Origin: Emcibacter sp. SYSU 3D8
GTDB lineage: Bacteria; Pseudomonadota; Alphaproteobacteria; SMXS01
Direction of reading: 5' to 3'
Assembly (NCBI RefSeq): GCF_039655875.1
Contig: NZ_JBBYXK010000002.1
Coordinates: 744,001 to 808,000 of the forward strand
Length of the DNA: 64,000 nucleotides
Each line of letters opens with the position of its first letter. Positions within the stretch are counted from its first letter, which is position 1. This document shows positions 1 to 64,000 of the stretch, one piece after another. A program made the translations under genes and the position numbers. Under the pieces are notes generated by a model. The model was given only the letters and a program-made list of their open reading frames with translations, had not been told where the DNA came from and made no database searches.

Positions 1-2280
1 AAGGTGCATCCGGCGGCCTGGACCTGGCAGAACATCGACACCATGCGCGGCCAGCTGAAAAGCCTCGGTCTCGCCATCGACTGGGCGCGCGAATTCGCGA
101 CCTGTAGCCCGGACTATTACCGGCACGAGCAGGCGCTGTTCCTGTCCTTCCTGGAAAATGGCCTGGTCGAGCGCAAGGAAAGCTACGTCAACTGGGATCC
201 GGTCGATCACACGGTGCTGGCCAATGAGCAGGTGATCGACGGCAAGGGCTGGCGTTCGGGCGCACCGGTCGAGCGGCGCAAGCTGTCCCAGTGGTTCTTC
301 AAGATCACCGACTTCGCCGAGGACCTGCTGGCCGGGCTCGATACCCTGGACCGGTGGCCCGAGAAGGTGCGCATCATGCAGCGCAACTGGATCGGTCGGT
401 CGGAGGGCGCCCGCGTCCATTTCCGGATCGCCGGGACCAACGAGACGATCGAGGTCTACACCACCCGTCCCGACACGTTGTTCGGCGCCAGTTTCTGCGC
501 CATCGCCGCCGATCACCCCATCGCCCAGCAGGCGGCGAAGCAGAATGCCGACGCAGCTGCCTTCATCGAGGCCTGCAAGCGAAACGGCACCAGCGAAGCC
601 GAGATCGAAACCGCCGAGAAGATGGGATTCGACACGGGCCTCAAGGTCACGCATCCGTTCGACCCCGACTGGACGCTGCCGGTCTACATCGCCAATTTCG
701 TGCTGATGGAATACGGCACGGGCGCCATCTTCGGCTGTCCGGCCCATGACCAGCGCGACCTGGACTTCGCCCGCAAATATGGTCTGCCGGTAACGCCGGT
801 CGTGTTTCCCGAGGGCGAGACGCCCGACAGCTTCAGCGTCGCCGACAAGGCCTATGACGGCGACGGCAGGCTGGGCAATTCCCGCTTCATGGACGGCCTG
901 GCCGTGCCCGAGGCCAAGAAGCGCGTGCTGGACGAACTCGAAAAGCTTGAAGCCGGCACCCGAGAAGTAAACTACCGGCTGCGCGATTGGGGCGTGTCGC
1001 GCCAGCGCTACTGGGGCTGCCCGATTCCGGTCATCCACTGCGGCGATTGCGGCGCGGTGCCGGTGCCACGCGGCCAGCTGCCCGTGCTGTTGCCCGATGA
1101 CGTGACCTTCGATGTGCCCGGCAACCCGCTCGAGCGGCATCCAACCTGGAAGCATGTGGACTGCCCGGCCTGCGGCAAACCGGCGCGGCGCGAGACCGAC
1201 ACCTGCGATACCTTCGTCGATTCGTCGTGGTACTTCCTGCGCTTCTGCGGGCTGGATCCGGACCGGCCGCTCGACCGCGAGGCCGTCGACCGCTGGATGC
1301 CGGTCGATCAGTATATCGGCGGCGTCGAGCACGCGGTGCTGCACCTGCTCTATGCCCGGTTCTTCACCCGCGCACTGGAAAAATGCGGTCTGGTCTCGCT
1401 GGCCGAGCCGTTCCAGGGCCTTTTCACCCAGGGCATGGTCAACCACGAAACCTACAAGGGTCCTGACGGCAAGTGGCTGTCGCCCGAGGACATCGTGCGG
1501 ACCGGCGACAGCCTGGCCACGCGGGACGGCCAGCCGGTGACCATCGGACGCTCGGAAAAAATGAGCAAGTCCAAGAGGAACACGGTCGATCCAACCGACA
1601 TCATCGCAACCTACGGCGCCGACACGGCCCGCTGGTACATGCTGTCGGACAGCCCGCCCGAGCGCGATCTGGACTGGTCCGAAAGCGGCATCGAGGGCGC
1701 CTGGCGCCATGCCCAGCGTGTCTGGCGCCTGGTCAGCGAGGCGACCGGCCTGCCTGGCGCGGATACGCCCGTGCCCGGCGGCCTGAGCGAATCCGCCGTT
1801 GCGCTGCGGCGCTCGACCCACAAGGCGATCAAGGCGGTGACCGAGGGTATTGACAATTTCCGGTTCAATACGGCGGTCGCGCAGATCTACGAATTGACCA
1901 ATGCAATCAATAGCTTCAAGGCTCCCGGACCTGCCGATGGCTGGGCGCTGCGCGAGGCACTGGAGACGCTGGTGCGTCTGTCGGAGCCGATGATGCCGCA
2001 TCTGGCAGAGGAAGCCTGGGCCGAGCTGGGCCACACCGTGCCCCTGTTCGAGACCGCCTGGCCCGAGGCCAATCCGGCGCTGGTGGTCGACCAGACCGTG
2101 AAGATTGCCGTGCAGGTCAACGGCAAGCTGCGCGCCACCATCGACCTGCCCCGGGATGCCGGCAAGGCCGAGGCCGAGGCCGCGGCCTTCGCCGAACCGA
2201 AAATCCGCGAGGCGATCGCCGGCAAGGAGATCCGCAAGGTGATCGTCGTGCCGGGACGTATCGTCAATATCGTGGCATAG
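1..2280 (+). CDS. leuS: Leucine-tRNA ligase, 5'-truncated by the window edge
   Basis: Charges tRNA-Leu with leucine in the cytoplasm. About 759 residues are visible; the family usually has about 850-870, so roughly the first 100, including the HIGH motif, lie upstream of the window. The CP1 editing domain follows the start of the fragment. The class I KMSKS loop is visible near fragment residue 519 ([11 protein letters not shown]). The C-terminal anticodon-binding region ends in a VNGKLRATI-type segment typical of LeuRS. The GTG at position 4 is an internal codon, not a start. lptE begins 7 bp downstream, as is common in alphaproteobacteria. Confidence 0.97.
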
Positions 2281-2287
2281 TGGCGCC

Positions 2288-2791
2288 ATGCGCCGCACCC
2301 TCGTCATCCTGATGCTTACCCTCGCCCTGCCAGGATGCGGATTCAAACCCATGTACGGCGCCAACGCCTCGGCCACGTCGGCTTCGGTGATGGACAGGAT
2401 GGCGACCATCGACATCCGTCCCATCCCCGATCGCCTGGGGCAGATCGTCCGCAATGAACTTGTGGATTCGATCAATCCCGGCGGCATCGCGGGTGCGCCG
2501 GTCTATGAGCTGGCGCTGAAGGTCGGCGAGGAACGGGAAGACGTTGCCATCCGGCAGAATGCCTCGGCCACCCGCGCCAATTACCGGATGAGCGCCCGGT
2601 TCGAGCTGCGCGAGATTGCCACCGACAAGGTGGCGCTGAGCGGCACCACCTGGGCAGAGACGGCCTTCGACATCGTGCAGCAGGATTATCCCACCGTGAT
2701 CGCCCAGCAGGACGCGCGCCGAAAGCTGGCCGCCGAACTTGCCGAGGAAATCAGGACCCGTATCGCGGTGTTTTTCGACAAGGGCAAATAG
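2288..2791 (+). CDS. lptE: LPS-assembly lipoprotein LptE
   Basis: A 167-residue outer-membrane lipoprotein that plugs the LptD barrel during lipopolysaccharide export. It has a short hydrophobic signal with a lipobox LPGC (Cys17), followed by GFKPMYG, a typical LptE start. It lies between leuS and holA, the usual position. Sequence conservation in LptE is low, so the call rests on lipobox, length, the GFxPxY start and context together. Confidence 0.88.
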   Translation: MRRTLVILMLTLALPGCGFKPMYGANASATSASVMDRMATIDIRPIPDRLGQIVRNELVDSINPGGIAGAPVYELALKVGEEREDVAIRQNASATRANYRMSARFELREIATDKVALSGTTWAETAFDIVQQDYPTVIAQQDARRKLAAELAEEIRTRIAVFFDKGK

Positions 2792-2849
2792 GCCGGCGCA
2801 CTGCCGATTCGTGGTATAGTCAGCGCCTGCTCCTACCACCTCTTGTGCC

Positions 2850-3872
2850 ATGAAGTTTACACCCACCCAGCTCAAACGCTTCATCGACCGGCCGGACACC
2901 AGCCTGCGCGCCTTGCTGATTTTCGGCGCCGATGAAGGCCTGGTGCGCGAACGGGCGAGCGCCGTGGCCGCCGCCATCGTCGACGATCCAAAGGATCCGT
3001 TCTGCGTCGCCGACCTGGACGCGGCGGCATTGCTGACCGATCCTGCGCGTCTCGCCGACGAGGCCGCCGCAATTTCCATGCTGGGCGGCCGGCGCCTTGT
3101 CAGGGTCGGGCGTGCCGGTGACCGGCACGCGGCACTGTTCAAGGAATTCCTTGCCGCACCGCCCGGCGACGGCTTCGTGCTGGTCAACGGAGACGAGCTG
3201 GGTCGCTCGAGCAGCCTGCGCAAGGCGTTCGAGGAATCACCGCACGCGGCAGCGGTCGAGTGCGGCTATGACAGCGCCGAGACCGTCGACAGCCTGATCG
3301 ACCATATCCTTGCGGGCGAGGGACTGACCGTCTCCGAGGATGCCCGCCTGCACCTGCGCGGCAGCCTGGGCGGCGACCGCATGATCAGCAGGCAGGAACT
3401 GAACAAGCTGACGCTCTACAAGATGGGCGGCGACGGCGTGGTCAGCCTGGAGGATGCCCGCGCCTGCGTCGGCGACAGCGCCGCCGAGGCGTTCGATGCG
3501 GTGGGCAAGGCCGCGGCCCGGGGCGACATGAAGGCGCTGATCGCCGCACTGGCAAAGGCCCACGAAACAGGGGAGAGCGCCGTGGGGCTGCTGCGCCTCA
3601 CCTCGCGACGCCTGCAGCGGCTGCACCTGGTTGCCAGCCTTGCCGAACGGGGCACGCCGCTCGACGCGGCCTTCAAGATGCTGCGGCCGCCCGCGTTCCA
3701 GAGCGAAGGCAACGAGATGCGCCAGCTGCTTGGCCGCTGGACGACCAGAAAACTGGCGACGGCGCTAGCCTTGCTGCTCGAAGCCGAGATGGCGTGCAAG
3801 ACAACGGGCATGCCCGCGGAATCCATCACCGCCCGCGCCATGATGCGCCTGGTTGCAGCCGCGCGATCGTAA
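2850..3872 (+). CDS. holA: DNA polymerase III delta subunit
   Basis: 340 residues, normal length for HolA, the clamp-loader subunit that opens the beta clamp. The N-terminal part contains LRALLIFGADEGLVRERA, matching the start of the delta AAA+ fold, which lacks a working Walker A. The C-terminal half is helical with a collar-like segment. It follows lptE by 58 bp on the same strand and converges on parB. The start at 2850 gives the usual KFTPTQLKRFI opening. Confidence 0.93.
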   Translation: MKFTPTQLKRFIDRPDTSLRALLIFGADEGLVRERASAVAAAIVDDPKDPFCVADLDAAALLTDPARLADEAAAISMLGGRRLVRVGRAGDRHAALFKEFLAAPPGDGFVLVNGDELGRSSSLRKAFEESPHAAAVECGYDSAETVDSLIDHILAGEGLTVSEDARLHLRGSLGGDRMISRQELNKLTLYKMGGDGVVSLEDARACVGDSAAEAFDAVGKAAARGDMKALIAALAKAHETGESAVGLLRLTSRRLQRLHLVASLAERGTPLDAAFKMLRPPAFQSEGNEMRQLLGRWTTRKLATALALLLEAEMACKTTGMPAESITARAMMRLVAAARS

Positions 3873-4042
3873 GCGTCCGGGCGGGCATCCTTGATTTTAC
3901 ATAATCATGATTCACACATTTGCCGGTGGCGGGGAAACCGCGTTCCAGTCGTGGCCACAGACACGGCGCACCCGGCGACACCGCGTGACTGGTCCGGAGA
4001 AAAGATCCCGACCGGGCCGAAAGATACCATAAAAACAGGTGG

Positions 4043-4924
4043 TTAGTGCCGGCCCGACAGCCTCGCTGTCACATCGTCGAGCTGGTCGAGCGTGCCGTAC
4101 TTGATGGACACCGTACCGCCGGGACCCTTGTGATCGATGGCAACCCGCAGCCCCAGCGCTTCGGAAAGCTGCCGCTCCAGTGCGCGCGTGTCGGCATCCT
4201 TCGAAGGCCGCAACGGGCCGCGTCCCTTCGAGCGCGGCGTCTCCCTCGCCAGGTCTTCCGCCTGGCGCACGTTGAGCCCGCGCTCGACGATCTCCTGCGC
4301 CAGCCATTCGGCGTTGTCCGAGGTGACCAGCGCGCGCGCGTGGCCCATGGACAGCTCGCCCGCGTCGAGCAGTGTCTGCACCCTGTCGGGCAGGGTGAGC
4401 AGCCGAACCATATTGGCCACATGGGGGCGGCTCTTGCCCACCACCTCGGCCACTTCCTGCTGGTTGTGACCGAACTCGTCGATCAGCCGCCGGTAACCGC
4501 GCGCCTCGTCGATGGGCGACAGATCCTGCCGCTGGACATTCTCGACAATGGCGATCTCGAGCGACTCATCGTCGCTCAAGGCCCGCTCTATGACCGGAAC
4601 GGCATGGAGTTGTGCCCGCTGCGCTGCACGCCAGCGGCGCTCCCCGGCGACGATCTCGTATTCGCCGGGGCGAACCGAGGATGGGCGCACCAGGATCGGC
4701 TGCAAAATGCCCCGCGTCCTGATCGATGACGCCAGATCCTCGATGGCGGCATCGTCGAACCTGGTGCGCGGCTGGTAGCGGTTGGGGTGCAGTGTCTCGA
4801 TCGGCAATTCGCGGGTGCCGCGCGGCGCCGAATCGGCAACCACCGGATCGTCGCCCAGCAATGCCGACAGGCCCCGGCCAAGGCCGCCCGGACGGCGTTT
4901 CGCGTGTTTGTCGTCGGATGCCAT
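4043..4924 (-). CDS. parB: Chromosome partitioning protein ParB
   Basis: 293 residues. ParB is a CTP-dependent clamp that loads at parS and spreads. Seen here: an N-terminal ParA-stimulating segment GLGRGLSALL (about residues 14-23), the CTPase motifs GERRWR (94-99) and ENVQRQ (128-133), a central HTH near residues 155-190, and a C-terminal dimerisation region. It starts 20 bp after the parA stop, so the two are co-transcribed. Two perfect parS sites lie within 3.5 kb upstream of the pair. Confidence 0.97.
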   Translation of the reverse strand: MASDDKHAKRRPGGLGRGLSALLGDDPVVADSAPRGTRELPIETLHPNRYQPRTRFDDAAIEDLASSIRTRGILQPILVRPSSVRPGEYEIVAGERRWRAAQRAQLHAVPVIERALSDDESLEIAIVENVQRQDLSPIDEARGYRRLIDEFGHNQQEVAEVVGKSRPHVANMVRLLTLPDRVQTLLDAGELSMGHARALVTSDNAEWLAQEIVERGLNVRQAEDLARETPRSKGRGPLRPSKDADTRALERQLSEALGLRVAIDHKGPGGTVSIKYGTLDQLDDVTARLSGRH

Positions 4925-4944
4925 GATACGCTAAATCCCTGATT

Positions 4945-5781
4945 TCATGCGCTAACCAGTTTCTTTTCCCGCTTGAGCAGTTCGGACGCCAGCTTGATAT
5001 AGGCCATGCTGCCCGGGCAGCGCATATCATAGACGATGGCGGGTTTGCCGTGGCTGGGCGCCTCGGACAAACGCACATTGCGGGGGATTACGGTCTTGAA
5101 CACCCTGTCGCCCATGAAGTCACGCACATCCTCCTCGACCTGTCCCGACAGCCGGTTGCGCCGGTCGTACATGGTAAGAACGATGCCTTCCAGGCCAAGC
5201 TCGGGGTTGAACGAACCCCGGACCCGCTCGATGGTCTTCATCAGCAGGCTGAGCCCTTCCAGGGCGAAGAATTCGGTCTGCAGCGGCACCAGCACCGTGT
5301 CGGCCGCCACCAGCGCGTTTAGCGTCAGAAGCCCCAGCGACGGCGGCGAATCGATCAATACATAATCGAATGCCTCGAGCACCTCGCCAGACTCTCCGTT
5401 GCGGAGCGCCTGGCGCAGCCGCTGTGCACGCTCCTCGGCGCTGACCAGCTCCAGTTCGGCGCCGGCGAGGTCGACCGTGGAGCAGATCAGCTTCAGCCCC
5501 GGAATGGCCGTATCGATCAGCGCGTCGCCAAGATCATGATCCCGCATCAACACGTCATAGATGCTGATCTTGCGCGCGGCACGGTTGATACCCAGGCCGG
5601 TGCTGGCGTTGCCCTGCGGGTCAAGGTCGATCATCAGCACCGATTTGCGGGTAGCCGCCAGCGCGGTCGCCAGGTTGATGGCTGTCGTGGTCTTGCCGAC
5701 GCCGCCCTTCTGGTTGGCGACGGCGATGATCCGGCCGCCGCTCGGCTTCCCGCGCTTGCCTTCAGTTCCCTTCAGCGACAC
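4945..5781 (-). CDS. parA: Chromosome partitioning ATPase ParA (Soj)
   Basis: A deviant Walker A ATPase (KGGVGKTT) that drives segregation of ParB-parS complexes. The GTG start at 5781 is preferred: AGGAAG lies 6 bases upstream and the resulting 278-residue length fits the family. An ATG at 5820 or further upstream would extend deeper into rsmG and add a basic, non-conserved N-terminus. The signature DSPPSLGLLTLNAL is present. The start overlaps the rsmG 3' end by 20 bp, indicating translational coupling. Confidence 0.95.
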   Translation of the reverse strand: MSLKGTEGKRGKPSGGRIIAVANQKGGVGKTTTAINLATALAATRKSVLMIDLDPQGNASTGLGINRAARKISIYDVLMRDHDLGDALIDTAIPGLKLICSTVDLAGAELELVSAEERAQRLRQALRNGESGEVLEAFDYVLIDSPPSLGLLTLNALVAADTVLVPLQTEFFALEGLSLLMKTIERVRGSFNPELGLEGIVLTMYDRRNRLSGQVEEDVRDFMGDRVFKTVIPRNVRLSEAPSHGKPAIVYDMRCPGSMAYIKLASELLKREKKLVSA

Positions 5782-6397
5782 GGGCAACTTCCTGAATTTG
5801 AATGATTTTCGCCTCGTCATCGGTGACGCTGGGAAAGGTTTCAGCGCGAAAGGTCCAGTGCTTGCGCGCGGCCGCCATCTCGGCTTCGGCATCACGTCCC
5901 TTCAGGAAGAAGGCGCGTCCATCCGCCGCAAGCAACGGCGCCGCATAGCCCAGCAGCCTGTCGAGAGGCGCCAGCGCCCGTGCCGTGATGATGTCCACGA
6001 TGGTGCCCTCCACTGCTTCGAGACGGGACGGCACAAGCTTAACAGAAACACCTGTGACGCGGGCGGCTTCTTGCAGAAAAGTGAGCTTGCGCCGGTCGCT
6101 GTCGATCAATGTCCAAGTGCCGACGCCCATGATTGCAAGCACCATGCCGGGAAATCCACCACCGGCGCCGAGATCGGCGCAGCGCGGCCTGCCGTGCGCG
6201 GCCCGGATCAGCGGCGCGAGCTGTGCCGAATCAAGGAAATGCCGGCGCCAGAGATCCGGCAGGGTAGCAGTGGACACCAGATTGATGGAGCGTTGCCATT
6301 TCTCGAGCAGCGCCGCATAGGCGCCGAGCTTATCTAATGTTTCACGTGAAACATGCGTGGCGCGCCCGAACGCGGCGGCATCGAATTCGCCGCTCAC
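5762..6397 (-). CDS. rsmG: 16S rRNA (guanine-527-N7)-methyltransferase RsmG
   Basis: A 211-residue SAM-dependent methyltransferase that modifies G527 of 16S rRNA. The motif I region [16 protein letters not shown] and the N-terminal [13 protein letters not shown] segment are typical of RsmG/GidB. Its start codon overlaps the mnmG stop by 4 bp and its 3' end overlaps parA, as in the classic gidA-gidB-parA-parB operon. A parS site lies inside codons for HVSRET near the N-terminus. Confidence 0.96.
6338..6353. promoter_or_regulatory. parS: parS centromere site 1, inside rsmG
   Basis: A perfect 16-bp palindrome TGTTTCACGTGAAACA, identical to the widely conserved chromosomal parS consensus. It lies inside the 5' part of rsmG and encodes part of HVSRET. 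parB and parA are 1.4-2.3 kb away. About 13 kb from the predicted oriC. Confidence 0.95.
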
Positions 6398-8280
6398 GCC
6401 CGCCGCTTCTGCCGCTCGCTGGACCGGCGCACGAATCCCAGCAACGCGGTCAATGCCGCTGGCGTCACACCGGAAATCCGCGAAGCGGCGCCCAGCGTGG
6501 CGGGCCGCGCCCGTATCAGTTTGTCCCGCACTTCATTGGACAGGCCGCCGATGGCCGAATAATCCAGATCGCCGGGCAGGGCCAGCGACTCATCCTTGCG
6601 AAAGGCAACCACGTCCGCTTCCTGCCGATCCATATAGCCGGCATACCGCCCGTCGATTTCCAGCTGCTCGCGCACCGCAGGTGAAAACTCCAGCAGTTCC
6701 GGCCAGATATTGCCCAGACGCTCGATTGTCACATCAGCATAACCAAGCAATTCATGCACGGTTCTGCGTTTGCCATCGTGATTGATCACAATACCATGGG
6801 GCGCAGCCTCGTTCGGGGTCAGCGCAAGCGACTGGGCAAGCACCCGCGCCCGGGCCAGCGCTGCCGTTTTCTCGGTGAACGCTGCCGAACGCGCCGGGCC
6901 GACACAGCCAATTTCGATGCCGCGGCCGGTCAGACGCAAATCCGCATTGTCGGCACGAAGCCGCAGCCGGTATTCGGCGCGAGAGGTGAACATACGGTAC
7001 GGTTCCTGCGTTCCCCGCGTCACCAGATCGTCGATCATCACTCCGATATAGGCTTCCGCCCGGTCGAGAACGACGGAATCCCCGTCTCCCGCAGACAATG
7101 CGGCGTTCATTCCGGCCATCAGACCTTGCGCCGCAGCCTCCTCGTAGCCGGTTGTGCCGTTGATCTGTCCGGCAAAGTAAAGCCCTGAAACTCTTCGGGT
7201 TTCCAGGGTGGGCCGCAACTCCCGAGGGTCCACGTAGTCGTATTCGATGGCGTATCCCGGCTGCAGCATCACCGCATGTTCCAGGCCTTCTATGGTCTTC
7301 AACAATTCGGCCTGAACCTCGCGGGGCAGTGAAGTGGAGATGCCGTTTGGATAGACCGTATGGTCGTCAAGGCCTTCCGGTTCAAGGAAGATCTGATGCC
7401 GATCGCGCCCGCCGAACCGTACAACCTTGTCCTCGATGGACGGGCAATAGCGCGGTCCACTGGATTCAATCTGGCCGGAATACATGGGCGCCCGATGGAG
7501 ATTGGCGCGGATGACCTCATGAGTCGCCTGATTGGTGTGGGTAATGTGGCAGTCGATCTGCGGCGTCGTGATGGCCTTGGTCAGAAACGAGAACGGCACC
7601 GGCGGCTTGTCGCCGGGTTGCACCTCCAGGCCAGCCCAGTCAATCGTCCGGCCGTCGAGCCGGGCCGGTGTCCCGGTCTTCAACCGGCCAACGGCGAAGC
7701 CCCTGCGCCGCAGCGTCTTCGACAATCCCACCGACGGCGCTTCACCGATCCGGCCGCCCGCGGTCTGTTCCTGTCCCATATGGATGACGCCGCTGAGGAA
7801 AGTGCCGGTGGTGAGAATAACCCGGCCGGCACGGATTTCCACGCCGTCGCCGGTGACGATGCCCACGACGCGCGCCGTTTCGTCGCCGGAACCCGCAAGT
7901 TCTTTCAGTAACAGGTCCTCTACGGCGCCCGCCATCACCGTGAGATTGGGATACTCAAACAGCAAGGCCTGCATGGCGTTCCGGTAAAGCTTGCGGTCGG
8001 CCTGTGCTCGAGGACCGCGCACCGCTGGCCCCTTGCCCCTGTTCAGCAGACGGAACTGGATGCCGGCAGCATCCGCCACCAGTCCCATGACGCCGTCCAG
8101 CGCATCGATCTCGCGCACCAGATGGCCTTTGCCCAAACCGCCAATGGCCGGATTGCACGACATCTGGCCGATGGTTTCAAGCTTGTGAGTGAGCAGTAAG
8201 GTGCGCGCGCCGACGCGTGCAGAGGCGGCCGCCGCCTCGCACCCCGCATGACCACCACCGATGACGATAACATCGTACAT
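6394..8280 (-). CDS. mnmG: tRNA uridine-5-carboxymethylaminomethyl modification enzyme MnmG
   Basis: A 628-residue FAD protein that, with MnmE, installs cmnm5U34 on certain tRNAs. The N-terminal FAD motif is [11 protein letters not shown] (residues about 7-17). The two GidA signatures are present: [14 protein letters not shown] near residue 40 and [15 protein letters not shown] in the second half. Full length. The 93-bp gap to mnmE upstream carries the second parS site. Confidence 0.97.
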
Positions 8281-8339
8281 GCCTGCTCCAGGTTGCGCGC
8301 AATCTAGGCGCGCTGCGGCCTCAGGGCAAGAGACAGGGA

Positions 8340-8355
8340 TGTTTCACGTGAAACA
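8340..8355. promoter_or_regulatory. parS: parS centromere site 2, mnmG-mnmE intergenic
   Basis: A second perfect copy of TGTTTCACGTGAAACA, in the 93-bp gap between mnmG and mnmE. It is 2 kb from site 1 and about 11.3 kb from the predicted oriC. Being intergenic, it is free of coding constraint, unlike site 1. Confidence 0.95.
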
Positions 8356-8373
8356 TCACTTGAACGGGATCGA

Positions 8374-9675
8374 TTACTTGCCAATGCAGAACTCGCCGAA
8401 CACCACATCGAGAAGATCCTCGACATCGACACGCCCGGTAATCCGCCCAAGCGCCCGAGCCGCGAGGCGCACATCCTCTGCAACCAGCTCCGGCTCCAGC
8501 ATGCCGGCAACGGCAGCGCATGCCCGGTCAAGATGACCCGCTGCCGCCTCCAGCGCGCGGCGATGGCGCGCGCGCGTCAAACTGGGAACATCGCGTAGCC
8601 CCATCATGCCAACGACCCGGTCCTCAATGGCGGCAAGCAGCGCATCGATTCCTTCCCCGGTCCGGACCGAAATCAGGAACGCGCCGGGCCGGTCGGACGG
8701 TCGCGCAATATCCACCTTGTTGATGACGATGAGATCATCTGGCTCGCCCAGGCCAAGCGCCCCGCCCGCTTCGTGGAGCTGCAACCGCAGATCCGCATTC
8801 TGCGCCCGGGCGCGGGCACGGCGTACGCCCTCTTGCTCGATAATGTCATCGGAATCCCGCAGTCCCGCCGTATCGACCAGCGTCACAGGATAACCGCCCA
8901 GATCGAGCCGCACCTCGATGATGTCCCGTGTGGTGCCGGCGATCTCCGACACAATTGCCACGTCACGCCGCGCCAATGCATTGAGAAGACTGGATTTTCC
9001 AACGTTTGGCGCACCGGTGATGACGATCTGGAACCCGTCCCGCAACGCCTCGCCGCGCCGCTCATCGGCCAGGTGATTGCGGATTTCAGCACTCAATCGC
9101 TGGAGATCGGGCATGACCCGGGCGGCCAGCCCTCCCGGCAAATCTTCGTCGGGAAAATCCAGATCAGCCTCGAGGAAGGCAAGGGCGCGGATCAGATCAC
9201 CGCGCCAGCCCTCATAGACCGCGCCCAGCGCCCCGTCCATCTGCCGCAGGGCCTGGAGGCGCTGCGCTTCGGTTTCCGCGTTCACAAGGTCGGCAATTCC
9301 CTCCGCCTCGGTCAGGTCCAGCTTGCCGTGCTCGAACGCCCGGCGGCTGAACTCTCCCGGCTCGGCCGGAAGCAGCCCGAGCCGGTCGAGGGCTGCCGCC
9401 ATCGCGGCAATCACCGATGGCCCGCCATGCAGGTGCAGCTCGGCCACATCCTCACCGGTAAAGCTGGCCGGGCCAGGGAACCAGATCGCCAGACCGCGAT
9501 CGATCGTCATGCCGCTATGGGGATCGACGAAGGAACGCAGCGCGGCCTGCCGCGGGGGCGGGACGTCCCTGCCGGACAGGCTGGCCAGCGCAATGCCCGA
9601 ATCCTCTCCCGACAGGCGCATCACCGCGACGCCGGCACGGCCCTTCGCCGAGGCCAGCGCATAGATCGTGGTCAT
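8374..9675 (-). CDS. mnmE: tRNA modification GTPase MnmE
   Basis: 433 residues and partner of MnmG. The N-terminal tetrahydrofolate-binding domain (1-120) is followed by helical arms and an inserted G domain: GAPNVGKS at 221-228, IAGTTRDI at 245-252 and NKVD downstream. It ends in CIGK, the conserved C-terminal signature with the functional cysteine. The ATG at 9675 (TTIYALASAKGRAG) is the family start; in-frame codons further upstream run into the preceding gene. Overlaps that gene by 4 bp. Confidence 0.96.
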   Translation of the reverse strand: MTTIYALASAKGRAGVAVMRLSGEDSGIALASLSGRDVPPPRQAALRSFVDPHSGMTIDRGLAIWFPGPASFTGEDVAELHLHGGPSVIAAMAAALDRLGLLPAEPGEFSRRAFEHGKLDLTEAEGIADLVNAETEAQRLQALRQMDGALGAVYEGWRGDLIRALAFLEADLDFPDEDLPGGLAARVMPDLQRLSAEIRNHLADERRGEALRDGFQIVITGAPNVGKSSLLNALARRDVAIVSEIAGTTRDIIEVRLDLGGYPVTLVDTAGLRDSDDIIEQEGVRRARARAQNADLRLQLHEAGGALGLGEPDDLIVINKVDIARPSDRPGAFLISVRTGEGIDALLAAIEDRVVGMMGLRDVPSLTRARHRRALEAAAGHLDRACAAVAGMLEPELVAEDVRLAARALGRITGRVDVEDLLDVVFGEFCIGK

Positions 9676-10031
9676 TTTCCGGCCGTTTCGGACAGCCTGG
9701 TCTGGCCGGGCTGCAGCATCAGCCGCTCGACCCTCTCGCCCCGGATCAGGTGACGCTCCAGAATCTCGTCCACATCCGCTTCGGTGTCGTAGTGGTACCA
9801 CACGCCTTCCGGATAGATCACCAGGGTCGGGCCCAACTCACAGCGATCCAGGCAGCCGCTGGCATTAATCCGCACGCCCCGGACCTTCATTTCCTTGGCG
9901 CGCTTTTTCATATAGTCGCGCAATCTCTCGGCCCCCTTGGCCTTGCACGACCCGCGCGGATGGCCTTCGGCCCGCTCATTGGTGCAGCAGAACACATGCC
10001 CGGCGAAGTAAAGCGGTGGATCTGTCTGCAT
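9672..10031 (-). CDS. Thioredoxin-like [2Fe-2S] ferredoxin family protein
   Basis: A 119-residue protein of the thioredoxin-like 2Fe-2S ferredoxin family. Cysteines fit that pattern: a CC pair near residue 16 (FCCTNERAEGHPRGSC), the next Cys 13 residues on, then CLDRC around residues 60-64 followed by ELGPTLVIYPEGVWY. This last stretch is the hallmark of the family. The electron-transfer partner is unknown. Translationally coupled to mnmE by a 4-bp overlap. Confidence 0.85.
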   Translation of the reverse strand: MQTDPPLYFAGHVFCCTNERAEGHPRGSCKAKGAERLRDYMKKRAKEMKVRGVRINASGCLDRCELGPTLVIYPEGVWYHYDTEADVDEILERHLIRGERVERLMLQPGQTRLSETAGK

Positions 10032-10034
10032 AAC

Positions 10035-10301
10035 CTACTTTGTTTCCTTGTCTTTTTCTGATTTCGCCCGCGCGCCGCCCGTCGCCATGCGCCAGAACAT
10101 GCCCTGCATCTCCTCCAGGCCGGCAAGACCGGAGGGAAAGAACGTCTTCATCATCGCCTCGGGACCGAGCGTATCGATGCCCTTTTGCACCTGATCCTGC
10201 ATCCGGGCCATCATGGAGTCCTGAAACGGCTTGACGTCGGGCAGGCCAAGAAAGGTTCGGGCTTCCTCAGGCGTGCAGTCTATGTCTATCGTCACCTTCA
10301 T
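10035..10301 (-). CDS. DUF6489 family protein
   Basis: An 88-residue acidic and methionine-rich protein. It begins MKVTIDIDCTPEEARTFLGL and contains PEAMMKTFFPSGLAGLEEMQ, which I recognise as the small alphaproteobacterial DUF6489 family. The MxxMQxxFW-type helix resembles phasin-like or polymer-associated small proteins, but no function is established. It lies 3 bp upstream of the ferredoxin-like gene, so the two probably share a transcript. Confidence 0.75.
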   Translation of the reverse strand: MKVTIDIDCTPEEARTFLGLPDVKPFQDSMMARMQDQVQKGIDTLGPEAMMKTFFPSGLAGLEEMQGMFWRMATGGARAKSEKDKETK

Positions 10302-10376
10302 CGGTGTAACCTCTCGCGGCTTGACTGGGCGGGTGGTGCAGACCGAAACCGTACACCAATCGGGCCCGGAAACCCA

Positions 10377-12415
<2,039 letters not shown>

Positions 12416-12419
<4 letters not shown>

Positions 12420-12865
12420 CCCAGCTTTCGCTCCATAGTCCGGTGGGCGATCTGACGGTAAGCGAGGATGACGGCGCCATCGTCTCCCTCGACTGGGGCT
12501 GGGGCGCCGTGCAGACCGAAACGCCGTTATTGCTCGAAGCCCGGCGGCAATTGCACCTCTACTTCGACGGCGACCTGACGCAGTTCAACCTGAACCTGCG
12601 TCCCCACGGCACGCCTTTCCGCCACCGGGTATGGACGGCAATGCGCAAAATTCCCTACGGGAAAACAGAGACTTACGGAAGCGTTGCCGGCCAGCTTCAG
12701 TCGGCCTCCCGCGCTGTCGGCGGCGCGTGCGGCGCCAACCCGATACCGATCCTCATCCCGTGCCACCGGATTCTCGCCGCTGGCGGCGGTCTTGGCGGAT
12801 ATTCGGGGGAGGGCGGCACCGAAACCAAAATGTTCCTGCTGCGCCTCGAGCGCGCACTGCCCTAA
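12416..12865 (+). CDS. ogt: Methylated-DNA-[protein]-cysteine S-methyltransferase
   Basis: A 149-residue suicide alkyltransferase that repairs O6-alkylguanine. The active-site PCHR (115-118, acceptor Cys116) and the upstream RALRNIPYG-like segment (RKIPYGKTETYG) are present. This is shorter than Ada and lacks the N-terminal methylphosphotriester domain. Coupled to the YyaL-type gene by ATGA overlap, an arrangement of unknown significance. Confidence 0.92.
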
Positions 12866-12966
12866 CATTCACGCATCGTCTTTCGCCCGACTGCTGCGCT
12901 GCCATCAGGCAGGGTGAAAAACCTGTCCGCTTGCCACACCCGAATTTATGAGAAGGGTCGATCACC

Positions 12967-13515
12967 ATGGCCGAAATCTCCCAGGAAATACCTGCCGCCA
13001 AGGTCAAGAAATCCAGCGAGCAATATTATTTCCGGTTTCACCTTCCCCATGCCCATCTGGCCCCGGTCTTTGGCGACGACTGGTTTTCACTCCGGGCGGA
13101 AGCCTTTGCCCGGTTCTTCGGCACGCCGGGCTTTCTTATCGGCCAGACGCTGATCGTCGTTTGCTGGATCGTCGCCAATGAAATGGGGCTCGTCGAATTC
13201 GACATTTACCCCTTCATCCTGCTCAACCTGGCGTTCAGCCTCCAGGCCGCCTATGCCGCGCCGCTGATCCTGCTGGCCCAGACCCGGCAGGCCGACCGCG
13301 ACAAGGCCAACGCCCAGGCCGACGCGCAGCACCGTGAGGACATGAACACCGCCAACGCCGAGCGCCAGCTGTTTTCCACGCAGCAGACCACGCTGCTGCT
13401 CGAGATGATGCGCGAGAACACCCAACTTACCGAGGATGTGCGGAATCTGACCGAGAAGGTGGAGAAGCTGATCGGCGAAATCCACCGGTCCGTCTGCCCG
13501 CCGCAGCCGACCTGA
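12967..13515 (+). CDS. DUF1003 family membrane protein
   Basis: 182 residues. It carries the DUF1003 core, with two membrane helices at about residues 51-70 and 76-100 separated by a short loop (EFDIYPFILLNLAFS), and QAAYAAPLILLAQTRQADRDK after the second. A long charged C-terminal region (105-170) is probably coiled coil. The first 35 residues are an unusual hydrophilic extension. Function of the family is unknown. It stands alone, 101 bp after ogt. Confidence 0.85.
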   Translation: MAEISQEIPAAKVKKSSEQYYFRFHLPHAHLAPVFGDDWFSLRAEAFARFFGTPGFLIGQTLIVVCWIVANEMGLVEFDIYPFILLNLAFSLQAAYAAPLILLAQTRQADRDKANAQADAQHREDMNTANAERQLFSTQQTTLLLEMMRENTQLTEDVRNLTEKVEKLIGEIHRSVCPPQPT

Positions 13516-13656
13516 TCCCGCCGCTTCTGGTCCGCCCTGGGCGTCGGTCACCGGCAAAGCTGCCGGTCACGGCACCTACCGCGTGTCCAATAGTCTTGAG
13601 ACCCTTCAGCCGTCCCACTAGAGTTCGCGTCACCACAGGACAGAAGGAGATCACGG

Positions 13657-14355
13657 ATGAGCGAGATCAATATCCAGGCCACGGATGGCAGCGGCACCTT
13701 CATGGGCTATCTCGCCAAACCTGAAAGCGGCCGGGGACCGGCCGTCGTCGTGATCCAGGAGATTTTCGGCGTGAACTCCTTCGTCCGCGAAACCGCCGAC
13801 TGGCTCGCTTCCCAGGGTTACATCGCCCTGGCGCCCGACCTGTTCTGGCGGCAGGAACCGGGTATCCAACTCACCGACAAGACCGAGGCCGACTGGGCCA
13901 AGGCATTCGAGCTGTTCAACGGCTTCAACATCGACAAGGGCATCGAGGATATCGCCGCCACCATCGACGCACTGCGCAACATGGACGGATGCACCGGCAA
14001 GGTGGGCGCCGTCGGTTATTGCCTGGGCGGTCTGCTCGCCTATCTGACGGCGGCGCGAACCAGCATCGACGCGGCCGTCGGCTATTACGGTGTCTCGATC
14101 AACGACCGGCTTTCCGAGGCGTCCGGCATCAGGAAGCCGCTGCTGCTGCATGTGGCGTCCGAGGACGGCTTCGTGCCCAAGGAGGCGCAGGCCGCCATGC
14201 ATGCGGGCCTCGACGCCAATGCCAGGGTCACCCTGCACGATTATCCGGGCCGTGATCACGCCTTCGCCCGGACCGGCGGTGAGCATTACGACAAGGCGGA
14301 TGCCGACCTGGCCAACAAGCGCACACTCGACTTCTTCGCCGCCAATCTCGACTAG
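13657..14355 (+). CDS. Dienelactone hydrolase family protein
   Basis: A 232-residue alpha/beta hydrolase. The nucleophile elbow is GYCLGG with Cys122, as in carboxymethylenebutenolidase. Glu35 (VIQEIFGVN) and the late DYPGRDHAF (Asp, His) complete the family pattern. No aromatic-catabolism genes are nearby, so the substrate is open. Followed after 4 bp by a quinone oxidoreductase, hence probably one transcript. Confidence 0.9.
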   Translation: MSEINIQATDGSGTFMGYLAKPESGRGPAVVVIQEIFGVNSFVRETADWLASQGYIALAPDLFWRQEPGIQLTDKTEADWAKAFELFNGFNIDKGIEDIAATIDALRNMDGCTGKVGAVGYCLGGLLAYLTAARTSIDAAVGYYGVSINDRLSEASGIRKPLLLHVASEDGFVPKEAQAAMHAGLDANARVTLHDYPGRDHAFARTGGEHYDKADADLANKRTLDFFAANLD

Positions 14356-14359
14356 CCCG

Positions 14360-15346
14360 ATGGTCCGGGCCGTGATCATCGACCGTCAGGGCCCGCCCGA
14401 GGTCATGGAACTGCGCGAACTCGCACTGGCCGAACCCGGTCCAGGCGAGGTCGTCATGCGCAATGCGGCTATCGGCTTCAACTTCCTCGACACCTACCAG
14501 CGCGCGGGCGTCTATCCCATGAAGATGCCGGCGCGCATGGGCAACGAGGCGGCCGGCATCGTCGAGTCCGTCGGTGCCGGCGTCAGCGATTTCCGGGTCG
14601 GTGATCGGGTGGCGACCATCAGCGCCGGTCCCGGGGCCTATGCCGAGAAGTGGATTGTTCCGGCCGACACCCTGATCCGTCTTCCCGCGGACATTACCTT
14701 CGAGGTTGCCGCCGCTTCGCTGCTGAAAGGCCTGACCGCTGAATACCTGCTGCGCCGGACCTACGAGGTCCAGCCCGGCGACACCATCCTGTTCCATGCA
14801 GCCGCCGGCGGCGTCGGTCTCATCGCCTGCCAGTGGGCAAGACATCTCGGCGCCACCGTCATCGGCACCGCCGGCAGCGAGGCCAAGGCCGAGATCGCCC
14901 TGGCACATGGCTGCGCTCACGTCCTGATCACCGGCCGCGACGACATCCCGGCCCGGGTGCGGCAGTTGACCGGCGGGCAGGGCGTACCGGTGGTTTACGA
15001 TTCCATTGGCAAGGACACCTGGGAAGCCTCGCTCGACTGCTTGCGTCCACGCGGCCTGATGGTCAGCTTCGGCAATGCATCGGGCGCCGTCACCGGCGTC
15101 AATCTGGGCATCCTCGCGGCAAAGGGCTCGCTCTACGTCACGCGGCCCGGCATCAATGCCTACATCGCAGAGTCCGGCGAACGCGACAAGGCCGTGAGCG
15201 CGCTGTTCGATGTCATCCGCCGGGGCGCCGTCCGCATAGAAATCAATCAGACCTACCGGCTGGACGACATCGTTCGGTTGCATCGGGACGCGGAAGGCCG
15301 CAAACATACCGGTTCCACCGTCATCCTGCCTGACGAGCCGGCCTGA
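14360..15346 (+). CDS. Quinone oxidoreductase, zeta-crystallin family
   Basis: A 328-residue medium-chain dehydrogenase/reductase. The N-terminal GroES-like fold begins [16 protein letters not shown]. The NADPH-binding Rossmann signature is [19 protein letters not shown]. No catalytic or structural zinc cysteines are present, as expected for QOR enzymes. ATG 14360 sits just after the dienelactone hydrolase stop. The likely reaction is NADPH-dependent quinone or enone reduction. Confidence 0.92.
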
Positions 15347-15381
15347 CGTCCGCCCGACCCCGTACAGGCCAAGCAGGCCCA

Positions 15382-16329
15382 ATGAATCGCAAGACACCAC
15401 CTATTGTTTCGCCGTACCGGACGTTTACCCGCGCCGAATGGTCGCGGCTGCGTGAAGATACGCCGCTCACCCTGTCGCCTGAAGAACTCGACCAGCTGAA
15501 GGGCCTCAACGAGCCCATCTCCATGGACGAGGTGGTGGACATCTATCTGCCCATGTCGCGGCTGATCAACCTGCACTACGCCGCCTCGCAGCAGCTGTTT
15601 CGCGCCACCAACCGGTTCCTCGGCCTCGAGTCGCGCAAGGTGCCCTACATCATCGGCATGGCGGGCAGCGTCTCGGTTGGCAAGAGCACCACGGCCCGCA
15701 TCCTGCGGACACTGCTTAGCCGCTGGCCGGATCATCCCCGGGTGGACCTGGTGCCCACCGATGGCTTTCTGCTGCCGAACGAGGAAATGGAACGCCGCGG
15801 CATCATGAACCGCAAGGGCTTTCCCGAAAGCTACGATCTCCATGCCATGCTGGCGTTCATGGCCGACGTGAAGGCCGGCAAGCACAACGTGTCGGCACCG
15901 ACCTATTCACACCTGGTCTACAACGTGCAGCCTGACAGACGGTTGGTGGTCGATGTGCCTGACATCCTGATCGTCGAGGGACTCAACGTGCTGCAGACCA
16001 GCCCGGCCGCCTCCGAGCCCATGCCCTATGTGTCGGATTTCTTCGATTTCTCGATCTATATCGACGCCACCGAGGCAGATCTGCACCAATGGTATGTGGA
16101 ACGCTTCCTGCGCCTGCGGGAAACCGCGTTCCGCGATCCGCAATCCTATTTCCATCGCTATGCCATGCTGACCGAGGCCGAGGCGCAGGACACCGCCACC
16201 TCGATCTGGGAGACCATCAATCTGGTGAATCTGCGCCGCAATATCCTGCCCACCCGCCAGCGCGCCGACCTGATCCTGCGCAAGGGCAATGATCACACCA
16301 TGGAATCCGTGGCGCTCAGGGGGGCGTAG
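15382..16329 (+). CDS. coaA: Type I pantothenate kinase
   Basis: 315 residues, full length. Phosphorylates pantothenate, the first step of CoA synthesis. The P-loop GSVSVGKST lies near residues 94-102, with [11 protein letters not shown] at the N-terminus and [12 protein letters not shown] at the end, all typical of prokaryotic CoaA. In many alphaproteobacteria coaA follows hisE; here it sits between quinone oxidoreductase and rho, 17 kb from the his genes. Confidence 0.96.
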
Positions 16330-16339
16330 GTGTCCGAAC

Positions 16340-16364
16340 GCCGTCCCCGCGTGACGGGAACGGC
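16340..16364. terminator. Stem-loop between convergent coaA and rho
   Basis: GCCGTCCCCG, a 5-base loop, then CGGGAACGGC: a 10-bp stem with one mismatch in the 42-bp gap between two convergent stop codons. There is no long T run on either side, so it may act as a weak or bidirectional terminator. Confidence 0.5.
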
Positions 16365-16371
16365 AATCAGA

Positions 16372-17640
16372 TCAGGTATTCATCGACTCGAAGAAATCGG
16401 CGTTGTTCTTGCTGTCCTTGACCTTGCCCAGCAGGAACTCGATGGCATCGACCGTACCCATCGGGTTGAGGATGCGGCGCAGCACCCACATCTTCGACAA
16501 GGTGCCCTTGTCGACCAGCAACTCTTCCTTGCGGGTGCCGGATTTCAGGATATCGATCGCCGGGAACACCCGCTTGTCCGAAACCTTGCGGTCCAGAATG
16601 ATTTCCGAGTTACCCGTACCCTTGAATTCCTCGAAGATCACCTCGTCCATGCGGCTGCCGGTGTCGATCAGCGCGGTGGCGATGATGGTCAGCGAACCGC
16701 CTTCCTCGATGTTACGGGCAGCGCCGAAGAAACGCTTGGGCCGCTGCAGGGCGTTGGCGTCCACGCCGCCGGTCAGCACCTTGCCGGACGACGGCACAAC
16801 GGTATTGTAGGCACGTGCCAGGCGGGTGATCGAATCGAGCAGGATCACCACGTCGCGCTTGTGCTCGACAAGGCGCTTGGCCTTCTCGATGACCATCTCG
16901 GTGACAGCCACGTGCCGGGTTGCCGGCTCGTCGAAGGTCGAACTGATGACCTCGCCCTTTACCGAGCGCGCCATGTCGGTCACTTCCTCGGGCCGCTCGT
17001 CGATGAGCAGCACGATCAGATAGACTTCCGGGTGATTGGCGCTGATGGAATGCGCGATATTCTGCAGCAAGACGGTCTTGCCGGTACGCGGCGGCGCCAC
17101 GACCAGGGCGCGCTGGCCCTTGCCGAGTGGCGAGATGATATCGATGATCCGGGAACTCAGATCCTCGTTTTTCGAATCGCCCTTGGCATCGCTGCGATCC
17201 AGCACCAGCCGTTCGTCGGGATAGAGCGGCGTGAGGTTGTCGAAGTTGACCTTGTGCCGGGCCTTCTCCGTATCCTCGAAATTGATGGTGTTGACCTTGA
17301 GCAGTGCGAAATAGCGCTCGCTGTCCTTCGGTGCCCGGATCGGACCCTCGATGGTGTCGCCGGTCCGCATTCCGAAACGGCGGATCTGGGTCGGACTGAG
17401 ATAGATGTCGTCGGGACCGGGCAGATAGTTCGCCTCGGGCGACCGCAGGAAACCGAACCCGTCCTGCAGCACTTCGAGCACACCGCTACCGGTGATCTCT
17501 TCGCCCTGAAACGCCAGTTGCTTGAGGATCGCAAACATCATGTCCTGTTTGCGCATGTTCGAAGCGTTCTCGATTTCGAGCTCTTCGGCGAACGCCAGCA
17601 AGTCAGGCGGCGACTTGCCCTTAAGTTCTTGTAGATTCAT
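16372..17640 (-). CDS. rho: Transcription termination factor Rho
   Basis: 422 residues. Hexameric RNA helicase that ends transcription. Start at ATG 17640 ([20 protein letters not shown]). The N-terminal helical region and RNA-binding cold-shock-like domain (GFGFLRS) are followed by Walker A APPRTGKT and Walker [17 protein letters not shown]. The C-terminal R-loop and DAIEFLLGK are intact. Downstream of hemE-hemJ on the same strand. Confidence 0.97.
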
Positions 17641-17880
17641 CGGAATATCCGATTGCCTTCTGGAAGGAGGGAACTGTTGCGACCGACCCGGGATCAAGTG
17701 GCAAATGCCAACTCATTGCGTCCCACCGGTTGGTCGTACTGGTTCTGTGGAGTGTTTTTCCGAGAGACCCCGGAAAGGGGTGCGACAGCGATTACTGCCA
17801 TGAGATATGGCCACAATGGCCAATGGTTCAAGCCTTGTCCAGCAAAAATAGCGACACCCGGAAAGCGCTCGAACAGGGCG
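17641..17880 (-). promoter_or_regulatory. Rho upstream leader region
   Basis: 240 bp without a credible gene between the hemJ stop and the rho start. It likely carries the rho promoter and untranslated leader. Rho genes are autoregulated by attenuation in their leaders in other bacteria; no specific element could be assigned here. Confidence 0.4.
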
Positions 17881-18333
17881 TCACGTCCGGCTGCCGACTA
17901 CCACCAGTAGCACAATCCCGATCATGAGCACGGTCGGAATTTCGTTCATCACCCGGTAATACCGGGCGGTCCTGGCCCGCTGATCCTCGCGGAATCGCCG
18001 CACATGGCCCGCCATCACGCCATGCACCCCAAACATCAGGAACACGAGAGCAAGTTTTCCATGCATCCAGCCGTGTTTCAGAAAGGTCCAGTCGCTGGCC
18101 CAAAGCAGCAGCACGCCCAGGATGAACGCCACGATCATGGCCGGATTGATGATCGCCTTCAGCAGCCTGCGTTCCATGACCTTGAATATCTCGGATGCCT
18201 CCGAGCCCGGCATGGTGCCCGAGTGGTAGACGAACAGCCGCGGCAGATAGAGCATGCCCGCCATCCACGCGATCACCGCAATGATGTGCAGCGCCAGGAG
18301 CCAGGGTTGAATTTCAGCCAGAAACAGGGGCAT
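17881..18333 (-). CDS. hemJ: Protoporphyrinogen IX oxidase HemJ
   Basis: A 150-residue integral membrane protein with about four helices. LHIIAVIAWMAGMLYLPRLFVYH contains the conserved His and Arg of HemJ, and the late RYYRVMNEIPTVLMIGIV is the other family signature. Performs the penultimate step of heme synthesis. It lies between hemE and rho in the common alphaproteobacterial order. Confidence 0.94.
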   Translation of the reverse strand: MPLFLAEIQPWLLALHIIAVIAWMAGMLYLPRLFVYHSGTMPGSEASEIFKVMERRLLKAIINPAMIVAFILGVLLLWASDWTFLKHGWMHGKLALVFLMFGVHGVMAGHVRRFREDQRARTARYYRVMNEIPTVLMIGIVLLVVVGSRT

Positions 18334-18351
18334 CGATGGTCTCCCGCAATA

Positions 18352-19401
18352 TCAGGCGTTGCGCCAGTTCCTGATCAGCTCGGATAGCGCCGCCACATGT
18401 TCGGGTGGCGTCTGGGGCACGATGCCATGGCCCAGGTTGAAGATGAAAGGTCCGTTCGACAATGTACCGAGAATGTGCCGTGCCTGGTCTTCCATCGCCT
18501 TGCCGCCAGTCACGACAGCCAGAGGATCCAGGTTGCCCTGGATTGCGACTGTGCTCTGCAACGTCCGGGCTGCCCATCCCACCGGCATGGAGGTATCGAT
18601 TCCGACACCGTCGATACCGGTAGCGGCGACATAATCCGCCGTTTTTGACCCGGCGCCGCGCGGAAATCCGATCACCGGCACATCGGGATAGCGCTGCTTC
18701 AGCTGGCTGACGATGGCCTGTGTCGGCGCCACGCACCAGCGGGCGAACTGATCCTCGGACAACACGCCCGACCAGCTGTCAAACAATTGCACCGCATGCG
18801 CGCCGGCCTCGATCTGATGGCCCAGATAGGCTGTCGTTGCCTCAACCAGAACATCGATCAGGGCGCCGAACACCTGCGGATCGCGCAGGGCCCACAACCT
18901 GGTTTCCTGGAATTCCTTCGAGCCGTGTCCTTCGACCATGTAGCAGGCTACCGTCCAGGGCGATCCCGCAAACCCGATCAGCGCGGTGCCGTCCGGCAGC
19001 GCGCCGGCTACCCGGCTGACGGTTTCATAAACCGGTGATAGCCGCTCATGGATGGTGGCGGGGTCAAGCGCGGCCACGCCGGCCCCGGTCCGGATCGGCT
19101 CGAGTACAGGACCTTCACCCTCCCGATATTCCAGTTTCTGGCCCAGCGCGTCGGGGATCAGCAGGATATCGGCGAACAGGATCGCTGCGTCCATGCCGTA
19201 CCGGCGGATCGGCTGCAACGTCACTTCCGCAGCGGCTTCGGGGCTGTAGCACAGCTCCAGGAAGTCGCCGACCTGTGCCCTGATTTTGCGGTATTCCGGC
19301 AGATATCGGCCAGCCTGACGCATGAACCAGAAAGGTGGCCGGTCCACGGGACGATGGGCCAGCGCGTCGATCAGACGCTTGCCGGTGGAAGGCTTGTTCA
19401 C
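18352..19401 (-). CDS. hemE: Uroporphyrinogen decarboxylase
   Basis: 349 residues. Converts uroporphyrinogen III to coproporphyrinogen III. The substrate-binding opening RPPFWFMRQAGRYLPEYR is present, as are FADILLIPDALG and GFAGSPWTVACYMVEG. GTG start at 19401, with an AAAGAGG Shine-Dalgarno. First gene left of the predicted origin, transcribed away from it. Confidence 0.97.
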   Translation of the reverse strand: MNKPSTGKRLIDALAHRPVDRPPFWFMRQAGRYLPEYRKIRAQVGDFLELCYSPEAAAEVTLQPIRRYGMDAAILFADILLIPDALGQKLEYREGEGPVLEPIRTGAGVAALDPATIHERLSPVYETVSRVAGALPDGTALIGFAGSPWTVACYMVEGHGSKEFQETRLWALRDPQVFGALIDVLVEATTAYLGHQIEAGAHAVQLFDSWSGVLSEDQFARWCVAPTQAIVSQLKQRYPDVPVIGFPRGAGSKTADYVAATGIDGVGIDTSMPVGWAARTLQSTVAIQGNLDPLAVVTGGKAMEDQARHILGTLSNGPFIFNLGHGIVPQTPPEHVAALSELIRNWRNA

Positions 19402-19591
19402 GCGCCTCTTTCCTTAAAGATTTTTTATAGGGGTAAGGTAGTAGTTGTAGTGGATGCCTGTGAGTCACGGGGGTTGCGCAGTCATACAATACTTGACTGC
19501 ATACTGACCACCTTTATGCCCGGTTTTTCGGCAGCTCGCCGCTATGGTGGACAAGTCCACGGCTATCGAATGAATCCGCCCGACACACTGG

Positions 19592-19609
19592 TGTGAATCA
19601 TGGGGATAA
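19592..19609 (-). promoter_or_regulatory. Two abutting DnaA-box-like sites
   Basis: TGTGAATCA (19592-19600) directly followed by TGGGGATAA (19601-19609). On the minus strand these read TGATTCACA and TTATCCCCA. The second differs from TTATCCACA at one base; the first matches the Caulobacter G-box TGATCCACA except for one base. A GANTC site overlaps the first. Confidence 0.6.
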
Positions 19610-19636
19610 AAGAGTCCCGGCGCGACGTCCTTACCG

Positions 19637-19645
19637 TGATTCACA
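19637..19645 (+). promoter_or_regulatory. DnaA-box-like site TGATTCACA
   Basis: Same nonamer as the minus-strand box at 19592-19600, in the opposite orientation, one base from the Caulobacter G-box. It overlaps a GANTC site. Confidence 0.55.
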
Positions 19646-19689
19646 GGCCCACCGCGAATCTTGTTCAACCGATTCACTCTTTGACCGGT

Positions 19690-19698
19690 TTATCCCCG
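19690..19698 (+). promoter_or_regulatory. DnaA-box-like site TTATCCCCG
   Basis: Two mismatches to TTATCCACA. It shares the TTATCCCC core with the minus-strand box at 19601-19609. Confidence 0.45.
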
Positions 19699-19739
19699 TT
19701 CTCACTGACCGGGCTGCAATTGTTGCCATCGCGGCCAGG

Positions 19740-19759
19740 TTATGCACAGTTCGTGCACA
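19740..19759 (+). promoter_or_regulatory. DnaA box TTATGCACA followed by a weaker copy
   Basis: TTATGCACA at 19740-19748 fits the TTWTNCACA consensus fully. TCGTGCACA at 19751-19759 repeats the GCACA half 11 bp on, giving one helical turn. This pair ends 19 bp before the ppsR start. Confidence 0.65.
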
Positions 19760-19778
19760 GCGAAAAATTGGGCGGTTC

Positions 19779-20603
19779 ATGCAACGATTTCACCTCCATC
19801 TGGTATCCGACGCCACCGGCGAAACGCTGAGTTCCGTGGCCAAGGCTGCACTCGCGCAGTTCGAAGGCTTCGATGCCATGGAACACATGCACGCCATGCT
19901 CAGAAGCACCAAGCAGATGGAGCTGGCGCTTGCCGCGATCCAGCGCACGCCCGGCCTGGTGCTCTACACGCTGGTCGACCGCGAATTGCGCACCCAACTC
20001 GAGGAAGGCTGCCGCGCGCTGGGTATGCTGTCGATCGCCGTGCTCGATCCGGTGATGGACGCCTTCGGCCGGTTTCTCGGTGCCGAGGGTTCGGGCCGTC
20101 CCGGCCAGCAGCACGAGATGAACGCCGAATATTTCGGCCGCATCGAGGCCATGGGGTTCACCATGGCCCACGACGATGGTCTGCGAACCGACGACCTGCA
20201 TCAGGCCGACATCATCCTGCTGGGCGTGTCCCGGACATCGAAGACGCCGACCGGCATCTATCTGGCCAATCGGGGCCTGAAGGTTGCGAATATTCCGATC
20301 GTGCCAGGCGTATCGCTGCCAGAGGAGCTGGACGGGCTGAAAAGGCCGCTGATCGTGGCGCTCACGGTCTCGCCCGATCGGCTGGTGCATATCCGCCGCA
20401 CCCGGATGCGCGCCCTGTCCGAGCCCGAGGATACGGCCTATGCGGATCCTGAGGCGGTGACCGAGGAAATCACCGCGGCGCGCCGCCTGTATCTGAAACG
20501 GGGCTGGCCGATCATCGACGTCACCCGCCGCTCCATCGAGGAGACCGCCGCCGCGATCTACAGTCTCTATCAGCGCCGGCAGGAAGAGTTGGACAGGGAA
20601 TGA
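19779..20603 (+). CDS. ppsR: Pyruvate,phosphate dikinase / PEP synthase regulatory protein
   Basis: A 274-residue DUF299 bifunctional kinase/pyrophosphorylase that switches PEP synthase or PPDK by threonine phosphorylation. Start at ATG 19779, giving the family opening QRFHLHLVSDATGETL. The P-loop-like GVSRTSKTPTGIYLANRG lies near residues 148-165. It is the homolog of Rickettsia RP001, the gene flanking oriC in Caulobacter. Overlaps maf by 4 bp. Confidence 0.94.
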   Translation: MQRFHLHLVSDATGETLSSVAKAALAQFEGFDAMEHMHAMLRSTKQMELALAAIQRTPGLVLYTLVDRELRTQLEEGCRALGMLSIAVLDPVMDAFGRFLGAEGSGRPGQQHEMNAEYFGRIEAMGFTMAHDDGLRTDDLHQADIILLGVSRTSKTPTGIYLANRGLKVANIPIVPGVSLPEELDGLKRPLIVALTVSPDRLVHIRRTRMRALSEPEDTAYADPEAVTEEITAARRLYLKRGWPIIDVTRRSIEETAAAIYSLYQRRQEELDRE

Positions 20604-21190
20604 ACCGGCTGGTGCTGGCGTCGGGCAGCCGGGTGCGCGCTGCGTTGCTCCGCCAGGCCGGACTGGAATTCGATACGTGCGCGGCAGATGTCGATGAATT
20701 CGTCACCAAGCGGCAGATGGCAGGCGCCGACCCCATGGCCGTCGCCGAAGCGCTTGCCGCCATCAAGGCCGTCGCCGTCTCGCCGGCGTATCCCGGCGCG
20801 GTAGTCATCGGTGCGGACCAGATGCTGGTCTGCGGCGACGCGCTGTTCGACAAGCCGGCCAACCTCGACGAGGCGCGCAGCCATCTGCGGCGCCTGCGCG
20901 GCCGGACCCACCATCTGTGCACCGCCACGGCCCTGGTTCGCGACGGCGAGGTGCTGTGGCGGCATAGTGAACGCCCGGAGCTTGTCATGCGGCCATTCAG
21001 CGACTGCTTTATCGAGACCTATCTGTCGGCCGTCGGCGACGATGCCCTGCTGAGCGTCGGCGCCTATCAGCTTGAAGGCCGGGGCGCGCAGCTGTTCGAG
21101 CGGGTCAGCGGCGATTTCTTCTCCATCCTGGGCTTGCCTTTGCTGCCGCTGTTGGCTTTTCTGAGACACCGCCAACTGATCGAGGCCTGA
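20600..21190 (+). CDS. Maf family nucleotide pyrophosphatase
   Basis: 196 residues. House-cleaning NTP pyrophosphatase fold. It begins LVLASGSRVRAALLRQAGL, the Maf signature, and contains VVIGADQMLVCGD with the catalytic Asp and YQLEGRGAQLFERVSGDFFSILGLP at the end. Substrate preference (dTTP/UTP or m7GTP type) cannot be told apart by eye. Between ppsR and aroE in one run of tightly packed genes. Confidence 0.92.
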   Translation: MNRLVLASGSRVRAALLRQAGLEFDTCAADVDEFVTKRQMAGADPMAVAEALAAIKAVAVSPAYPGAVVIGADQMLVCGDALFDKPANLDEARSHLRRLRGRTHHLCTATALVRDGEVLWRHSERPELVMRPFSDCFIETYLSAVGDDALLSVGAYQLEGRGAQLFERVSGDFFSILGLPLLPLLAFLRHRQLIEA

Positions 21191-22111
21191 GTGTCATCCG
21201 CGGAACCCATCAAGGCAGGCGTCATGGGATGGCCTGTCGCCCATTCCCGCTCGCCGCTTATTCACGGCTACTGGCTCGAGCTGTACGGCATTGCCGGCAG
21301 CTACGGCCTGTTGCCGGTGCGGCCGGAGGAGGCGGTCGCCGCCATCCGCGCTTTGCCGGGCCAGGGCTATGCGGGTTGCAATTGCACGGTGCCGCACAAG
21401 CACGCGGCGCTCGAAGCCGCCGATGTCGTGGATGACCTCGCCCGCCGCATCGGCGCGGCCAACACCCTGGTCGTCAGGGACGGCGCTATCCATGCCACCA
21501 ATACGGATGCCGAAGGCTTTCTTGCCAATCTGACGGCCGGGGCCAACAGCGCGCTGCGTGCGCAATTCACCGAGGATTCGAGGGGCGCCGGACATGCCGG
21601 GTTCCTGGTCCAGGCGCCAGAGCTCCGCCTCGAGGCCGGACCCGCCGTGGTGCTGGGCGCAGGCGGGGCGGCACGGGCGGTGCTGGTGGCGCTGCTCGAT
21701 GCGGGCGTGCCGCAGATTCGCCTCGCCAACCGGACCCGCGGCCGTGCCGAGGAACTTGCCGGGGTGCTGGGGCAGGGGAAGGTCGAGGTCGTCGCGTGGG
21801 ATGAACGCGAGGCGGCGCTGGCCGGCGCGGCGCTACTGGTCAACACCACCAGCATGGGGATGCAGGGACAGCAGCCGCTGGAGCTGCGGCTCGATGACCT
21901 GCCTCCGGACGCGCTGGTCAACGACATCGTCTATGTGCCGCTGGAAACCGACCTGCTGGCCGCGGCGCGGGCGCGCGGCAACCTCGTGGTGGACGGTCTG
22001 GGCATGCTGCTGCATCAGGCCGCGCCCGGCTTCGAGGCCTGGTTCGGCGTCCGTCCGGAAGTGACACCCGCGCTTCGTAACCTGATTGTCAGCGACCTGG
22101 GGGGAAAATGA
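21191..22111 (+). CDS. aroE: Shikimate dehydrogenase
   Basis: 306 residues, about 25-30 longer than most AroE. Reduces 3-dehydroshikimate with NADPH. Substrate-binding [19 protein letters not shown] and [10 protein letters not shown] (catalytic Lys) are intact, as is the NADP motif [16 protein letters not shown] with NRTRGRA. The extra length is an insertion at about residues 118-150 just before the Rossmann motif. GTG start directly after the maf stop. Confidence 0.94.
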
Positions 22112-22743
22112 TCCTGATCGGACTGACCGGCTCCATCGGCATGGGCAAGTCGGAGACCGCCCGCATGTTCCGGCGCGCGGGCGTGCCCGTCTACGACGCC
22201 GACGCGGCGGTCCATGCGCTGATGCGCAAAGGCGGCGCGGCGGTGAAGCCGGTCGAAGCGGCGTTTCCGGGCGTGGTCCGGGATGGCGCCGTCGACCGGG
22301 CCGAACTGGGCAAGCGGGTATTCGGCAAGCCCGAGGAATTGCGCAAGCTCGAGCGCATCGTCCACCCCTTGGTGGGCCGGGCCCAGCGTCGCTTCCTGCA
22401 ACAGGCGCAGGCGCGCGGCGAGGCCGTGGTGGTGCTCGATATTCCCCTATTGTTCGAGACCGGAGGCGACCGCTACGTGGATTATTCCGTGGTCGTCTCG
22501 GCACCGGCCGAGGTGCAGCGGCGCCGGGTACTCGCCCGGCCGGGCATGACCGAGGATCGCCTCAACCATGTGCTCGCCTTGCAGACTCCGGACCGGGTCA
22601 AGCGCCGGAAGGCGGACTTCGTGGTGCATTCCGGCCTCGGCAAGGCCTTTGCACGGCAGGCCGTGGAGCGTATCCTCCGCACCATCCGGGAAACCGGCCG
22701 CGCCCGGGTCTGGCCGGGCCGAATCCTGCTACGGCGGAGATAG
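22108..22743 (+). CDS. coaE: Dephospho-CoA kinase
   Basis: A 211-residue P-loop kinase for the last step of CoA synthesis. Walker A is GSIGMGKSE (residues about 8-16), followed by [11 protein letters not shown] and the lid region [16 protein letters not shown]. Overlaps aroE by 4 bp and abuts dnaQ. The aroE-coaE-dnaQ order is typical of alphaproteobacteria. Confidence 0.95.
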
Positions 22744-23412
22744 ATGCGCGAAATCGTCCTCGATACGGAAACCACCGGCTTCGATCCGCTGCAGGGTCAC
22801 CGTGTGGTCGAGATCGGCTGTCTCGAGCTGGTCAACCACATGCCCACCGGGCGCAGCTTCCACGTCTATCTCAATCCGGACCGGGACATGCCGGCGGGCG
22901 CCTTTCAGGTGCACGGATTGTCCGAGGACTTTCTTGCCGACAAGCCTCGCTTTCCCGAGGTTGCGGACGACTTCCTTGCCTTCATCGACGATGGCGCGCT
23001 GATCGCTCACAACGCCTCGTTCGACATGGCCTTTCTCAACGCCGAACTGCAGCGCGCCAGCCGGCCGCTCATTCCCGGCGAGCGGGTGATCGACACGCTG
23101 GCGCTGGCGCGCCGGAAATTTCCCGGCGCCAACAACAGCCTCGATGCGCTGTGCCGGCGCTTCGCCGTCGACAACAGTGGCCGCACCCTGCACGGCGCCT
23201 TGCTCGACTCGGAATTGCTGGCCGAGGTCTATCTGGAGCTGATCGGCGGCCGTCAGCCGGGCCTTGTGCTGTCGGTTCAGGCGGCGCAGATCAGTGTCGC
23301 CGTCCAGCGCAACATCCGTCCGCCGCGCCCGCATGCGCCGACGATTGAGGAACTGGCCGCACACGCGGCGTTCATCGCAACGATCAAGGGCGCGCTCTGG
23401 CTTCAGGAATAG
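22744..23412 (+). CDS. dnaQ: DNA polymerase III epsilon subunit
   Basis: 222 residues. 3'-5' proofreading exonuclease of the replicase. Exo motifs are seen in order: VLDTETTGFDP (Exo I, DxE), LIAHNASFDMAFLN (Exo II) and HGALLDSELLAEVY (Exo III, H and D). The C-terminal tail would bind the alpha subunit. Starts right after the coaE stop. Confidence 0.95.
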   Translation: MREIVLDTETTGFDPLQGHRVVEIGCLELVNHMPTGRSFHVYLNPDRDMPAGAFQVHGLSEDFLADKPRFPEVADDFLAFIDDGALIAHNASFDMAFLNAELQRASRPLIPGERVIDTLALARRKFPGANNSLDALCRRFAVDNSGRTLHGALLDSELLAEVYLELIGGRQPGLVLSVQAAQISVAVQRNIRPPRPHAPTIEELAAHAAFIATIKGALWLQE

Positions 23413-23446
23413 CGATCGGGCCGCGAGGCGACTCAGGCGGCGGCGC

Positions 23447-23920
23447 TCAGTTCGGCTTGCCGGTTTCGGCATCGGCCAGGTGCTGGGCGCGGTACAGCGC
23501 GGCGAAGTCCACGGGCTCCAACAGTACCGGCGGAAAGCCGCCGTCGCGGATGGCGTCGGCCAGCACGCGCCGGGCGAACGGGAACATCAGGCGCGGGCAT
23601 TCCACGAGCAGCACCGGCGGCAGGTGCTCTTCCGGGACACCGCGAATGCCCCAGAGCGTGCCGTATTCCAGTTCGACGAGGAAGGCGACCATGTCGCCGC
23701 TGGTCGCCTTGACGTTGACCGTCATGACAACCTCGAAACCCTCGGAACCCACCTGGTTGACGCGGACCGACACGTTGACGTCGATGCGGGGCTTCTGCTC
23801 CTCGTTGGTCTGGAAGATCGCTGGCGTGTTCGGGCTCTCGAACGACAGGTCTTTCACATATTGCGTCAACAGGACGACCTGGCCGCCCTGGTTCTCCGCC
23901 TGCTCGTTCTTGTCGTTCAT
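23447..23920 (-). CDS. secB: Protein-export chaperone SecB
   Basis: 157 residues from ATG 23920. Holds preproteins unfolded and delivers them to SecA. Contains YVKDLSFESPNTP, the conserved SecB strand, and LLVECPRLMFPFARRVLADAIRDGGFPPVLLEPVDF. Upstream in-frame codons would add a non-family N-terminus. Convergent with dnaQ; fxsA lies 62 bp upstream on the same strand. Confidence 0.96.
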   Translation of the reverse strand: MNDKNEQAENQGGQVVLLTQYVKDLSFESPNTPAIFQTNEEQKPRIDVNVSVRVNQVGSEGFEVVMTVNVKATSGDMVAFLVELEYGTLWGIRGVPEEHLPPVLLVECPRLMFPFARRVLADAIRDGGFPPVLLEPVDFAALYRAQHLADAETGKPN

Positions 23921-23982
23921 GTAATCCTCGCTGGAATGAAGCGCGCGGACTTTAGCGGCGGCGCGGTGGCGCTTCAACCGGC

Positions 23983-24453
23983 TTATGGCGCTGGCGGCAG
24001 TCGCGGCTGGTTGCTCGAGGGATCCGGCGAACGGGAGGTGTCCATCACCACGAACTCGCCATCGACGACACCCGCCGCTGCCGCGCGGGCCTGGGCGGGC
24101 TTGAGCGCCCGGTGCAGTACGGCATAGCCCAGCGACCGGCGGACCCAGGGAACCAGCAGCAACAGGCCGAGCACGTCCGTGAAGAAGCCCGGCAGGATCA
24201 ACAGGCCGCCGGCGCCGATCAGCGCGATGCCGTCCAGCACGTCGGTGACCGGCGCCTCGCCACGCCTCAGGCTCTCCTGCGCCCGGCCGATTGCCCGCGG
24301 CGTCTGCATGCGGATAACCGCCATGCCCACAGCCACCGCGAGGAACGCCAGCGCCACGGTCGGACCCGCGCCGATGAGGTCGCCGACCTGGACGAACAGG
24401 TAGATCTCCAGCGCCGGGATCGCGACGAATATCAGGACGAGGGCAATCAGCAT
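23983..24453 (-). CDS. fxsA: FxsA family membrane protein
   Basis: 156 residues. FxsA is a small inner-membrane protein known from phage F exclusion in E. coli. Two to three hydrophobic segments: LIALVLIFVAIPALEIYLFVQVG, GAGPTVALAFLAVAVGMAVIRMQ, and GIALIGAGGLLILPGFFTDVLGLLLLVPWVR, the strongest family signature. The C-terminal tail is hydrophilic. Divergent from timA. Confidence 0.9.
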   Translation of the reverse strand: MLIALVLIFVAIPALEIYLFVQVGDLIGAGPTVALAFLAVAVGMAVIRMQTPRAIGRAQESLRRGEAPVTDVLDGIALIGAGGLLILPGFFTDVLGLLLLVPWVRRSLGYAVLHRALKPAQARAAAAGVVDGEFVVMDTSRSPDPSSNQPRLPPAP

Positions 24454-24596
24454 GCTTGTTCTTTCGGCAACTGCGAATTATCTATGGTCGATACGGCCCT
24501 GCGCCTTGCGGGCGGCCCACCGACACCTTGTCACCTGGGATCGGATATGGGTTCCTTCAACCGGACGTGCCGAAGCGAAAGGCTATACGTAGTAAC

Positions 24597-25280
24597 ATGG
24601 GCGGCGGACTCGACCTCATACTTCTGGCTCTGCTCGCGGGATTCATCATCCTGCGACTGGTGAGCGTGCTCGGCCGCCGGACCGGCAATGAGCACCGCCA
24701 GGAGAATCCGGCGGGCCTCGAACGCGCGTCGTCTCCGGCCGAGGCCAAGACTGTCGATCTTCCGGGCCGCGACCGCGCGCCGCTGGCGCCGCCTGCGGGC
24801 GCCGCCACCGGTTTCGACCGTGACACCCCGCTTGGCAAGTCGCTGTCGCGGATCATGGTTGCCGATCACAGCTTCGATCCGGACGGGTTCCTCGAAGGGG
24901 CCCGCGCAGCCTACGATATGGTGACGACGGCATTTGCCGAAGGCGACCGCGAAACCCTGCGGTCGCTGCTCAGTCCCGACGTGCTGCGTGATTTCGAGGC
25001 GGCCATCGCCGAGCGCGAGGCCGCGGACCAGACCATGCAGACGACGATCGTCGATATCCTCCAGAGCGAGATCACCGACGCCAGGCTGGAAAACGGCACG
25101 GCGGATGTGACCGTGATGATCAAGGCCGAGTTGATCAGCGTCGTGCGCGACAGCGAAGGCCGGATCATCGAGGGCAATCCGTCGGACACCGAAACGGTGA
25201 CGGACGTCTGGACGTTCTCGCGCCAGGTAAAGGCCCGCGACCCGAACTGGGCCCTTGTCGCTACCGACTCCCGCGACTGA
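24597..25280 (+). CDS. Tim44/TimA family membrane-anchored protein
   Basis: 227 residues. A single N-terminal membrane anchor (residues about 5-22, LILLALLAGFIILRLVSV) is followed by a low-complexity linker and a Tim44-like NTF2-fold domain (about 105-225, FDPDGFLEGARAAYDMVTTAFAEGD). Related to mitochondrial Tim44; alphaproteobacterial versions are called TimA and their role is unclear. Start at ATG 24597 puts the anchor at the extreme N-terminus. Divergent from secB/fxsA, a standard arrangement. Confidence 0.88.
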   Translation: MGGGLDLILLALLAGFIILRLVSVLGRRTGNEHRQENPAGLERASSPAEAKTVDLPGRDRAPLAPPAGAATGFDRDTPLGKSLSRIMVADHSFDPDGFLEGARAAYDMVTTAFAEGDRETLRSLLSPDVLRDFEAAIAEREAADQTMQTTIVDILQSEITDARLENGTADVTVMIKAELISVVRDSEGRIIEGNPSDTETVTDVWTFSRQVKARDPNWALVATDSRD

Positions 25281-25304
25281 CCGGGCCGCGAGGGCCGGCC
25301 GGCG

Positions 25305-26522
25305 GTGCAAACCAGATCTCCCTTCATTCTTGTCCTGCTTCTGCTTGCTGCGATAACCGCTGCGGGCATCTGGCTGCTGACACGCCCTGGGACGCTTGCG
25401 CCCGGCGAGCAGCCGGCAATGGAACTCAGGCAGGTTTTCTGGGCCGACCTTGAAGGCTGGGACCGGGACGACCAGGCCGCCGCGTTGCGCGCCTTCCTGA
25501 AATCGTGCGAGACCCTGCTCAGGCAACCGCCCGGCAAGCCCATGGACGGCGCTGGCTTTGCCGGCACCGTGGGCGAGTGGCAGGGGGATTGCCGCGATGC
25601 CCAGGCGCTCAGGCCGGGTGACCCCATTGCCGCCCGGCGCTTTTTCGAAGACCGCTTCCGCCCGTTCGCGGTGCGCAGCGGCGGTGAGGCGAAGGGATTG
25701 TTCACGGGCTATTACGCGCCCATGGTGCAGGGCAGCCGCAGCCGCGACGAAACCTACACTGTGCCGCTCCACGCGGTGCCGCCCGAGTTGGTGATGGTCG
25801 ATCTGGGCCTGTTCCGCCCCGGCCTCAAGGGCGAGCGCATCGCCGGCAAGCTGGATGGAAACAGGCTGGTGCCGTTCGCCTCGCGCGGCGACATCGTCGG
25901 CGGCGCGCTGGCGGACCGCGGCCTCGAGATCATGTGGCTGAAAGACCCGGTCGATGCCTTCTTCCTGCAAATCCAGGGTTCGGGCCTTGTGCGCCTGCCC
26001 GACGGCGGCATGGTCCGGCTCGGCTATGCCGGACAGAACGGACACCCCTATACGGCAATTGGCAGGCTGCTCGTGCAGCGCGGCGAGATGACCCGGGAAG
26101 AGACCAGCATGCAGAGCATTCGCGCCTGGGTGAACGAGCATCCCGGTGCAGGCAAGGCGCTGATGGACGAGAACGCCTCCTATGTGTTTTTCGAGGAACA
26201 GCATGCCGAAGGCGCCATTGGCGCGCAGGGCGTGGTTCTCACCGGTGGCCGGTCCATGGCGGTCGACCGCACTTATATGCCGCTCGGCGCACCGCTGTGG
26301 CTCGACGTGGAAAGCGACGACGGCGCGCGCAAGCTGAACCGGCTGGTGGTCGCCCAGGATACCGGCGGCGCCATTCGCGGCATTGTCCGCGGCGACTTCT
26401 ACTGGGGCGAGGGTGACAGGGCCGAGTCAGCCGCGGGCGCCATGAAGGACCGGGGCCGCTATTATATCCTGCTGCCCCAGGGGCCGGCCGCGCGGGCGCT
26501 CCGGCAAAAGCCGGGACCATGA
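25305..26522 (+). CDS. mltA: Membrane-bound lytic murein transglycosylase A
   Basis: 405 residues. Cleaves peptidoglycan glycan strands forming 1,6-anhydro-MurNAc. An N-terminal hydrophobic segment (8-25) acts as anchor or signal; no lipobox cysteine is seen. The MltA core has GLFTGYYAPMVQGS and a C-terminal 3D domain with AQDTGGAIRGIVRGDFYWG, carrying the catalytic Asp. GTG start. Overlaps the Smr gene by 4 bp. Confidence 0.93.
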   Translation: MQTRSPFILVLLLLAAITAAGIWLLTRPGTLAPGEQPAMELRQVFWADLEGWDRDDQAAALRAFLKSCETLLRQPPGKPMDGAGFAGTVGEWQGDCRDAQALRPGDPIAARRFFEDRFRPFAVRSGGEAKGLFTGYYAPMVQGSRSRDETYTVPLHAVPPELVMVDLGLFRPGLKGERIAGKLDGNRLVPFASRGDIVGGALADRGLEIMWLKDPVDAFFLQIQGSGLVRLPDGGMVRLGYAGQNGHPYTAIGRLLVQRGEMTREETSMQSIRAWVNEHPGAGKALMDENASYVFFEEQHAEGAIGAQGVVLTGGRSMAVDRTYMPLGAPLWLDVESDDGARKLNRLVVAQDTGGAIRGIVRGDFYWGEGDRAESAAGAMKDRGRYYILLPQGPAARALRQKPGP

Positions 26523-27088
26523 CCCGCAAGCCTCTCAGGCCGGAAGACGCAGCACTCTGGGCGGCGGTGACCCGGGACGTGGCGCCGCTGAAGGGCGGCA
26601 AGGCCGTGCGCTTCGATGCGTGGCGCCATCCGCGCGACATTCCGGTGCGCGACCATCCGGCCCGCCGCTGGGCGGCCGAGCCCGTCTTCGACATGCCGCC
26701 GCGCCACGCCGCGCCGGCACCGCAATCGCTTGCCGGTCTCGACGGCGCCCGCGCCAAGCGGCTGCAGCGCGGCAAACTGCCTGTCGAGGGCCGGCTCGAC
26801 CTGCACGGCATGACCCAGGAAAAGGCCTGGCGCGCGTTGGGGCCGTTTCTTGCCCGGTCGCAGGAAGCGGGCAAGCGGGTGGTGCTGGTGGTCACCGGCA
26901 AGGGCGGCGCGAAGAAGGACGACGGCGAGCACGCCTGGACCGAGCCGCGCACCGGCATCCTGCGCAACCTTGTCCCGCAATGGCTGTCCGAGGGCGACAA
27001 CCGGGCGCGGGTCGTGGCCTGGAATCCTGCCAGTGCCCAGCACGGCGGTGATGGCGCGCTTTATGTGGTGCTGCGACGAATCCGCTGA
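26519..27088 (+). CDS. Smr/MutS2-type endonuclease domain protein
   Basis: 189 residues. A basic N-terminal region leads into a Smr domain (about residues 95-185) with LDLHGMTQEKAW and VLVVTGKGG, the nuclease motifs. Stand-alone Smr proteins next to mltA are common in alphaproteobacteria. Substrate not established. Last gene of the timA-mltA-smr run. Confidence 0.9.
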   Translation: MTRKPLRPEDAALWAAVTRDVAPLKGGKAVRFDAWRHPRDIPVRDHPARRWAAEPVFDMPPRHAAPAPQSLAGLDGARAKRLQRGKLPVEGRLDLHGMTQEKAWRALGPFLARSQEAGKRVVLVVTGKGGAKKDDGEHAWTEPRTGILRNLVPQWLSEGDNRARVVAWNPASAQHGGDGALYVVLRRIR

Positions 27089-27114
27089 TTGGCTCTCACC
27101 CCGAAGGGTGGGTG

Positions 27115-27621
27115 TCAGGCCGAAAACGCCCGTTCCATCAACAGGATGTCGATATAGCGGCCGAACTTGAACCCGGCCTCGCTGAGTTCGCCGATGGTCC
27201 TGAAGCCGAATTTCTCATGCAGCGCGGCCGATCCGGGATTGGGCTGGGAAATCAACGCCACGGCGCGGTGCAATGCCGGCTCCCGGTCGAGCGCCGAGAA
27301 CAGCGCGCCATAGAGCGTGCTGCCGATGCCCTGCTCGTCGGCATGGGGCGCCAGATAGATCGCCACCTCTACGGTCTTTTCATAGGCCGGCTTGTCACGA
27401 AACGGGCTTGAATAGGCGAAGCCCTGGATGACGTTGCCGGCGCTTGCGGCTACGAATATCTGATGCGGGCCCTGCCGGGCGAACTGGTTGAACCAGCCGA
27501 TCCGGTCCGAGGCGCGGAACGGCCTGGTGTCGAAGGTGATCACCGTATTGGCGACGAAATAATTGTAGATCTCGGTGATCGCCGCCAGGTCCGCTTCGGT
27601 ACCGTGGCGGGCGGCCGCCAT
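27115..27621 (-). CDS. GNAT family N-acetyltransferase, phosphinothricin-type
   Basis: 168 residues. Contains ITEIYNYFVANTVITFDTRP at the N-terminus and HADEQGIGSTLYGALF, the acetyl-CoA pyrophosphate loop. This fits the Pat/bar-like subfamily acting on small amines or amino acids. Overlaps the hslU stop by one base, so it reads as the third gene of an hslV-hslU transcript. The true substrate is unknown. Confidence 0.85.
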   Translation of the reverse strand: MAAARHGTEADLAAITEIYNYFVANTVITFDTRPFRASDRIGWFNQFARQGPHQIFVAASAGNVIQGFAYSSPFRDKPAYEKTVEVAIYLAPHADEQGIGSTLYGALFSALDREPALHRAVALISQPNPGSAALHEKFGFRTIGELSEAGFKFGRYIDILLMERAFSA

Positions 27622-28934
27622 TACAGGATGTGCTTCGACAGGTCGGTGTCGCGCACCAGCTCGCCCACCTGGGCATCGACATAGGCGGCGTCGACGGTGA
27701 TCGTGGTGCCTGGCTTGTCGGTTGCGTCGAAGCTGATTTCGTCCAGCACCATCTCCAGGATGGTGTGCAACCGGCGGGCGCCGATGTTTTCCACCGACAG
27801 ATTCACCTCGTAGGCGGTTTCCGCCAGCGCGTCGATGCCGTCATCGGTGAAGTCGAGGGTCACGCCTTCGGTCTCCATCAGCGCCTTGTACTGCTTGATC
27901 AGCGAGGCTTCCGGTTCTGTCAGGATGCGCCGGAAATCGTCGCGGCTCAATGCCTTGAGTTCCACCCGGATCGGGAGGCGGCCCTGCAGTTCCGGCAACA
28001 GGTCGGACGGCTTGGCGATCGAAAACGCGCCGGAGGCGATGAACAGCACGTGGTCGGTCCGGACCGGGCCGTATTTGGTGCTGACCGTGGTGCCTTCGAT
28101 CAGCGGCAGCAGGTCGCGCTGCACGCCTTCGCGCGACACGTCGGCGCCGCTGCGCTCGCCGGAACGGGCGGTGATCTTGTCGATCTCGTCCAGGAATACG
28201 ATGCCGGTCTGCTCCACCGCGTCGATGGCCGCGCGGGTGACGTCCTCGTCGTCCAGCAGCTTGTCGCTTTCCTCGGCCACCAGCAGGGGATGGCTTTCCA
28301 GCACGGTGGTGCGCTTGTCGCGGGTACGGCCGCCCATCATCTTGCCGAACATGTCGTTCAGGTTGAGCATGCCCATCTGGGCGCCGGGCATGCCCGGAAT
28401 GTCGAAGGTCGGCAGGTTGCCGCCGGCATTATCGGCCACCTTGACGACGATTTCCTTGTCGTCCATTTCGCCGGCGCGCAGCTTCTGGCGGAATTTCTCG
28501 CGGGTGTCGGGCCGGGCATCGGTACCGACCAGCGCGTCGAGCACGCGTTCCTCGGCGGCCAGTTCGGCGCGGGCGCGTACTTCCTTGCGCTTCTTTTCGC
28601 GCACCATGACGATGGCCAGCTCCAGCAGGTCGCGGATGATCGATTCGACATCACGGCCCACATAGCCCACTTCGGTGAACTTGGTGGCCTCCACCTTCAT
28701 GAACGGCGCTTCCGCCAGCTTGGCCAGGCGGCGCGATATCTCGGTCTTGCCGACACCGGTCGGGCCGATCATCAGGATGTTCTTGGGCAGCACCTCGTCG
28801 CGCAGGCTGTCGGGCAGCTGCTGGCGGCGCCAGCGGTTGCGCAGCGCCACGGCCACGGCGCGCTTGGCGTCATTCTGGCCGACGATGTAGCGATCGAGCT
28901 CGGAGACGATCTCGCGGGGTGAAAAGGCGCTCAC
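27621..28934 (-). CDS. hslU: ATP-dependent protease ATPase subunit HslU
   Basis: 437 residues. AAA+ unfoldase that feeds HslV. Walker [10 protein letters not shown] near residues 58-66, Walker [11 protein letters not shown], sensor region VLFIASGAF, and an intact C-terminal tail ending DLSKHIL, which docks into HslV. The inserted I domain with [22 protein letters not shown] is present. Overlaps hslV by 4 bp. Confidence 0.97.
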
Positions 28935-29479
28935 TTGCCCTCCAGCACTTCGACGGTGAGATTCTCGTTGGTGAAGACGCAGATCTCGGCGGCGATCTTC
29001 ATCGACCGGCGCACGATGTCCTCGGCACTCAGGTCCAGGTCATAGAGCGCCTTGGCCGCGGCCAGCGCGTAATTGCCGCCCGAGCCGATGGCGATAATGC
29101 CGTCGCCGGGCTCCAGCACGTCGCCGGTGCCGGTCAGCAGCAGGCTGGTATCCTTGTCGCCGACGGCCAGCAGCGCTTCCAGCCGGCGCAAATAGCGGTC
29201 GGTCCGCCAGTCCTTGGCCAGTTCGACGCAGGCGCGGGTCAGATTGCCGCTGTGCTTTTCCAGCTTGCCCTCGAGCCGCTCGAACAAGGTGAAGGCATCG
29301 GCGGTGGCGCCCGCGAAGCCGGCGATGATGCCGCCGTCGCCGATCCGCCGCACCTTGCGGGCGTTCGGTTTGATGATGGTGTTGCCCATCGAGACCTGGC
29401 CGTCGCCCGCCATGACGAGCGTGCCGGCCTTGCGGACCGAAAGGATGGTGGTTCCGTGCCAGGAGGTATTATCGGACAT
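28931..29479 (-). CDS. hslV: ATP-dependent protease proteolytic subunit HslV
   Basis: 182 residues. Proteasome-beta-like threonine peptidase. WHGTTILSV contains the processed Thr; GDGQVSMGN and [19 protein letters not shown] are family motifs. No Shine-Dalgarno is visible before ATG 29479, and a promoter-like pair lies very close upstream. Divergent from hisB. Confidence 0.96.
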
Positions 29480-29487
29480 GGCTGGTT

Positions 29488-29515
29488 ACATAGGGACCTT
29501 GAACAGGGGTTGCAA
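29488..29515 (-). promoter_or_regulatory. Candidate hslVU promoter, possibly heat-shock type
   Basis: On the minus strand TTGCAA (29510-29515), 16 bp, then CTATGT (29488-29493), which resembles an RpoH-type -10 of the CCTATNT form. The -10 ends only 8 bp before the hslV ATG, so the leader would be almost absent. Weak evidence without transcript data. Confidence 0.35.
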
Positions 29516-29599
29516 CAGGGGATCCGGCGACCGGTTAGCCTTGTCCCGCCGGAAAACAGAACTACACAATAACCGCGGTTCCCGGTATGAGAATGCGAC

Positions 29600-30199
29600 A
29601 TGCGCAAAGCCAAGATCGAACGAAACACCAAGGAAACCCGGATATCCGTCGAGGTGAACATCGACGGGACCGGCAGCTATGACGTCCAGACCGGCATCGG
29701 CTTCCTCGACCACATGCTCGAGCAGCTGTCGCGCCACTCGCTGATGGACCTCACGGTCCGCGCCGAGGGCGACCTGCATATCGACTTCCATCACACCACC
29801 GAAGATACCGGAATCGCCATCGGCGAGGCCGTGTCTCAGGCGCTGGGCGACCGCAAGGGAATCGAGCGCTACGGCTCGGCGATCATTCCCATGGACGAAA
29901 CCTGCACCCGCGTGGCGCTGGACATGTCGAACCGTCCCTACCTGATCTGGAAGGTGGACTTCTCCAAGCCCAAGCTGGGCGACATGGACACCGAACTGTT
30001 CAAGGAATGGTTCCAGGCGTTCTCCCAGTCGGCCGGCTGCACGCTGCACATCGAGAATCTTTACGGCGAGAACAACCACCACATCGTCGAAAGCTGCTTC
30101 AAGGGCATTGCCCGCAGTCTGAAGCAGGCGCTTGCCGTCGATCCGCGCAAGGCCGATGCCGTGCCCTCGACCAAGGGCGTGCTCGGCGGGAGCCTCTGA
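29600..30199 (+). CDS. hisB: Imidazoleglycerol-phosphate dehydratase
   Basis: 199 residues, monofunctional. Dehydrates imidazole glycerol phosphate to imidazole acetol phosphate. Metal-binding [16 protein letters not shown] and [15 protein letters not shown] motifs are intact, as is [15 protein letters not shown]. First gene of the local his cluster; TGATG overlap with the next gene. Confidence 0.97.
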
Positions 30200-30642
30200 T
30201 GGCCGGCACCAAGCTCTATACCGTTCACGAAAAGGGCGGCGTCGAGGGCGAGGTCGAGTTTGTCCGCGAGGGCTTCAGCATCTGGGCCTTCCTGTTCTCC
30301 TTCCTGTGGCTGTGGGCGCACCGGGCCTGGCTGGCCGGATTCGCGGTGCTGGGCCTGTTCCTGCTGCTGGGTTTCGGCCAGACGGCGCTGGGCGTGCCGG
30401 AATATCTCCACATCGCCATCCAGGTGGTGATCGGCATCGGCGCCGGCATCTTCGGCCGGGACTGTTACCGCGCGGCGCTGACCCGGCGCGGCTTTGTCGA
30501 GACCGGTGTCGCCACCGGTGAGTCCATCGACGAGGCCGAGATCCGCTATTTCGGCAAACGCCTCAACCAGCTTGCCGCGGCGCCGCCGGCAGCAGTCCCT
30601 GAGGCCGGGCTCCATTCCGCCGCGCCGGCGATCCCGGCGTAG
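30199..30642 (+). CDS. DUF2628 family membrane protein
   Basis: 147 residues. FVREGFSIWAFLFSFLWLWAHRAW is the DUF2628 hallmark, followed by a second and third hydrophobic segment (about 48-90). It commonly sits between hisB and hisH in alphaproteobacteria, with no known role in histidine synthesis. Start shares one base with the hisB stop. Confidence 0.88.
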   Translation: MAGTKLYTVHEKGGVEGEVEFVREGFSIWAFLFSFLWLWAHRAWLAGFAVLGLFLLLGFGQTALGVPEYLHIAIQVVIGIGAGIFGRDCYRAALTRRGFVETGVATGESIDEAEIRYFGKRLNQLAAAPPAAVPEAGLHSAAPAIPA

Positions 30643-30710
30643 TTTGAACTTGTCACGCCCGCCTGATGCGGGCATATGCCCCAACAACCAAACCCCGCGA
30701 GAACAGGGCC

Positions 30711-31364
30711 ATGGCTACGGCTGAAACCGTCGCGATCATCGACTACGGCTCGGGCAATCTGCGCTCGGCCGAAAAGGCATTCGCCCGTGCGGCCGCCGAG
30801 GCGGGCACTGGACAGGACATTGTCGTCACCGCCGATCCGGCGGTGATCGCATCGGCCTCCCGCGTGGTGCTGCCCGGCGTGGGCGCCTTTGCCGACTGCC
30901 GCCGGGGCCTGCTTGCCATCGACGGCATGGGCGAGGCGCTCGAGACCGCCGTACATGGCCGCAAGGCGCCCTTCTTCGGCATCTGCGTCGGCATGCAGCT
31001 GATGGCGGAATGGGGCCTCGAGCATGGCCGCCATCCCGGCCTTGGCTGGCTGCGCGGCGCGGTCGAGCCGCTGGCGCCGGCGGATCCGGAGCTGAAAATC
31101 CCGCATATGGGCTGGAACGACCTGGCGCTGTGCCGCGCTCATCCCGTTCTCGAGGGCATCGAGAGCGGCGAACATGTCTATTTCGTGCATTCCTATGCCT
31201 TCCGGCCCACCGATCCGGGCGATCTGCTGGCCACCGCCGATTATGGCGGACCGGTCACGGCGCTGGTCGGCCGGGCCAACATGATCGGCAGCCAGTTCCA
31301 CCCTGAAAAGAGTCAGGCGGCGGGACTGCGGCTGATCGCCAACTTCCTGAGGTGGACACCGTGA
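30711..31364 (+). CDS. hisH: Imidazole glycerol phosphate synthase, glutaminase subunit
   Basis: 217 residues from ATG 30711 ([18 protein letters not shown]). Supplies ammonia to HisF. Oxyanion strand PGVGAFADC, nucleophile GICVGMQLM, and the late His-Glu of FHPEKSQ complete the triad. Stop overlaps the hisA GTG by 4 bp. Confidence 0.96.
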
Positions 31365-32080
31365 TCCTGTTTCCAGCCATCGATCTGAAGGACGGCAAGT
31401 GCGTGCGCCTGCTCTATGGCGACATGGACAAGGCGACCGTCTATGGCGAGAACCCGGCCGCCCAGGCGCTCGAGTTCCAGGCGGCCGGTTTCCAGTGGCT
31501 GCACCTGGTCGACCTGAACGGCGCGGTCGAGGGCAAGCCCGTCAACGCGCCTGCCGTCGAGTCGATCCTGCAGGCGATCACACTGCCGGTGCAGCTGGGC
31601 GGCGGTATCCGCGATATGGCGACCATCGAGATGTGGCTGGAAAAGGGTGTGCGCCGGGTGATCCTGGGCACCATGGCCTTGCGCGACCCGGCCACGGTGA
31701 AGCAGGCCTGCAAGCGCTTTCCCGGCCGCATCGTCGTCGGCATCGACGCGCGCGGCGGCATGGTGGCCGTCGAAGGCTGGGTGGAGACCTCGACCATCAC
31801 CGTGGTCGATCTGGCGCGCCAGTTCGAGGATGCGGGCGTCGCGGCCATCATCTACACCGACATCGACCGCGACGGGGCGCTGACCGGCGTCAATGTGGAA
31901 CAGACCGCGGCATTGGCGCGAGCGACGAAGATTCCGGTGATCGCCTCGGGCGGCGTCGCGTCGCTGGATGACCTGGCCGCGCTGAAGGCCACGGGCGCGC
32001 CGTTCGAGGGCGTCATCTCGGGACGCGCGCTGTATGACGGCAGGCTGGATCCCGGTGCGGCGCTGGAGCTGCTGAGATGA
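31361..32080 (+). CDS. hisA: ProFAR isomerase
   Basis: 239 residues. Isomerises ProFAR to PRFAR on a (beta/alpha)8 barrel. GTG 31361 is preferred over GTG 31352 because it gives the family start [16 protein letters not shown], has a GAGGT motif 8 bp upstream, and forms the usual 4-bp overlap with hisH. Asp of PAIDLKDG and of YTDIDRDG are the catalytic pair. Confidence 0.95.
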
Positions 32081-32100
32081 GGTTCGCCCTTACCTGTTCC

Positions 32101-32128
32101 CGTCGTTGCCGCGTGCGCGGGGATGACG
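32101..32128. repeat. REP-like hairpin between hisA and hisF
   Basis: An imperfect 28-bp palindrome with core CCGCGTGCGCGG, ending GGGGATGACG. It matches the right end of the composite repeats at 46741-46887 and 52904-53042. It occupies the only sizeable gap (73 bp) in the his cluster and could affect hisF expression by forming an mRNA stem. Confidence 0.6.
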
Positions 32129-32153
32129 CCGGTGTTTTGGGGGCGCTCTTTAC

Positions 32154-32921
32154 ATGCTGAAGGCGCGCATCATTCCCTGCCTCGACGTCAAGGATGGCCG
32201 GGTGGTCAAGGGCGTCAACTTCGTCGATCTGCGCGACGCGGGCGATCCGGTCGAGCAGGCCAAGATCTATGACGCTGCCGGCGCCGACGAACTGTGCTTT
32301 CTCGACATCACCGCCAGCCATGAGAAACGGGGCATCATCCTGGACGTGGTCCGCCGCACCGCCGAGCAGTGCTTCATGCCGCTGACCGTCGGCGGCGGCA
32401 TCCGCACCGTCGACGATGTGCGCAACCTGCTGCTGGCGGGGGCCGACAAGGCCTCGATCAACACCGCCGCCGTCAACAACCCTGATTTTGTCCGCGAGGC
32501 GGCCGAGAAGTTCGGCTCGCAGTGCATTGTCGTCGCGATCGACGCCAAGCAGGTGGCGCCGGGCCGCTGGGAAATCTTCACCCATGGCGGCCGCACCGCC
32601 ACCGGCATCGACGCGGTCGCCTTCGCGCGCCATATGGAAGCCAACGGCGCCGGCGAGATCCTGCTCACCTCGATGGACCGGGATGGCACCGGCCAGGGCT
32701 TCAATATCCCGCTGACCCGTGCCGTCGCCGATGCGGTGCGCATTCCGGTGATCGCCTCGGGCGGCGTCGGCACGCTCGATCACATGGTCGAGGGAATCCG
32801 TGACGGCCACGCCACCGCGGTGCTGGCCGCCTCGATCTTTCACTTCGGGACCTATTCGGTCGCCCAGGCCAAGCAGCACATGGCGGCCGCGGGCGTTGCC
32901 ATCCGCCCCATCGACCCATAA
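32154..32921 (+). CDS. hisF: Imidazole glycerol phosphate synthase, cyclase subunit
   Basis: 255 residues. Partner of His[23 protein letters not shown] opens the barrel with catalytic Asp, and [14 protein letters not shown] carries the second catalytic Asp. Full length. Confidence 0.97.
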
Positions 32922-32930
32922 GGTTTCGGC

Positions 32931-33254
32931 ATGGCCCAGGAACACATGATCGACCGGCTGTTCACGACGATTCAGTCCCGCAAGGGCGGCGATCCGGAGA
33001 AAAGCTATGTGGCCCGGCTGCACGAGCGGGGCCTGAACAAGATCGCCGAGAAGATGGGCGAGGAAGCCATCGAGACCATCGTCGCCGCCGTCGCCAAGGA
33101 CAAGACCGAGACCGTGGCCGAATCCGCCGATTTGCTGTTCCATCTGATGATGCTGTGGTCGGCCAAGGGGGTTACCCCCGACGAGGTGTTCGCCGAGCTG
33201 GCGCGCCGCGAGGGCATTTCCGGCATCGAGGAAAAGAAGGCGAGGACGACATGA
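32931..33254 (+). CDS. hisE: Phosphoribosyl-ATP pyrophosphatase
   Basis: A 107-residue MazG-like all-alpha enzyme, second step of histidine synthesis. Contains SYVARLHERGLNKIAEKMGEEAIE and ESADLLFHLMMLW, the metal-binding helices. 9 bp after hisF; overlaps the HIT gene by 4 bp. Confidence 0.95.
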   Translation: MAQEHMIDRLFTTIQSRKGGDPEKSYVARLHERGLNKIAEKMGEEAIETIVAAVAKDKTETVAESADLLFHLMMLWSAKGVTPDEVFAELARREGISGIEEKKARTT

Positions 33255-33616
33255 CGGCATACGACCAGAACAACATCTTCGCCCGGATCCTGCGCGGTGA
33301 AATCCCCTGCAAGAAGGTCTACGAGGACGACCATGCCCTGGCGTTCCACGACATCAACCCCCAGGCGCCGATTCACGTTCTGGTCATACCCAAGGGGCCC
33401 TACGTCTCCATGGCGGACTTTACCGCCAACGCGCCCGACGACCTGACGCTGGGGTTCTTCCGCGCCGTCGGCAAGGTCGCGGCCGACCTGGAGCTGACCG
33501 AGCCCGGCTACCGGATTCTGGCCAATCACGGCCCTGATTCGCACCAGGAAGTGCCGCATCTGCATATCCATATCTTTGGCGGCAAGCGACTCGGACCCAT
33601 GCTGGTCAGGGCCTGA
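33251..33616 (+). CDS. HIT family nucleotide-binding hydrolase
   Basis: A 121-residue HinT-like purine nucleoside phosphoramidase. It begins DQNNIFARILRGEIPCKKVYEDD and ends with HLHIHIFGGKRLG, the histidine triad. Often last gene behind hisE in alphaproteobacteria. The physiological substrate is not defined. Confidence 0.92.
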   Translation: MTAYDQNNIFARILRGEIPCKKVYEDDHALAFHDINPQAPIHVLVIPKGPYVSMADFTANAPDDLTLGFFRAVGKVAADLELTEPGYRILANHGPDSHQEVPHLHIHIFGGKRLGPMLVRA

Positions 33617-33726
33617 GCTCAAGGCCGGCGTTTTCCGTTTCCCGAACTTCTTCGGACACATTTCCCTCACACGGACGTTATCGACCCGTGAAGGACAACC
33701 ACGGGTTGTTGGGCGTCGAGGGTTTG

Positions 33727-34299
33727 ATGAAGCGCAGGGCCGAAGCAGCGGACGAAGTGGAGACGGTTGGGCACGGTGCCGCCGAGGTCTCCGTGCATTC
33801 CGACGGCGCCTTCGCGCGTCTGCTTGAGGACGTGGTGCCCCATCTGCGCGGCTATGCGCGCAGCCTGTGCCGGTCGCCGTCCCAGGCCGATGACCTTGTC
33901 CAGGATGCACTGCTGCGCGCATGGGCGGCGCGCGACCGGTTCCAGGCGGGCACCAACTTCAAGGCGTGGATTTTCGTCATCCTGCGCAACAGGTTTCTCA
34001 GTGGCCTGCGCCGCCGGAAGTTCGAGCAGGAATCCACCGGCAACGAACCCGATATGGTGGCCCCGGCCGCTCAACCCGGCCACATGGACCTGCTGGCGGT
34101 GCGCGATGCGCTGGACAAGCTGTCGCCGTCGCGGCGCGAGGCGCTCATGTTGGTGGGAGCGGCGGGCATGTCCTACGAGGAGGCCGCCAGCATCTGTGAC
34201 TGTGCCATCGGCACCATCAAGAGCCGCGTCAGCCGCGCCCGATCCGAACTCCAGCAATTGCTGGACGGCGAGGGCCCCGAAGCCGGTCAAGCCGACTGA
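33727..34299 (+). CDS. ECF-type RNA polymerase sigma factor
   Basis: 190 residues from ATG 33727 (GAGGG 5 bp upstream); GTG 33688 would add 13 residues. Region sigma2 has RGYARSLCRSPSQADDLVQDALLRAWAARDRFQAGTNFKAWIFVILRN and region sigma4 has LDKLSPSRREALMLVGAAGMSYEEAASICDCAIGTIKSRVSRARSEL. The sequence style resembles the EcfG/ECF15 general-stress group. No NepR or PhyR partner is adjacent, so that assignment is only suggestive. Confidence 0.85.
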   Translation: MKRRAEAADEVETVGHGAAEVSVHSDGAFARLLEDVVPHLRGYARSLCRSPSQADDLVQDALLRAWAARDRFQAGTNFKAWIFVILRNRFLSGLRRRKFEQESTGNEPDMVAPAAQPGHMDLLAVRDALDKLSPSRREALMLVGAAGMSYEEAASICDCAIGTIKSRVSRARSELQQLLDGEGPEAGQAD

Positions 34300-34362
34300 G
34301 GCCTGTCCGATCTGGCGCATCAAGGTGCGGGCGCTGGGACAGAGATCATCCTGATCCGCATC

Positions 34363-35109
34363 TTACCACCCGATCAGACGCTGCCAGGCATGCGGCGTCC
34401 AGGTGCCGGTGTCGTCCGGCAATCCGAAAAAGCGCAGCGCCATCTGCATCATGTCACGCTCGAACCGGTCATCCGCCAGCCGGAAGGGCGGTGAAGCCTT
34501 TTCCTGCTCGAACAGGGCTGTCATAGCGAGCGTCTGATGCAGAAGATAATGGACCACCGTAACCGCATGGTCGGTGTCCGGATGAGGAATTTCGTCCGCA
34601 TGGCCGGTGAGCAGGCTCTGGAATCTGGCGATCGACAGGTTGTTCCACTTCCGCGCGCGTTCATCGACCGCTGGATTGACCAGCCGCTGACGCTCGATCA
34701 GGCAGAGGATGCCCGGATAGTTGCGGTAGGCGAAAAAGAAGCGGTCCACCATGGCCATGATGATCTCGGCCGCGCTGTGGTTGCGCCACTCCTCCAGAGA
34801 AAAGGCATCGGCCGAGGTATCGGTCAGGGCCTTTGAAAAGCTGTCGTGGATGACCTGCAGAATCGAATCCTTGTCGGCAAAGCGGCTGTAGATCGATCCA
34901 GTGGAAACGCCGGCCAGGGTACCGATGTCGCTGATCGCGGTGTTTTCGTAGCCTTTGGCGGTGAATAATTTTTCCGCGGCGCCGAGGATGTCCTCAAGCG
35001 TTTTGCGGCTGCGGGCCTGCTGCGGTGGAACAACCCATTTCGAGTCGAGGTTCCATTTTGTTGTCTGGCCTAAGTTCATGTGAAGGTGGTTTTTCCGTCT
35101 CATCTGCAT
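34363..35109 (-). CDS. TetR family transcriptional regulator
   Basis: Up to 248 residues. The HTH domain lies in the first third (RSRKTLEDILGAAEKLFTAKGYENTAISDIGTLAGVSTGSIYSRFADKDSIL); the rest is a ligand-binding helical domain. ATG 35109, 35103 or 35079 could start it; none has a clear Shine-Dalgarno. Divergent from the TonB-dependent receptor and probably its regulator. Confidence 0.88.
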   Translation of the reverse strand: MQMRRKNHLHMNLGQTTKWNLDSKWVVPPQQARSRKTLEDILGAAEKLFTAKGYENTAISDIGTLAGVSTGSIYSRFADKDSILQVIHDSFSKALTDTSADAFSLEEWRNHSAAEIIMAMVDRFFFAYRNYPGILCLIERQRLVNPAVDERARKWNNLSIARFQSLLTGHADEIPHPDTDHAVTVVHYLLHQTLAMTALFEQEKASPPFRLADDRFERDMMQMALRFFGLPDDTGTWTPHAWQRLIGW

Positions 35110-35207
35110 CGCGGGTCAATGCGGCGCCTGCTTACTGTTGCACGTTGATCGGTTATGCACAGCGCCAATTTACGGGCAAACTGAAGCGGCCAGACGGCTT
35201 TTTATTA

Positions 35208-35242
35208 CCAAATTAGAACCCGAGTATGTATTCTAAATTTGG
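35208..35242. promoter_or_regulatory. Inverted repeat, candidate TetR operator
   Basis: CCAAATTAGAA (35208-35218) and TTCTAAATTTGG (35231-35242), an inverted repeat apart from one extra T, with core TTAGAA-N12-TTCTAA. It lies in the AT-rich 183-bp gap between divergent tetR and the receptor gene, 50 bp before the receptor start, and overlaps a TATTCT -10-like sequence. Confidence 0.6.
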
Positions 35243-35292
35243 ATGCGCCGCGAGTCTGGGGAGACGCCGCAGTGCAAATAATGGGGAGAGTC

Positions 35293-37731
35293 ATGATGAA
35301 ACGCCTGCCTTCAGGGGCGATTGCAGCCCTGATTTGCTCGGCAACATTTGCCACCAGCGTTGCCGCACAGAGTTCGGGGCCTGACGCTGTTTCGACACAT
35401 AAACGCATCGAGGAAGTTGTAACCACGGCCCGTCAGCGCGCGGAATCGCTGCAGGCGGTTCCCGTTGCGGCCACCGGCTTCAATCGAGCGGCGTTGGACA
35501 TGTACAATCTCAACGACCTTGAGAAGGTCAGCACCGAGACACCCAATCTGATCGTCGGCAGGGGTATCAGCGGAAGCGGTCCGACCCTGCATTTGCGCGG
35601 CATCGGCACCAACGGTGGCAGCGCCGGCTTCGATCCGGCGGTTGGCATCGTCGTCGACGGCGTCTCGTATGCGCGCGGCCGCTGGGTCCAGCAGGGATAT
35701 TTCGATGTGGACCGCGTCGAAGTGCTGAAGGGTCCGCAGGCCCTCTATTTCGGCAAAAACAATTCGGCCGGTCTGATCTCGCTGACGACAGCCGACCCGG
35801 GCTCGGAATTCGAAGGCTATGGCCGCGTCGGTTATGAGATCGAGGCCCGCGAGCTGGTGACCGAGGTCGTCAGTTCCATGCCTGTCTCGGATACGTTCGG
35901 CATTCGGATCGCGTTTCGCTATTCCCAGCTCAGAGGCTTCATCCGCAATCAGGCCGAGCCGATCGTCGGTGAGGATCCGTTGGGATTCGTTATTCCCGGC
36001 GCGCTCAACAAGCGGCTACCCAATGAGAAGGAATATCTTGGCCGGGTCACCCTCAAGTTCACGCCCAACGATAATTTCGAGGCCAAGCTGAAGGTATCGG
36101 CTGCCCGCAATACGGATGCCAGCCGCTACAGCACCCTGCAACAGAAGGTCTGTTACGGACCCAACGGGCAACCGCAGCCGATCTTCGGCGTGAACGACCC
36201 GTTTGACGACTGCAAGCAGAACTTCACTCAGTCACTGGCCGATTTCCCGGATGAACTGCTCTCTGGTGAGCCGGAAGCATTCAGGAAGAAAGGCGGCGAG
36301 CAGTGGTCTGAATTCGAGTCATTCTCGGCAGCCTTCCAGGCCGACTACACGCTTGAGGACGTCGTCCTCACCTCGATCACCGCTTACACATGGTATGACA
36401 ACCAGTATATGGGCAATTCGGAGTTCTCGGCGCAAGGCCAGGTCGGCGTCTACGAGAATGAGCGTCATGGCGCCTTCAGCCAGGAACTGCGCGCCGTCAC
36501 CACGTTCGACGGGCCGGTGAATTTCCTGTTCGGTGCATATTTCCAGGACGTCGATTTTTCGTTCCGCAACTCGGCGCGCATCTTTGCGGCTCCTCGCGAT
36601 CCGCTCACCGGCAGGTACTGGTCCTACGACAAGATATCGACGACCACCGGCAAAACCTGGTCGGCGTTCGCGGAAGCCACCTGGGATATCACCGAAAGCA
36701 TCGAATTCTCGGGCGGTGCCCGATATACGCGGGAGACCAAGGATTCAGACCTTCAGTCGACCTACGTGCACAGCCTGTTGCGCGGCGCGCTGACGGACCG
36801 GAGCCTGCAGAACACGTTCAAGGATTCCAACGTGTCGCCCCAAGCCACACTGACCTGGAGGCCAACCGGCGAACTCACGTTCTTCGGCGCCTACAGGCAG
36901 GGATTCAAGTCAGGCGGTTTCGACAACAGTTTCCTGCTGACCAACTCGAGCGCCGAGCGGGAAGACCTGACCTTCAAGAGCGAAACCTCCAACGGTTTCG
37001 AGATCGGCGCCAAGACCAGCCTGCTGGACGACACGCTGCAGTTCAACGCCACGGCCTACCGCTACACCTTCGAAAACCTGCAGGTGCAGGAGTTGGACAC
37101 GGAAACCACCCAGTTCAAGATTCGCAACGCCGGTAAAGCCCGCACCACCGGTATTGAAACCGAGATCACCTGGCTGGCCACCGACGGCCTGACCTTGCGC
37201 GGGGCGGCTTCGTACAACAACGGACACTACGTGGACTTTCTCGTGGGCTGCTATTCCGGGCAGTCCATTGAAGCAGGCTGTAACCGGGTTCCAAACCCGT
37301 CCAATGGTCGCTTTACCTCGCAGGATCGTTCAGGAGAGAAGCTGCTGAAGGCGCCGGAATGGACATTCCGCGCGGGCTTCAGCTACGACATGCCGGTTGA
37401 TGATAACTGGAACCTGACGCTGACCGGAGATGCCGCGTACTCCGACCAGTACCTGCTGGACGAGAAGGCCTCACCCGGCGCCATGCAGAAGTCCTTTGTG
37501 TTGCTTGATGCCAGCGTACGGGTGCGCGATGCCATGGATCACTGGGAATTCGCGGTCATCGGCCGCAACCTGACCAATGAGGCCATTGCCTTTACCGGCC
37601 TCGGCAGGCCGCTCACCGGCGGATCGTCGGGCTTGCCGGCAGGCACGCCCGGACAGACTTTCTCGGACGTCACCGTCGGTGTGCAGCGTGGCCGGGAAGT
37701 CATGTTCCAGCTGACCTATCGCTTTCACTGA
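35293..37731 (+). CDS. TonB-dependent outer-membrane receptor
   Basis: About 812 residues. Signal peptide at residues 1-26 (cleavage after SVAAQ), TonB-box-like IEEVVTTARQR, a plug domain with VDGVSYARGRW and DRVEVLKGPQALYFGKNNSAGLISL, then a 22-strand-type barrel ending ELTYRFH-like (QLTYRFH). Start at ATG 35293/35296 behind GGAGAG; upstream in-frame ATG 35239 would place the signal internally. Ligand unknown; pairing with a PhyH-type oxygenase suggests an organic substrate rather than a siderophore. Confidence 0.93.
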   Translation: MMKRLPSGAIAALICSATFATSVAAQSSGPDAVSTHKRIEEVVTTARQRAESLQAVPVAATGFNRAALDMYNLNDLEKVSTETPNLIVGRGISGSGPTLHLRGIGTNGGSAGFDPAVGIVVDGVSYARGRWVQQGYFDVDRVEVLKGPQALYFGKNNSAGLISLTTADPGSEFEGYGRVGYEIEARELVTEVVSSMPVSDTFGIRIAFRYSQLRGFIRNQAEPIVGEDPLGFVIPGALNKRLPNEKEYLGRVTLKFTPNDNFEAKLKVSAARNTDASRYSTLQQKVCYGPNGQPQPIFGVNDPFDDCKQNFTQSLADFPDELLSGEPEAFRKKGGEQWSEFESFSAAFQADYTLEDVVLTSITAYTWYDNQYMGNSEFSAQGQVGVYENERHGAFSQELRAVTTFDGPVNFLFGAYFQDVDFSFRNSARIFAAPRDPLTGRYWSYDKISTTTGKTWSAFAEATWDITESIEFSGGARYTRETKDSDLQSTYVHSLLRGALTDRSLQNTFKDSNVSPQATLTWRPTGELTFFGAYRQGFKSGGFDNSFLLTNSSAEREDLTFKSETSNGFEIGAKTSLLDDTLQFNATAYRYTFENLQVQELDTETTQFKIRNAGKARTTGIETEITWLATDGLTLRGAASYNNGHYVDFLVGCYSGQSIEAGCNRVPNPSNGRFTSQDRSGEKLLKAPEWTFRAGFSYDMPVDDNWNLTLTGDAAYSDQYLLDEKASPGAMQKSFVLLDASVRVRDAMDHWEFAVIGRNLTNEAIAFTGLGRPLTGGSSGLPAGTPGQTFSDVTVGVQRGREVMFQLTYRFH

Positions 37732-37742
37732 GGGAGAGAGAC

Positions 37743-38621
37743 ATGTCCGTGAAGGATGACCCGATGCAGGCCTGGAAAAGTCAGATCACGCCGGAGGTGG
37801 TGGCACAGTACGAGCGCGACGGCGTGGTCTTCCTGCGTCAGGCCATCCACCCGGAGTGGCTGGCGTTGATCGAACTGGGCATTCAACGGGTCCTGGGAAA
37901 CTTCAGTCCCCACAAATTCACGTTCTTTGCCGGAGAGCCGGGCGAGTTTCTCGATGCGACCCGGAATTTCAGCGTGACGCCCGAGTTCCAGCGGTTGCTT
38001 TATGATTCGCCAATCGTCGACATGCTTGGGCGAATGATCGGTTCGGAAAATGTATGGCTGTTGTTCGATCACGTCTTTGTCAAGGAAGGCGGACATTGCA
38101 ACCGCACACCATGGCATCAGGATCTGACCTATTGGCCGGTCGCGGGCAATCAACTTGCGTCCATGTGGATTACCCTCGACACCATTCCCAAGCACGAATC
38201 CCTGGAATTCGTCGTGGGTTCGCATCGCAAACCGTTGTTCGATGGATTCAACCCTTCGGTCGCGGACGATCCGACGGCGCCATATTACGGCGAGGAATTC
38301 CCACCGCTGCCGGACATCGAGGCCCAGCGAGACAAATGGGACATTGTGTCGTGGGCTATCGAGCCGGGCGATGTGGTCGTCTTTCATCCGGGACTGCTCC
38401 ACGGTGGCGGCCAGACGAATGAGGGTCGGGTGCGGCGTACACTGTCCGTTCGATGCTTTGGCGATGATGTAGTCTATGCATCCCGTCCTGCCTCGCGCAG
38501 GACGGCACCGGCAACGCCGGGGCTTTCACTGCAACTGAAAGCCGGCGACCCGCTCCGTCATCCGCTTTACCCGAAACTGCGGCCGTTGCCGGCGAACCAG
38601 CGTGCCGACTACTACACTTGA
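37743..38621 (+). CDS. Phytanoyl-CoA dioxygenase (PhyH) family protein
   Basis: A 292-residue Fe(II)/2-oxoglutarate oxygenase. The metal triad is His125-x-Asp127 (WHQD) and His220 (HPGLLHGGG); an Arg near 231-232 could bind 2-oxoglutarate. 12 bp after the TonB receptor with a GGGAGAGAG ribosome site, so co-transcribed. The family hydroxylates varied substrates, so the true one is open; the receptor may bring it in. Confidence 0.88.
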   Translation: MSVKDDPMQAWKSQITPEVVAQYERDGVVFLRQAIHPEWLALIELGIQRVLGNFSPHKFTFFAGEPGEFLDATRNFSVTPEFQRLLYDSPIVDMLGRMIGSENVWLLFDHVFVKEGGHCNRTPWHQDLTYWPVAGNQLASMWITLDTIPKHESLEFVVGSHRKPLFDGFNPSVADDPTAPYYGEEFPPLPDIEAQRDKWDIVSWAIEPGDVVVFHPGLLHGGGQTNEGRVRRTLSVRCFGDDVVYASRPASRRTAPATPGLSLQLKAGDPLRHPLYPKLRPLPANQRADYYT

Positions 38622-38642
38622 GGCGGCCGGGGTTAAGACCGT

Positions 38643-39626
38643 CTATCCAAGCTTTTCCGCAACCAGCGCCGCGAGGTCGACTTGCGGACGGGCGCCCATG
38701 TGGCTGATGGCCTCGGCGGCGGCGATGGCGCCCATGCGGCCGCATTGCGCCAGCGGCTTGCCGCTGGTCAGGCCCGCCAGGAAACCGGCGGCGTAGAGAT
38801 CGCCCGCGCCGGTGGTGTCCAGGACGTTGACGCCGCGTTCGGCCCCGATCACGTGCACGTCGTCGCCGTCCAGGATCACCGAACCCTGCTCGGAGCGAGT
38901 CAGCACGGCCAGCGTCCCGGCTTTCCGGACCGCGTGCAGCGCCTCGTCGAAGGTGGCGACCTGATAAAGCGACAGGATTTCCGCCTCGTTGGCGAACACG
39001 ATATCGACCTGGTCGACCAGGGCGCGGAACTCGTCCCGGTGCCGGTCGACGCAGAAAGAATCCGACAGGGTCAGGGCCACCTTGCGGCCGCCGGCATGGG
39101 CCACGTCCAGCGCTTTGCGGAAGGCGGCCTTGGCGGCTTCCGGGTCCCAGAGATAGCCTTCCAGATAGGTGATCTTGGCAGCGCGGATCACCTCGGGATT
39201 GATGTCTTCGGCGGTCAGGTCGATCGCCGCGCCGAGGAACGTGTTCATGGTCCGCTGCGCATCCGGCGTCACCACGATCAGGCAGCGTCCGGTCGGCGCG
39301 CCTTCCAGCAATGGCGGGGTCATGAAGCTGAGGCCGATCGAACGGATATCGTGGGCGAATACCTCGCCAAGCTGGTCATCGCGCACCTTGCCGATGAACG
39401 CGCCCTTGCCGCCGAGCGCCGCGATGCCGGCCATGGTGTTGGCTGCCGAGCCGCCCGAGACCTCGACGCCCGGCGGCATGGCGGCATAGAGCCGGCTGGC
39501 CTGCTCGGCATCGACCAGCATCATGGCGCCCTTGGTCAGATCGTGGCGCTCGAGGAAGGCGTCATCGGCCTGGCAGAGAACGTCGACGATGGCATTGCCG
39601 ATGCCGACAACATCGATTTCGTGCAT
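38643..39626 (-). CDS. Adenosine kinase-like PfkB family carbohydrate kinase
   Basis: 327 residues from ATG 39626 (HEIDVVGIGNAIVDVLCQADD). The PfkB signatures are present: SGGSAANTMAGIAALGGKGAFIGKVRDD and the catalytic DTTGAGDLYAAGFLAGL. Alphaproteobacterial members are usually annotated adenosine kinase; sugar specificity is inferred. Convergent with the PhyH gene. Confidence 0.9.
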   Translation of the reverse strand: MHEIDVVGIGNAIVDVLCQADDAFLERHDLTKGAMMLVDAEQASRLYAAMPPGVEVSGGSAANTMAGIAALGGKGAFIGKVRDDQLGEVFAHDIRSIGLSFMTPPLLEGAPTGRCLIVVTPDAQRTMNTFLGAAIDLTAEDINPEVIRAAKITYLEGYLWDPEAAKAAFRKALDVAHAGGRKVALTLSDSFCVDRHRDEFRALVDQVDIVFANEAEILSLYQVATFDEALHAVRKAGTLAVLTRSEQGSVILDGDDVHVIGAERGVNVLDTTGAGDLYAAGFLAGLTSGKPLAQCGRMGAIAAAEAISHMGARPQVDLAALVAEKLG

Positions 39627-39726
39627 GGGGGGACTTTCTGGCGGTTGCGTTGGGCCGAGTATAGGCTGGGCCCTCCGGCGTGCAACCGCACGGTGCAAGG
39701 GTCCCTTCAGCCATGTCCTTTCCAGC

Positions 39727-40407
39727 ATGATCGACGCGCTGCGCAAGAGCTTCGGCCTGTTCGCCGTGCCGGCCTTCTGGGCGACGGCGTTGAAGGTTCT
39801 GCTGCTGACCGTGCCGCTGGCCGCCCTTGCATTCTGGGCCGGGCTCGAGCTGGCTGGCATGCTGCCGGGCAGCAGTCACCGGGTGCTGGACTGGATCATC
39901 CGCGTGGCGGGCGTGGCGGCGGCGCTGTTCGGCGCCCTGCTGCTGTTTCCGGCACTGGCCAGCGTGGTGGTCGGCCTGTTCGCCGATGACATCGCCGAGG
40001 TCACCGAGCGCCGCTATTATCCGGCCGAGCCGCCAGGCCGGGCGCTGCCGCTGCTCGCCGGGGCGTGGCAGGGCGTGCGGGCGGGCCTGCGGCTGCTCGC
40101 CGCCAATCTCCTGGCGTTGCCGGTCTATCTCGTGTTGCTGCCATTCACGCCCCTTGCCGCGGCGTTCTACCTGGCGCTGAATGGATGGTTGCTCTCACGC
40201 GAATATTTCGGGATGGTGGCGGCACGGCATATGGATGCCGCATCGGAACGGGCGCTCAGGCGACGCTCCACCGGGCGGATTTTCCTGGCCGGCTGCCTCA
40301 TTGCGATCATGTTTGGCGTTCCGGTGCTCAATCTGGTGGCGCCGCTGGTCGGAACGGCGCTGATGGTGCACGTGTTCAAGGGAGTGACGACGGTTGCGAG
40401 GACATAG
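39727..40407 (+). CDS. EI24 domain membrane protein (CysZ-like)
   Basis: 226 residues with about four long hydrophobic stretches (17-42, 55-85, 118-150, 193-222). The central LALPVYLVLLPFTPLAAAFYLALNGWLLSREYFGMVAARHM matches the EI24/CysZ family pattern (NxxLxSREYFEL). CysZ carries sulfate in E. coli; no sulfur genes are nearby here. Divergent from the adenosine kinase gene. Confidence 0.85.
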   Translation: MIDALRKSFGLFAVPAFWATALKVLLLTVPLAALAFWAGLELAGMLPGSSHRVLDWIIRVAGVAAALFGALLLFPALASVVVGLFADDIAEVTERRYYPAEPPGRALPLLAGAWQGVRAGLRLLAANLLALPVYLVLLPFTPLAAAFYLALNGWLLSREYFGMVAARHMDAASERALRRRSTGRIFLAGCLIAIMFGVPVLNLVAPLVGTALMVHVFKGVTTVART

Positions 40408-40912
40408 GACCCTGGTGCTGGCGGCGGCGATCGTCGCCATGACGGCGGACGCCGCGGACGCCCGGAGGAAAAAGGACGCGGCTCAGGCACCGGCCGCCCA
40501 GCAGACCTCCGCGGCCGCCGCAAAGCCTGTCGTTCCCAGTATCGAAACCCGCGCCAGGGAACTGATGGACCTGGACGAGGACGGGGTGCGCGCCCGCTAC
40601 GGCCAGCCCCGGCTGCTGCGCAAGGAACCGCCGGCCCAGGTCTGGCAATATGCCGACGACGCCTGCGTGCTGCTGGTGGTGCTCTACGACCCGAAGGACG
40701 GCAGGGGCCGGCCAAAGGTGAAATACGCCCGGGGACACATGCTGCCGGGCCATGAGAACGATGCGGCCAATTGCCTCACCGGCCCGCGCCCGGGCACGCC
40801 GGCAAATGCCACGGCGCTGCCGTCCGCCAGCCCCGTCGTCATTCCCGGTCAGCCGCTGACCGGCACGCCGGTCTATTCGCCGGGCGATCCGGTACCCGCG
40901 GCGCCGAAATAG
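40394..40912 (+). CDS. Hypothetical secreted protein
   Basis: 172 residues. Only TTG 40394 gives a signal peptide (LVLAAAIVAMTADAADA); an in-frame stop lies just upstream. It overlaps the EI24 gene by 14 bp. A conserved-looking core (SIETRARELMDLDEDGVRARYGQPRLLRKEPPAQVWQYADDACVLLVVLYD) is flanked by Ala/Pro-rich tails. Resembles small alphaproteobacterial outer-membrane-assembly-like domains (BamE-like LDEDGVRARYGQP), but not assignable. Confidence 0.75.
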   Translation: MRGHRTLVLAAAIVAMTADAADARRKKDAAQAPAAQQTSAAAAKPVVPSIETRARELMDLDEDGVRARYGQPRLLRKEPPAQVWQYADDACVLLVVLYDPKDGRGRPKVKYARGHMLPGHENDAANCLTGPRPGTPANATALPSASPVVIPGQPLTGTPVYSPGDPVPAAPK

Positions 40913-40915
40913 CCG

Positions 40916-41557
40916 CTAGATGGTCTTCGCCTTGTAGGCGCACAGATCCTCGACGATGCATTTCGGGCATTCGGGCTTGCGCGCCTTGCAGATATAGCGG
41001 CCGTGCAGGATCAGCCAGTGATGGGCGTTCAGCTTGAACCGGTCGGGCACCACCTTGTTCAGCTTCGTCTCCACATGCAGCGGCGTCTTGCCGGGCGCCA
41101 GGCCGGTGCGGTTGCCGACGCGGAAAATGTGCGTGTCGACGGCGATGGTCGGTTCGCCGAACGCCACGTTCAGCACCACATTGGCGGTCTTGCGGCCCAC
41201 GCCGGGCAACGCCTCCAGGGAGTCCCGGTCGCGCGGCACCTCGCCGCCATGCTTGTCGAGAAGGATCTGCGACAGGGCGATGACGTTCTTTGCCTTGGCG
41301 TTGAACAGGCCGATGGTCTTGATGTGCTCGCGCACCGCCTCTTCGCCCAGCGCGACCATTTTCTCCGGCGAATCGGCGACCTTGAACAGGGGCCCGGTCG
41401 CCCGGTTCACCCCCACGTCGGTGGCCTGCGCCGACATCACCACGGCAACCAGCAGCGTGTAGGGATTGACGTAGTCGAGCTCGGTGCGCGGCGCGTCGTC
41501 GGCGCCCTGCAGCCGGGTGAAAAATTCGTCGATATCGGCCTTTTTCATGGGGGCCAT
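40916..41557 (-). CDS. nth: Endonuclease III
   Basis: 213 residues. Base-excision repair glycosylase/AP lyase for oxidised pyrimidines. Helix-hairpin-helix LPGVGRKTANVVLN with the catalytic Lys, Asp in VDTHIFRVGNR, and the 4Fe-4S motif C-x6-C-x2-C-x5-C at the end (CKARKPECPKCIVEDLC). Full length. Confidence 0.96.
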   Translation of the reverse strand: MAPMKKADIDEFFTRLQGADDAPRTELDYVNPYTLLVAVVMSAQATDVGVNRATGPLFKVADSPEKMVALGEEAVREHIKTIGLFNAKAKNVIALSQILLDKHGGEVPRDRDSLEALPGVGRKTANVVLNVAFGEPTIAVDTHIFRVGNRTGLAPGKTPLHVETKLNKVVPDRFKLNAHHWLILHGRYICKARKPECPKCIVEDLCAYKAKTI

Positions 41558-41568
41558 CTTAATGCCGC

Positions 41569-42075
41569 ATGACGGACGGGCAAGCGAGGGCCTATGTTTT
41601 CCTGATGACCGATTCCGCCGTGGATTTCGACGCGGTGCTGCACCCGCACCGGTCGCTCAGCCGCAGGGCCTTCCTGATCGTGATGATCGTGGTGGGCGGC
41701 ATCAGTTTTGTCGGCGGCATGGTTTTCGTGCTGATGGGGGCCTGGCCGGTTTTCGGCTTTCTCGGTCTCGACGCGGTGCTGATCTATATCGCCTTCCGGG
41801 TCAATTTCCGCGACGGCGAGCGTTACGAGCGGATCGTGCTTGGCGGCGGCAACCTCGAAGTGATCCAGGTCGCGCCCGGCGGCGCCGAGACGCGCACGCT
41901 CTTCCAGCCCTACTGGTCCCGCGTGCTGGTCGATGACGACGGCTGCCTGATATTGCGCTCCCACGGCAAGTCCATGGAACTGGGCCGGTTCCTGGTCGAG
42001 CACGAGAAGGAAAGCTTTCGTGCGGCGCTTGACGGGGCGCTGCGCAATCTGCGCCGCGGGCCGGCTACAGCTTGA
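41569..42075 (+). CDS. DUF2244 family membrane protein
   Basis: Up to 168 residues; ATG 41605 (TDSAVDFDAVLHPHRSL) is an equally likely start. Two membrane helices near residues 33-55 and 58-75 (longer form) and a C-terminal cytoplasmic part with GRFLVEHEKESFRAALDGALR. This is the DUF2244 pattern of alphaproteobacteria. Its 3' end overlaps the convergent dapB by 11 bp. Confidence 0.85.
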   Translation: MTDGQARAYVFLMTDSAVDFDAVLHPHRSLSRRAFLIVMIVVGGISFVGGMVFVLMGAWPVFGFLGLDAVLIYIAFRVNFRDGERYERIVLGGGNLEVIQVAPGGAETRTLFQPYWSRVLVDDDGCLILRSHGKSMELGRFLVEHEKESFRAALDGALRNLRRGPATA

Positions 42076-42871
42076 GAACATCCTGCATGGTGTAATGGCC
42101 ATGCGTCTTCCCGGCCGTCCACAGCGCCGCATGGACGGCGCCGCGGGCGAAGATGATGCGGTCGCCGGCCTTGTGGCTGAGTTCGATGCGCTCGTCGTCG
42201 GCGGCGAAGATCACGGTATGGTCGCCGGCCACGTTGCCACCGCGCAGCACCGCGAAGCCGATGCCGCCGCGCTTGCGGGCGCCGGTGATGCCGTCACGGC
42301 CCCGGTCCTCGACCGCGTCCAGGTCCACGCCGCGCCCGGCGGCGGCGGCGCGTCCCAGCGCCAGCGCCGTGCCCGATGGCGCATCCACCTTGTGGCGATG
42401 ATGCATCTCGAGGATCTCGATATCGAAACTGTCGTCCAGTACCTCGGCGAGGCGCCGGGTCAGCGCGACGGTCAGGTTGACGCCCAGCGAGAAATTGGCG
42501 GCCTGCACGACGACCGCGCGCTTGCCCGCCTCGGCAACGGTCGTCTGCTGCTCGGGCGACAGGCCCGTCGTGCCGACCACATAGGCGGTGCCGGTGGCTG
42601 CGGCGATGCGCGCATTCTCCACGGTCGCCGCGGGTACGGTGAAGTCGATGATGACGTCGGCCCTGCCGAACAGGGCGCTTACGTCGTCGGTCAGCACCAC
42701 GCCCAGCGCATCAAGGCCGGACAGCACACCCAGATCCTTGCCGATGTCGGGATTGCCCAGCGCATCGACGGCGCCGATGACCCTGGCGCCCTTTGCCTCG
42801 GTCACCGCGCGCACCAGCGCCCGGCCCATCCGTCCCGCGCCGCCCAGGATACCTATTGCAAGATCGGTCAT
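42065..42871 (-). CDS. dapB: 4-hydroxy-tetrahydrodipicolinate reductase
   Basis: 268 residues from ATG 42871. Lysine/diaminopimelate pathway. NAD(P) motif GILGGAGRMGRALV, substrate signature EMHHRHKVDAPSGTALALG, and VVQAANFSLGVNL are all present. Overlaps the end of DUF2244 by 11 bp on the opposite strand. Downstream of dnaJ in the same direction. Confidence 0.96.
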   Translation of the reverse strand: MTDLAIGILGGAGRMGRALVRAVTEAKGARVIGAVDALGNPDIGKDLGVLSGLDALGVVLTDDVSALFGRADVIIDFTVPAATVENARIAAATGTAYVVGTTGLSPEQQTTVAEAGKRAVVVQAANFSLGVNLTVALTRRLAEVLDDSFDIEILEMHHRHKVDAPSGTALALGRAAAAGRGVDLDAVEDRGRDGITGARKRGGIGFAVLRGGNVAGDHTVIFAADDERIELSHKAGDRIIFARGAVHAALWTAGKTHGHYTMQDVLKL

Positions 42872-42926
42872 CTCGCCTTCTCCCAATATGTGCCCGCTGC
42901 GCCGTGTGGGGTCTGGACCCACAAGG

Positions 42927-42954
42927 AAACGGCGGGAAAACCCCGCCGCCGTTT
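42927..42954 (-). terminator. Stem-loop behind dnaJ
   Basis: In the 108-bp gap between the dnaJ stop and dapB start. On the minus strand AAACGGCGG...GGGGTTTTCCCG...CCGTTT folds into an imperfect GC-rich stem followed by a short T stretch. Possible rho-independent terminator separating the dnaKJ transcript from dapB. Confidence 0.5.
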
Positions 42955-42979
42955 ACCACGAAATCGGAAGTGGCCGAAC

Positions 42980-44119
42980 CTAATCCTTGACCAGATCCTC
43001 CCAGAACTCCTTCGCCTTGGCGAAGAAGCCGTCGGATTCGGGGCTCGACTGGTTGCCACCGCCGGCGGCCACGAACTCGCGCAGCAGCCGTTCCTGTTCC
43101 CTGGTCAGGTTGACCGGCGTCTCCACGCCCACATGCACGAACAGGTCGCCCACGCCGCCGCGCTGCAGGCGGGGCATGCCCTTGCCGCGCAGGCGGAACT
43201 GGCGCCCCGTCTGGGTGCCTTCCGGCACCGCGACCTTGGCCTTTTTGCCGTCGATGGTCGGCACCTCGATGGAGCCGCCCAGCGCCGCCGTGGTCATGGG
43301 AATCGGCACGCTCAGATGCAGATCGATGCCGTCGCGCTCGAAGATGCGATGCGGCTTCACCGACAGGAAGATGTACAGATCGCCTGCCGGACCGCCGCGG
43401 GTTCCGGCCTCACCCTCGCCGGACAGGCGGATGCGGGTGCCGTTCTCGACGCCGGGCGGAATCGCCACCGACAACGTCTTCTCGCGGTTGACGTGGCCCG
43501 CGCCATGGCACGACGGGCATGGATCGCTCACCGTCTGGCCGGCGCCGTGGCAGGTCGGGCAGGCCCGCTCGATGGTAAAGAAGCCCTGCTGGGCCCGAAC
43601 CTTGCCCATGCCGCGGCATGTCGGGCACTCGACCGGCCGGGAACCGGGTGCCGCGCCGCTGCCGGCGCAGGGTTCGCAGGCGACCGATGCATTGAGGGCG
43701 AGCTCGGCCTGCTTGCCGGTGAACGCCTCTTCCAGCGACACCGCATAATCGTAGCGCATGTCGGACCCGCGCTGCGGACCGCCACGGCGCTGGCCGCCGC
43801 GCTGGCCGAAGGCGCCGCCGAACAGATCCTCGAAAATATCGCTGAACGAGCCATTGAAGTCGAAACCGCCCGCGCCCTGGCGTCCGCCGCCGTTCTCGAA
43901 CGCCGCGTGACCGAACTGGTTGTAGGCGGCCCGCTTTTGCGGGTCCTTCAGGACGTCATAGGCCTCGTTGAGTTCCTTGAACTTGTGTTCCGCGTTGCCG
44001 TCTCCGGGATTGCGGTCGGGATGACACTCCATGGCCTTGGCGCGGAACGCCTTCTTGATGTCTCCGTCGGACGCTTCACGCGCCACACCGAGCATCTCGT
44101 AGTAACAAACCTTGCCCAT
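42980..44119 (-). CDS. dnaJ: Chaperone protein DnaJ
   Basis: 379 residues. J domain (1-70) with HPDRNPGD, a G/F-rich linker (about 76-105), a zinc-finger domain with four CxxCxGxG-type repeats ([32 protein letters not shown]) and a C-terminal substrate-binding part. Stimulates DnaK. Separated from dnaK by 66 bp containing a strong hairpin. Confidence 0.97.
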
Positions 44120-44148
44120 CCATTCGTCCCTGGAAACCTGAAACCAGC

Positions 44149-44173
44149 GGGCGGCAGGGAGTCCCTGCCGCCC
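44149..44173. terminator. Perfect hairpin between dnaK and dnaJ
   Basis: GGGCGGCAGGGA, one base, TCCCTGCCGCCC: a 12-bp perfect stem in the 66-bp gap. There is no T tract in the dnaJ direction, so it more likely attenuates or stabilises than ends transcription completely. Confidence 0.55.
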
Positions 44174-44185
44174 TTTCGCGCCGTT

Positions 44186-46108
<1,923 letters not shown>

Positions 46109-46203
46109 GGTGTATTCTCCTCTTTTTCCTTATGGCGGACCGGGGCAGCCACCTCGTGCACCGCGCCGACCCCCTCGGGAGTCTCGAATTTTGGTTCGGC
46201 CGT

Positions 46204-46232
46204 TATATAGTGAAGCGGAAATTGGGCTACAA
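46204..46232 (-). promoter_or_regulatory. Candidate dnaKJ promoter
   Basis: On the minus strand TTGTAG (46227-46232), 17 bp, TATATA (46204-46209), about 95 bp before the dnaK ATG. This fits a housekeeping sigma pattern; I see no CIRCE element (TTAGCACTC-N9-GAGTGCTAA) and no convincing RpoH -35. An additional heat-shock promoter may exist nearer the gene. Confidence 0.4.
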
Positions 46233-46293
46233 CCACCCGTGACTTGAAATTCGTGAATCTTCCAAATGCCTTGATTCCTGCCGGAGAGCGCTC

Positions 46294-46716
46294 ATGACCG
46301 AGGCCGATGCCGTGATCGAGCGCTTGGGACTGCTGCCGCATCCCGAAGGCGGGCATTACCGCGAAACCCACCGCGCGGCCGGTGGCGGACGCAGCCCCCT
46401 GACCTCGATCTACTACCTGTTGCGTGCCGGCGAGGCCGCCCAATGGCACCGGGTCGACGCCACCGAGATCTGGCACTTTTACGCCGGCGCGCCGCTGCTG
46501 CTGTCCATATCGGCCGACGGCGTCACCGTCACCCGAAGCGTTCTCGGCAACCAGCTCGACCTGGGCCAGCTTCCCCAGGCCGTTATCCCGCCGCACGCCT
46601 GGCAGTCGGCCGAAAGCCAGGGCCACTGGACGCTGGTCGGCTGCACGGTGGCGCCGGGCTTCGAGTTCTCAGGCTTCGAGATGGCCCCGGAAGGCTGGCG
46701 GCCGGGAGAGGGGTAA
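46294..46716 (+). CDS. DUF985 cupin family protein
   Basis: 140 residues. LGLLPHPEGGHYRETHR and the single-domain cupin core SIYYLLRAGEAAQWHRVDATEIWHFYAGAPL mark the DUF985 family. Possible metal ligands are His in QWHR and IWHF. The function is unknown. Divergent from dnaK. Confidence 0.88.
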   Translation: MTEADAVIERLGLLPHPEGGHYRETHRAAGGGRSPLTSIYYLLRAGEAAQWHRVDATEIWHFYAGAPLLLSISADGVTVTRSVLGNQLDLGQLPQAVIPPHAWQSAESQGHWTLVGCTVAPGFEFSGFEMAPEGWRPGEG

Positions 46717-46740
46717 GGCTTTGAAAACACAACAATACCC

Positions 46741-46887
46741 GTCATCCCGCGCACGCGGGGACCCAGGTGATCGTAGAACTGGCCGACTGCGGAAGGGCTC
46801 CGTACCACGAAAAAGATCTTTCGTGACCGAGCCATTGAGGGGCTTCGTTCCCTGCCCCATCTGGGTTCCCGCGTGCGCGGGAATGAC
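46741..46887. repeat. Composite inverted-repeat element, copy A
   Basis: 147 bp with about 27-bp imperfect terminal inverted repeats, left end GTCATCCCGCGCACGCGGGG and right end GGGTTCCCGCGTGCGCGG followed by GAATGAC. Each end is itself a small palindrome. Fills the gap between DUF985 and pyrE. Non-coding. Opposite orientation to copy B. Confidence 0.75.
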
Positions 46888-46903
46888 GGGCTGATGCAGC
46901 GGC

Positions 46904-47494
46904 CTAGACTTGCGGCTTGTATCCCAGAAACGTCTCCGCCCTGAACACCGAGAGAAGCTCCAGGCCTTCCTTCGCCAGTTCCTCGGCGGCGCCTTCCTGG
47001 CGGTCGACGATGGTCAGCACCTTGGTAACCTGCGCGCCCATCTCGCGCATGGTGCGCACCGCCTTCAGCACCGAGCCGCCGGTGGTGGTGACGTCCTCGA
47101 TCATCAGCACGCGCGCGCCCTTCAGCGCGTCGTCGGACGGCAGGCCCTCGATGGGCAGGCGGGTGCCGTGCTCCTTGGGCTGCTTGCGCACGATCAGGCA
47201 GGGCACCGGCGCGCCGGCCAGCCAGCTCGCCATGGTGGCGCAGGCGAGCGGCGGCACAGCGCCCAGCTCCAGCCCGGCGATGAAATCGGGCTTTTCGCGC
47301 TGCAGCACCTCGACGAAGGCGGCGGCGATCAGCGCCGAGCCTTCCGGGTCCAGCATGGTCGGTTTCATGTTGAAGTAGAAATTGCTCTCGCGCCCCGACG
47401 CCAGCCTGATGATCTTGCCCATGCCGAACGATTTGGCGCGGATGATCTCGGCAAGGCGCGCCGGGTTGGGCGCAAGGCTGGCGGTATCGGACAT
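46904..47494 (-). CDS. pyrE: Orotate phosphoribosyltransferase
   Basis: 196 residues. Pyrimidine synthesis. PRPP-binding loop VLMIEDVTTTGGSVLKAVRTM is clear; FYFNMKPTMLDPEGSALIA and GLELGAVPPL are family segments. Stands alone 17 bp beyond repeat copy A. Confidence 0.95.
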   Translation of the reverse strand: MSDTASLAPNPARLAEIIRAKSFGMGKIIRLASGRESNFYFNMKPTMLDPEGSALIAAAFVEVLQREKPDFIAGLELGAVPPLACATMASWLAGAPVPCLIVRKQPKEHGTRLPIEGLPSDDALKGARVLMIEDVTTTGGSVLKAVRTMREMGAQVTKVLTIVDRQEGAAEELAKEGLELLSVFRAETFLGYKPQV

Positions 47495-47620
47495 GGCGAA
47501 CCTCGGTGCTGGGGAACTCGACAGGTCATATCAGCCCAGCCGGAGAGCGGCAACGCCCGCTGCGCACCACGAGCATTCAGAAGATGGCAAGATGGTGGAG
47601 TTCTGGTGCGGCCCTTGGGG

Positions 47621-48022
47621 TCAATCTTCAAGCCATTGCAAGCCGTTGACCTGCCCGCTAGCCCTCAGGATCTCCTCGACAGCCTGCTTGAGCGCGGCTA
47701 TGCGATTGGCGACATCGGCACGTTTAAAGAAGTGCCACAATCGCGGTTGTTCCGGTTTCACAAAACAGTGGAGACCATAATCGCCTTCACCCGAATAGCC
47801 GCAACCGACCCAGAGATCAAAGCCAGGATTCTTGAGGGAGACGCACCATCCCCAGTCTTCCTTGATGATGTAGTCGATCGGAAAGCCTTTCGCAGGTAAT
47901 CGGGCCTCCAGAAGTTCGGCGACAAACTTGCCGCCCTGCTCCAAATAGTCTTCCTCGTCCGCGGGTCCGACAACTTCAGTGTCGTACAAGGCTTCGGATT
48001 GGAAATGCAACCGCATGCTCAT
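47621..48022 (-). CDS. Hypothetical protein
   Basis: 133 residues from ATG 48022 (SMRLHFQSEALYDTEVV); ATG 48058 would add 12. I do not recognise a family with confidence. The centre (IDYIIKEDWGWCVSLKNPGFDLWVGCGYSGEGDYGLHCFVKP) is rich in Trp/Gly and the C-terminus is helical (RIAALKQAVEEILRA). Third-position GC is lower than in neighbours, hinting at a different origin. 126 bp upstream of pyrE, no partner seen. Confidence 0.7.
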   Translation of the reverse strand: MSMRLHFQSEALYDTEVVGPADEEDYLEQGGKFVAELLEARLPAKGFPIDYIIKEDWGWCVSLKNPGFDLWVGCGYSGEGDYGLHCFVKPEQPRLWHFFKRADVANRIAALKQAVEEILRASGQVNGLQWLED

Positions 48023-48084
48023 GAATACCCCCCACGCCACCAAATATAGATGCCACACCAGGATATCTCATCTTCGAGCATTCG

Positions 48085-48681
48085 TCAGCTGTGAGATAGT
48101 TCCCTCAGTCTTTTAAAGAACTTGGGCACATCCGCCCGCGTCACGTGCCGGTGATTGAACTCACCCGGCCCGGCGATTCCGTCCGGGTTCTCCACCCAGA
48201 CCGTCTCGGCGATGGGCACGAACTTGTCCAGCATCCGGTTGACGCCGATATTGCGCGGCCGGGTCTGATGGGTCAGGCGGTTCATGTCGCAGACCTGGCA
48301 ATACATGGCGATGCGGTGTGGATAGAGCGCTGTCGAGATGCCGGTCTTGCGGGCCAGCTGGTCGGTCAGGTGCCAGTGGGAAAAGTTGCTGTCCGGCGTG
48401 TAGCGGTTCAGCAGGGTGTAGCCCACGAAGGTCTCGTCGAGGGTGATGGCGAACGCCATGGAGCGCTGGTCCGGATCGCCGGTGCGCAGCGCCCGGCGGA
48501 AGCGGGCGCGTGTGTCGTCCTCGGTGCCGAGCCGGGCCTTGTCGATGCCCATGAACGCCAGGTAATCGTCGCCGCTGTCGAACCAGTAACGGACAACAGC
48601 CTCGATATCGTCGTCGATCAGGTCGCGGAAGGCGGCATGGCCAGCGGCGATGGTCTCGCCGCCGTACCGCGCCGGGGTCAT
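48085..48681 (-). CDS. GNAT-like protein of unknown function
   Basis: 198 residues. DDIEAVVRYWFDSGDDYLAFMGIDKARL and AFAITLDETFVGYTLLN look like an acetyltransferase N-terminal half, but the acetyl-CoA loop is not clear. Contains a conserved-looking RPRNIGVNRMLDKFVPIAETVW. Its start overlaps the grpE stop by 4 bp, so it is translated with the hrcA-grpE transcript. Confidence 0.7.
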   Translation of the reverse strand: MTPARYGGETIAAGHAAFRDLIDDDIEAVVRYWFDSGDDYLAFMGIDKARLGTEDDTRARFRRALRTGDPDQRSMAFAITLDETFVGYTLLNRYTPDSNFSHWHLTDQLARKTGISTALYPHRIAMYCQVCDMNRLTHQTRPRNIGVNRMLDKFVPIAETVWVENPDGIAGPGEFNHRHVTRADVPKFFKRLRELSHS

Positions 48682-49244
48682 TTCCCGGCGGCGGTGCCCG
48701 CAGGCGCCTTGGTCACGCCAACCATGGCGGGGCGCAGCAGCCGGTCACCGATGGTATAGCCCACCTGCAGCACCTGGTTGATGGTGCCGTGGGGCTGGTC
48801 GGCATCTTCGACCTCGAACATGGCCTGATGCAAATTGTGGTCGAATTTCTCGCCGTGCGGGCTCACTTCCTTCACGCCGTGACGCTGCAGCACATTGGCC
48901 AGTTCGCGGCCGGTCAGCTGCACGCCCTCGACAAAGCTGCCGAACGACTCGTCCTTTTCGGCGCCCTCGGGCAGTGCGTCGAGCGCCCGGCCCAGATTGT
49001 CGGCCACCGCCAGCAGGTCGCGGGCAAAGCCGGTAATGCCGTAATTGCGGGCGTCCTGCACGTCCTTCACGGCGCGGCGGCGCACGTTCTCGGCTTCGGC
49101 CACGGCGCGCAGCATCTTGTCCTTCAGGTCGGCGATCTGCGCCTCGGCCAGTTCCAGGCGCGCTTCCAGATCCACCGCTTCGCTGGGATCGGTGTCGCCG
49201 GTTTCCTGGCCGGTTTCGGGATTTTCGTTTTCGTCGTTCATCAC
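48678..49244 (-). CDS. grpE: Nucleotide exchange factor GrpE
   Basis: 188 residues. Releases ADP from DnaK. A long N-terminal helix (about 28-80, [31 protein letters not shown]) is followed by the beta domain ending [30 protein letters not shown]. 4 bp after the hrcA stop. Confidence 0.96.
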
Positions 49245-49248
49245 ATCC

Positions 49249-50286
49249 TCAACTCAGAAGCCGGCCCACGACGCGGGCGGTGTAGTCGACCATCGGCACG
49301 ATCCGCGCATAGTTGATCCGGGTTGGTCCAATAACGCCCAGGATACCGATGACGTTTCTCTGCTCGTTGGCGTAGGGGGCCAGAATCAGCGACGAGCCCG
49401 AGAGGCTGAACAGCTGGTTTTCCGAGCCGATAAAGACGCGAACGCCCTCGGCTTCCTTCGCCAGGTCCAGCAAATGGATGAAGTCGCGCTTGTTTTCAAG
49501 GTCTTCCAGCAGCCGTCTGATGCGTTCCAGGTCTTCGCCGGCCTCCAGGTTCTCCAGCAAGTGGCTCTGGCCGCGCACGATCAGGGTCTGGTTGCTCTCG
49601 TCCGTGCCGGTCCAGATCGCCAGTCCGTCCTCGACCACCTTGCTCGACAGGGCGTCGAGCTGGGCCTGGTGTTCGCCCACCTCGGCGAGGATGAACGCCT
49701 TGGCCTCGTCCAGCGTGCGGCCGGTCATGCGCGCATTCAGATAATTGCCGGCGCTCCGGAGTGTCGACGGCATCATGTCGGTGGGCACCTCCATGATCCG
49801 GTTCTCCACCTGGCCGTCCTCGGTCACCAGCACGGCAAGCGCCCGGCCCGGATTGAGGCTGACGAATTCGATGTGCCGGATTGCCACGTTGAGCTTGGGC
49901 GCGAGCACCAGCGCGGCGGCATGCGACAGGCCCGACAGCAGCGACGACGCCTGCTGCAGCACGCCGTCGATGGTCTGGCCACCCGAGCCGATGCGGCCCT
50001 GGATGGCGTTGCGCTCGTCGCTGCTCAGATTGCCGAATTCCAGCAGGCCATCGACGAAGATGCGCAGGCCCCGCTCGGTCGGCAAGCGCCCGGCCGAGGT
50101 GTGCGGTGCATAAAGCAGCCCGGCGTCCTCCAGGTCGGCCATCACGTTGCGGATGCTGGCCGAGGACAGGTTCAGGCCCAGGCGCTGGACGAGCGTGCGC
50201 GAGCCCACCGGCTCACCGGTCTCCAGATAGGCTTCGACTATGCCGCGCAGGATCTTGCGCGTTCGTTCGTTCAGCTCGTCGATCAT
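49249..50286 (-). CDS. hrcA: Heat-inducible transcription repressor HrcA
   Basis: 345 residues from ATG 50286 ([31 protein letters not shown]), the family start with an N-terminal winged helix. [22 protein letters not shown] is the HTH. HrcA binds CIRCE, but no CIRCE element is visible upstream of hrcA or dnaK here; its target (probably groESL) must lie elsewhere. Divergent from rph. Confidence 0.96.
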
Positions 50287-50409
50287 GACCCGACTATGTA
50301 TGCAAACCCGCGTCCGGTCCAATATGGAGAGGGCGCTTGTCGTCGTGCGGCTGGACGCGGCCGGATACACGGACTAGAACGCTCCGACAAATCCAGACGG
50401 GAAAAAATC

Positions 50410-51129
50410 ATGCGTCCATCCGGCCGATCACCCGACCAGCTTCGACCCATCTCGCTCGAGACCGGCTTTTCCGCTTATGCGGAAGGCTCGTGCCTGGTGC
50501 GCTTCGGCGGCACCCACGTGCTGTGCACCGCCTCGCTCGACGAGGGCGTGCCCGGCTTCCTGCGCGGCAAGGGCAGCGGGTGGGTGACGGCGGAATACGG
50601 CATGCTGCCGCGCTCGACCCATACGCGCAGCTCGCGCGAGGCGGCGCGCGGCAAGCAGACCGGCCGCACCCAGGAAATCCAGCGGCTGATCGGCCGCTCG
50701 CTCCGCGCGGTCACCAACATGAAGGCCATGGGCGAGCGTCAGATCGTCATCGATTGCGACGTGATCCAGGCCGATGGCGGCACCCGCACCGCCTCGATCA
50801 CCGGCGGCTATGTGGCGCTGCATCTCTGCTTCCAGAAGATGCTGGCCCAGGGCCTGATCGAGGCCATCCCGCTGTCGGACCAGGTGGCCGCCGTTTCCTG
50901 CGGCATCTTCAACGGCCAGCCGGTCCTCGACCTGGACTATCTGGAAGATTCCAAGGCCCAGGCCGATTCCAACTTCGTGCTGACCGGATCGGGCGGCATC
51001 GTCGAGATCCAGGGCACCGCCGAGGACGAGCCGTTCTCCGAGGCCGAGTTCATGCACCTCATGTCGCTCGCCAAGGCGGGCATCGCCGATCTGGCCCGTT
51101 ATCAGCGCCAGGCGCTCGGTATCGAGTGA
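50410..51129 (+). CDS. rph: Ribonuclease PH
   Basis: 239 residues from ATG 50410. Phosphorolytic 3' exoribonuclease for tRNA maturation. [33 protein letters not shown], and [13 protein letters not shown] are the family hallmarks. Long in-frame extension upstream is antisense to hrcA/grpE and not real. TGATG link to rdgB. Confidence 0.97.
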
Positions 51130-51728
51130 TGGCGCGGCGCTTTGCCGGCGGCCGTCTCGTCGTGGCCACCCACAATCCGGGCAAGGTGCGCGAGATAGGC
51201 GATCTGCTGCGTCCCCATGATGTGGACGCGGTCTCGGCGGGCGAGCTGGGCCTGCCCGAGCCGGAGGAGACCGGCGCGACGTTCCGAGCCAATGCCGAGC
51301 TGAAGGCGCTGGCCGCCGCGACCGCCTCGGGCCTGCCCGCGCTGGCCGACGATTCCGGCCTGTCGGTGGCGGCGCTGGACGGCGACCCGGGCATCTATTC
51401 CGCCCGCTGGGCCGGAGAGACGAAGGATTTCGCCGTTGCCATGCGTAAGGTCCACGACCTGCTTCAGCAAGCCGGCAAGGATGGCAGCCGGGCGCATTTC
51501 ACCTGCGCGCTGACCCTTGCCTGGCCCGACGGCCATGTGGAGACTTTCGAGGGCAAGGTGCACGGCGATCTGGTGTGGCCGCCGCGCGGCAGCCGCGGCT
51601 TCGGCTACGATCCCATTTTCAGGGCCGATGGTTACGACATCACCTTCGGCGAGATGGACCCGGACGACAAGCACGCCATCAGCCACCGGGCCGTGGCATT
51701 CCGGCAGCTGATCGATGCGTGCTTCTGA
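51129..51728 (+). CDS. rdgB: XTP/dITP diphosphatase
   Basis: 199 residues. Removes deaminated purine nucleotides. [13 protein letters not shown] at the N-terminus, [25 protein letters not shown] (metal and base site) and GFGYDPIF are intact. Overlaps hemW by 14 bp. The rph-rdgB-hemW order is standard. Confidence 0.96.
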
Positions 51729-52884
51729 CTCCGGCGCCGATCCCGGCTTCGCGGTCTATGTCCACTGGCCGTTCTGCCTGGCGAAATGTCCCTATTGCGA
51801 CTTCAACAGCCATGTGCGTGAGGCCGTCGACCAGGAGCGCTGGCGCGCGGGCCTGCTGCGCGAGATCGATCATTACGCGGCGCTGACGCCCGGCCGTACC
51901 GTCACCAGCGTGTTCTTCGGCGGCGGCACGCCGTCGCTGATGGCGCCCGAGACCACCGCTGCGGTGATCGGCCGCATCGGCGAGCGCTGGGGTTATGCGG
52001 CCAATCCCGAAATCACGCTCGAGGCCAATCCCACCAGTGTCGAGGCGGGCCGCTTCACTGCCTACGCGAAAGCCGGCGTCAACCGGGTCTCGCTGGGCGT
52101 GCAGGCGCTCAATGACGCCGACCTGAAGGCGCTGGGGCGTGGCCACAGCGCGGCGCAGGCGCTGGATGCCGTGGCGCTCGCCCGCGACACCTTTCCCCGC
52201 TACAGCTTCGATCTGATCTATGCCCGGCCGGGCCAGACGGTGCCGCTATGGCAGGCTGAACTGGCGCGCGGGCTGGAACTGGCCGGCGATCATCTGTCGC
52301 TCTACCAGCTCACCATCGAGGAAGGCACCGCCTTTCATGCGGCGTTCCGCGACGGCCGGCTGGTGCTGCCCGACGAGGACACGTCCGCCGAGCTTTACGA
52401 GACGACCCAGGCCATGGCCGGTGCGGCAGGCCTGCTGGCCTACGAGATCTCCAATCACGCGGTGCCCGGCGGCGAAAGCCGGCACAACATGACGTATTGG
52501 CGCTACGGCGAATATGCCGGCATCGGTCCCGGCGCCCATGGCCGGCTGCATCTGGACGCCGTGACCGCGACCGCCCAGCGCCGCAAGCCCGAGACCTGGC
52601 TCGACCTTGTCGAGGCGCAGGGCCACGGCACCGAGGTGATGAACGCCGTCCCGGCCGCCGAGAGCGCCGAGGAGATGGTCATGATGGGCCTGCGCACGGC
52701 CGAAGGCGTCGACCTGGCGCGGCTGGCGGCGATTTCCGGCGGGCCGCTGGAGACTGTGGTCGATGGGGATTCGCTCGCGATGCTGCTCGATCAGGGTATG
52801 CTGAAGCGGACGCCCGATGCGCTGACGGCGATGCCCCAAGCCTGGCCCGTCCTCAATGAAGTGATCCGGCGGTTGCTGGGTTAG
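51715..52884 (+). CDS. hemW: Heme chaperone HemW, radical SAM
   Basis: 389 residues. [19 protein letters not shown] carries the CxxxCxxC cluster motif of radical SAM enzymes; [10 protein letters not shown] and the C-terminal HemN_C domain follow. HemW, unlike HemN, lacks the N-terminal Trp/Cys extension that HemN needs for oxidase activity, so this is HemW. Confidence 0.94.
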
Positions 52885-52903
52885 CCTCAATCCCTCCATT
52901 ATC

Positions 52904-53042
52904 GTCATTCCCGCGCACGCGGGAACCCAGATGGGGAAGGGTACGAGGCCATCGTGCGCATCAATCACGAAGGAACCAACCCTTTTTGAGCGAGGCCCGG
53001 TGCTCTACGAAGAGCTGGGTCCCCGCATGCGCGGGGATGACG
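52904..53042. repeat. Composite inverted-repeat element, copy B
   Basis: 139 bp, between hemW and the LpoA-like gene. The left end begins GTCATTCCCGCGCACGCGGG and the right end finishes GCATGCGCGGGGATGAC; the arms pair as about 27-bp imperfect inverted repeats. The middle shares AGATGGGG, TCACGAA and CTCTACGA-type segments with copy A read in reverse, so the two are related insertions in opposite orientation. Confidence 0.75.
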
Positions 53043-53064
53043 ATTTTATTTTATGCTCAATGAT

Positions 53065-54366
53065 TTACGGCCGCGCGACCGGCGCGCTGAATTCCTGCGG
53101 CGCCGGGTCGACGGCGGTCATGCCCGACGGGGTGATCTGGATCACGGCCAGGCCGCGTTCGGCGACGCCTTCGCGGTTGAAGCGGAACACGCCGTCGATT
53201 CCGGCGAAGCCCTTGGCGTCGGTCAGCGACGCGGTGGTGAACGGCCGGTCCGGATGCATCTTCTTCAGCGCCGCGACCAGCGCCACCGCGTCATAGGCGA
53301 TGCTCGACACCCGGGGCGCGGTGCCGCCATAGACCCGGCCGTAATGGTTCGAGAAGGTCACGCCGGTCTCCGGCGACGGACCGGCATAAAGCGCCCCGGC
53401 CAGCGCCGGCTCGGTCTTCAGGCTGGCGTCGTCCCACAGGCCGGTGCCCAGGAACTGCACCTTTTCGGGTTCGATGTCGTAATAGGGCAGCATGGGCGCC
53501 AGCGTCCGCAGCAATCCGCCGCCGGTGGCGATCAGCACGGCGTCGAACTGATATTCGTACACCGGGTGTTGCACATAGGGCGGCGCGCCGGGAACCGGCG
53601 GCGGCAGGGGCTCGTCCGAGGCCACCTGCACCTTGCGGGCCGCCAGCCGCTGTATCGGGCCGGCCAGTTCTTCCTCGACCTCCGGGAAGGTCTCGATGGC
53701 GACCACGGTGCCGCCATGTCGGGACGCGGCATCGCGAAGCGCCTCGGCCACCATGGTGCCGTAGGCCGATTGCGGCACCAGCGCGGCCAGCCGTGTCCAG
53801 CCCTGGTCGATGGAATAGGCGACGATCCGGGAGACCTGCTGCTGCGGCGTGAATCCCATGATGTAGATGCCGTTGCCGGCTACGGTGCGGTCGGTGGAAA
53901 AGCCCACCAGCGGCACGCGGTACTGCTGCGCCACCGGCCCGGCGGCGCGGATGGAATCGGCGAAGATCGGGCCGAGCAGGATCTGGGCGCCGTTGTCGAT
54001 GGCGTCCTGCGCCGCGCCGGCGGCGCCGTTCGGGCCTTCCGTGTCGCGGGGCAGCAGCACGATGGTGGGATCCTGCACGTCGAACAGCGCCAGTTGCGCC
54101 GCGTCCAGCATGGACTGGCCCAGCGCCTGGTTGCGGCCCGACAGGGGCAGCAGCAGGCCCACCTTGGTGAACCCCTTCTCGAAATACTTGTCCGGCCGCT
54201 CCTGCACCAGCGGCGGCGGCTCCTCCGGCGGCGGCGGGGCGACGACCACCGGTGGCGGCGGCGCCACGACTTCCTCGCGGACGCCGCCGCAGGCGCTCAA
54301 CGCCAGCATGGACGCCGCCAGCAAAAGCGGGCAAACATGGTTTCGAATCAGGCGGAAGAACGTCAT
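53065..54366 (-). CDS. LpoA-like penicillin-binding protein activator lipoprotein
   Basis: 433 residues from ATG 54366. Lipobox ALSAC with Cys26, a proline-rich linker (about 36-52), then a periplasmic-binding-protein fold (KVGLLLPLSGRNQALGQSMLDAAQLALFD). Matches the LppC/LpoA group that stimulates PBP1A, or a branched-chain-amino-acid-binding-like lipoprotein. Divergent from rsmI, as in many Proteobacteria. Confidence 0.85.
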   Translation of the reverse strand: MTFFRLIRNHVCPLLLAASMLALSACGGVREEVVAPPPPVVVAPPPPEEPPPLVQERPDKYFEKGFTKVGLLLPLSGRNQALGQSMLDAAQLALFDVQDPTIVLLPRDTEGPNGAAGAAQDAIDNGAQILLGPIFADSIRAAGPVAQQYRVPLVGFSTDRTVAGNGIYIMGFTPQQQVSRIVAYSIDQGWTRLAALVPQSAYGTMVAEALRDAASRHGGTVVAIETFPEVEEELAGPIQRLAARKVQVASDEPLPPPVPGAPPYVQHPVYEYQFDAVLIATGGGLLRTLAPMLPYYDIEPEKVQFLGTGLWDDASLKTEPALAGALYAGPSPETGVTFSNHYGRVYGGTAPRVSSIAYDAVALVAALKKMHPDRPFTTASLTDAKGFAGIDGVFRFNREGVAERGLAVIQITPSGMTAVDPAPQEFSAPVARP

Positions 54367-54417
54367 GCAGGCGGGCTCGTGTCGGAAAGGCCTGATCGGT
54401 CTGAGCAGGAACAGCCC

Positions 54418-55290
54418 ATGACTATGGAAGCCCCGGACGGCCAAGTCAATTTGACGCCCGGTCTTTACCTTGTGGCCACCCCCATCGGCAATCTGCGCGA
54501 CGTCACGTTGCGCGCGCTCGATGTGCTGCGCGCGGCCGCTCTCGTTGCCTGCGAGGACACCCGCATCACCAGGCGGCTGCTCGACCGCTATGTCATCGCC
54601 ACCCCGATGAAGCGCTATGACGACCACAGCAGCGACGACGACCGGCAACGGCTGATCGACCGGATCAAGGCGGGCGAGGCGGTGGCGCTGGCCAGCGACG
54701 CGGGCACGCCGATGGTGTCGGACCCCGGCTTCAAGCTGGTGCGCGCGGCCATCGCCCAAGGCGTCGAGGTTGTACCGATTCCCGGCCCGTCATCGGTGCT
54801 GGCGGCGCTGTGCCTTGCCGGTCTGCCGACCGACCGGTTCAGCTTCGGCGGCTTCCTGCCCGAAAAGCAGGTGGCGCGCCAGAATGCGCTCAACGAGGCG
54901 TTGCGGCTCCCCGGCACCGTCGTGGTGTTCGAATCCGCCCGCCGGCTGCCTGCGTCCCTTGCCGACCTGGCGGCGATCGCGCCCGACCGTCCGGTGGTCG
55001 TCGCCCGCGAGCTCACCAAGCACTTCGAGGAAGCGGTGCGCGGCACCGCCGCCGAGCTGGCGGCGCGCTATCACAAGGACGGGCCGCCGCGCGGCGAGGT
55101 GGTGCTGGTGATCGGCCCGCCCGACGAGGCCGACCCGGACGCCGCCGATATGGACGCCGCCCTGCGCGCCGCCCTGCGCGACCTGTCGGTGAAGGAGGCG
55201 GCCAGCGCCGTCGCCTTCATGCTCAAGCTGCCGCGCCGGCAGGTCTATGCCCGCGCCGTCGTGCTGTCCAAGGGGCCCGAGGGCGAATGA
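54418..55290 (+). CDS. rsmI: 16S rRNA (cytidine-1402-2'-O)-methyltransferase
   Basis: 290 residues. LYLVATPIGNLRDVTLRALDVL and DAGTPMVSDPGFKLVRAAI are the tetrapyrrole-methylase-fold signatures; IPGPSSVLAALCLAGL and FGGFLPEK follow. Start ATG 54418. Followed by yraN, the usual pair. Confidence 0.96.
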   Translation: MTMEAPDGQVNLTPGLYLVATPIGNLRDVTLRALDVLRAAALVACEDTRITRRLLDRYVIATPMKRYDDHSSDDDRQRLIDRIKAGEAVALASDAGTPMVSDPGFKLVRAAIAQGVEVVPIPGPSSVLAALCLAGLPTDRFSFGGFLPEKQVARQNALNEALRLPGTVVVFESARRLPASLADLAAIAPDRPVVVARELTKHFEEAVRGTAAELAARYHKDGPPRGEVVLVIGPPDEADPDAADMDAALRAALRDLSVKEAASAVAFMLKLPRRQVYARAVVLSKGPEGE

Positions 55291-55314
55291 GGGACGGCGC
55301 ATGAGGGACGGCGT
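55287..55314 (+). repeat. 14-bp tandem duplication ahead of yraN
   Basis: ATGAGGGACGGCG plus C or T, twice in a row (55287-55300, 55301-55314), then ATGAGG, the yraN start. The copy junction overlaps the rsmI stop. Each unit has an ATG and a GAGGG ribosome-site-like segment, so three possible starts lie 14 bp apart, in different frames. Confidence 0.85.
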
Positions 55315-55683
55315 ATGAGGACGACGGCGCAGCGCCGGCAGGCGTTCCGCGCCGGGCGCACGGCCGAGACGCTGTGCTGCTGGTTTCTGCGGCTGAAGGG
55401 CTACCGTATCCTGGCGCGCAACTGGAAAACCCCGGTGGGCGAAGCCGACATCGTCGCCCGGCGCGGAAAAGTGGTGGCGTTCGTCGAGGTCAAGGCGCGC
55501 GCCAGCCACGGCGCCGGCATCGAGGCGGTGTCCCCGAAGCAGCGGCGCCGGGTGCGCCAGGCGGCCGCCGTGTATATTGCCGCCCACCCGGCGCTGGCCG
55601 CGCTGGACATGCGGTTCGATATCATGACGATTGCACCCCGAAGCTGGCCGACCCATAGTCCCGGCGCCTGGGGATACGAGTAG
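55315..55683 (+). CDS. UPF0102 (YraN) family protein
   Basis: 122 residues. A small restriction-endonuclease-fold protein: LCCWFLRLKGYRILARNWKTPVGEADIVARRGKVVAFVEVKARAS contains the GExD and ExK catalytic core of the family. The substrate is unknown. Behind rsmI. Confidence 0.92.
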   Translation: MRTTAQRRQAFRAGRTAETLCCWFLRLKGYRILARNWKTPVGEADIVARRGKVVAFVEVKARASHGAGIEAVSPKQRRRVRQAAAVYIAAHPALAALDMRFDIMTIAPRSWPTHSPGAWGYE

Positions 55684-55725
55684 CCACCGGGACATTCAGG
55701 TCCCGAACAATATGGAGTTGTTGGA

Positions 55726-56673
55726 ATGAGCCTGGCCGTCGCCATACAGATGGACCCCATCGCCGGCATCAATATCGATGGCGACAGCACGTTCGCGCTG
55801 GCGCTGGAGGCGCAGCGGCGCGGTCACGGCCTGTATTATTACCTGCCCCGCGACCTGACCTTCGCGCACAACCGGGTCATCGCCCATGTCCACCCGCTGG
55901 AGGTGCGGCGCGAGCATGGCAACCATTTCACCCTGGGCGCGGGCGAGACCATCGACCTCGCCACCTTCGACGTGGTGCTGCTGCGCCAGGACCCGCCCTT
56001 CGACATGGGCTACATCACCACCACCCACCTGCTCGAGCATGTCCACCCCAAGACGCTGGTGGTGAACGATCCGCACCATGTGCGCAACGCGCCGGAGAAG
56101 CTGTTCGTCACCCGCTTCCCCGACCTGATGCCGCCCACCCTGATCAGCGCCGCCAAGCGCGACATCGAGGAGTTCCGCCGCGAGCACCAGGACATCATCA
56201 TGAAGCCGCTGTTCGGCAATGGCGGCGCCGGCGTGTTCCGGGTCAAGCCCGAGGACGAGAACTTCAACGCCCTGTTCGAGATGTTCACCCAGTTCTACCG
56301 CGAGCCCATCGTGGTGCAGCGCTACGTGCCCGAGGTGCGCCAGGGCGACAAGCGCATCATCATCGTCGACGGCCGCGCCGTGGGCGCCATCAACCGGGTG
56401 CCGGCCCAGGGCGAGTCCCGCTCCAACATGCATGTGGGCGGCAAGGCCGAGAAATCGGCGCTGACGCGGCGCGAAAAGGAAATCTGCGAGGCCATCGGCC
56501 CGGCGCTGGCCGAGCGCGGCCTGATCTTCGTCGGCATCGACGTGATCGGCGATTACCTCACCGAGATCAACGTGACCTCGCCCACCGGCATCCAGGAAAT
56601 CGACCGCTTCGATAATTCGAATATTGCGGGCCTGGTGTGGGACGCCATCGAGGCGCGCCGGGTGCGGATGTAG
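55726..56673 (+). CDS. gshB: Glutathione synthetase
   Basis: 315 residues. ATP-grasp enzyme joining gamma-Glu-Cys to Gly. N-terminal [48 protein letters not shown] and [12 protein letters not shown] near the C-terminus are intact. Its last 114 bp have a diverged second copy at 58114-58227. Confidence 0.96.
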
Positions 56674-56686
56674 GAGGGGCCTATAC

Positions 56687-56720
56687 ATCAATTTGAATTG
56701 ATGTATCAATCTTGATTGAT
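56687..56720. promoter_or_regulatory. Two ArsR/SmtB-type operator sites
   Basis: ATCAA-N6-TTGAT occurs twice, at 56687-56702 and 56705-56720, 18 bp apart (about 1.7 turns). The first lies inside a longer perfect inverted repeat ATACATCAATT-TG-AATTGATGTAT at 56683-56706. ATCAA-N6-TTGAT is the half-site form reported for ArsR repressors. The ArsR-fusion gene begins 14 bp downstream, so autorepression is likely. Confidence 0.8.
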
Positions 56721-56727
56721 GTATAAA
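56698..56727 (+). promoter_or_regulatory. Candidate promoter of the arsR-arsC fusion
   Basis: TTGATG (56698-56703), 18 bp, TATAAA (56722-56727), with the second operator inside the spacer. The ATG at 56735 is only 7 bp past the -10, so the transcript would be nearly leaderless; no good Shine-Dalgarno precedes the start. Confidence 0.45.
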
Positions 56728-56734
56728 GCGGGAT

Positions 56735-57505
56735 ATGAGCCCGCAGCATCACCCTGATCTTGCCCCGCCCGAATTCCTGCAGCTTGCCGGACATCCCCTG
56801 CGCTGGCGGCTGCTGAGCGAACTGGCCCTGAGCGACCGCGCGGTGCAGGAGCTGACCGGTTTGGTTGGCGAGCCGCAGAACCTGGTGTCGTACCACCTGG
56901 CCAAGCTGCGCGACGCGCGCCTGGTGTTCGCAAGGCGCAGCGCTGCCGATCGTCGGGACACCTATTACGGCCTCGATCTCGCTCGCCTGGGCGTCCTGCT
57001 CTCGGCCGCGGGCGGTGCGCTGCATCCCGGGCTCCGGCTCGGCCCGCCGGCGCGGAACGACGCTGCGGTCGGGCCAACCAGAGTTCTGTTCCTGTGCACC
57101 GGCAACAGCGCGCGGTCGCAGATGGCCGAGGCGCTGCTGAGGGCTCGCTCCGGCGGCGCGGTCGAGGCGCACAGCGCAGGCAGCCATCCCAAGCCACTGC
57201 ATCCCAGCGCGGCGCGGGTGATGCGGGAGAAATTCAACCTCGACCTCGCCGGCCACGCTTCCAAGCACCTGGATGTGTTCGCCGGCCAGCGCTTCGACCG
57301 GGTCATCAGCCTGTGCGACAAGGTCCGCGAGGCGTGCCCGGAATTTCCCGGCCATCCGAAGAACATCCACTGGAGCATCCCCAACCCGGTGACCGGCGAA
57401 CCAGACGAGGCCACCTGGAGGCTGTTCCGCCAGACCGCAACCGAACTGTCGGTCCGCGTCGATTTCCTGCTGGCAGCGATGGCCGACCGAACATCCACCC
57501 CCTGA
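56735..57505 (+). CDS. ArsR-type HTH fused to thioredoxin-dependent-type arsenate reductase
   Basis: 256 residues. N-terminal ArsR-like winged helix (about 8-85, EPQNLVSYHLAKLRDARLV), then a low-molecular-weight phosphatase/ArsC domain (about 114-250). The P-loop is CTGNSAR (Cys121-Arg127), with Cys194 and Cys201 spaced as in pI258 ArsC (redox triad). The HTH part has no cysteine, so the usual As(III) site of ArsR is missing. The DP-loop Asp of the phosphatase fold reads Asn217 (IPNP). Next gene follows after 13 bp. Confidence 0.88.
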   Translation: MSPQHHPDLAPPEFLQLAGHPLRWRLLSELALSDRAVQELTGLVGEPQNLVSYHLAKLRDARLVFARRSAADRRDTYYGLDLARLGVLLSAAGGALHPGLRLGPPARNDAAVGPTRVLFLCTGNSARSQMAEALLRARSGGAVEAHSAGSHPKPLHPSAARVMREKFNLDLAGHASKHLDVFAGQRFDRVISLCDKVREACPEFPGHPKNIHWSIPNPVTGEPDEATWRLFRQTATELSVRVDFLLAAMADRTSTP

Positions 57506-57518
57506 CAAGGAGGAAGCC

Positions 57519-57917
57519 ATGACCGACCCCCGTGACATGGTGAGCGTCCGCTACATGGTGGGCGACGTCGCCGAGGCGCTCGACTTCTACACTGGCATCC
57601 TGGGCTTCGAGGTGCTGACGAAAATCGTACCCGTCTTTGCCGATGTCGCGAGGGGCAATTTGCGGCTGCTGCTCAGCGGACCGGACAGCTCCGCGGGTCG
57701 GCCCATGCCCGATGGCGAGATGCCGGGACCGGGCGGCTGGAACCGCATCCACCTGATCGTCGGCGACATCGACGCCGAGGTTGCGCGGCTGCGCGCTGCC
57801 GGGGCAAGGTTCCGAAACGACATCCTCGAAGGGCCTGGCGGCAAGCAGATTCTGCTGCTGGACCCGTCCGGCAACGTCGTCGAGCTTTTCCAGCCCGCTA
57901 CTTTCCCGTCCGCCTGA
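57519..57917 (+). CDS. VOC (glyoxalase/bleomycin-resistance fold) protein
   Basis: 132 residues, two beta-alpha-beta-beta-beta modules. MVSVRYMVGDVAEALDFYTGILGFEVLT opens module 1; HLIVGDIDAEVARLRAAGARF and ILLLDPSGNVVELFQP close module 2, with His and Glu as possible metal ligands. In arsenic clusters a VOC gene is often arsI, but ArsI needs a Cys pair and this protein has no cysteine at all. Co-transcribed with the ArsR fusion. Confidence 0.85.
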   Translation: MTDPRDMVSVRYMVGDVAEALDFYTGILGFEVLTKIVPVFADVARGNLRLLLSGPDSSAGRPMPDGEMPGPGGWNRIHLIVGDIDAEVARLRAAGARFRNDILEGPGGKQILLLDPSGNVVELFQPATFPSA

Positions 57918-58113
57918 CGCCGTTTCGAACGGCCCCGTAACGGCGTATCCTCGGTCCGCCGGGGCTCTGAGGGGAGACGCATTATGGATGCGGTGTCCGT
58001 GCAGGACGCGCCCGGCTGGCGACGTCGGTCTACCGGGCGCTGATCGGCGAGCGCGCCGACGACAGGTACAAGGCCCGTGACCGCGTCTCGACGCCCGGGA
58101 ACGGGTCGACCGG
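57918..58113 (+). other. Non-coding interval between VOC gene and gshB remnant
   Basis: 196 bp with no credible complete gene. A short frame from ATG 57984 ends after about 20 codons. A stretch reading [18 protein letters not shown] in one frame may be a fragment of another gene; I could not identify it. Together with the remnant it makes a 401-bp gap. Confidence 0.5.
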
Positions 58114-58227
58114 ACGGAGATCAACGTCACCTCGCCCACCGGCATCCAGGAATTCGACCGTTTCAAGGACTCCAACATCGCCGGCCTGGTGTGGGACGCC
58201 ATCGAGGCGCGGCGCGTGCGGATGTAG
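58114..58227 (+). pseudogene. Duplicated 3' end of gshB (38 codons)
   Basis: Encodes [14 protein letters not shown] then [23 protein letters not shown] and a stop, aligning without gaps to the gshB C-terminus (56560-56673), about 89% identical by hand count. Identity also extends 7 bp past the stop (GAGGGGC). An in-frame stop lies 33 bp upstream at 58078-58080. Nearly all differences sit in third positions or FDNSN/FKDSN, so it looks like a tail from a related gshB allele rather than a decayed copy. Confidence 0.88.
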
Positions 58228-58318
58228 GAGGGGCGCCGCGCGGATCCGGCTACCGCGGTCGCCCTCGCTGCTATACGCTCGCGCCCATATTCATGCGGGT
58301 GAACCTGGGGAGGCGGCC

Positions 58319-59416
58319 GTGGCACATGTATCGAGGAAGTCCTTTGTCGGATTATTGGCCGCCCTTGCGGCCCTGACCATGCTGACGGCTTGCGGCGAGG
58401 CTCGGACGGAAACACCCGCGCCACCGCCGGTCTTCCAGAGCACCGAAACTTGGCCTGACGGGCCGGACGCGCGGCCCTGGACCCACCTGAACTTCCGCAA
58501 CAATCCGGACGACTTTCAGTTCGCCATCATCGGCGACCGTTCGGGCGGCATGCGGCAAGGCGTGTTCGAGGCGGTACTGGGCAAGGTCAACGCCCTCCAG
58601 CCCGAATTCGTCATGAGTATCGGCGACTACATGGAGGGCTACACCTTCGAGCCGGACAAGCTGGCCGCTGAATGGGCCGAAGTGGACGGCTTCATGCAAA
58701 AGCTGGAATCGCCGCTGTTCCTGGTGGTGGGCAATCACGACATCTTCGACACCACCAGCGAGGCGCTGTGGCGCAAGCATGCCGGCTTGCCGCGCTACCA
58801 CTTCGTCTACAAGAACGTGCTGTTCATCGCGCTCAATACCGAGGACGGGCGTTACGCCACGCCCGAAGAGCGGGTGGAACTGAACAAGGCGCTGGAGGTG
58901 ATGGCCCGGGATCCCAAGGCGGTCGGCGCCTTCATGCAGTCCAATCCGGTCATCGTGAAGTACCTGCACGACAATGACGGTGGCCGAATCGGCGACGAAC
59001 AGACAAAATGGGTGCTGGGCCTGCTGGACCGTTACAAGGACGTGCGCTGGACCTTCTTCTTCATGCACCGGCCGGTGTGGCGCGAGAAGATCGCCAATGT
59101 GGAGCGGATCGAGGCGGCGCTGGGCACGCGCGGCTACACCATGATTGGCGGGCACACCCACCACTACGCCATCGAGACGCGCCATGGCCGCGATTACATC
59201 GAAGTCGGTACCGCCGGTGGCGGCTGGTCGCTGGACGGCAAGCCGGGCGAGATGGATGCGGTGGTCTGGGTGACCATGCGCGATGGCGGCCCGGTGATCA
59301 CCAATCTGGTCGCGACGGGGATCCTGCCCAAGGACGCCGTGCCCGCCATTGTTCCCGGCGCCGAACTGTGCGGTGATGCCTACGCCCTGCCGTGCCTCTA
59401 CCCGCGTAGCCCGTAG
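58319..59416 (+). CDS. Calcineurin-like metallophosphoesterase lipoprotein
   Basis: 365 residues, GTG start. Lipobox LTAC with Cys25, so anchored outside the inner membrane. Metallophosphatase motifs in order: GDR (72-74), GDYMEG (102-107), GNHD (138-141), FMHRPVW with His250, and GGHTHH (277-282). The first motif has Arg where His is usual (GDxH). Substrate unknown. Confidence 0.88.
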   Translation: MAHVSRKSFVGLLAALAALTMLTACGEARTETPAPPPVFQSTETWPDGPDARPWTHLNFRNNPDDFQFAIIGDRSGGMRQGVFEAVLGKVNALQPEFVMSIGDYMEGYTFEPDKLAAEWAEVDGFMQKLESPLFLVVGNHDIFDTTSEALWRKHAGLPRYHFVYKNVLFIALNTEDGRYATPEERVELNKALEVMARDPKAVGAFMQSNPVIVKYLHDNDGGRIGDEQTKWVLGLLDRYKDVRWTFFFMHRPVWREKIANVERIEAALGTRGYTMIGGHTHHYAIETRHGRDYIEVGTAGGGWSLDGKPGEMDAVVWVTMRDGGPVITNLVATGILPKDAVPAIVPGAELCGDAYALPCLYPRSP

Positions 59417-59551
59417 CGACTCGCCCGCGCCACGCCGCCAACCGGAACGGGGCCGGAACCGGGTGGAAGCCATGCGCGGAAAAAACGGCGCACGGAATTG
59501 TTGCCATTTGATGAAACGCATCCAATATCCATGTTCCCAGGAGCGAGGCCT

Positions 59552-60244
59552 ATGGATCTGGACGGCGTTTTCGACAATTCGGGAGGTTTGCAGGCGCCGT
59601 CTTATGGCGACCTGCACCGCGAGTTCAAGTCGGCGCTGACCTACCGGCCGGAAAGCGCACTCGCCGACGACATGCCGCGCGGCGACGGCCACACCGTGCT
59701 GGTCATCCCCGGCCTGCTGACCACCGACGCCTTCACCTTCGCCCTGCGCCGGTTCCTGACCGCCTGCGGGTACAAGGTGGAAGGCTGGCACATGGGCTTC
59801 AATCTGGGCCCGACGGCCCGCGCGATCGACGGCCTGAGCAGGCGTCTCGATCGCCTCAACCAGCGCGAGGGTGGCCCGGTCAGCCTGATCGGCGTCAGCA
59901 TGGGCGGTATTCTGGCACGCCACCTGGCCCACGAACATCCCGGGCGGGTCCGCAAGCTGGCCACCGTGGTCAGCCCGGTGCGCTTTCCCACCGCCTCCAA
60001 CCTGGAGCCGCTGATTCGCGTGCTGTCGCCGTTCTACAGCAAGGATGTCACGCCGCAGGATTACGCCCGCCCGCTGCAGGTGCCGGTGATGGCCGTCTAC
60101 ACCAAGGACGATGGCCTGATCGCCTGGGAAACCTGCCAGGGCGCCGACGACCATTGCCATCATGTGGAGGTGGAAGGCGGCCACGTCACGATCTGCCGCA
60201 ACCCGCAGGTCCACCGGGCATTGGCCGAGTGGCTGGCGGTCTGA
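59552..60244 (+). CDS. Alpha/beta hydrolase, lipase-like
   Basis: 230 residues from ATG 59552 (DLDGVFDNSGGLQAPSYGD); upstream ATG 59531 or 59498 are possible. HTVLVIPGLLTTDAF holds the oxyanion region, GVSMGG the nucleophilic Ser, and AVYTKDDGLIAWETC and EGGHVTIC the Asp and His. Similar to bacterial lipase/esterase-like hydrolases; substrate open. Confidence 0.85.
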   Translation: MDLDGVFDNSGGLQAPSYGDLHREFKSALTYRPESALADDMPRGDGHTVLVIPGLLTTDAFTFALRRFLTACGYKVEGWHMGFNLGPTARAIDGLSRRLDRLNQREGGPVSLIGVSMGGILARHLAHEHPGRVRKLATVVSPVRFPTASNLEPLIRVLSPFYSKDVTPQDYARPLQVPVMAVYTKDDGLIAWETCQGADDHCHHVEVEGGHVTICRNPQVHRALAEWLAV

Positions 60245-60304
60245 TGATCCGGTAGGATCCGGTCTGTATTCGCCGCCAGGGTCCTGCCGGCAACCGGGGT
60301 GGCC

Positions 60305-61009
60305 ATGGCAGCCAAGGAATCATCGAAGCGCCCAACCAAACTCGTCATCTTCGACGTAGACGGCACGCTGGTCGACAGCGAGGCCTTCATCGTCGAGACC
60401 CAGCGGCGCACCTTCTTCGCCCACGGGCTGACGCCGCCTTCAGCGGCGCAGGGATTGTCGCTGATCGGCCTGTCCCTGCCGGAATGGGTCGCGCGGCTCG
60501 CCGGCCCGGACGCGCCCGTCGACGCCATGGTCGGCACCTACCGCCGGTTCATGGGCACGCTGCGCAACGATCCGCAATATCGCGAGGTGCTGTATCCGGG
60601 CATCGGGGCGCTGCTGGCCCGGCTGGCCGCGCGCCGCGATATCGCGCTGGGCCTTGCCACCGGGCACCAGATGGCCAGCCTCGGCGAGCTGGTCAGCATC
60701 TTCGGCTGGCACGGCCTGTTCCGCACGGTCCAGACCCCTGACACCGCGCCGTCCAAGCCCGATCCGGGCATGATCCTGAATGCCATGCGAGTAACCGGCG
60801 CGGCGCCGGCCGACACCGTGATGATCGGCGACAGCACCTTCGACATGGTCATGGCCCGGGATGCCGGAGTCAGCGCCATCGGTGTGTCGTGGGGCTACAA
60901 TCCGCCCGACGTGCTGTATGCCGCAGGTGCCGAACGGGTGGTTGATTCCGCGGAGGCGCTGCGCTTTCTGCTCGAGGCCCGGTTTCCGCCGGCGGGAGAG
61001 GGTGGATGA
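60305..61009 (+). CDS. HAD family hydrolase (phosphoglycolate-phosphatase-like)
   Basis: 234 residues. Nucleophile motif FDVDGTLVDSE, motif II/III region LATGHQMASLGEL, and motif IV MIGDSTFDMVMARDAGVSAIGVSWGY. Sequence is close to Gph and beta-phosphoglucomutase-like HADs. GTG 60299 and ATG 60305 are both possible; the ATG is used. Overlaps the methyltransferase gene by 4 bp. Confidence 0.88.
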   Translation: MAAKESSKRPTKLVIFDVDGTLVDSEAFIVETQRRTFFAHGLTPPSAAQGLSLIGLSLPEWVARLAGPDAPVDAMVGTYRRFMGTLRNDPQYREVLYPGIGALLARLAARRDIALGLATGHQMASLGELVSIFGWHGLFRTVQTPDTAPSKPDPGMILNAMRVTGAAPADTVMIGDSTFDMVMARDAGVSAIGVSWGYNPPDVLYAAGAERVVDSAEALRFLLEARFPPAGEGG

Positions 61010-61602
61010 GAGACGAGGCTACGCTGCAATTCTATGCCGACCAGGCGTCGGCCTATGTGGCGGGCACGCGCCGCGCCCCCGCCGCCCGCCTTGCCGGCTT
61101 CCTCGCGCGTCTGGCGCCCGGTGCGGCGATCCTGGAGCTGGGTTGCGGCGGCGGCGTGGACGCGGCCGAGATGCTGATGCGGGGCTTTGCCGTGGATGCC
61201 ACCGATGGTTCGCCGGAAATGGCGCGCGAGGCCCGGATGCGGCTCGGCCGCCGGGTGCGGGTGATGGCGTTCGACGCGCTGGACGCCGAGGGCGGGTACG
61301 ATGCGGTCTGGGCGAATGCGTGTCTGCTCCATGTGCCCATGGCGGACCTGCCCGGCGTGCTGGCACGCATCCATAGGGCGCTCAAGCCGGCTGGATTGTT
61401 TTACGCGGGCTACAAGTCCGGTGCCGGCGAGGGCCGCGACGGGCTGGGCCGCTACTACAATTTTCCCGGCCGCGAGGCGCTGGCCGCGGCCTATGGGCAG
61501 GCCGCTCATTGGGCTGAACTGGAGATGGAGGAGTCGCATGGCAAGGGCTATGACGGCGTCGACACGCCGTGGCTTCACGTCCTGGCGCGGCGGGCGGGAT
61601 GA
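61006..61602 (+). CDS. Class I SAM-dependent methyltransferase
   Basis: 198 residues. Motif I ILELGCGGGVDAAEMLMRG, acidic loop ATDGSPEMAREARMRLG and DAVWANACLLHVP. Typical small-molecule methyltransferase fold; no clue to the acceptor. Coupled to the HAD gene. Confidence 0.88.
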   Translation: MRDEATLQFYADQASAYVAGTRRAPAARLAGFLARLAPGAAILELGCGGGVDAAEMLMRGFAVDATDGSPEMAREARMRLGRRVRVMAFDALDAEGGYDAVWANACLLHVPMADLPGVLARIHRALKPAGLFYAGYKSGAGEGRDGLGRYYNFPGREALAAAYGQAAHWAELEMEESHGKGYDGVDTPWLHVLARRAG

Positions 61603-61704
61603 CGGGAGTTTTCATATCATGGCAATAATTATTCCCATGAACTGTATAATTCGCTAAAAGGTAGTTATTGTCATCACTTAAGGCACCTTCTTGAGAAGTA
61701 ATCG
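61603..61704. other. AT-rich interval before the recombinase-like gene
   Basis: About 102 bp markedly richer in A/T than its surroundings, with AATAATTATT palindrome (61624-61633) and TATAAT at 61645-61650. It may carry the promoter of the next gene or a junction of foreign DNA. Confidence 0.45.
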
Positions 61705-62361
61705 ATGAAATTCATTGCCTATTTCCGCCGCGCGGTTCGGCGCAATCTCGACGTGCTGACCCAGCGCGAGGCGGTTCGGCGCAAGCTCGGCAGCGATGCC
61801 ATGCTGGAATTCACCGAGGTGGAAATCGGCCGCAGGGGCGAGCGTCCCGAATTGATCCGGGCGCTCGACGCCTGCCGCGAACACAAGGCGAGCCTGCTGG
61901 TCGCCACCATGGACGGACTCAGCCGCGACCGTCTGTTCCTGCGCGCGCTGGCCGACGCGGGCGTGATGGTCGCGTTTTGCGACTTCCCCGTGCCCGACGG
62001 CGCCGGCGGGCGATTCACCCTGCAGATGATGGCCCAGGTCGCCGAGCTGGAATCCGGCATCGCCAGCCGGCGTACCAAGGCGGCGCTGCGCGCCCGGGTG
62101 GAAAACGGCGGGCAATGGGACCGCAATGCCCGCCACCATCTGGTGCCCGGCGCGGGTCAGGCCGCGGCGGTGCGCGCGATCCGCGAGCGGGCCGATGCCC
62201 ACGCCGCGCAGGTCATCGGCATCATTCGTCCGCTCGCCGACCAGGGACTCACCCTCGCGGCCATCGCCGACACGCTGAATGCGCGCGGCGTCCCGACCGC
62301 GCGGCGCGGCCGCTGGACGCCCACATCGGTGAAGCGGGTGCTGGACAGAATCGGCAAATAG
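61705..62361 (+). CDS. Serine-recombinase-like protein lacking the catalytic serine
   Basis: 218 residues. Overall layout matches small resolvases of alphaproteobacteria: FTEVEIGRRGERPELIRALDACREHKASLLVATMDGLSRD, then QVAELESGIASRRTKAALRAR, and a C-terminal recombinase-type helix ending TLNARGVPTARRGRWTPTSVKRVL. The usual YxRVSTxxQ segment instead reads YFRRAVRRN, so Ser is absent. In MDGLSRD the Arg after Asp (R68 in gamma-delta resolvase) is Gly. DNA strand cutting seems lost. Confidence 0.8.
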   Translation: MKFIAYFRRAVRRNLDVLTQREAVRRKLGSDAMLEFTEVEIGRRGERPELIRALDACREHKASLLVATMDGLSRDRLFLRALADAGVMVAFCDFPVPDGAGGRFTLQMMAQVAELESGIASRRTKAALRARVENGGQWDRNARHHLVPGAGQAAAVRAIRERADAHAAQVIGIIRPLADQGLTLAAIADTLNARGVPTARRGRWTPTSVKRVLDRIGK

Positions 62362-62367
62362 AGCCGG

Positions 62368-62973
62368 TCAGTTGCCGGCCTTGCGCATATGGGCCTTGAG
62401 GGCGGCCAGCATGTCTGCGGCGCGGCGCTCGTCCTCGCCGTGGGACAGCAGCGCCAGGACATGGGCCAGGAAGCCCGGCTCCGCCAGCTCCTGGAAGGTC
62501 AGGGTCACCAGCGCGCCGCCGCGCGGCGCCGGGTCGATGGTCACCCGGTAGGCGCCCATGCCGCCGCCGTCATGGTCGTGCTCCGGGGTAGCCGGCACAG
62601 GGGCCGGGGCGCCGCCGGCCACCACCGCAGGCGACAGGGCGAACAGCACCTCGCGCTGCGCCGCATCGGCCGGTCCATAGGTCATGCAGCCCGCGCCGAG
62701 TTTCCTGCCGGTCCAGCAGAGCGTGGGCCGGTCACCGGCATCATGGGTTGCGAACACGGCGGTACGGTCGGCGCGCTTCCAGCCCGACCAGCCGGGAAAG
62801 GCGGCCGGATCGGTCACCACCCGGTAGATCTCGGCGGGGGCTCGGTTGATGGTCAGCGATGTGACGGCATCTCCCGAGGTCTGCACGAACGCGCGCCACA
62901 GGGCCACGCCCGTCATGACCACGCAGAACGCGACGAACAGGCCGGCGATGCCTTTCAGGATCGTTCTGGTCAT
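62368..62973 (-). CDS. SRPBCC (START-like) domain protein
   Basis: 201 residues. One N-terminal membrane helix (about 5-27) then an SRPBCC fold: SLTINRAPAEIYRVVTDPAAFPGWSGW. Similar to polyketide-cyclase/coenzyme-Q-binding-like proteins; ligand unknown. The His/Asp-rich loop PEHDHDGGG in the middle is unusual. Convergent with the recombinase-like gene. Confidence 0.78.
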   Translation of the reverse strand: MTRTILKGIAGLFVAFCVVMTGVALWRAFVQTSGDAVTSLTINRAPAEIYRVVTDPAAFPGWSGWKRADRTAVFATHDAGDRPTLCWTGRKLGAGCMTYGPADAAQREVLFALSPAVVAGGAPAPVPATPEHDHDGGGMGAYRVTIDPAPRGGALVTLTFQELAEPGFLAHVLALLSHGEDERRAADMLAALKAHMRKAGN

Positions 62974-63072
62974 GCAATTCCCCTCGACCGAAGCGCCGCA
63001 GCATACAGGAAAACCGGTGCGGTGCCTGACGCCAATCGCTATCGTTCGGACGGGTCACAAGGGGAGAAAAGC

Positions 63073-63885
63073 ATGAGACCGCTGGCGATTCACCAGATTA
63101 CCGCCATGGAAGCCTCGCCGCCCGACCTGCTGACCATCGCCGGCCAGACCGGCTGCCAGCACGCCTGCGTCTTCGTCCACCTGCCCTCGCCGAACGTGCC
63201 GTTTCCCGCGGTGACCAGGGCGATGATCCCCGAGATGCAGGCGCGCATGGCCTCGACCGGCGCCACCGTCTCCAACATCGAATATTTTCCGCTGACCGAG
63301 GATGTGGACCTGGACGCGTTTCTCTACGCGCTCGATATCGGCGCCGAGCTTGGCGCGCACCGGCTGGTCACCCATATCCACGACCACGACGACAATCGCG
63401 CCGCCGATAATCTGGCCCGGCTGTCGGCGCTGGCCGCCGAGCGCAATCTGGCGGTCGGACTGGAATTCATGGGCCTGACGCCGGCCTGCGCCTCCATCGC
63501 CCGTGCGGTCCGGTTCATCGATCTGGCGGGCAAGCCCGCCAACGCCGGCATCGCCATCGACTGCCTGCACCTGGTGCGCACCGGCGGCACGCCCGCCGAC
63601 GTGGCCGCGCTGGCGGCCGACTATTTCAGCTACGCCCAGCTCTGCGACGGGCCGGACCTGTCGGTACAGGACGATTATCTGCCCGAGGCCATGAACCGCA
63701 TGGTGCCGGGCGAGGGTGTGTTCCCCATCGCCGCGATCCTCGACGCCCTGCCCGGGGCGACCGCTGTCGACGTGGAGGTGCCCTCCACGACCGGCCAGCA
63801 GCAGGGTATCTCCGCGCTGGACCGAGCCAGGCGGGCGGTCGAGGCGGGACGGCGGCTGCTGGATGCGGCCCGGCCGAGCCGCTAG
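63073..63885 (+). CDS. Xylose-isomerase-like TIM-barrel protein
   Basis: 270 residues from ATG 63073, behind GGGGAGAAAA. Sugar-phosphate isomerase/epimerase fold: metal ligand candidates include GLEFMGL (Glu), DCLHLVRTGG (Asp and His), LCDGPDL and DVEVPS. The specific substrate cannot be inferred. Confidence 0.85.
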   Translation: MRPLAIHQITAMEASPPDLLTIAGQTGCQHACVFVHLPSPNVPFPAVTRAMIPEMQARMASTGATVSNIEYFPLTEDVDLDAFLYALDIGAELGAHRLVTHIHDHDDNRAADNLARLSALAAERNLAVGLEFMGLTPACASIARAVRFIDLAGKPANAGIAIDCLHLVRTGGTPADVAALAADYFSYAQLCDGPDLSVQDDYLPEAMNRMVPGEGVFPIAAILDALPGATAVDVEVPSTTGQQQGISALDRARRAVEAGRRLLDAARPSR

Positions 63886-63909
63886 ACGGCAAGGCTCAAG
63901 ACACAGGGA

Positions 63910-63944
63910 GACCGGCGCGCTGCCCAATGGCATCCGCGCCGGTC
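63910..63944. terminator. Perfect stem-loop behind the isomerase gene
   Basis: GACCGGCGCG, a 15-base loop, CGCGCCGGTC: a 10-bp perfect stem between the isomerase stop and a minus-strand stop at 63963. No T tract, possibly bidirectional. Confidence 0.5.
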
Positions 63945-63962
63945 CAGGTCCGTCCCACGTCG

Positions 63963-64000
63963 TCAGCGGCCGATATAGATGCCGAAGCCGGGCTGGGAAT
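63963..64000 (-). CDS. C-terminus of a minus-strand gene (partial)
   Basis: Twelve codons plus stop at the window edge, ending SQPGFGIYIGR. Too short to identify. The convergent hairpin at 63910-63944 and the stop position support a real gene 3' end. Confidence 0.4.
   Translation of the reverse strand, partial: SQPGFGIYIGR

Follow-up and report, generated by a model that had tools for sequence, protein, structure and literature searches.

Does the 377-bp gap between the divergent genes hemE and ppsR hold the chromosomal origin of replication of this bacterium, and, if so, what are the unusual DnaA boxes that it contains? The host genome (4.07 Mb in 17 contigs) is alphaproteobacterial by its relatives and its gene order. 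The stretch of DNA that we analyzed, called the window below, is 64 kb long and corresponds to bases 744001 to 808000 of contig 2 (C2); coordinates are those of the window unless a contig is named. A preliminary description had placed oriC in the gap, and that assignment is well supported by the gene order, the clustering of boxes, the proximity of parS sites, and conservation in relatives. From the position, the boxes, and their conservation, we put the probability that the gap is the chromosomal oriC at about 80%. The gap, its flanking genes, and the parS sites are as follows.

6338 to 6353, no strand assigned: parS, perfect 16-mer
8340 to 8355, no strand assigned: parS, perfect 16-mer
18352 to 19401, minus strand: hemE, left flank of the predicted oriC (NCBIfam TIGR01464, 410 bits versus a cutoff of 302.95)
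19402 to 19778, no strand assigned: predicted oriC, the 377-bp hemE/ppsR gap (gene order, box cluster, conservation)
19779 to 20603, plus strand: ppsR (COG1806/DUF299, homolog of RP001), right flank (NF003742/PRK05339, 321.9 bits versus a cutoff of 225)

The profile matches to TIGR01464 and NF003742/PRK05339, together with the ORF coordinates, bear out the divergent gene pair and the length of the gap as originally described. The start of ppsR at 19779 was set from homologs; the open frame itself extends up to 19593. The neighbors on the hemE side are hemJ and rho; those on the ppsR side are maf, aroE, dnaQ, secB, and a gene of the Tim44/TimA family. From reading the ORFs, we take the genes at the left end of the window to be parB, parA, rsmG, mnmG, and mnmE. 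The two parS sites lie 11 to 13 kb from the gap, and no further perfect copy occurs in the 983 kb of contig 2 that we examined. The GC content of the gap is 0.525, versus 0.585 to 0.702 when the 64 kb are divided into 2-kb windows; that is, its AT content is above that of its surroundings.

In 28 of the 30 loci of a first set, which included the window's own, hemE was divergent from and adjoined ppsR. The two exceptions, L004 (whose contig ends within the gap) and L031 (which is without hemE), were dropped from the gap counts. The same arrangement was found in 73 of the 80 loci of a second set, from which the seven without a divergent hemE were dropped. Within the host family, seven of eight whole gaps (six from the genus plus that of G007) are 377 to 382 bp long, and that of G008 is 404 bp. 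Despite this near-constant length, the family gaps are merely 42 to 66% identical to the window's gap. It is because of the gene order, the two nearby perfect parS sites, and the conservation of box positions in the genus that we consider the gap the probable oriC. The origin gaps of two congeners (L008 and L009) also contain a parS-like sequence, GTTTCACGTGAAAC, at the ppsR-proximal end (in L008 at G003:C2:199827); it is absent from the window's gap.

The gap contains the following elements.

19410 to 19429, no strand assigned: AT tract on the hemE side, the presumed unwinding region
19439 to 19456, plus strand: degenerate triplet run TAG TAG TTG TAG TGG ATG, DnaA-trio-like, separated from the first box by 2 bp
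19459 to 19467, minus strand: unwinding-side DnaA box TGACTCACA with an embedded GANTC (8 of 9 bases invariant in six genus gaps)
19482 to 19496, no strand assigned: conserved block TCATACAATACTTG, a TCATACA run (11 of its 15 positions identical in all six gaps)
19546 to 19554, minus strand: weak box TTGTCCACC (sequence match)
19592 to 19600, minus strand: DnaA box TGATTCACA with GANTC (a single invariant base among nine; the box is not conserved)
19601 to 19609, minus strand: box TTATCCCCA, directly abutting the 19592 box (7 of 9 bases invariant)
19637 to 19645, plus strand: DnaA box TGATTCACA with GANTC (the allele differs between members of the genus)
19671 to 19675, plus strand: GANTC within a poor DnaA box, CGATTCACT, which differs from TGATTCACA at two bases (the GANTC is shared by five of the six genus gaps)
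19690 to 19698, plus strand: box TTATCCCCG (8 of 9 bases invariant)
19740 to 19748, plus strand: DnaA box TTATGCACA (8 of 9 bases invariant)

All of the boxes listed in the preliminary description, the seven GANTC sites (starting at 19462, 19572, 19595, 19612, 19638, 19656, and 19671), and the AT tract are present; box TGACTCACA at 19459, on the minus strand, was absent from that list.

The cluster is far beyond what base composition would give. In dinucleotide shuffles of the gap, GANTC occurred 1.24 times on average versus the 7 observed, and boxes occurred 0.07 times versus 5; none of 300 shuffles reached either number. Across 400 kb of the contig, only 0.04% of 377-bp windows had at least seven GANTC sites, and the gap ranked first under all four box definitions. 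When boxes like TTATCCACA alone were scored in the 983 kb of this one contig that the ranking covers, the gap was second, with a score of 8 versus 9 for a cluster at C2:10724; when TGAYTCACA was added, the gap was first, at 18 versus 9. Exact TGAYTCACA occurs five times in the same 983 kb and exact T-GANTC-ACA six times, and in each case three of the copies are inside the gap. The gap of G003 was likewise the best-scoring window in the 1.04 Mb examined there (score 8; the next was 7). The neighborhood of dnaA, which we considered as an alternative site for the origin, did not rank in the top eight box clusters of the 983 kb.

The cluster at C2:10724 to 11124 (L106), which is outside the window, contains an exact TTATCCACA in AT-rich sequence. 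From our reading of the sequence it is apparently upstream of uvrC, and it could serve as a promoter under DnaA control or as a reservoir for DnaA. A nucleotide search of the 1.04 Mb of G003 stretches gave no match to it.

The preliminary description had proposed conservation of the boxes in close relatives as a check. This held for most of the boxes but failed for the TGATTCACA at 19592. Mean base conservation over six genus gaps, which are related and so do not give independent counts, was 0.75 for the whole gap, 0.96 to 0.98 for the boxes at 19459, 19690, and 19740, 0.91 for the box at 19637, and 0.78 for that at 19592. Most box positions are fixed within the genus; L009 retains few in recognizable form. 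Where the window has the weak box at 19546, relatives carry TTATCCACA (L008), TTATCCACG (L005), or TTATCCACT (L007). The block TCATACAATACTTG, between the first and second boxes, is perhaps a promoter or the site of an unknown protein factor. Just before a GANTC, at 19660 to 19669, is TTGTTCAAC, which has 5 of 10 bases invariant in the genus gaps and a mean conservation of 0.90.

Composition signals do not single out this position. A GC-skew switch elsewhere on the chromosome had been named as evidence that would speak against the gap, and here the outcome is mixed: the skew is weak, and its cumulative minimum in the 983 kb examined is at C2:857418, 94 kb to the right of the gap (at 763.4 kb), which neither clearly counts against the gap nor can be dismissed. 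GC skew was abandoned as a locator, since in 10-kb, 20-kb, cumulative, and third-codon-position form it gave no clean switch at the gap, only a local change. The KOPS-like octamer GGGNAGGG, also set aside as a locator, has its cumulative trough at C2 428 to 619 kb, 144 to 335 kb to the left; thus, the two signals disagree, falling on opposite sides of the gap. The GGGCAGGG form of this octamer is the top polar octamer in G003, and GGGNAGGG switches strand on the hemE side in both species (G000:C2:428000-619000 and G003:C2 about 320000 to 500000). Against the origin reading we counted these off-site signals, the distance to dnaA (∼124 kb), the nonconserved box at 19592, and three matters taken up below: no IHF site, no strict run of DnaA-trios, and a sequence resembling a CtrA box at gap position 13.

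Could replication instead start 100 to 300 kb away, with the gap a relic or a DnaA-regulated promoter region? The skew minimum and the octamer trough, with its offset to the same side in G003, would agree with a displaced origin, but they point in opposite directions, and GC skew is called insufficient for locating ori in several alphaproteobacteria in passages of PMC1914354. With TGAYTCACA counted, the 983 kb holds no better box cluster, the parS sites are close to the gap, and both the gap length and most box positions are conserved in the genus; we therefore consider a displaced origin improbable. Still less credible, to the point of being very improbable, is the reading that the gap is an ordinary promoter region serving both genes, with boxes that arose by chance. 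Divergent flanking genes and conserved blocks other than boxes are what such a gap would have, but its box and GANTC counts exceeded those of all 300 shuffles, and most of the boxes are conserved across species.

Given that the gap is probably oriC, its variant boxes become the question. They read T-GANTC-ACA, and thus each contains a CcrM site. The new box variant that the preliminary description had noted is real, but because N differs between species while GANTC is constant, T-GANTC-ACA, a DnaA box that incorporates a CcrM site, describes it better than TGATTCACA alone. At gap position 236 (box 19637) the allele is TGATTCACA in the window's genome (G000), TGACTCACA in G001, G002, G004, and G005, GGACTCACA in G006, and TTATCCACA in G003. 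The unwinding-side box is TGACTCACA or TGATTCACA in all six genus gaps; outside the family, 7 of the 24 gaps that match have TTATCCACA itself there. Because the consensus TTATCCACA and the variants exchange in place, we take the T-GANTC-ACA sites to be DnaA boxes.

The six genus gaps have 34 GANTC sites versus 4.6 expected, with the window's contig as background, and among 16 gapped palindromes GANTC had the highest enrichment ratio and was the most conserved. It is retained at three positions, at one of them in all 6 species and at each of the other two in 5 of the 6, while the middle base changes; because GANTC is conserved while N varies, the sites within boxes appear to be under selection. 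T-GANTC-ACA was found in all seven genus gaps (one incomplete), in one to three copies each, with three in the window's gap. It was in neither of the two gaps from other genera of the host family (L010 and L011), and it was in 5 of 93 gaps outside the family. One of these, L191, from an uncultured Kiloniella, carries T-GANTC-ACA at the corresponding position on the unwinding side and seems to have gained it independently. In a literature search with mostly open-access coverage, we found no description of GANTC-containing DnaA boxes at a chromosomal origin. A probable oriC at the usual place for the class is a known kind of finding; the T-GANTC-ACA boxes and the missing CtrA appear to be new.

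The preliminary description had drawn a parallel to Caulobacter, whose origin uses CcrM sites and CtrA boxes. The flanking genes and the GANTC sites in the origin stand, but the CtrA half of the analogy fails: CcrM and GcrA are present, but CtrA was undetected. The CtrA model NF045991 scored over its cutoff in none of the eight host family genomes tested (G005 and G009 were left out) versus nine of nine others. In G002, a CtrA match is split in two at the end of a 9,647-bp contig (L249, G002:C41) that also carries a ChpT match; because that genome has 3% estimated contamination, we treat the contig as doubtful, be it a contaminant, a remnant, or a real copy. The ChpT model gave 57 to 127 bits in the nine other genomes and noise levels in the family genomes except G002. 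The RAMA domain, a mark of CcrM, and the GcrA domain were both found in eight of eight family genomes (again leaving out G005 and G009), although the GcrA profile also matched a control in which GcrA is not expected, Sulfolobus acidocaldarius. The RAMA protein of the window's genome, the sole protein scanned whole, scored 622 bits against the CcrM model, below the cutoff of 830.

The CtrA box, TTAA-N7-TTAA, has no exact copy in the window's gap. A version with no more than one mismatch is at gap position 13 in five of six genus gaps and is exact in L005 and L007; in the window it has one mismatch and is inside the AT tract, and it may be what is left of a CtrA site or may simply belong to that tract. 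The IHF site (consensus WATCAANNNNTTR) was not found with up to one mismatch in the six genus gaps. In a class-wide sample, 166 of 241 alphaproteobacterial genomes had a CtrA match at E 1e-70 or better; thus, absence of CtrA is not rare in the class. The 75 without such a match include several large, near-complete genomes (e.g., G075 and G171).

We asked if loss of CtrA explains the abundance of GANTC. The observed/expected ratio was 3.87 in the host family (8 gaps), 1.83 in 29 other gaps from genomes without CtrA, meaning no match at E 1e-70 or better with at most 11 candidates scored per genome, and 1.12 in 15 gaps from genomes with CtrA. A one-sided rank test of the 29 versus the 15 gaps gave 0.039, ignoring kinship, and outside the host family the enrichment of GANTC with CtrA absence is a trend only. 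An earlier comparison of 8 versus 8 gaps had given 3.61 versus 1.06; its 8 CtrA-positive gaps are included among the 15. In the set of 75 genomes without detected CtrA, 20 were among those listed and the rest were inferred; 71 nonfamily and 4 family genomes fit the tally. A ppsR match was found in 46 of the 71, and the best 30 loci were used; L274, which is without hemE, was dropped to leave the 29. Four of the genomes behind these 29 gaps had no RAMA match, and in two more the match was under the cutoff. T-GANTC-ACA was present in only 1 of the 29 gaps. Therefore, losing CtrA is not by itself enough to give rise to such boxes, and we rejected it as the sole cause of the GANTC enrichment.

How might such an origin open? 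On the hemE side the order is AT tract, triplet run, two bases, and box 19459, which points towards the tract. From this architecture, we propose that DnaA would bind the array of mostly weak boxes in the gap, load from box 19459 onto the adjacent triplet run, and open the AT tract. The rule for a basal unwinding system, as worded in part of PMC8287927, is a DnaA box with no more than two mismatches to a species box, a spacer of no more than 16 bp, and at least three NAN triplets. By eye, no more than two NAN triplets occur in a row here, and strict DnaA-trios were rejected; therefore, we say that the hemE side would work like a basal unwinding system, not that it is one. Like the system of Bacillus subtilis, it has a box and, across a short spacer, a run of triplets next to an AT tract; unlike that system as portions of PMC8287927 present it, the middle base of the triplet is not always A, and runs of three NAN triplets do not occur. 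Outside the family there is a weak triplet phase (over 24 loci, the fraction of G was 0.45 in phase versus 0.40 and 0.21 for the two alternative phases), for a pattern that was picked after the sequences were viewed and that only 31 of 101 hemE-linked gaps match with no more than seven mismatches.

The T-GANTC-ACA form would put a CcrM methylation site inside a DnaA contact site in one to three boxes per genus origin. Fully methylated, half-methylated, and unmethylated boxes may then differ in their affinity for DnaA, which would help to limit firing to once per cycle; we infer this effect from the retention of CcrM and GcrA in genomes that apparently lack CtrA. Taken further, in a family without CtrA-ChpT, CcrM sites in DnaA boxes, the unwinding box included, would license replication: DnaA would bind the fully methylated origin and the freshly replicated, half-methylated origin differently, and methylation would replace CtrA as the once-per-cycle brake. 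This licensing proposal is speculative, and we regard it as rather unlikely to be right as it stands. A different account is that the gap is oriC but the GANTC sites are kept for transcription, i.e., for control of the hemE or ppsR promoters by GcrA and CcrM, with the overlap with DnaA boxes incidental. The presence of GcrA and CcrM domains agrees with a role in transcription, as do the conserved blocks other than DnaA boxes and the GANTC at 19671, which is within a poor box and yet is kept in most of the genus gaps. However, three of the seven GANTC sites of the window's gap are in exact T-GANTC-ACA and a fourth is in the two-mismatch version, half of the exact copies in 983 kb are in the gap, and at two positions N varies while the box-side ACA is constant. 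We consider the transcriptional account possible, though at odds well below even.

Known systems offer partial parallels to this origin. The Cori of Caulobacter crescentus is flanked by the same genes, hemE and COG1806, according to passages of PMC1914354. It too has several weak DnaA boxes, an AT-rich tract, boxes with T changed to G at position 2 (G-boxes [PMC4468827, in part]), and GANTC sites in the origin (PMC3973325, in part); the window's gap has 7 in 377 bp. The Caulobacter consensus given in an excerpt of PMC2877005 is [TC][TCG][AG]TCCACA, versus T-GANTC-ACA here, with the CcrM site inside the box. Also unlike Cori, the present locus has no exact CtrA box, no IHF site found, and a distant dnaA, in a genome in which CtrA was undetected. 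Among the origins covered in the same portions of PMC1914354, those of Rickettsia have hemE on one side and COG1806 on the other, as here, and are 383 to 395 bp long in three species; those of Wolbachia share hemE but have COG1253 in place of COG1806. Both differ from the present gap in being AT-rich and, in most cases, having CtrA and IHF sites (PMC1914354, in part).

Initiator sites that contain a methylation site are also found, in the nearest demonstrated case, at oriII of Vibrio cholerae, whose iterons include GATC and whose initiator, RctB, binds fully methylated sites best, as stated in sections of PMC2865523. There, however, the initiator, the methylase, and the replicon are different, and dependence on methylation was shown, whereas here it is predicted from sequence. 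Statements on the role of CcrM in initiation differ: the introduction of PMC2865523 states that Caulobacter initiation requires methylated GANTC, whereas a passage of PMC6090056, citing Gonzalez 2014, reports that CcrM is not required.

In this genus, natural variation splits the parts: the same box position is methylatable (TGATTCACA or TGACTCACA) or not (TTATCCACA) in genomes without detected CtrA, so a direct binding test is possible. More generally, a hemE/ppsR setting does not by itself imply control by CtrA. If the licensing proposal is true, methylation would be coupled directly to replication initiation in a family that has apparently lost the usual blocking protein.
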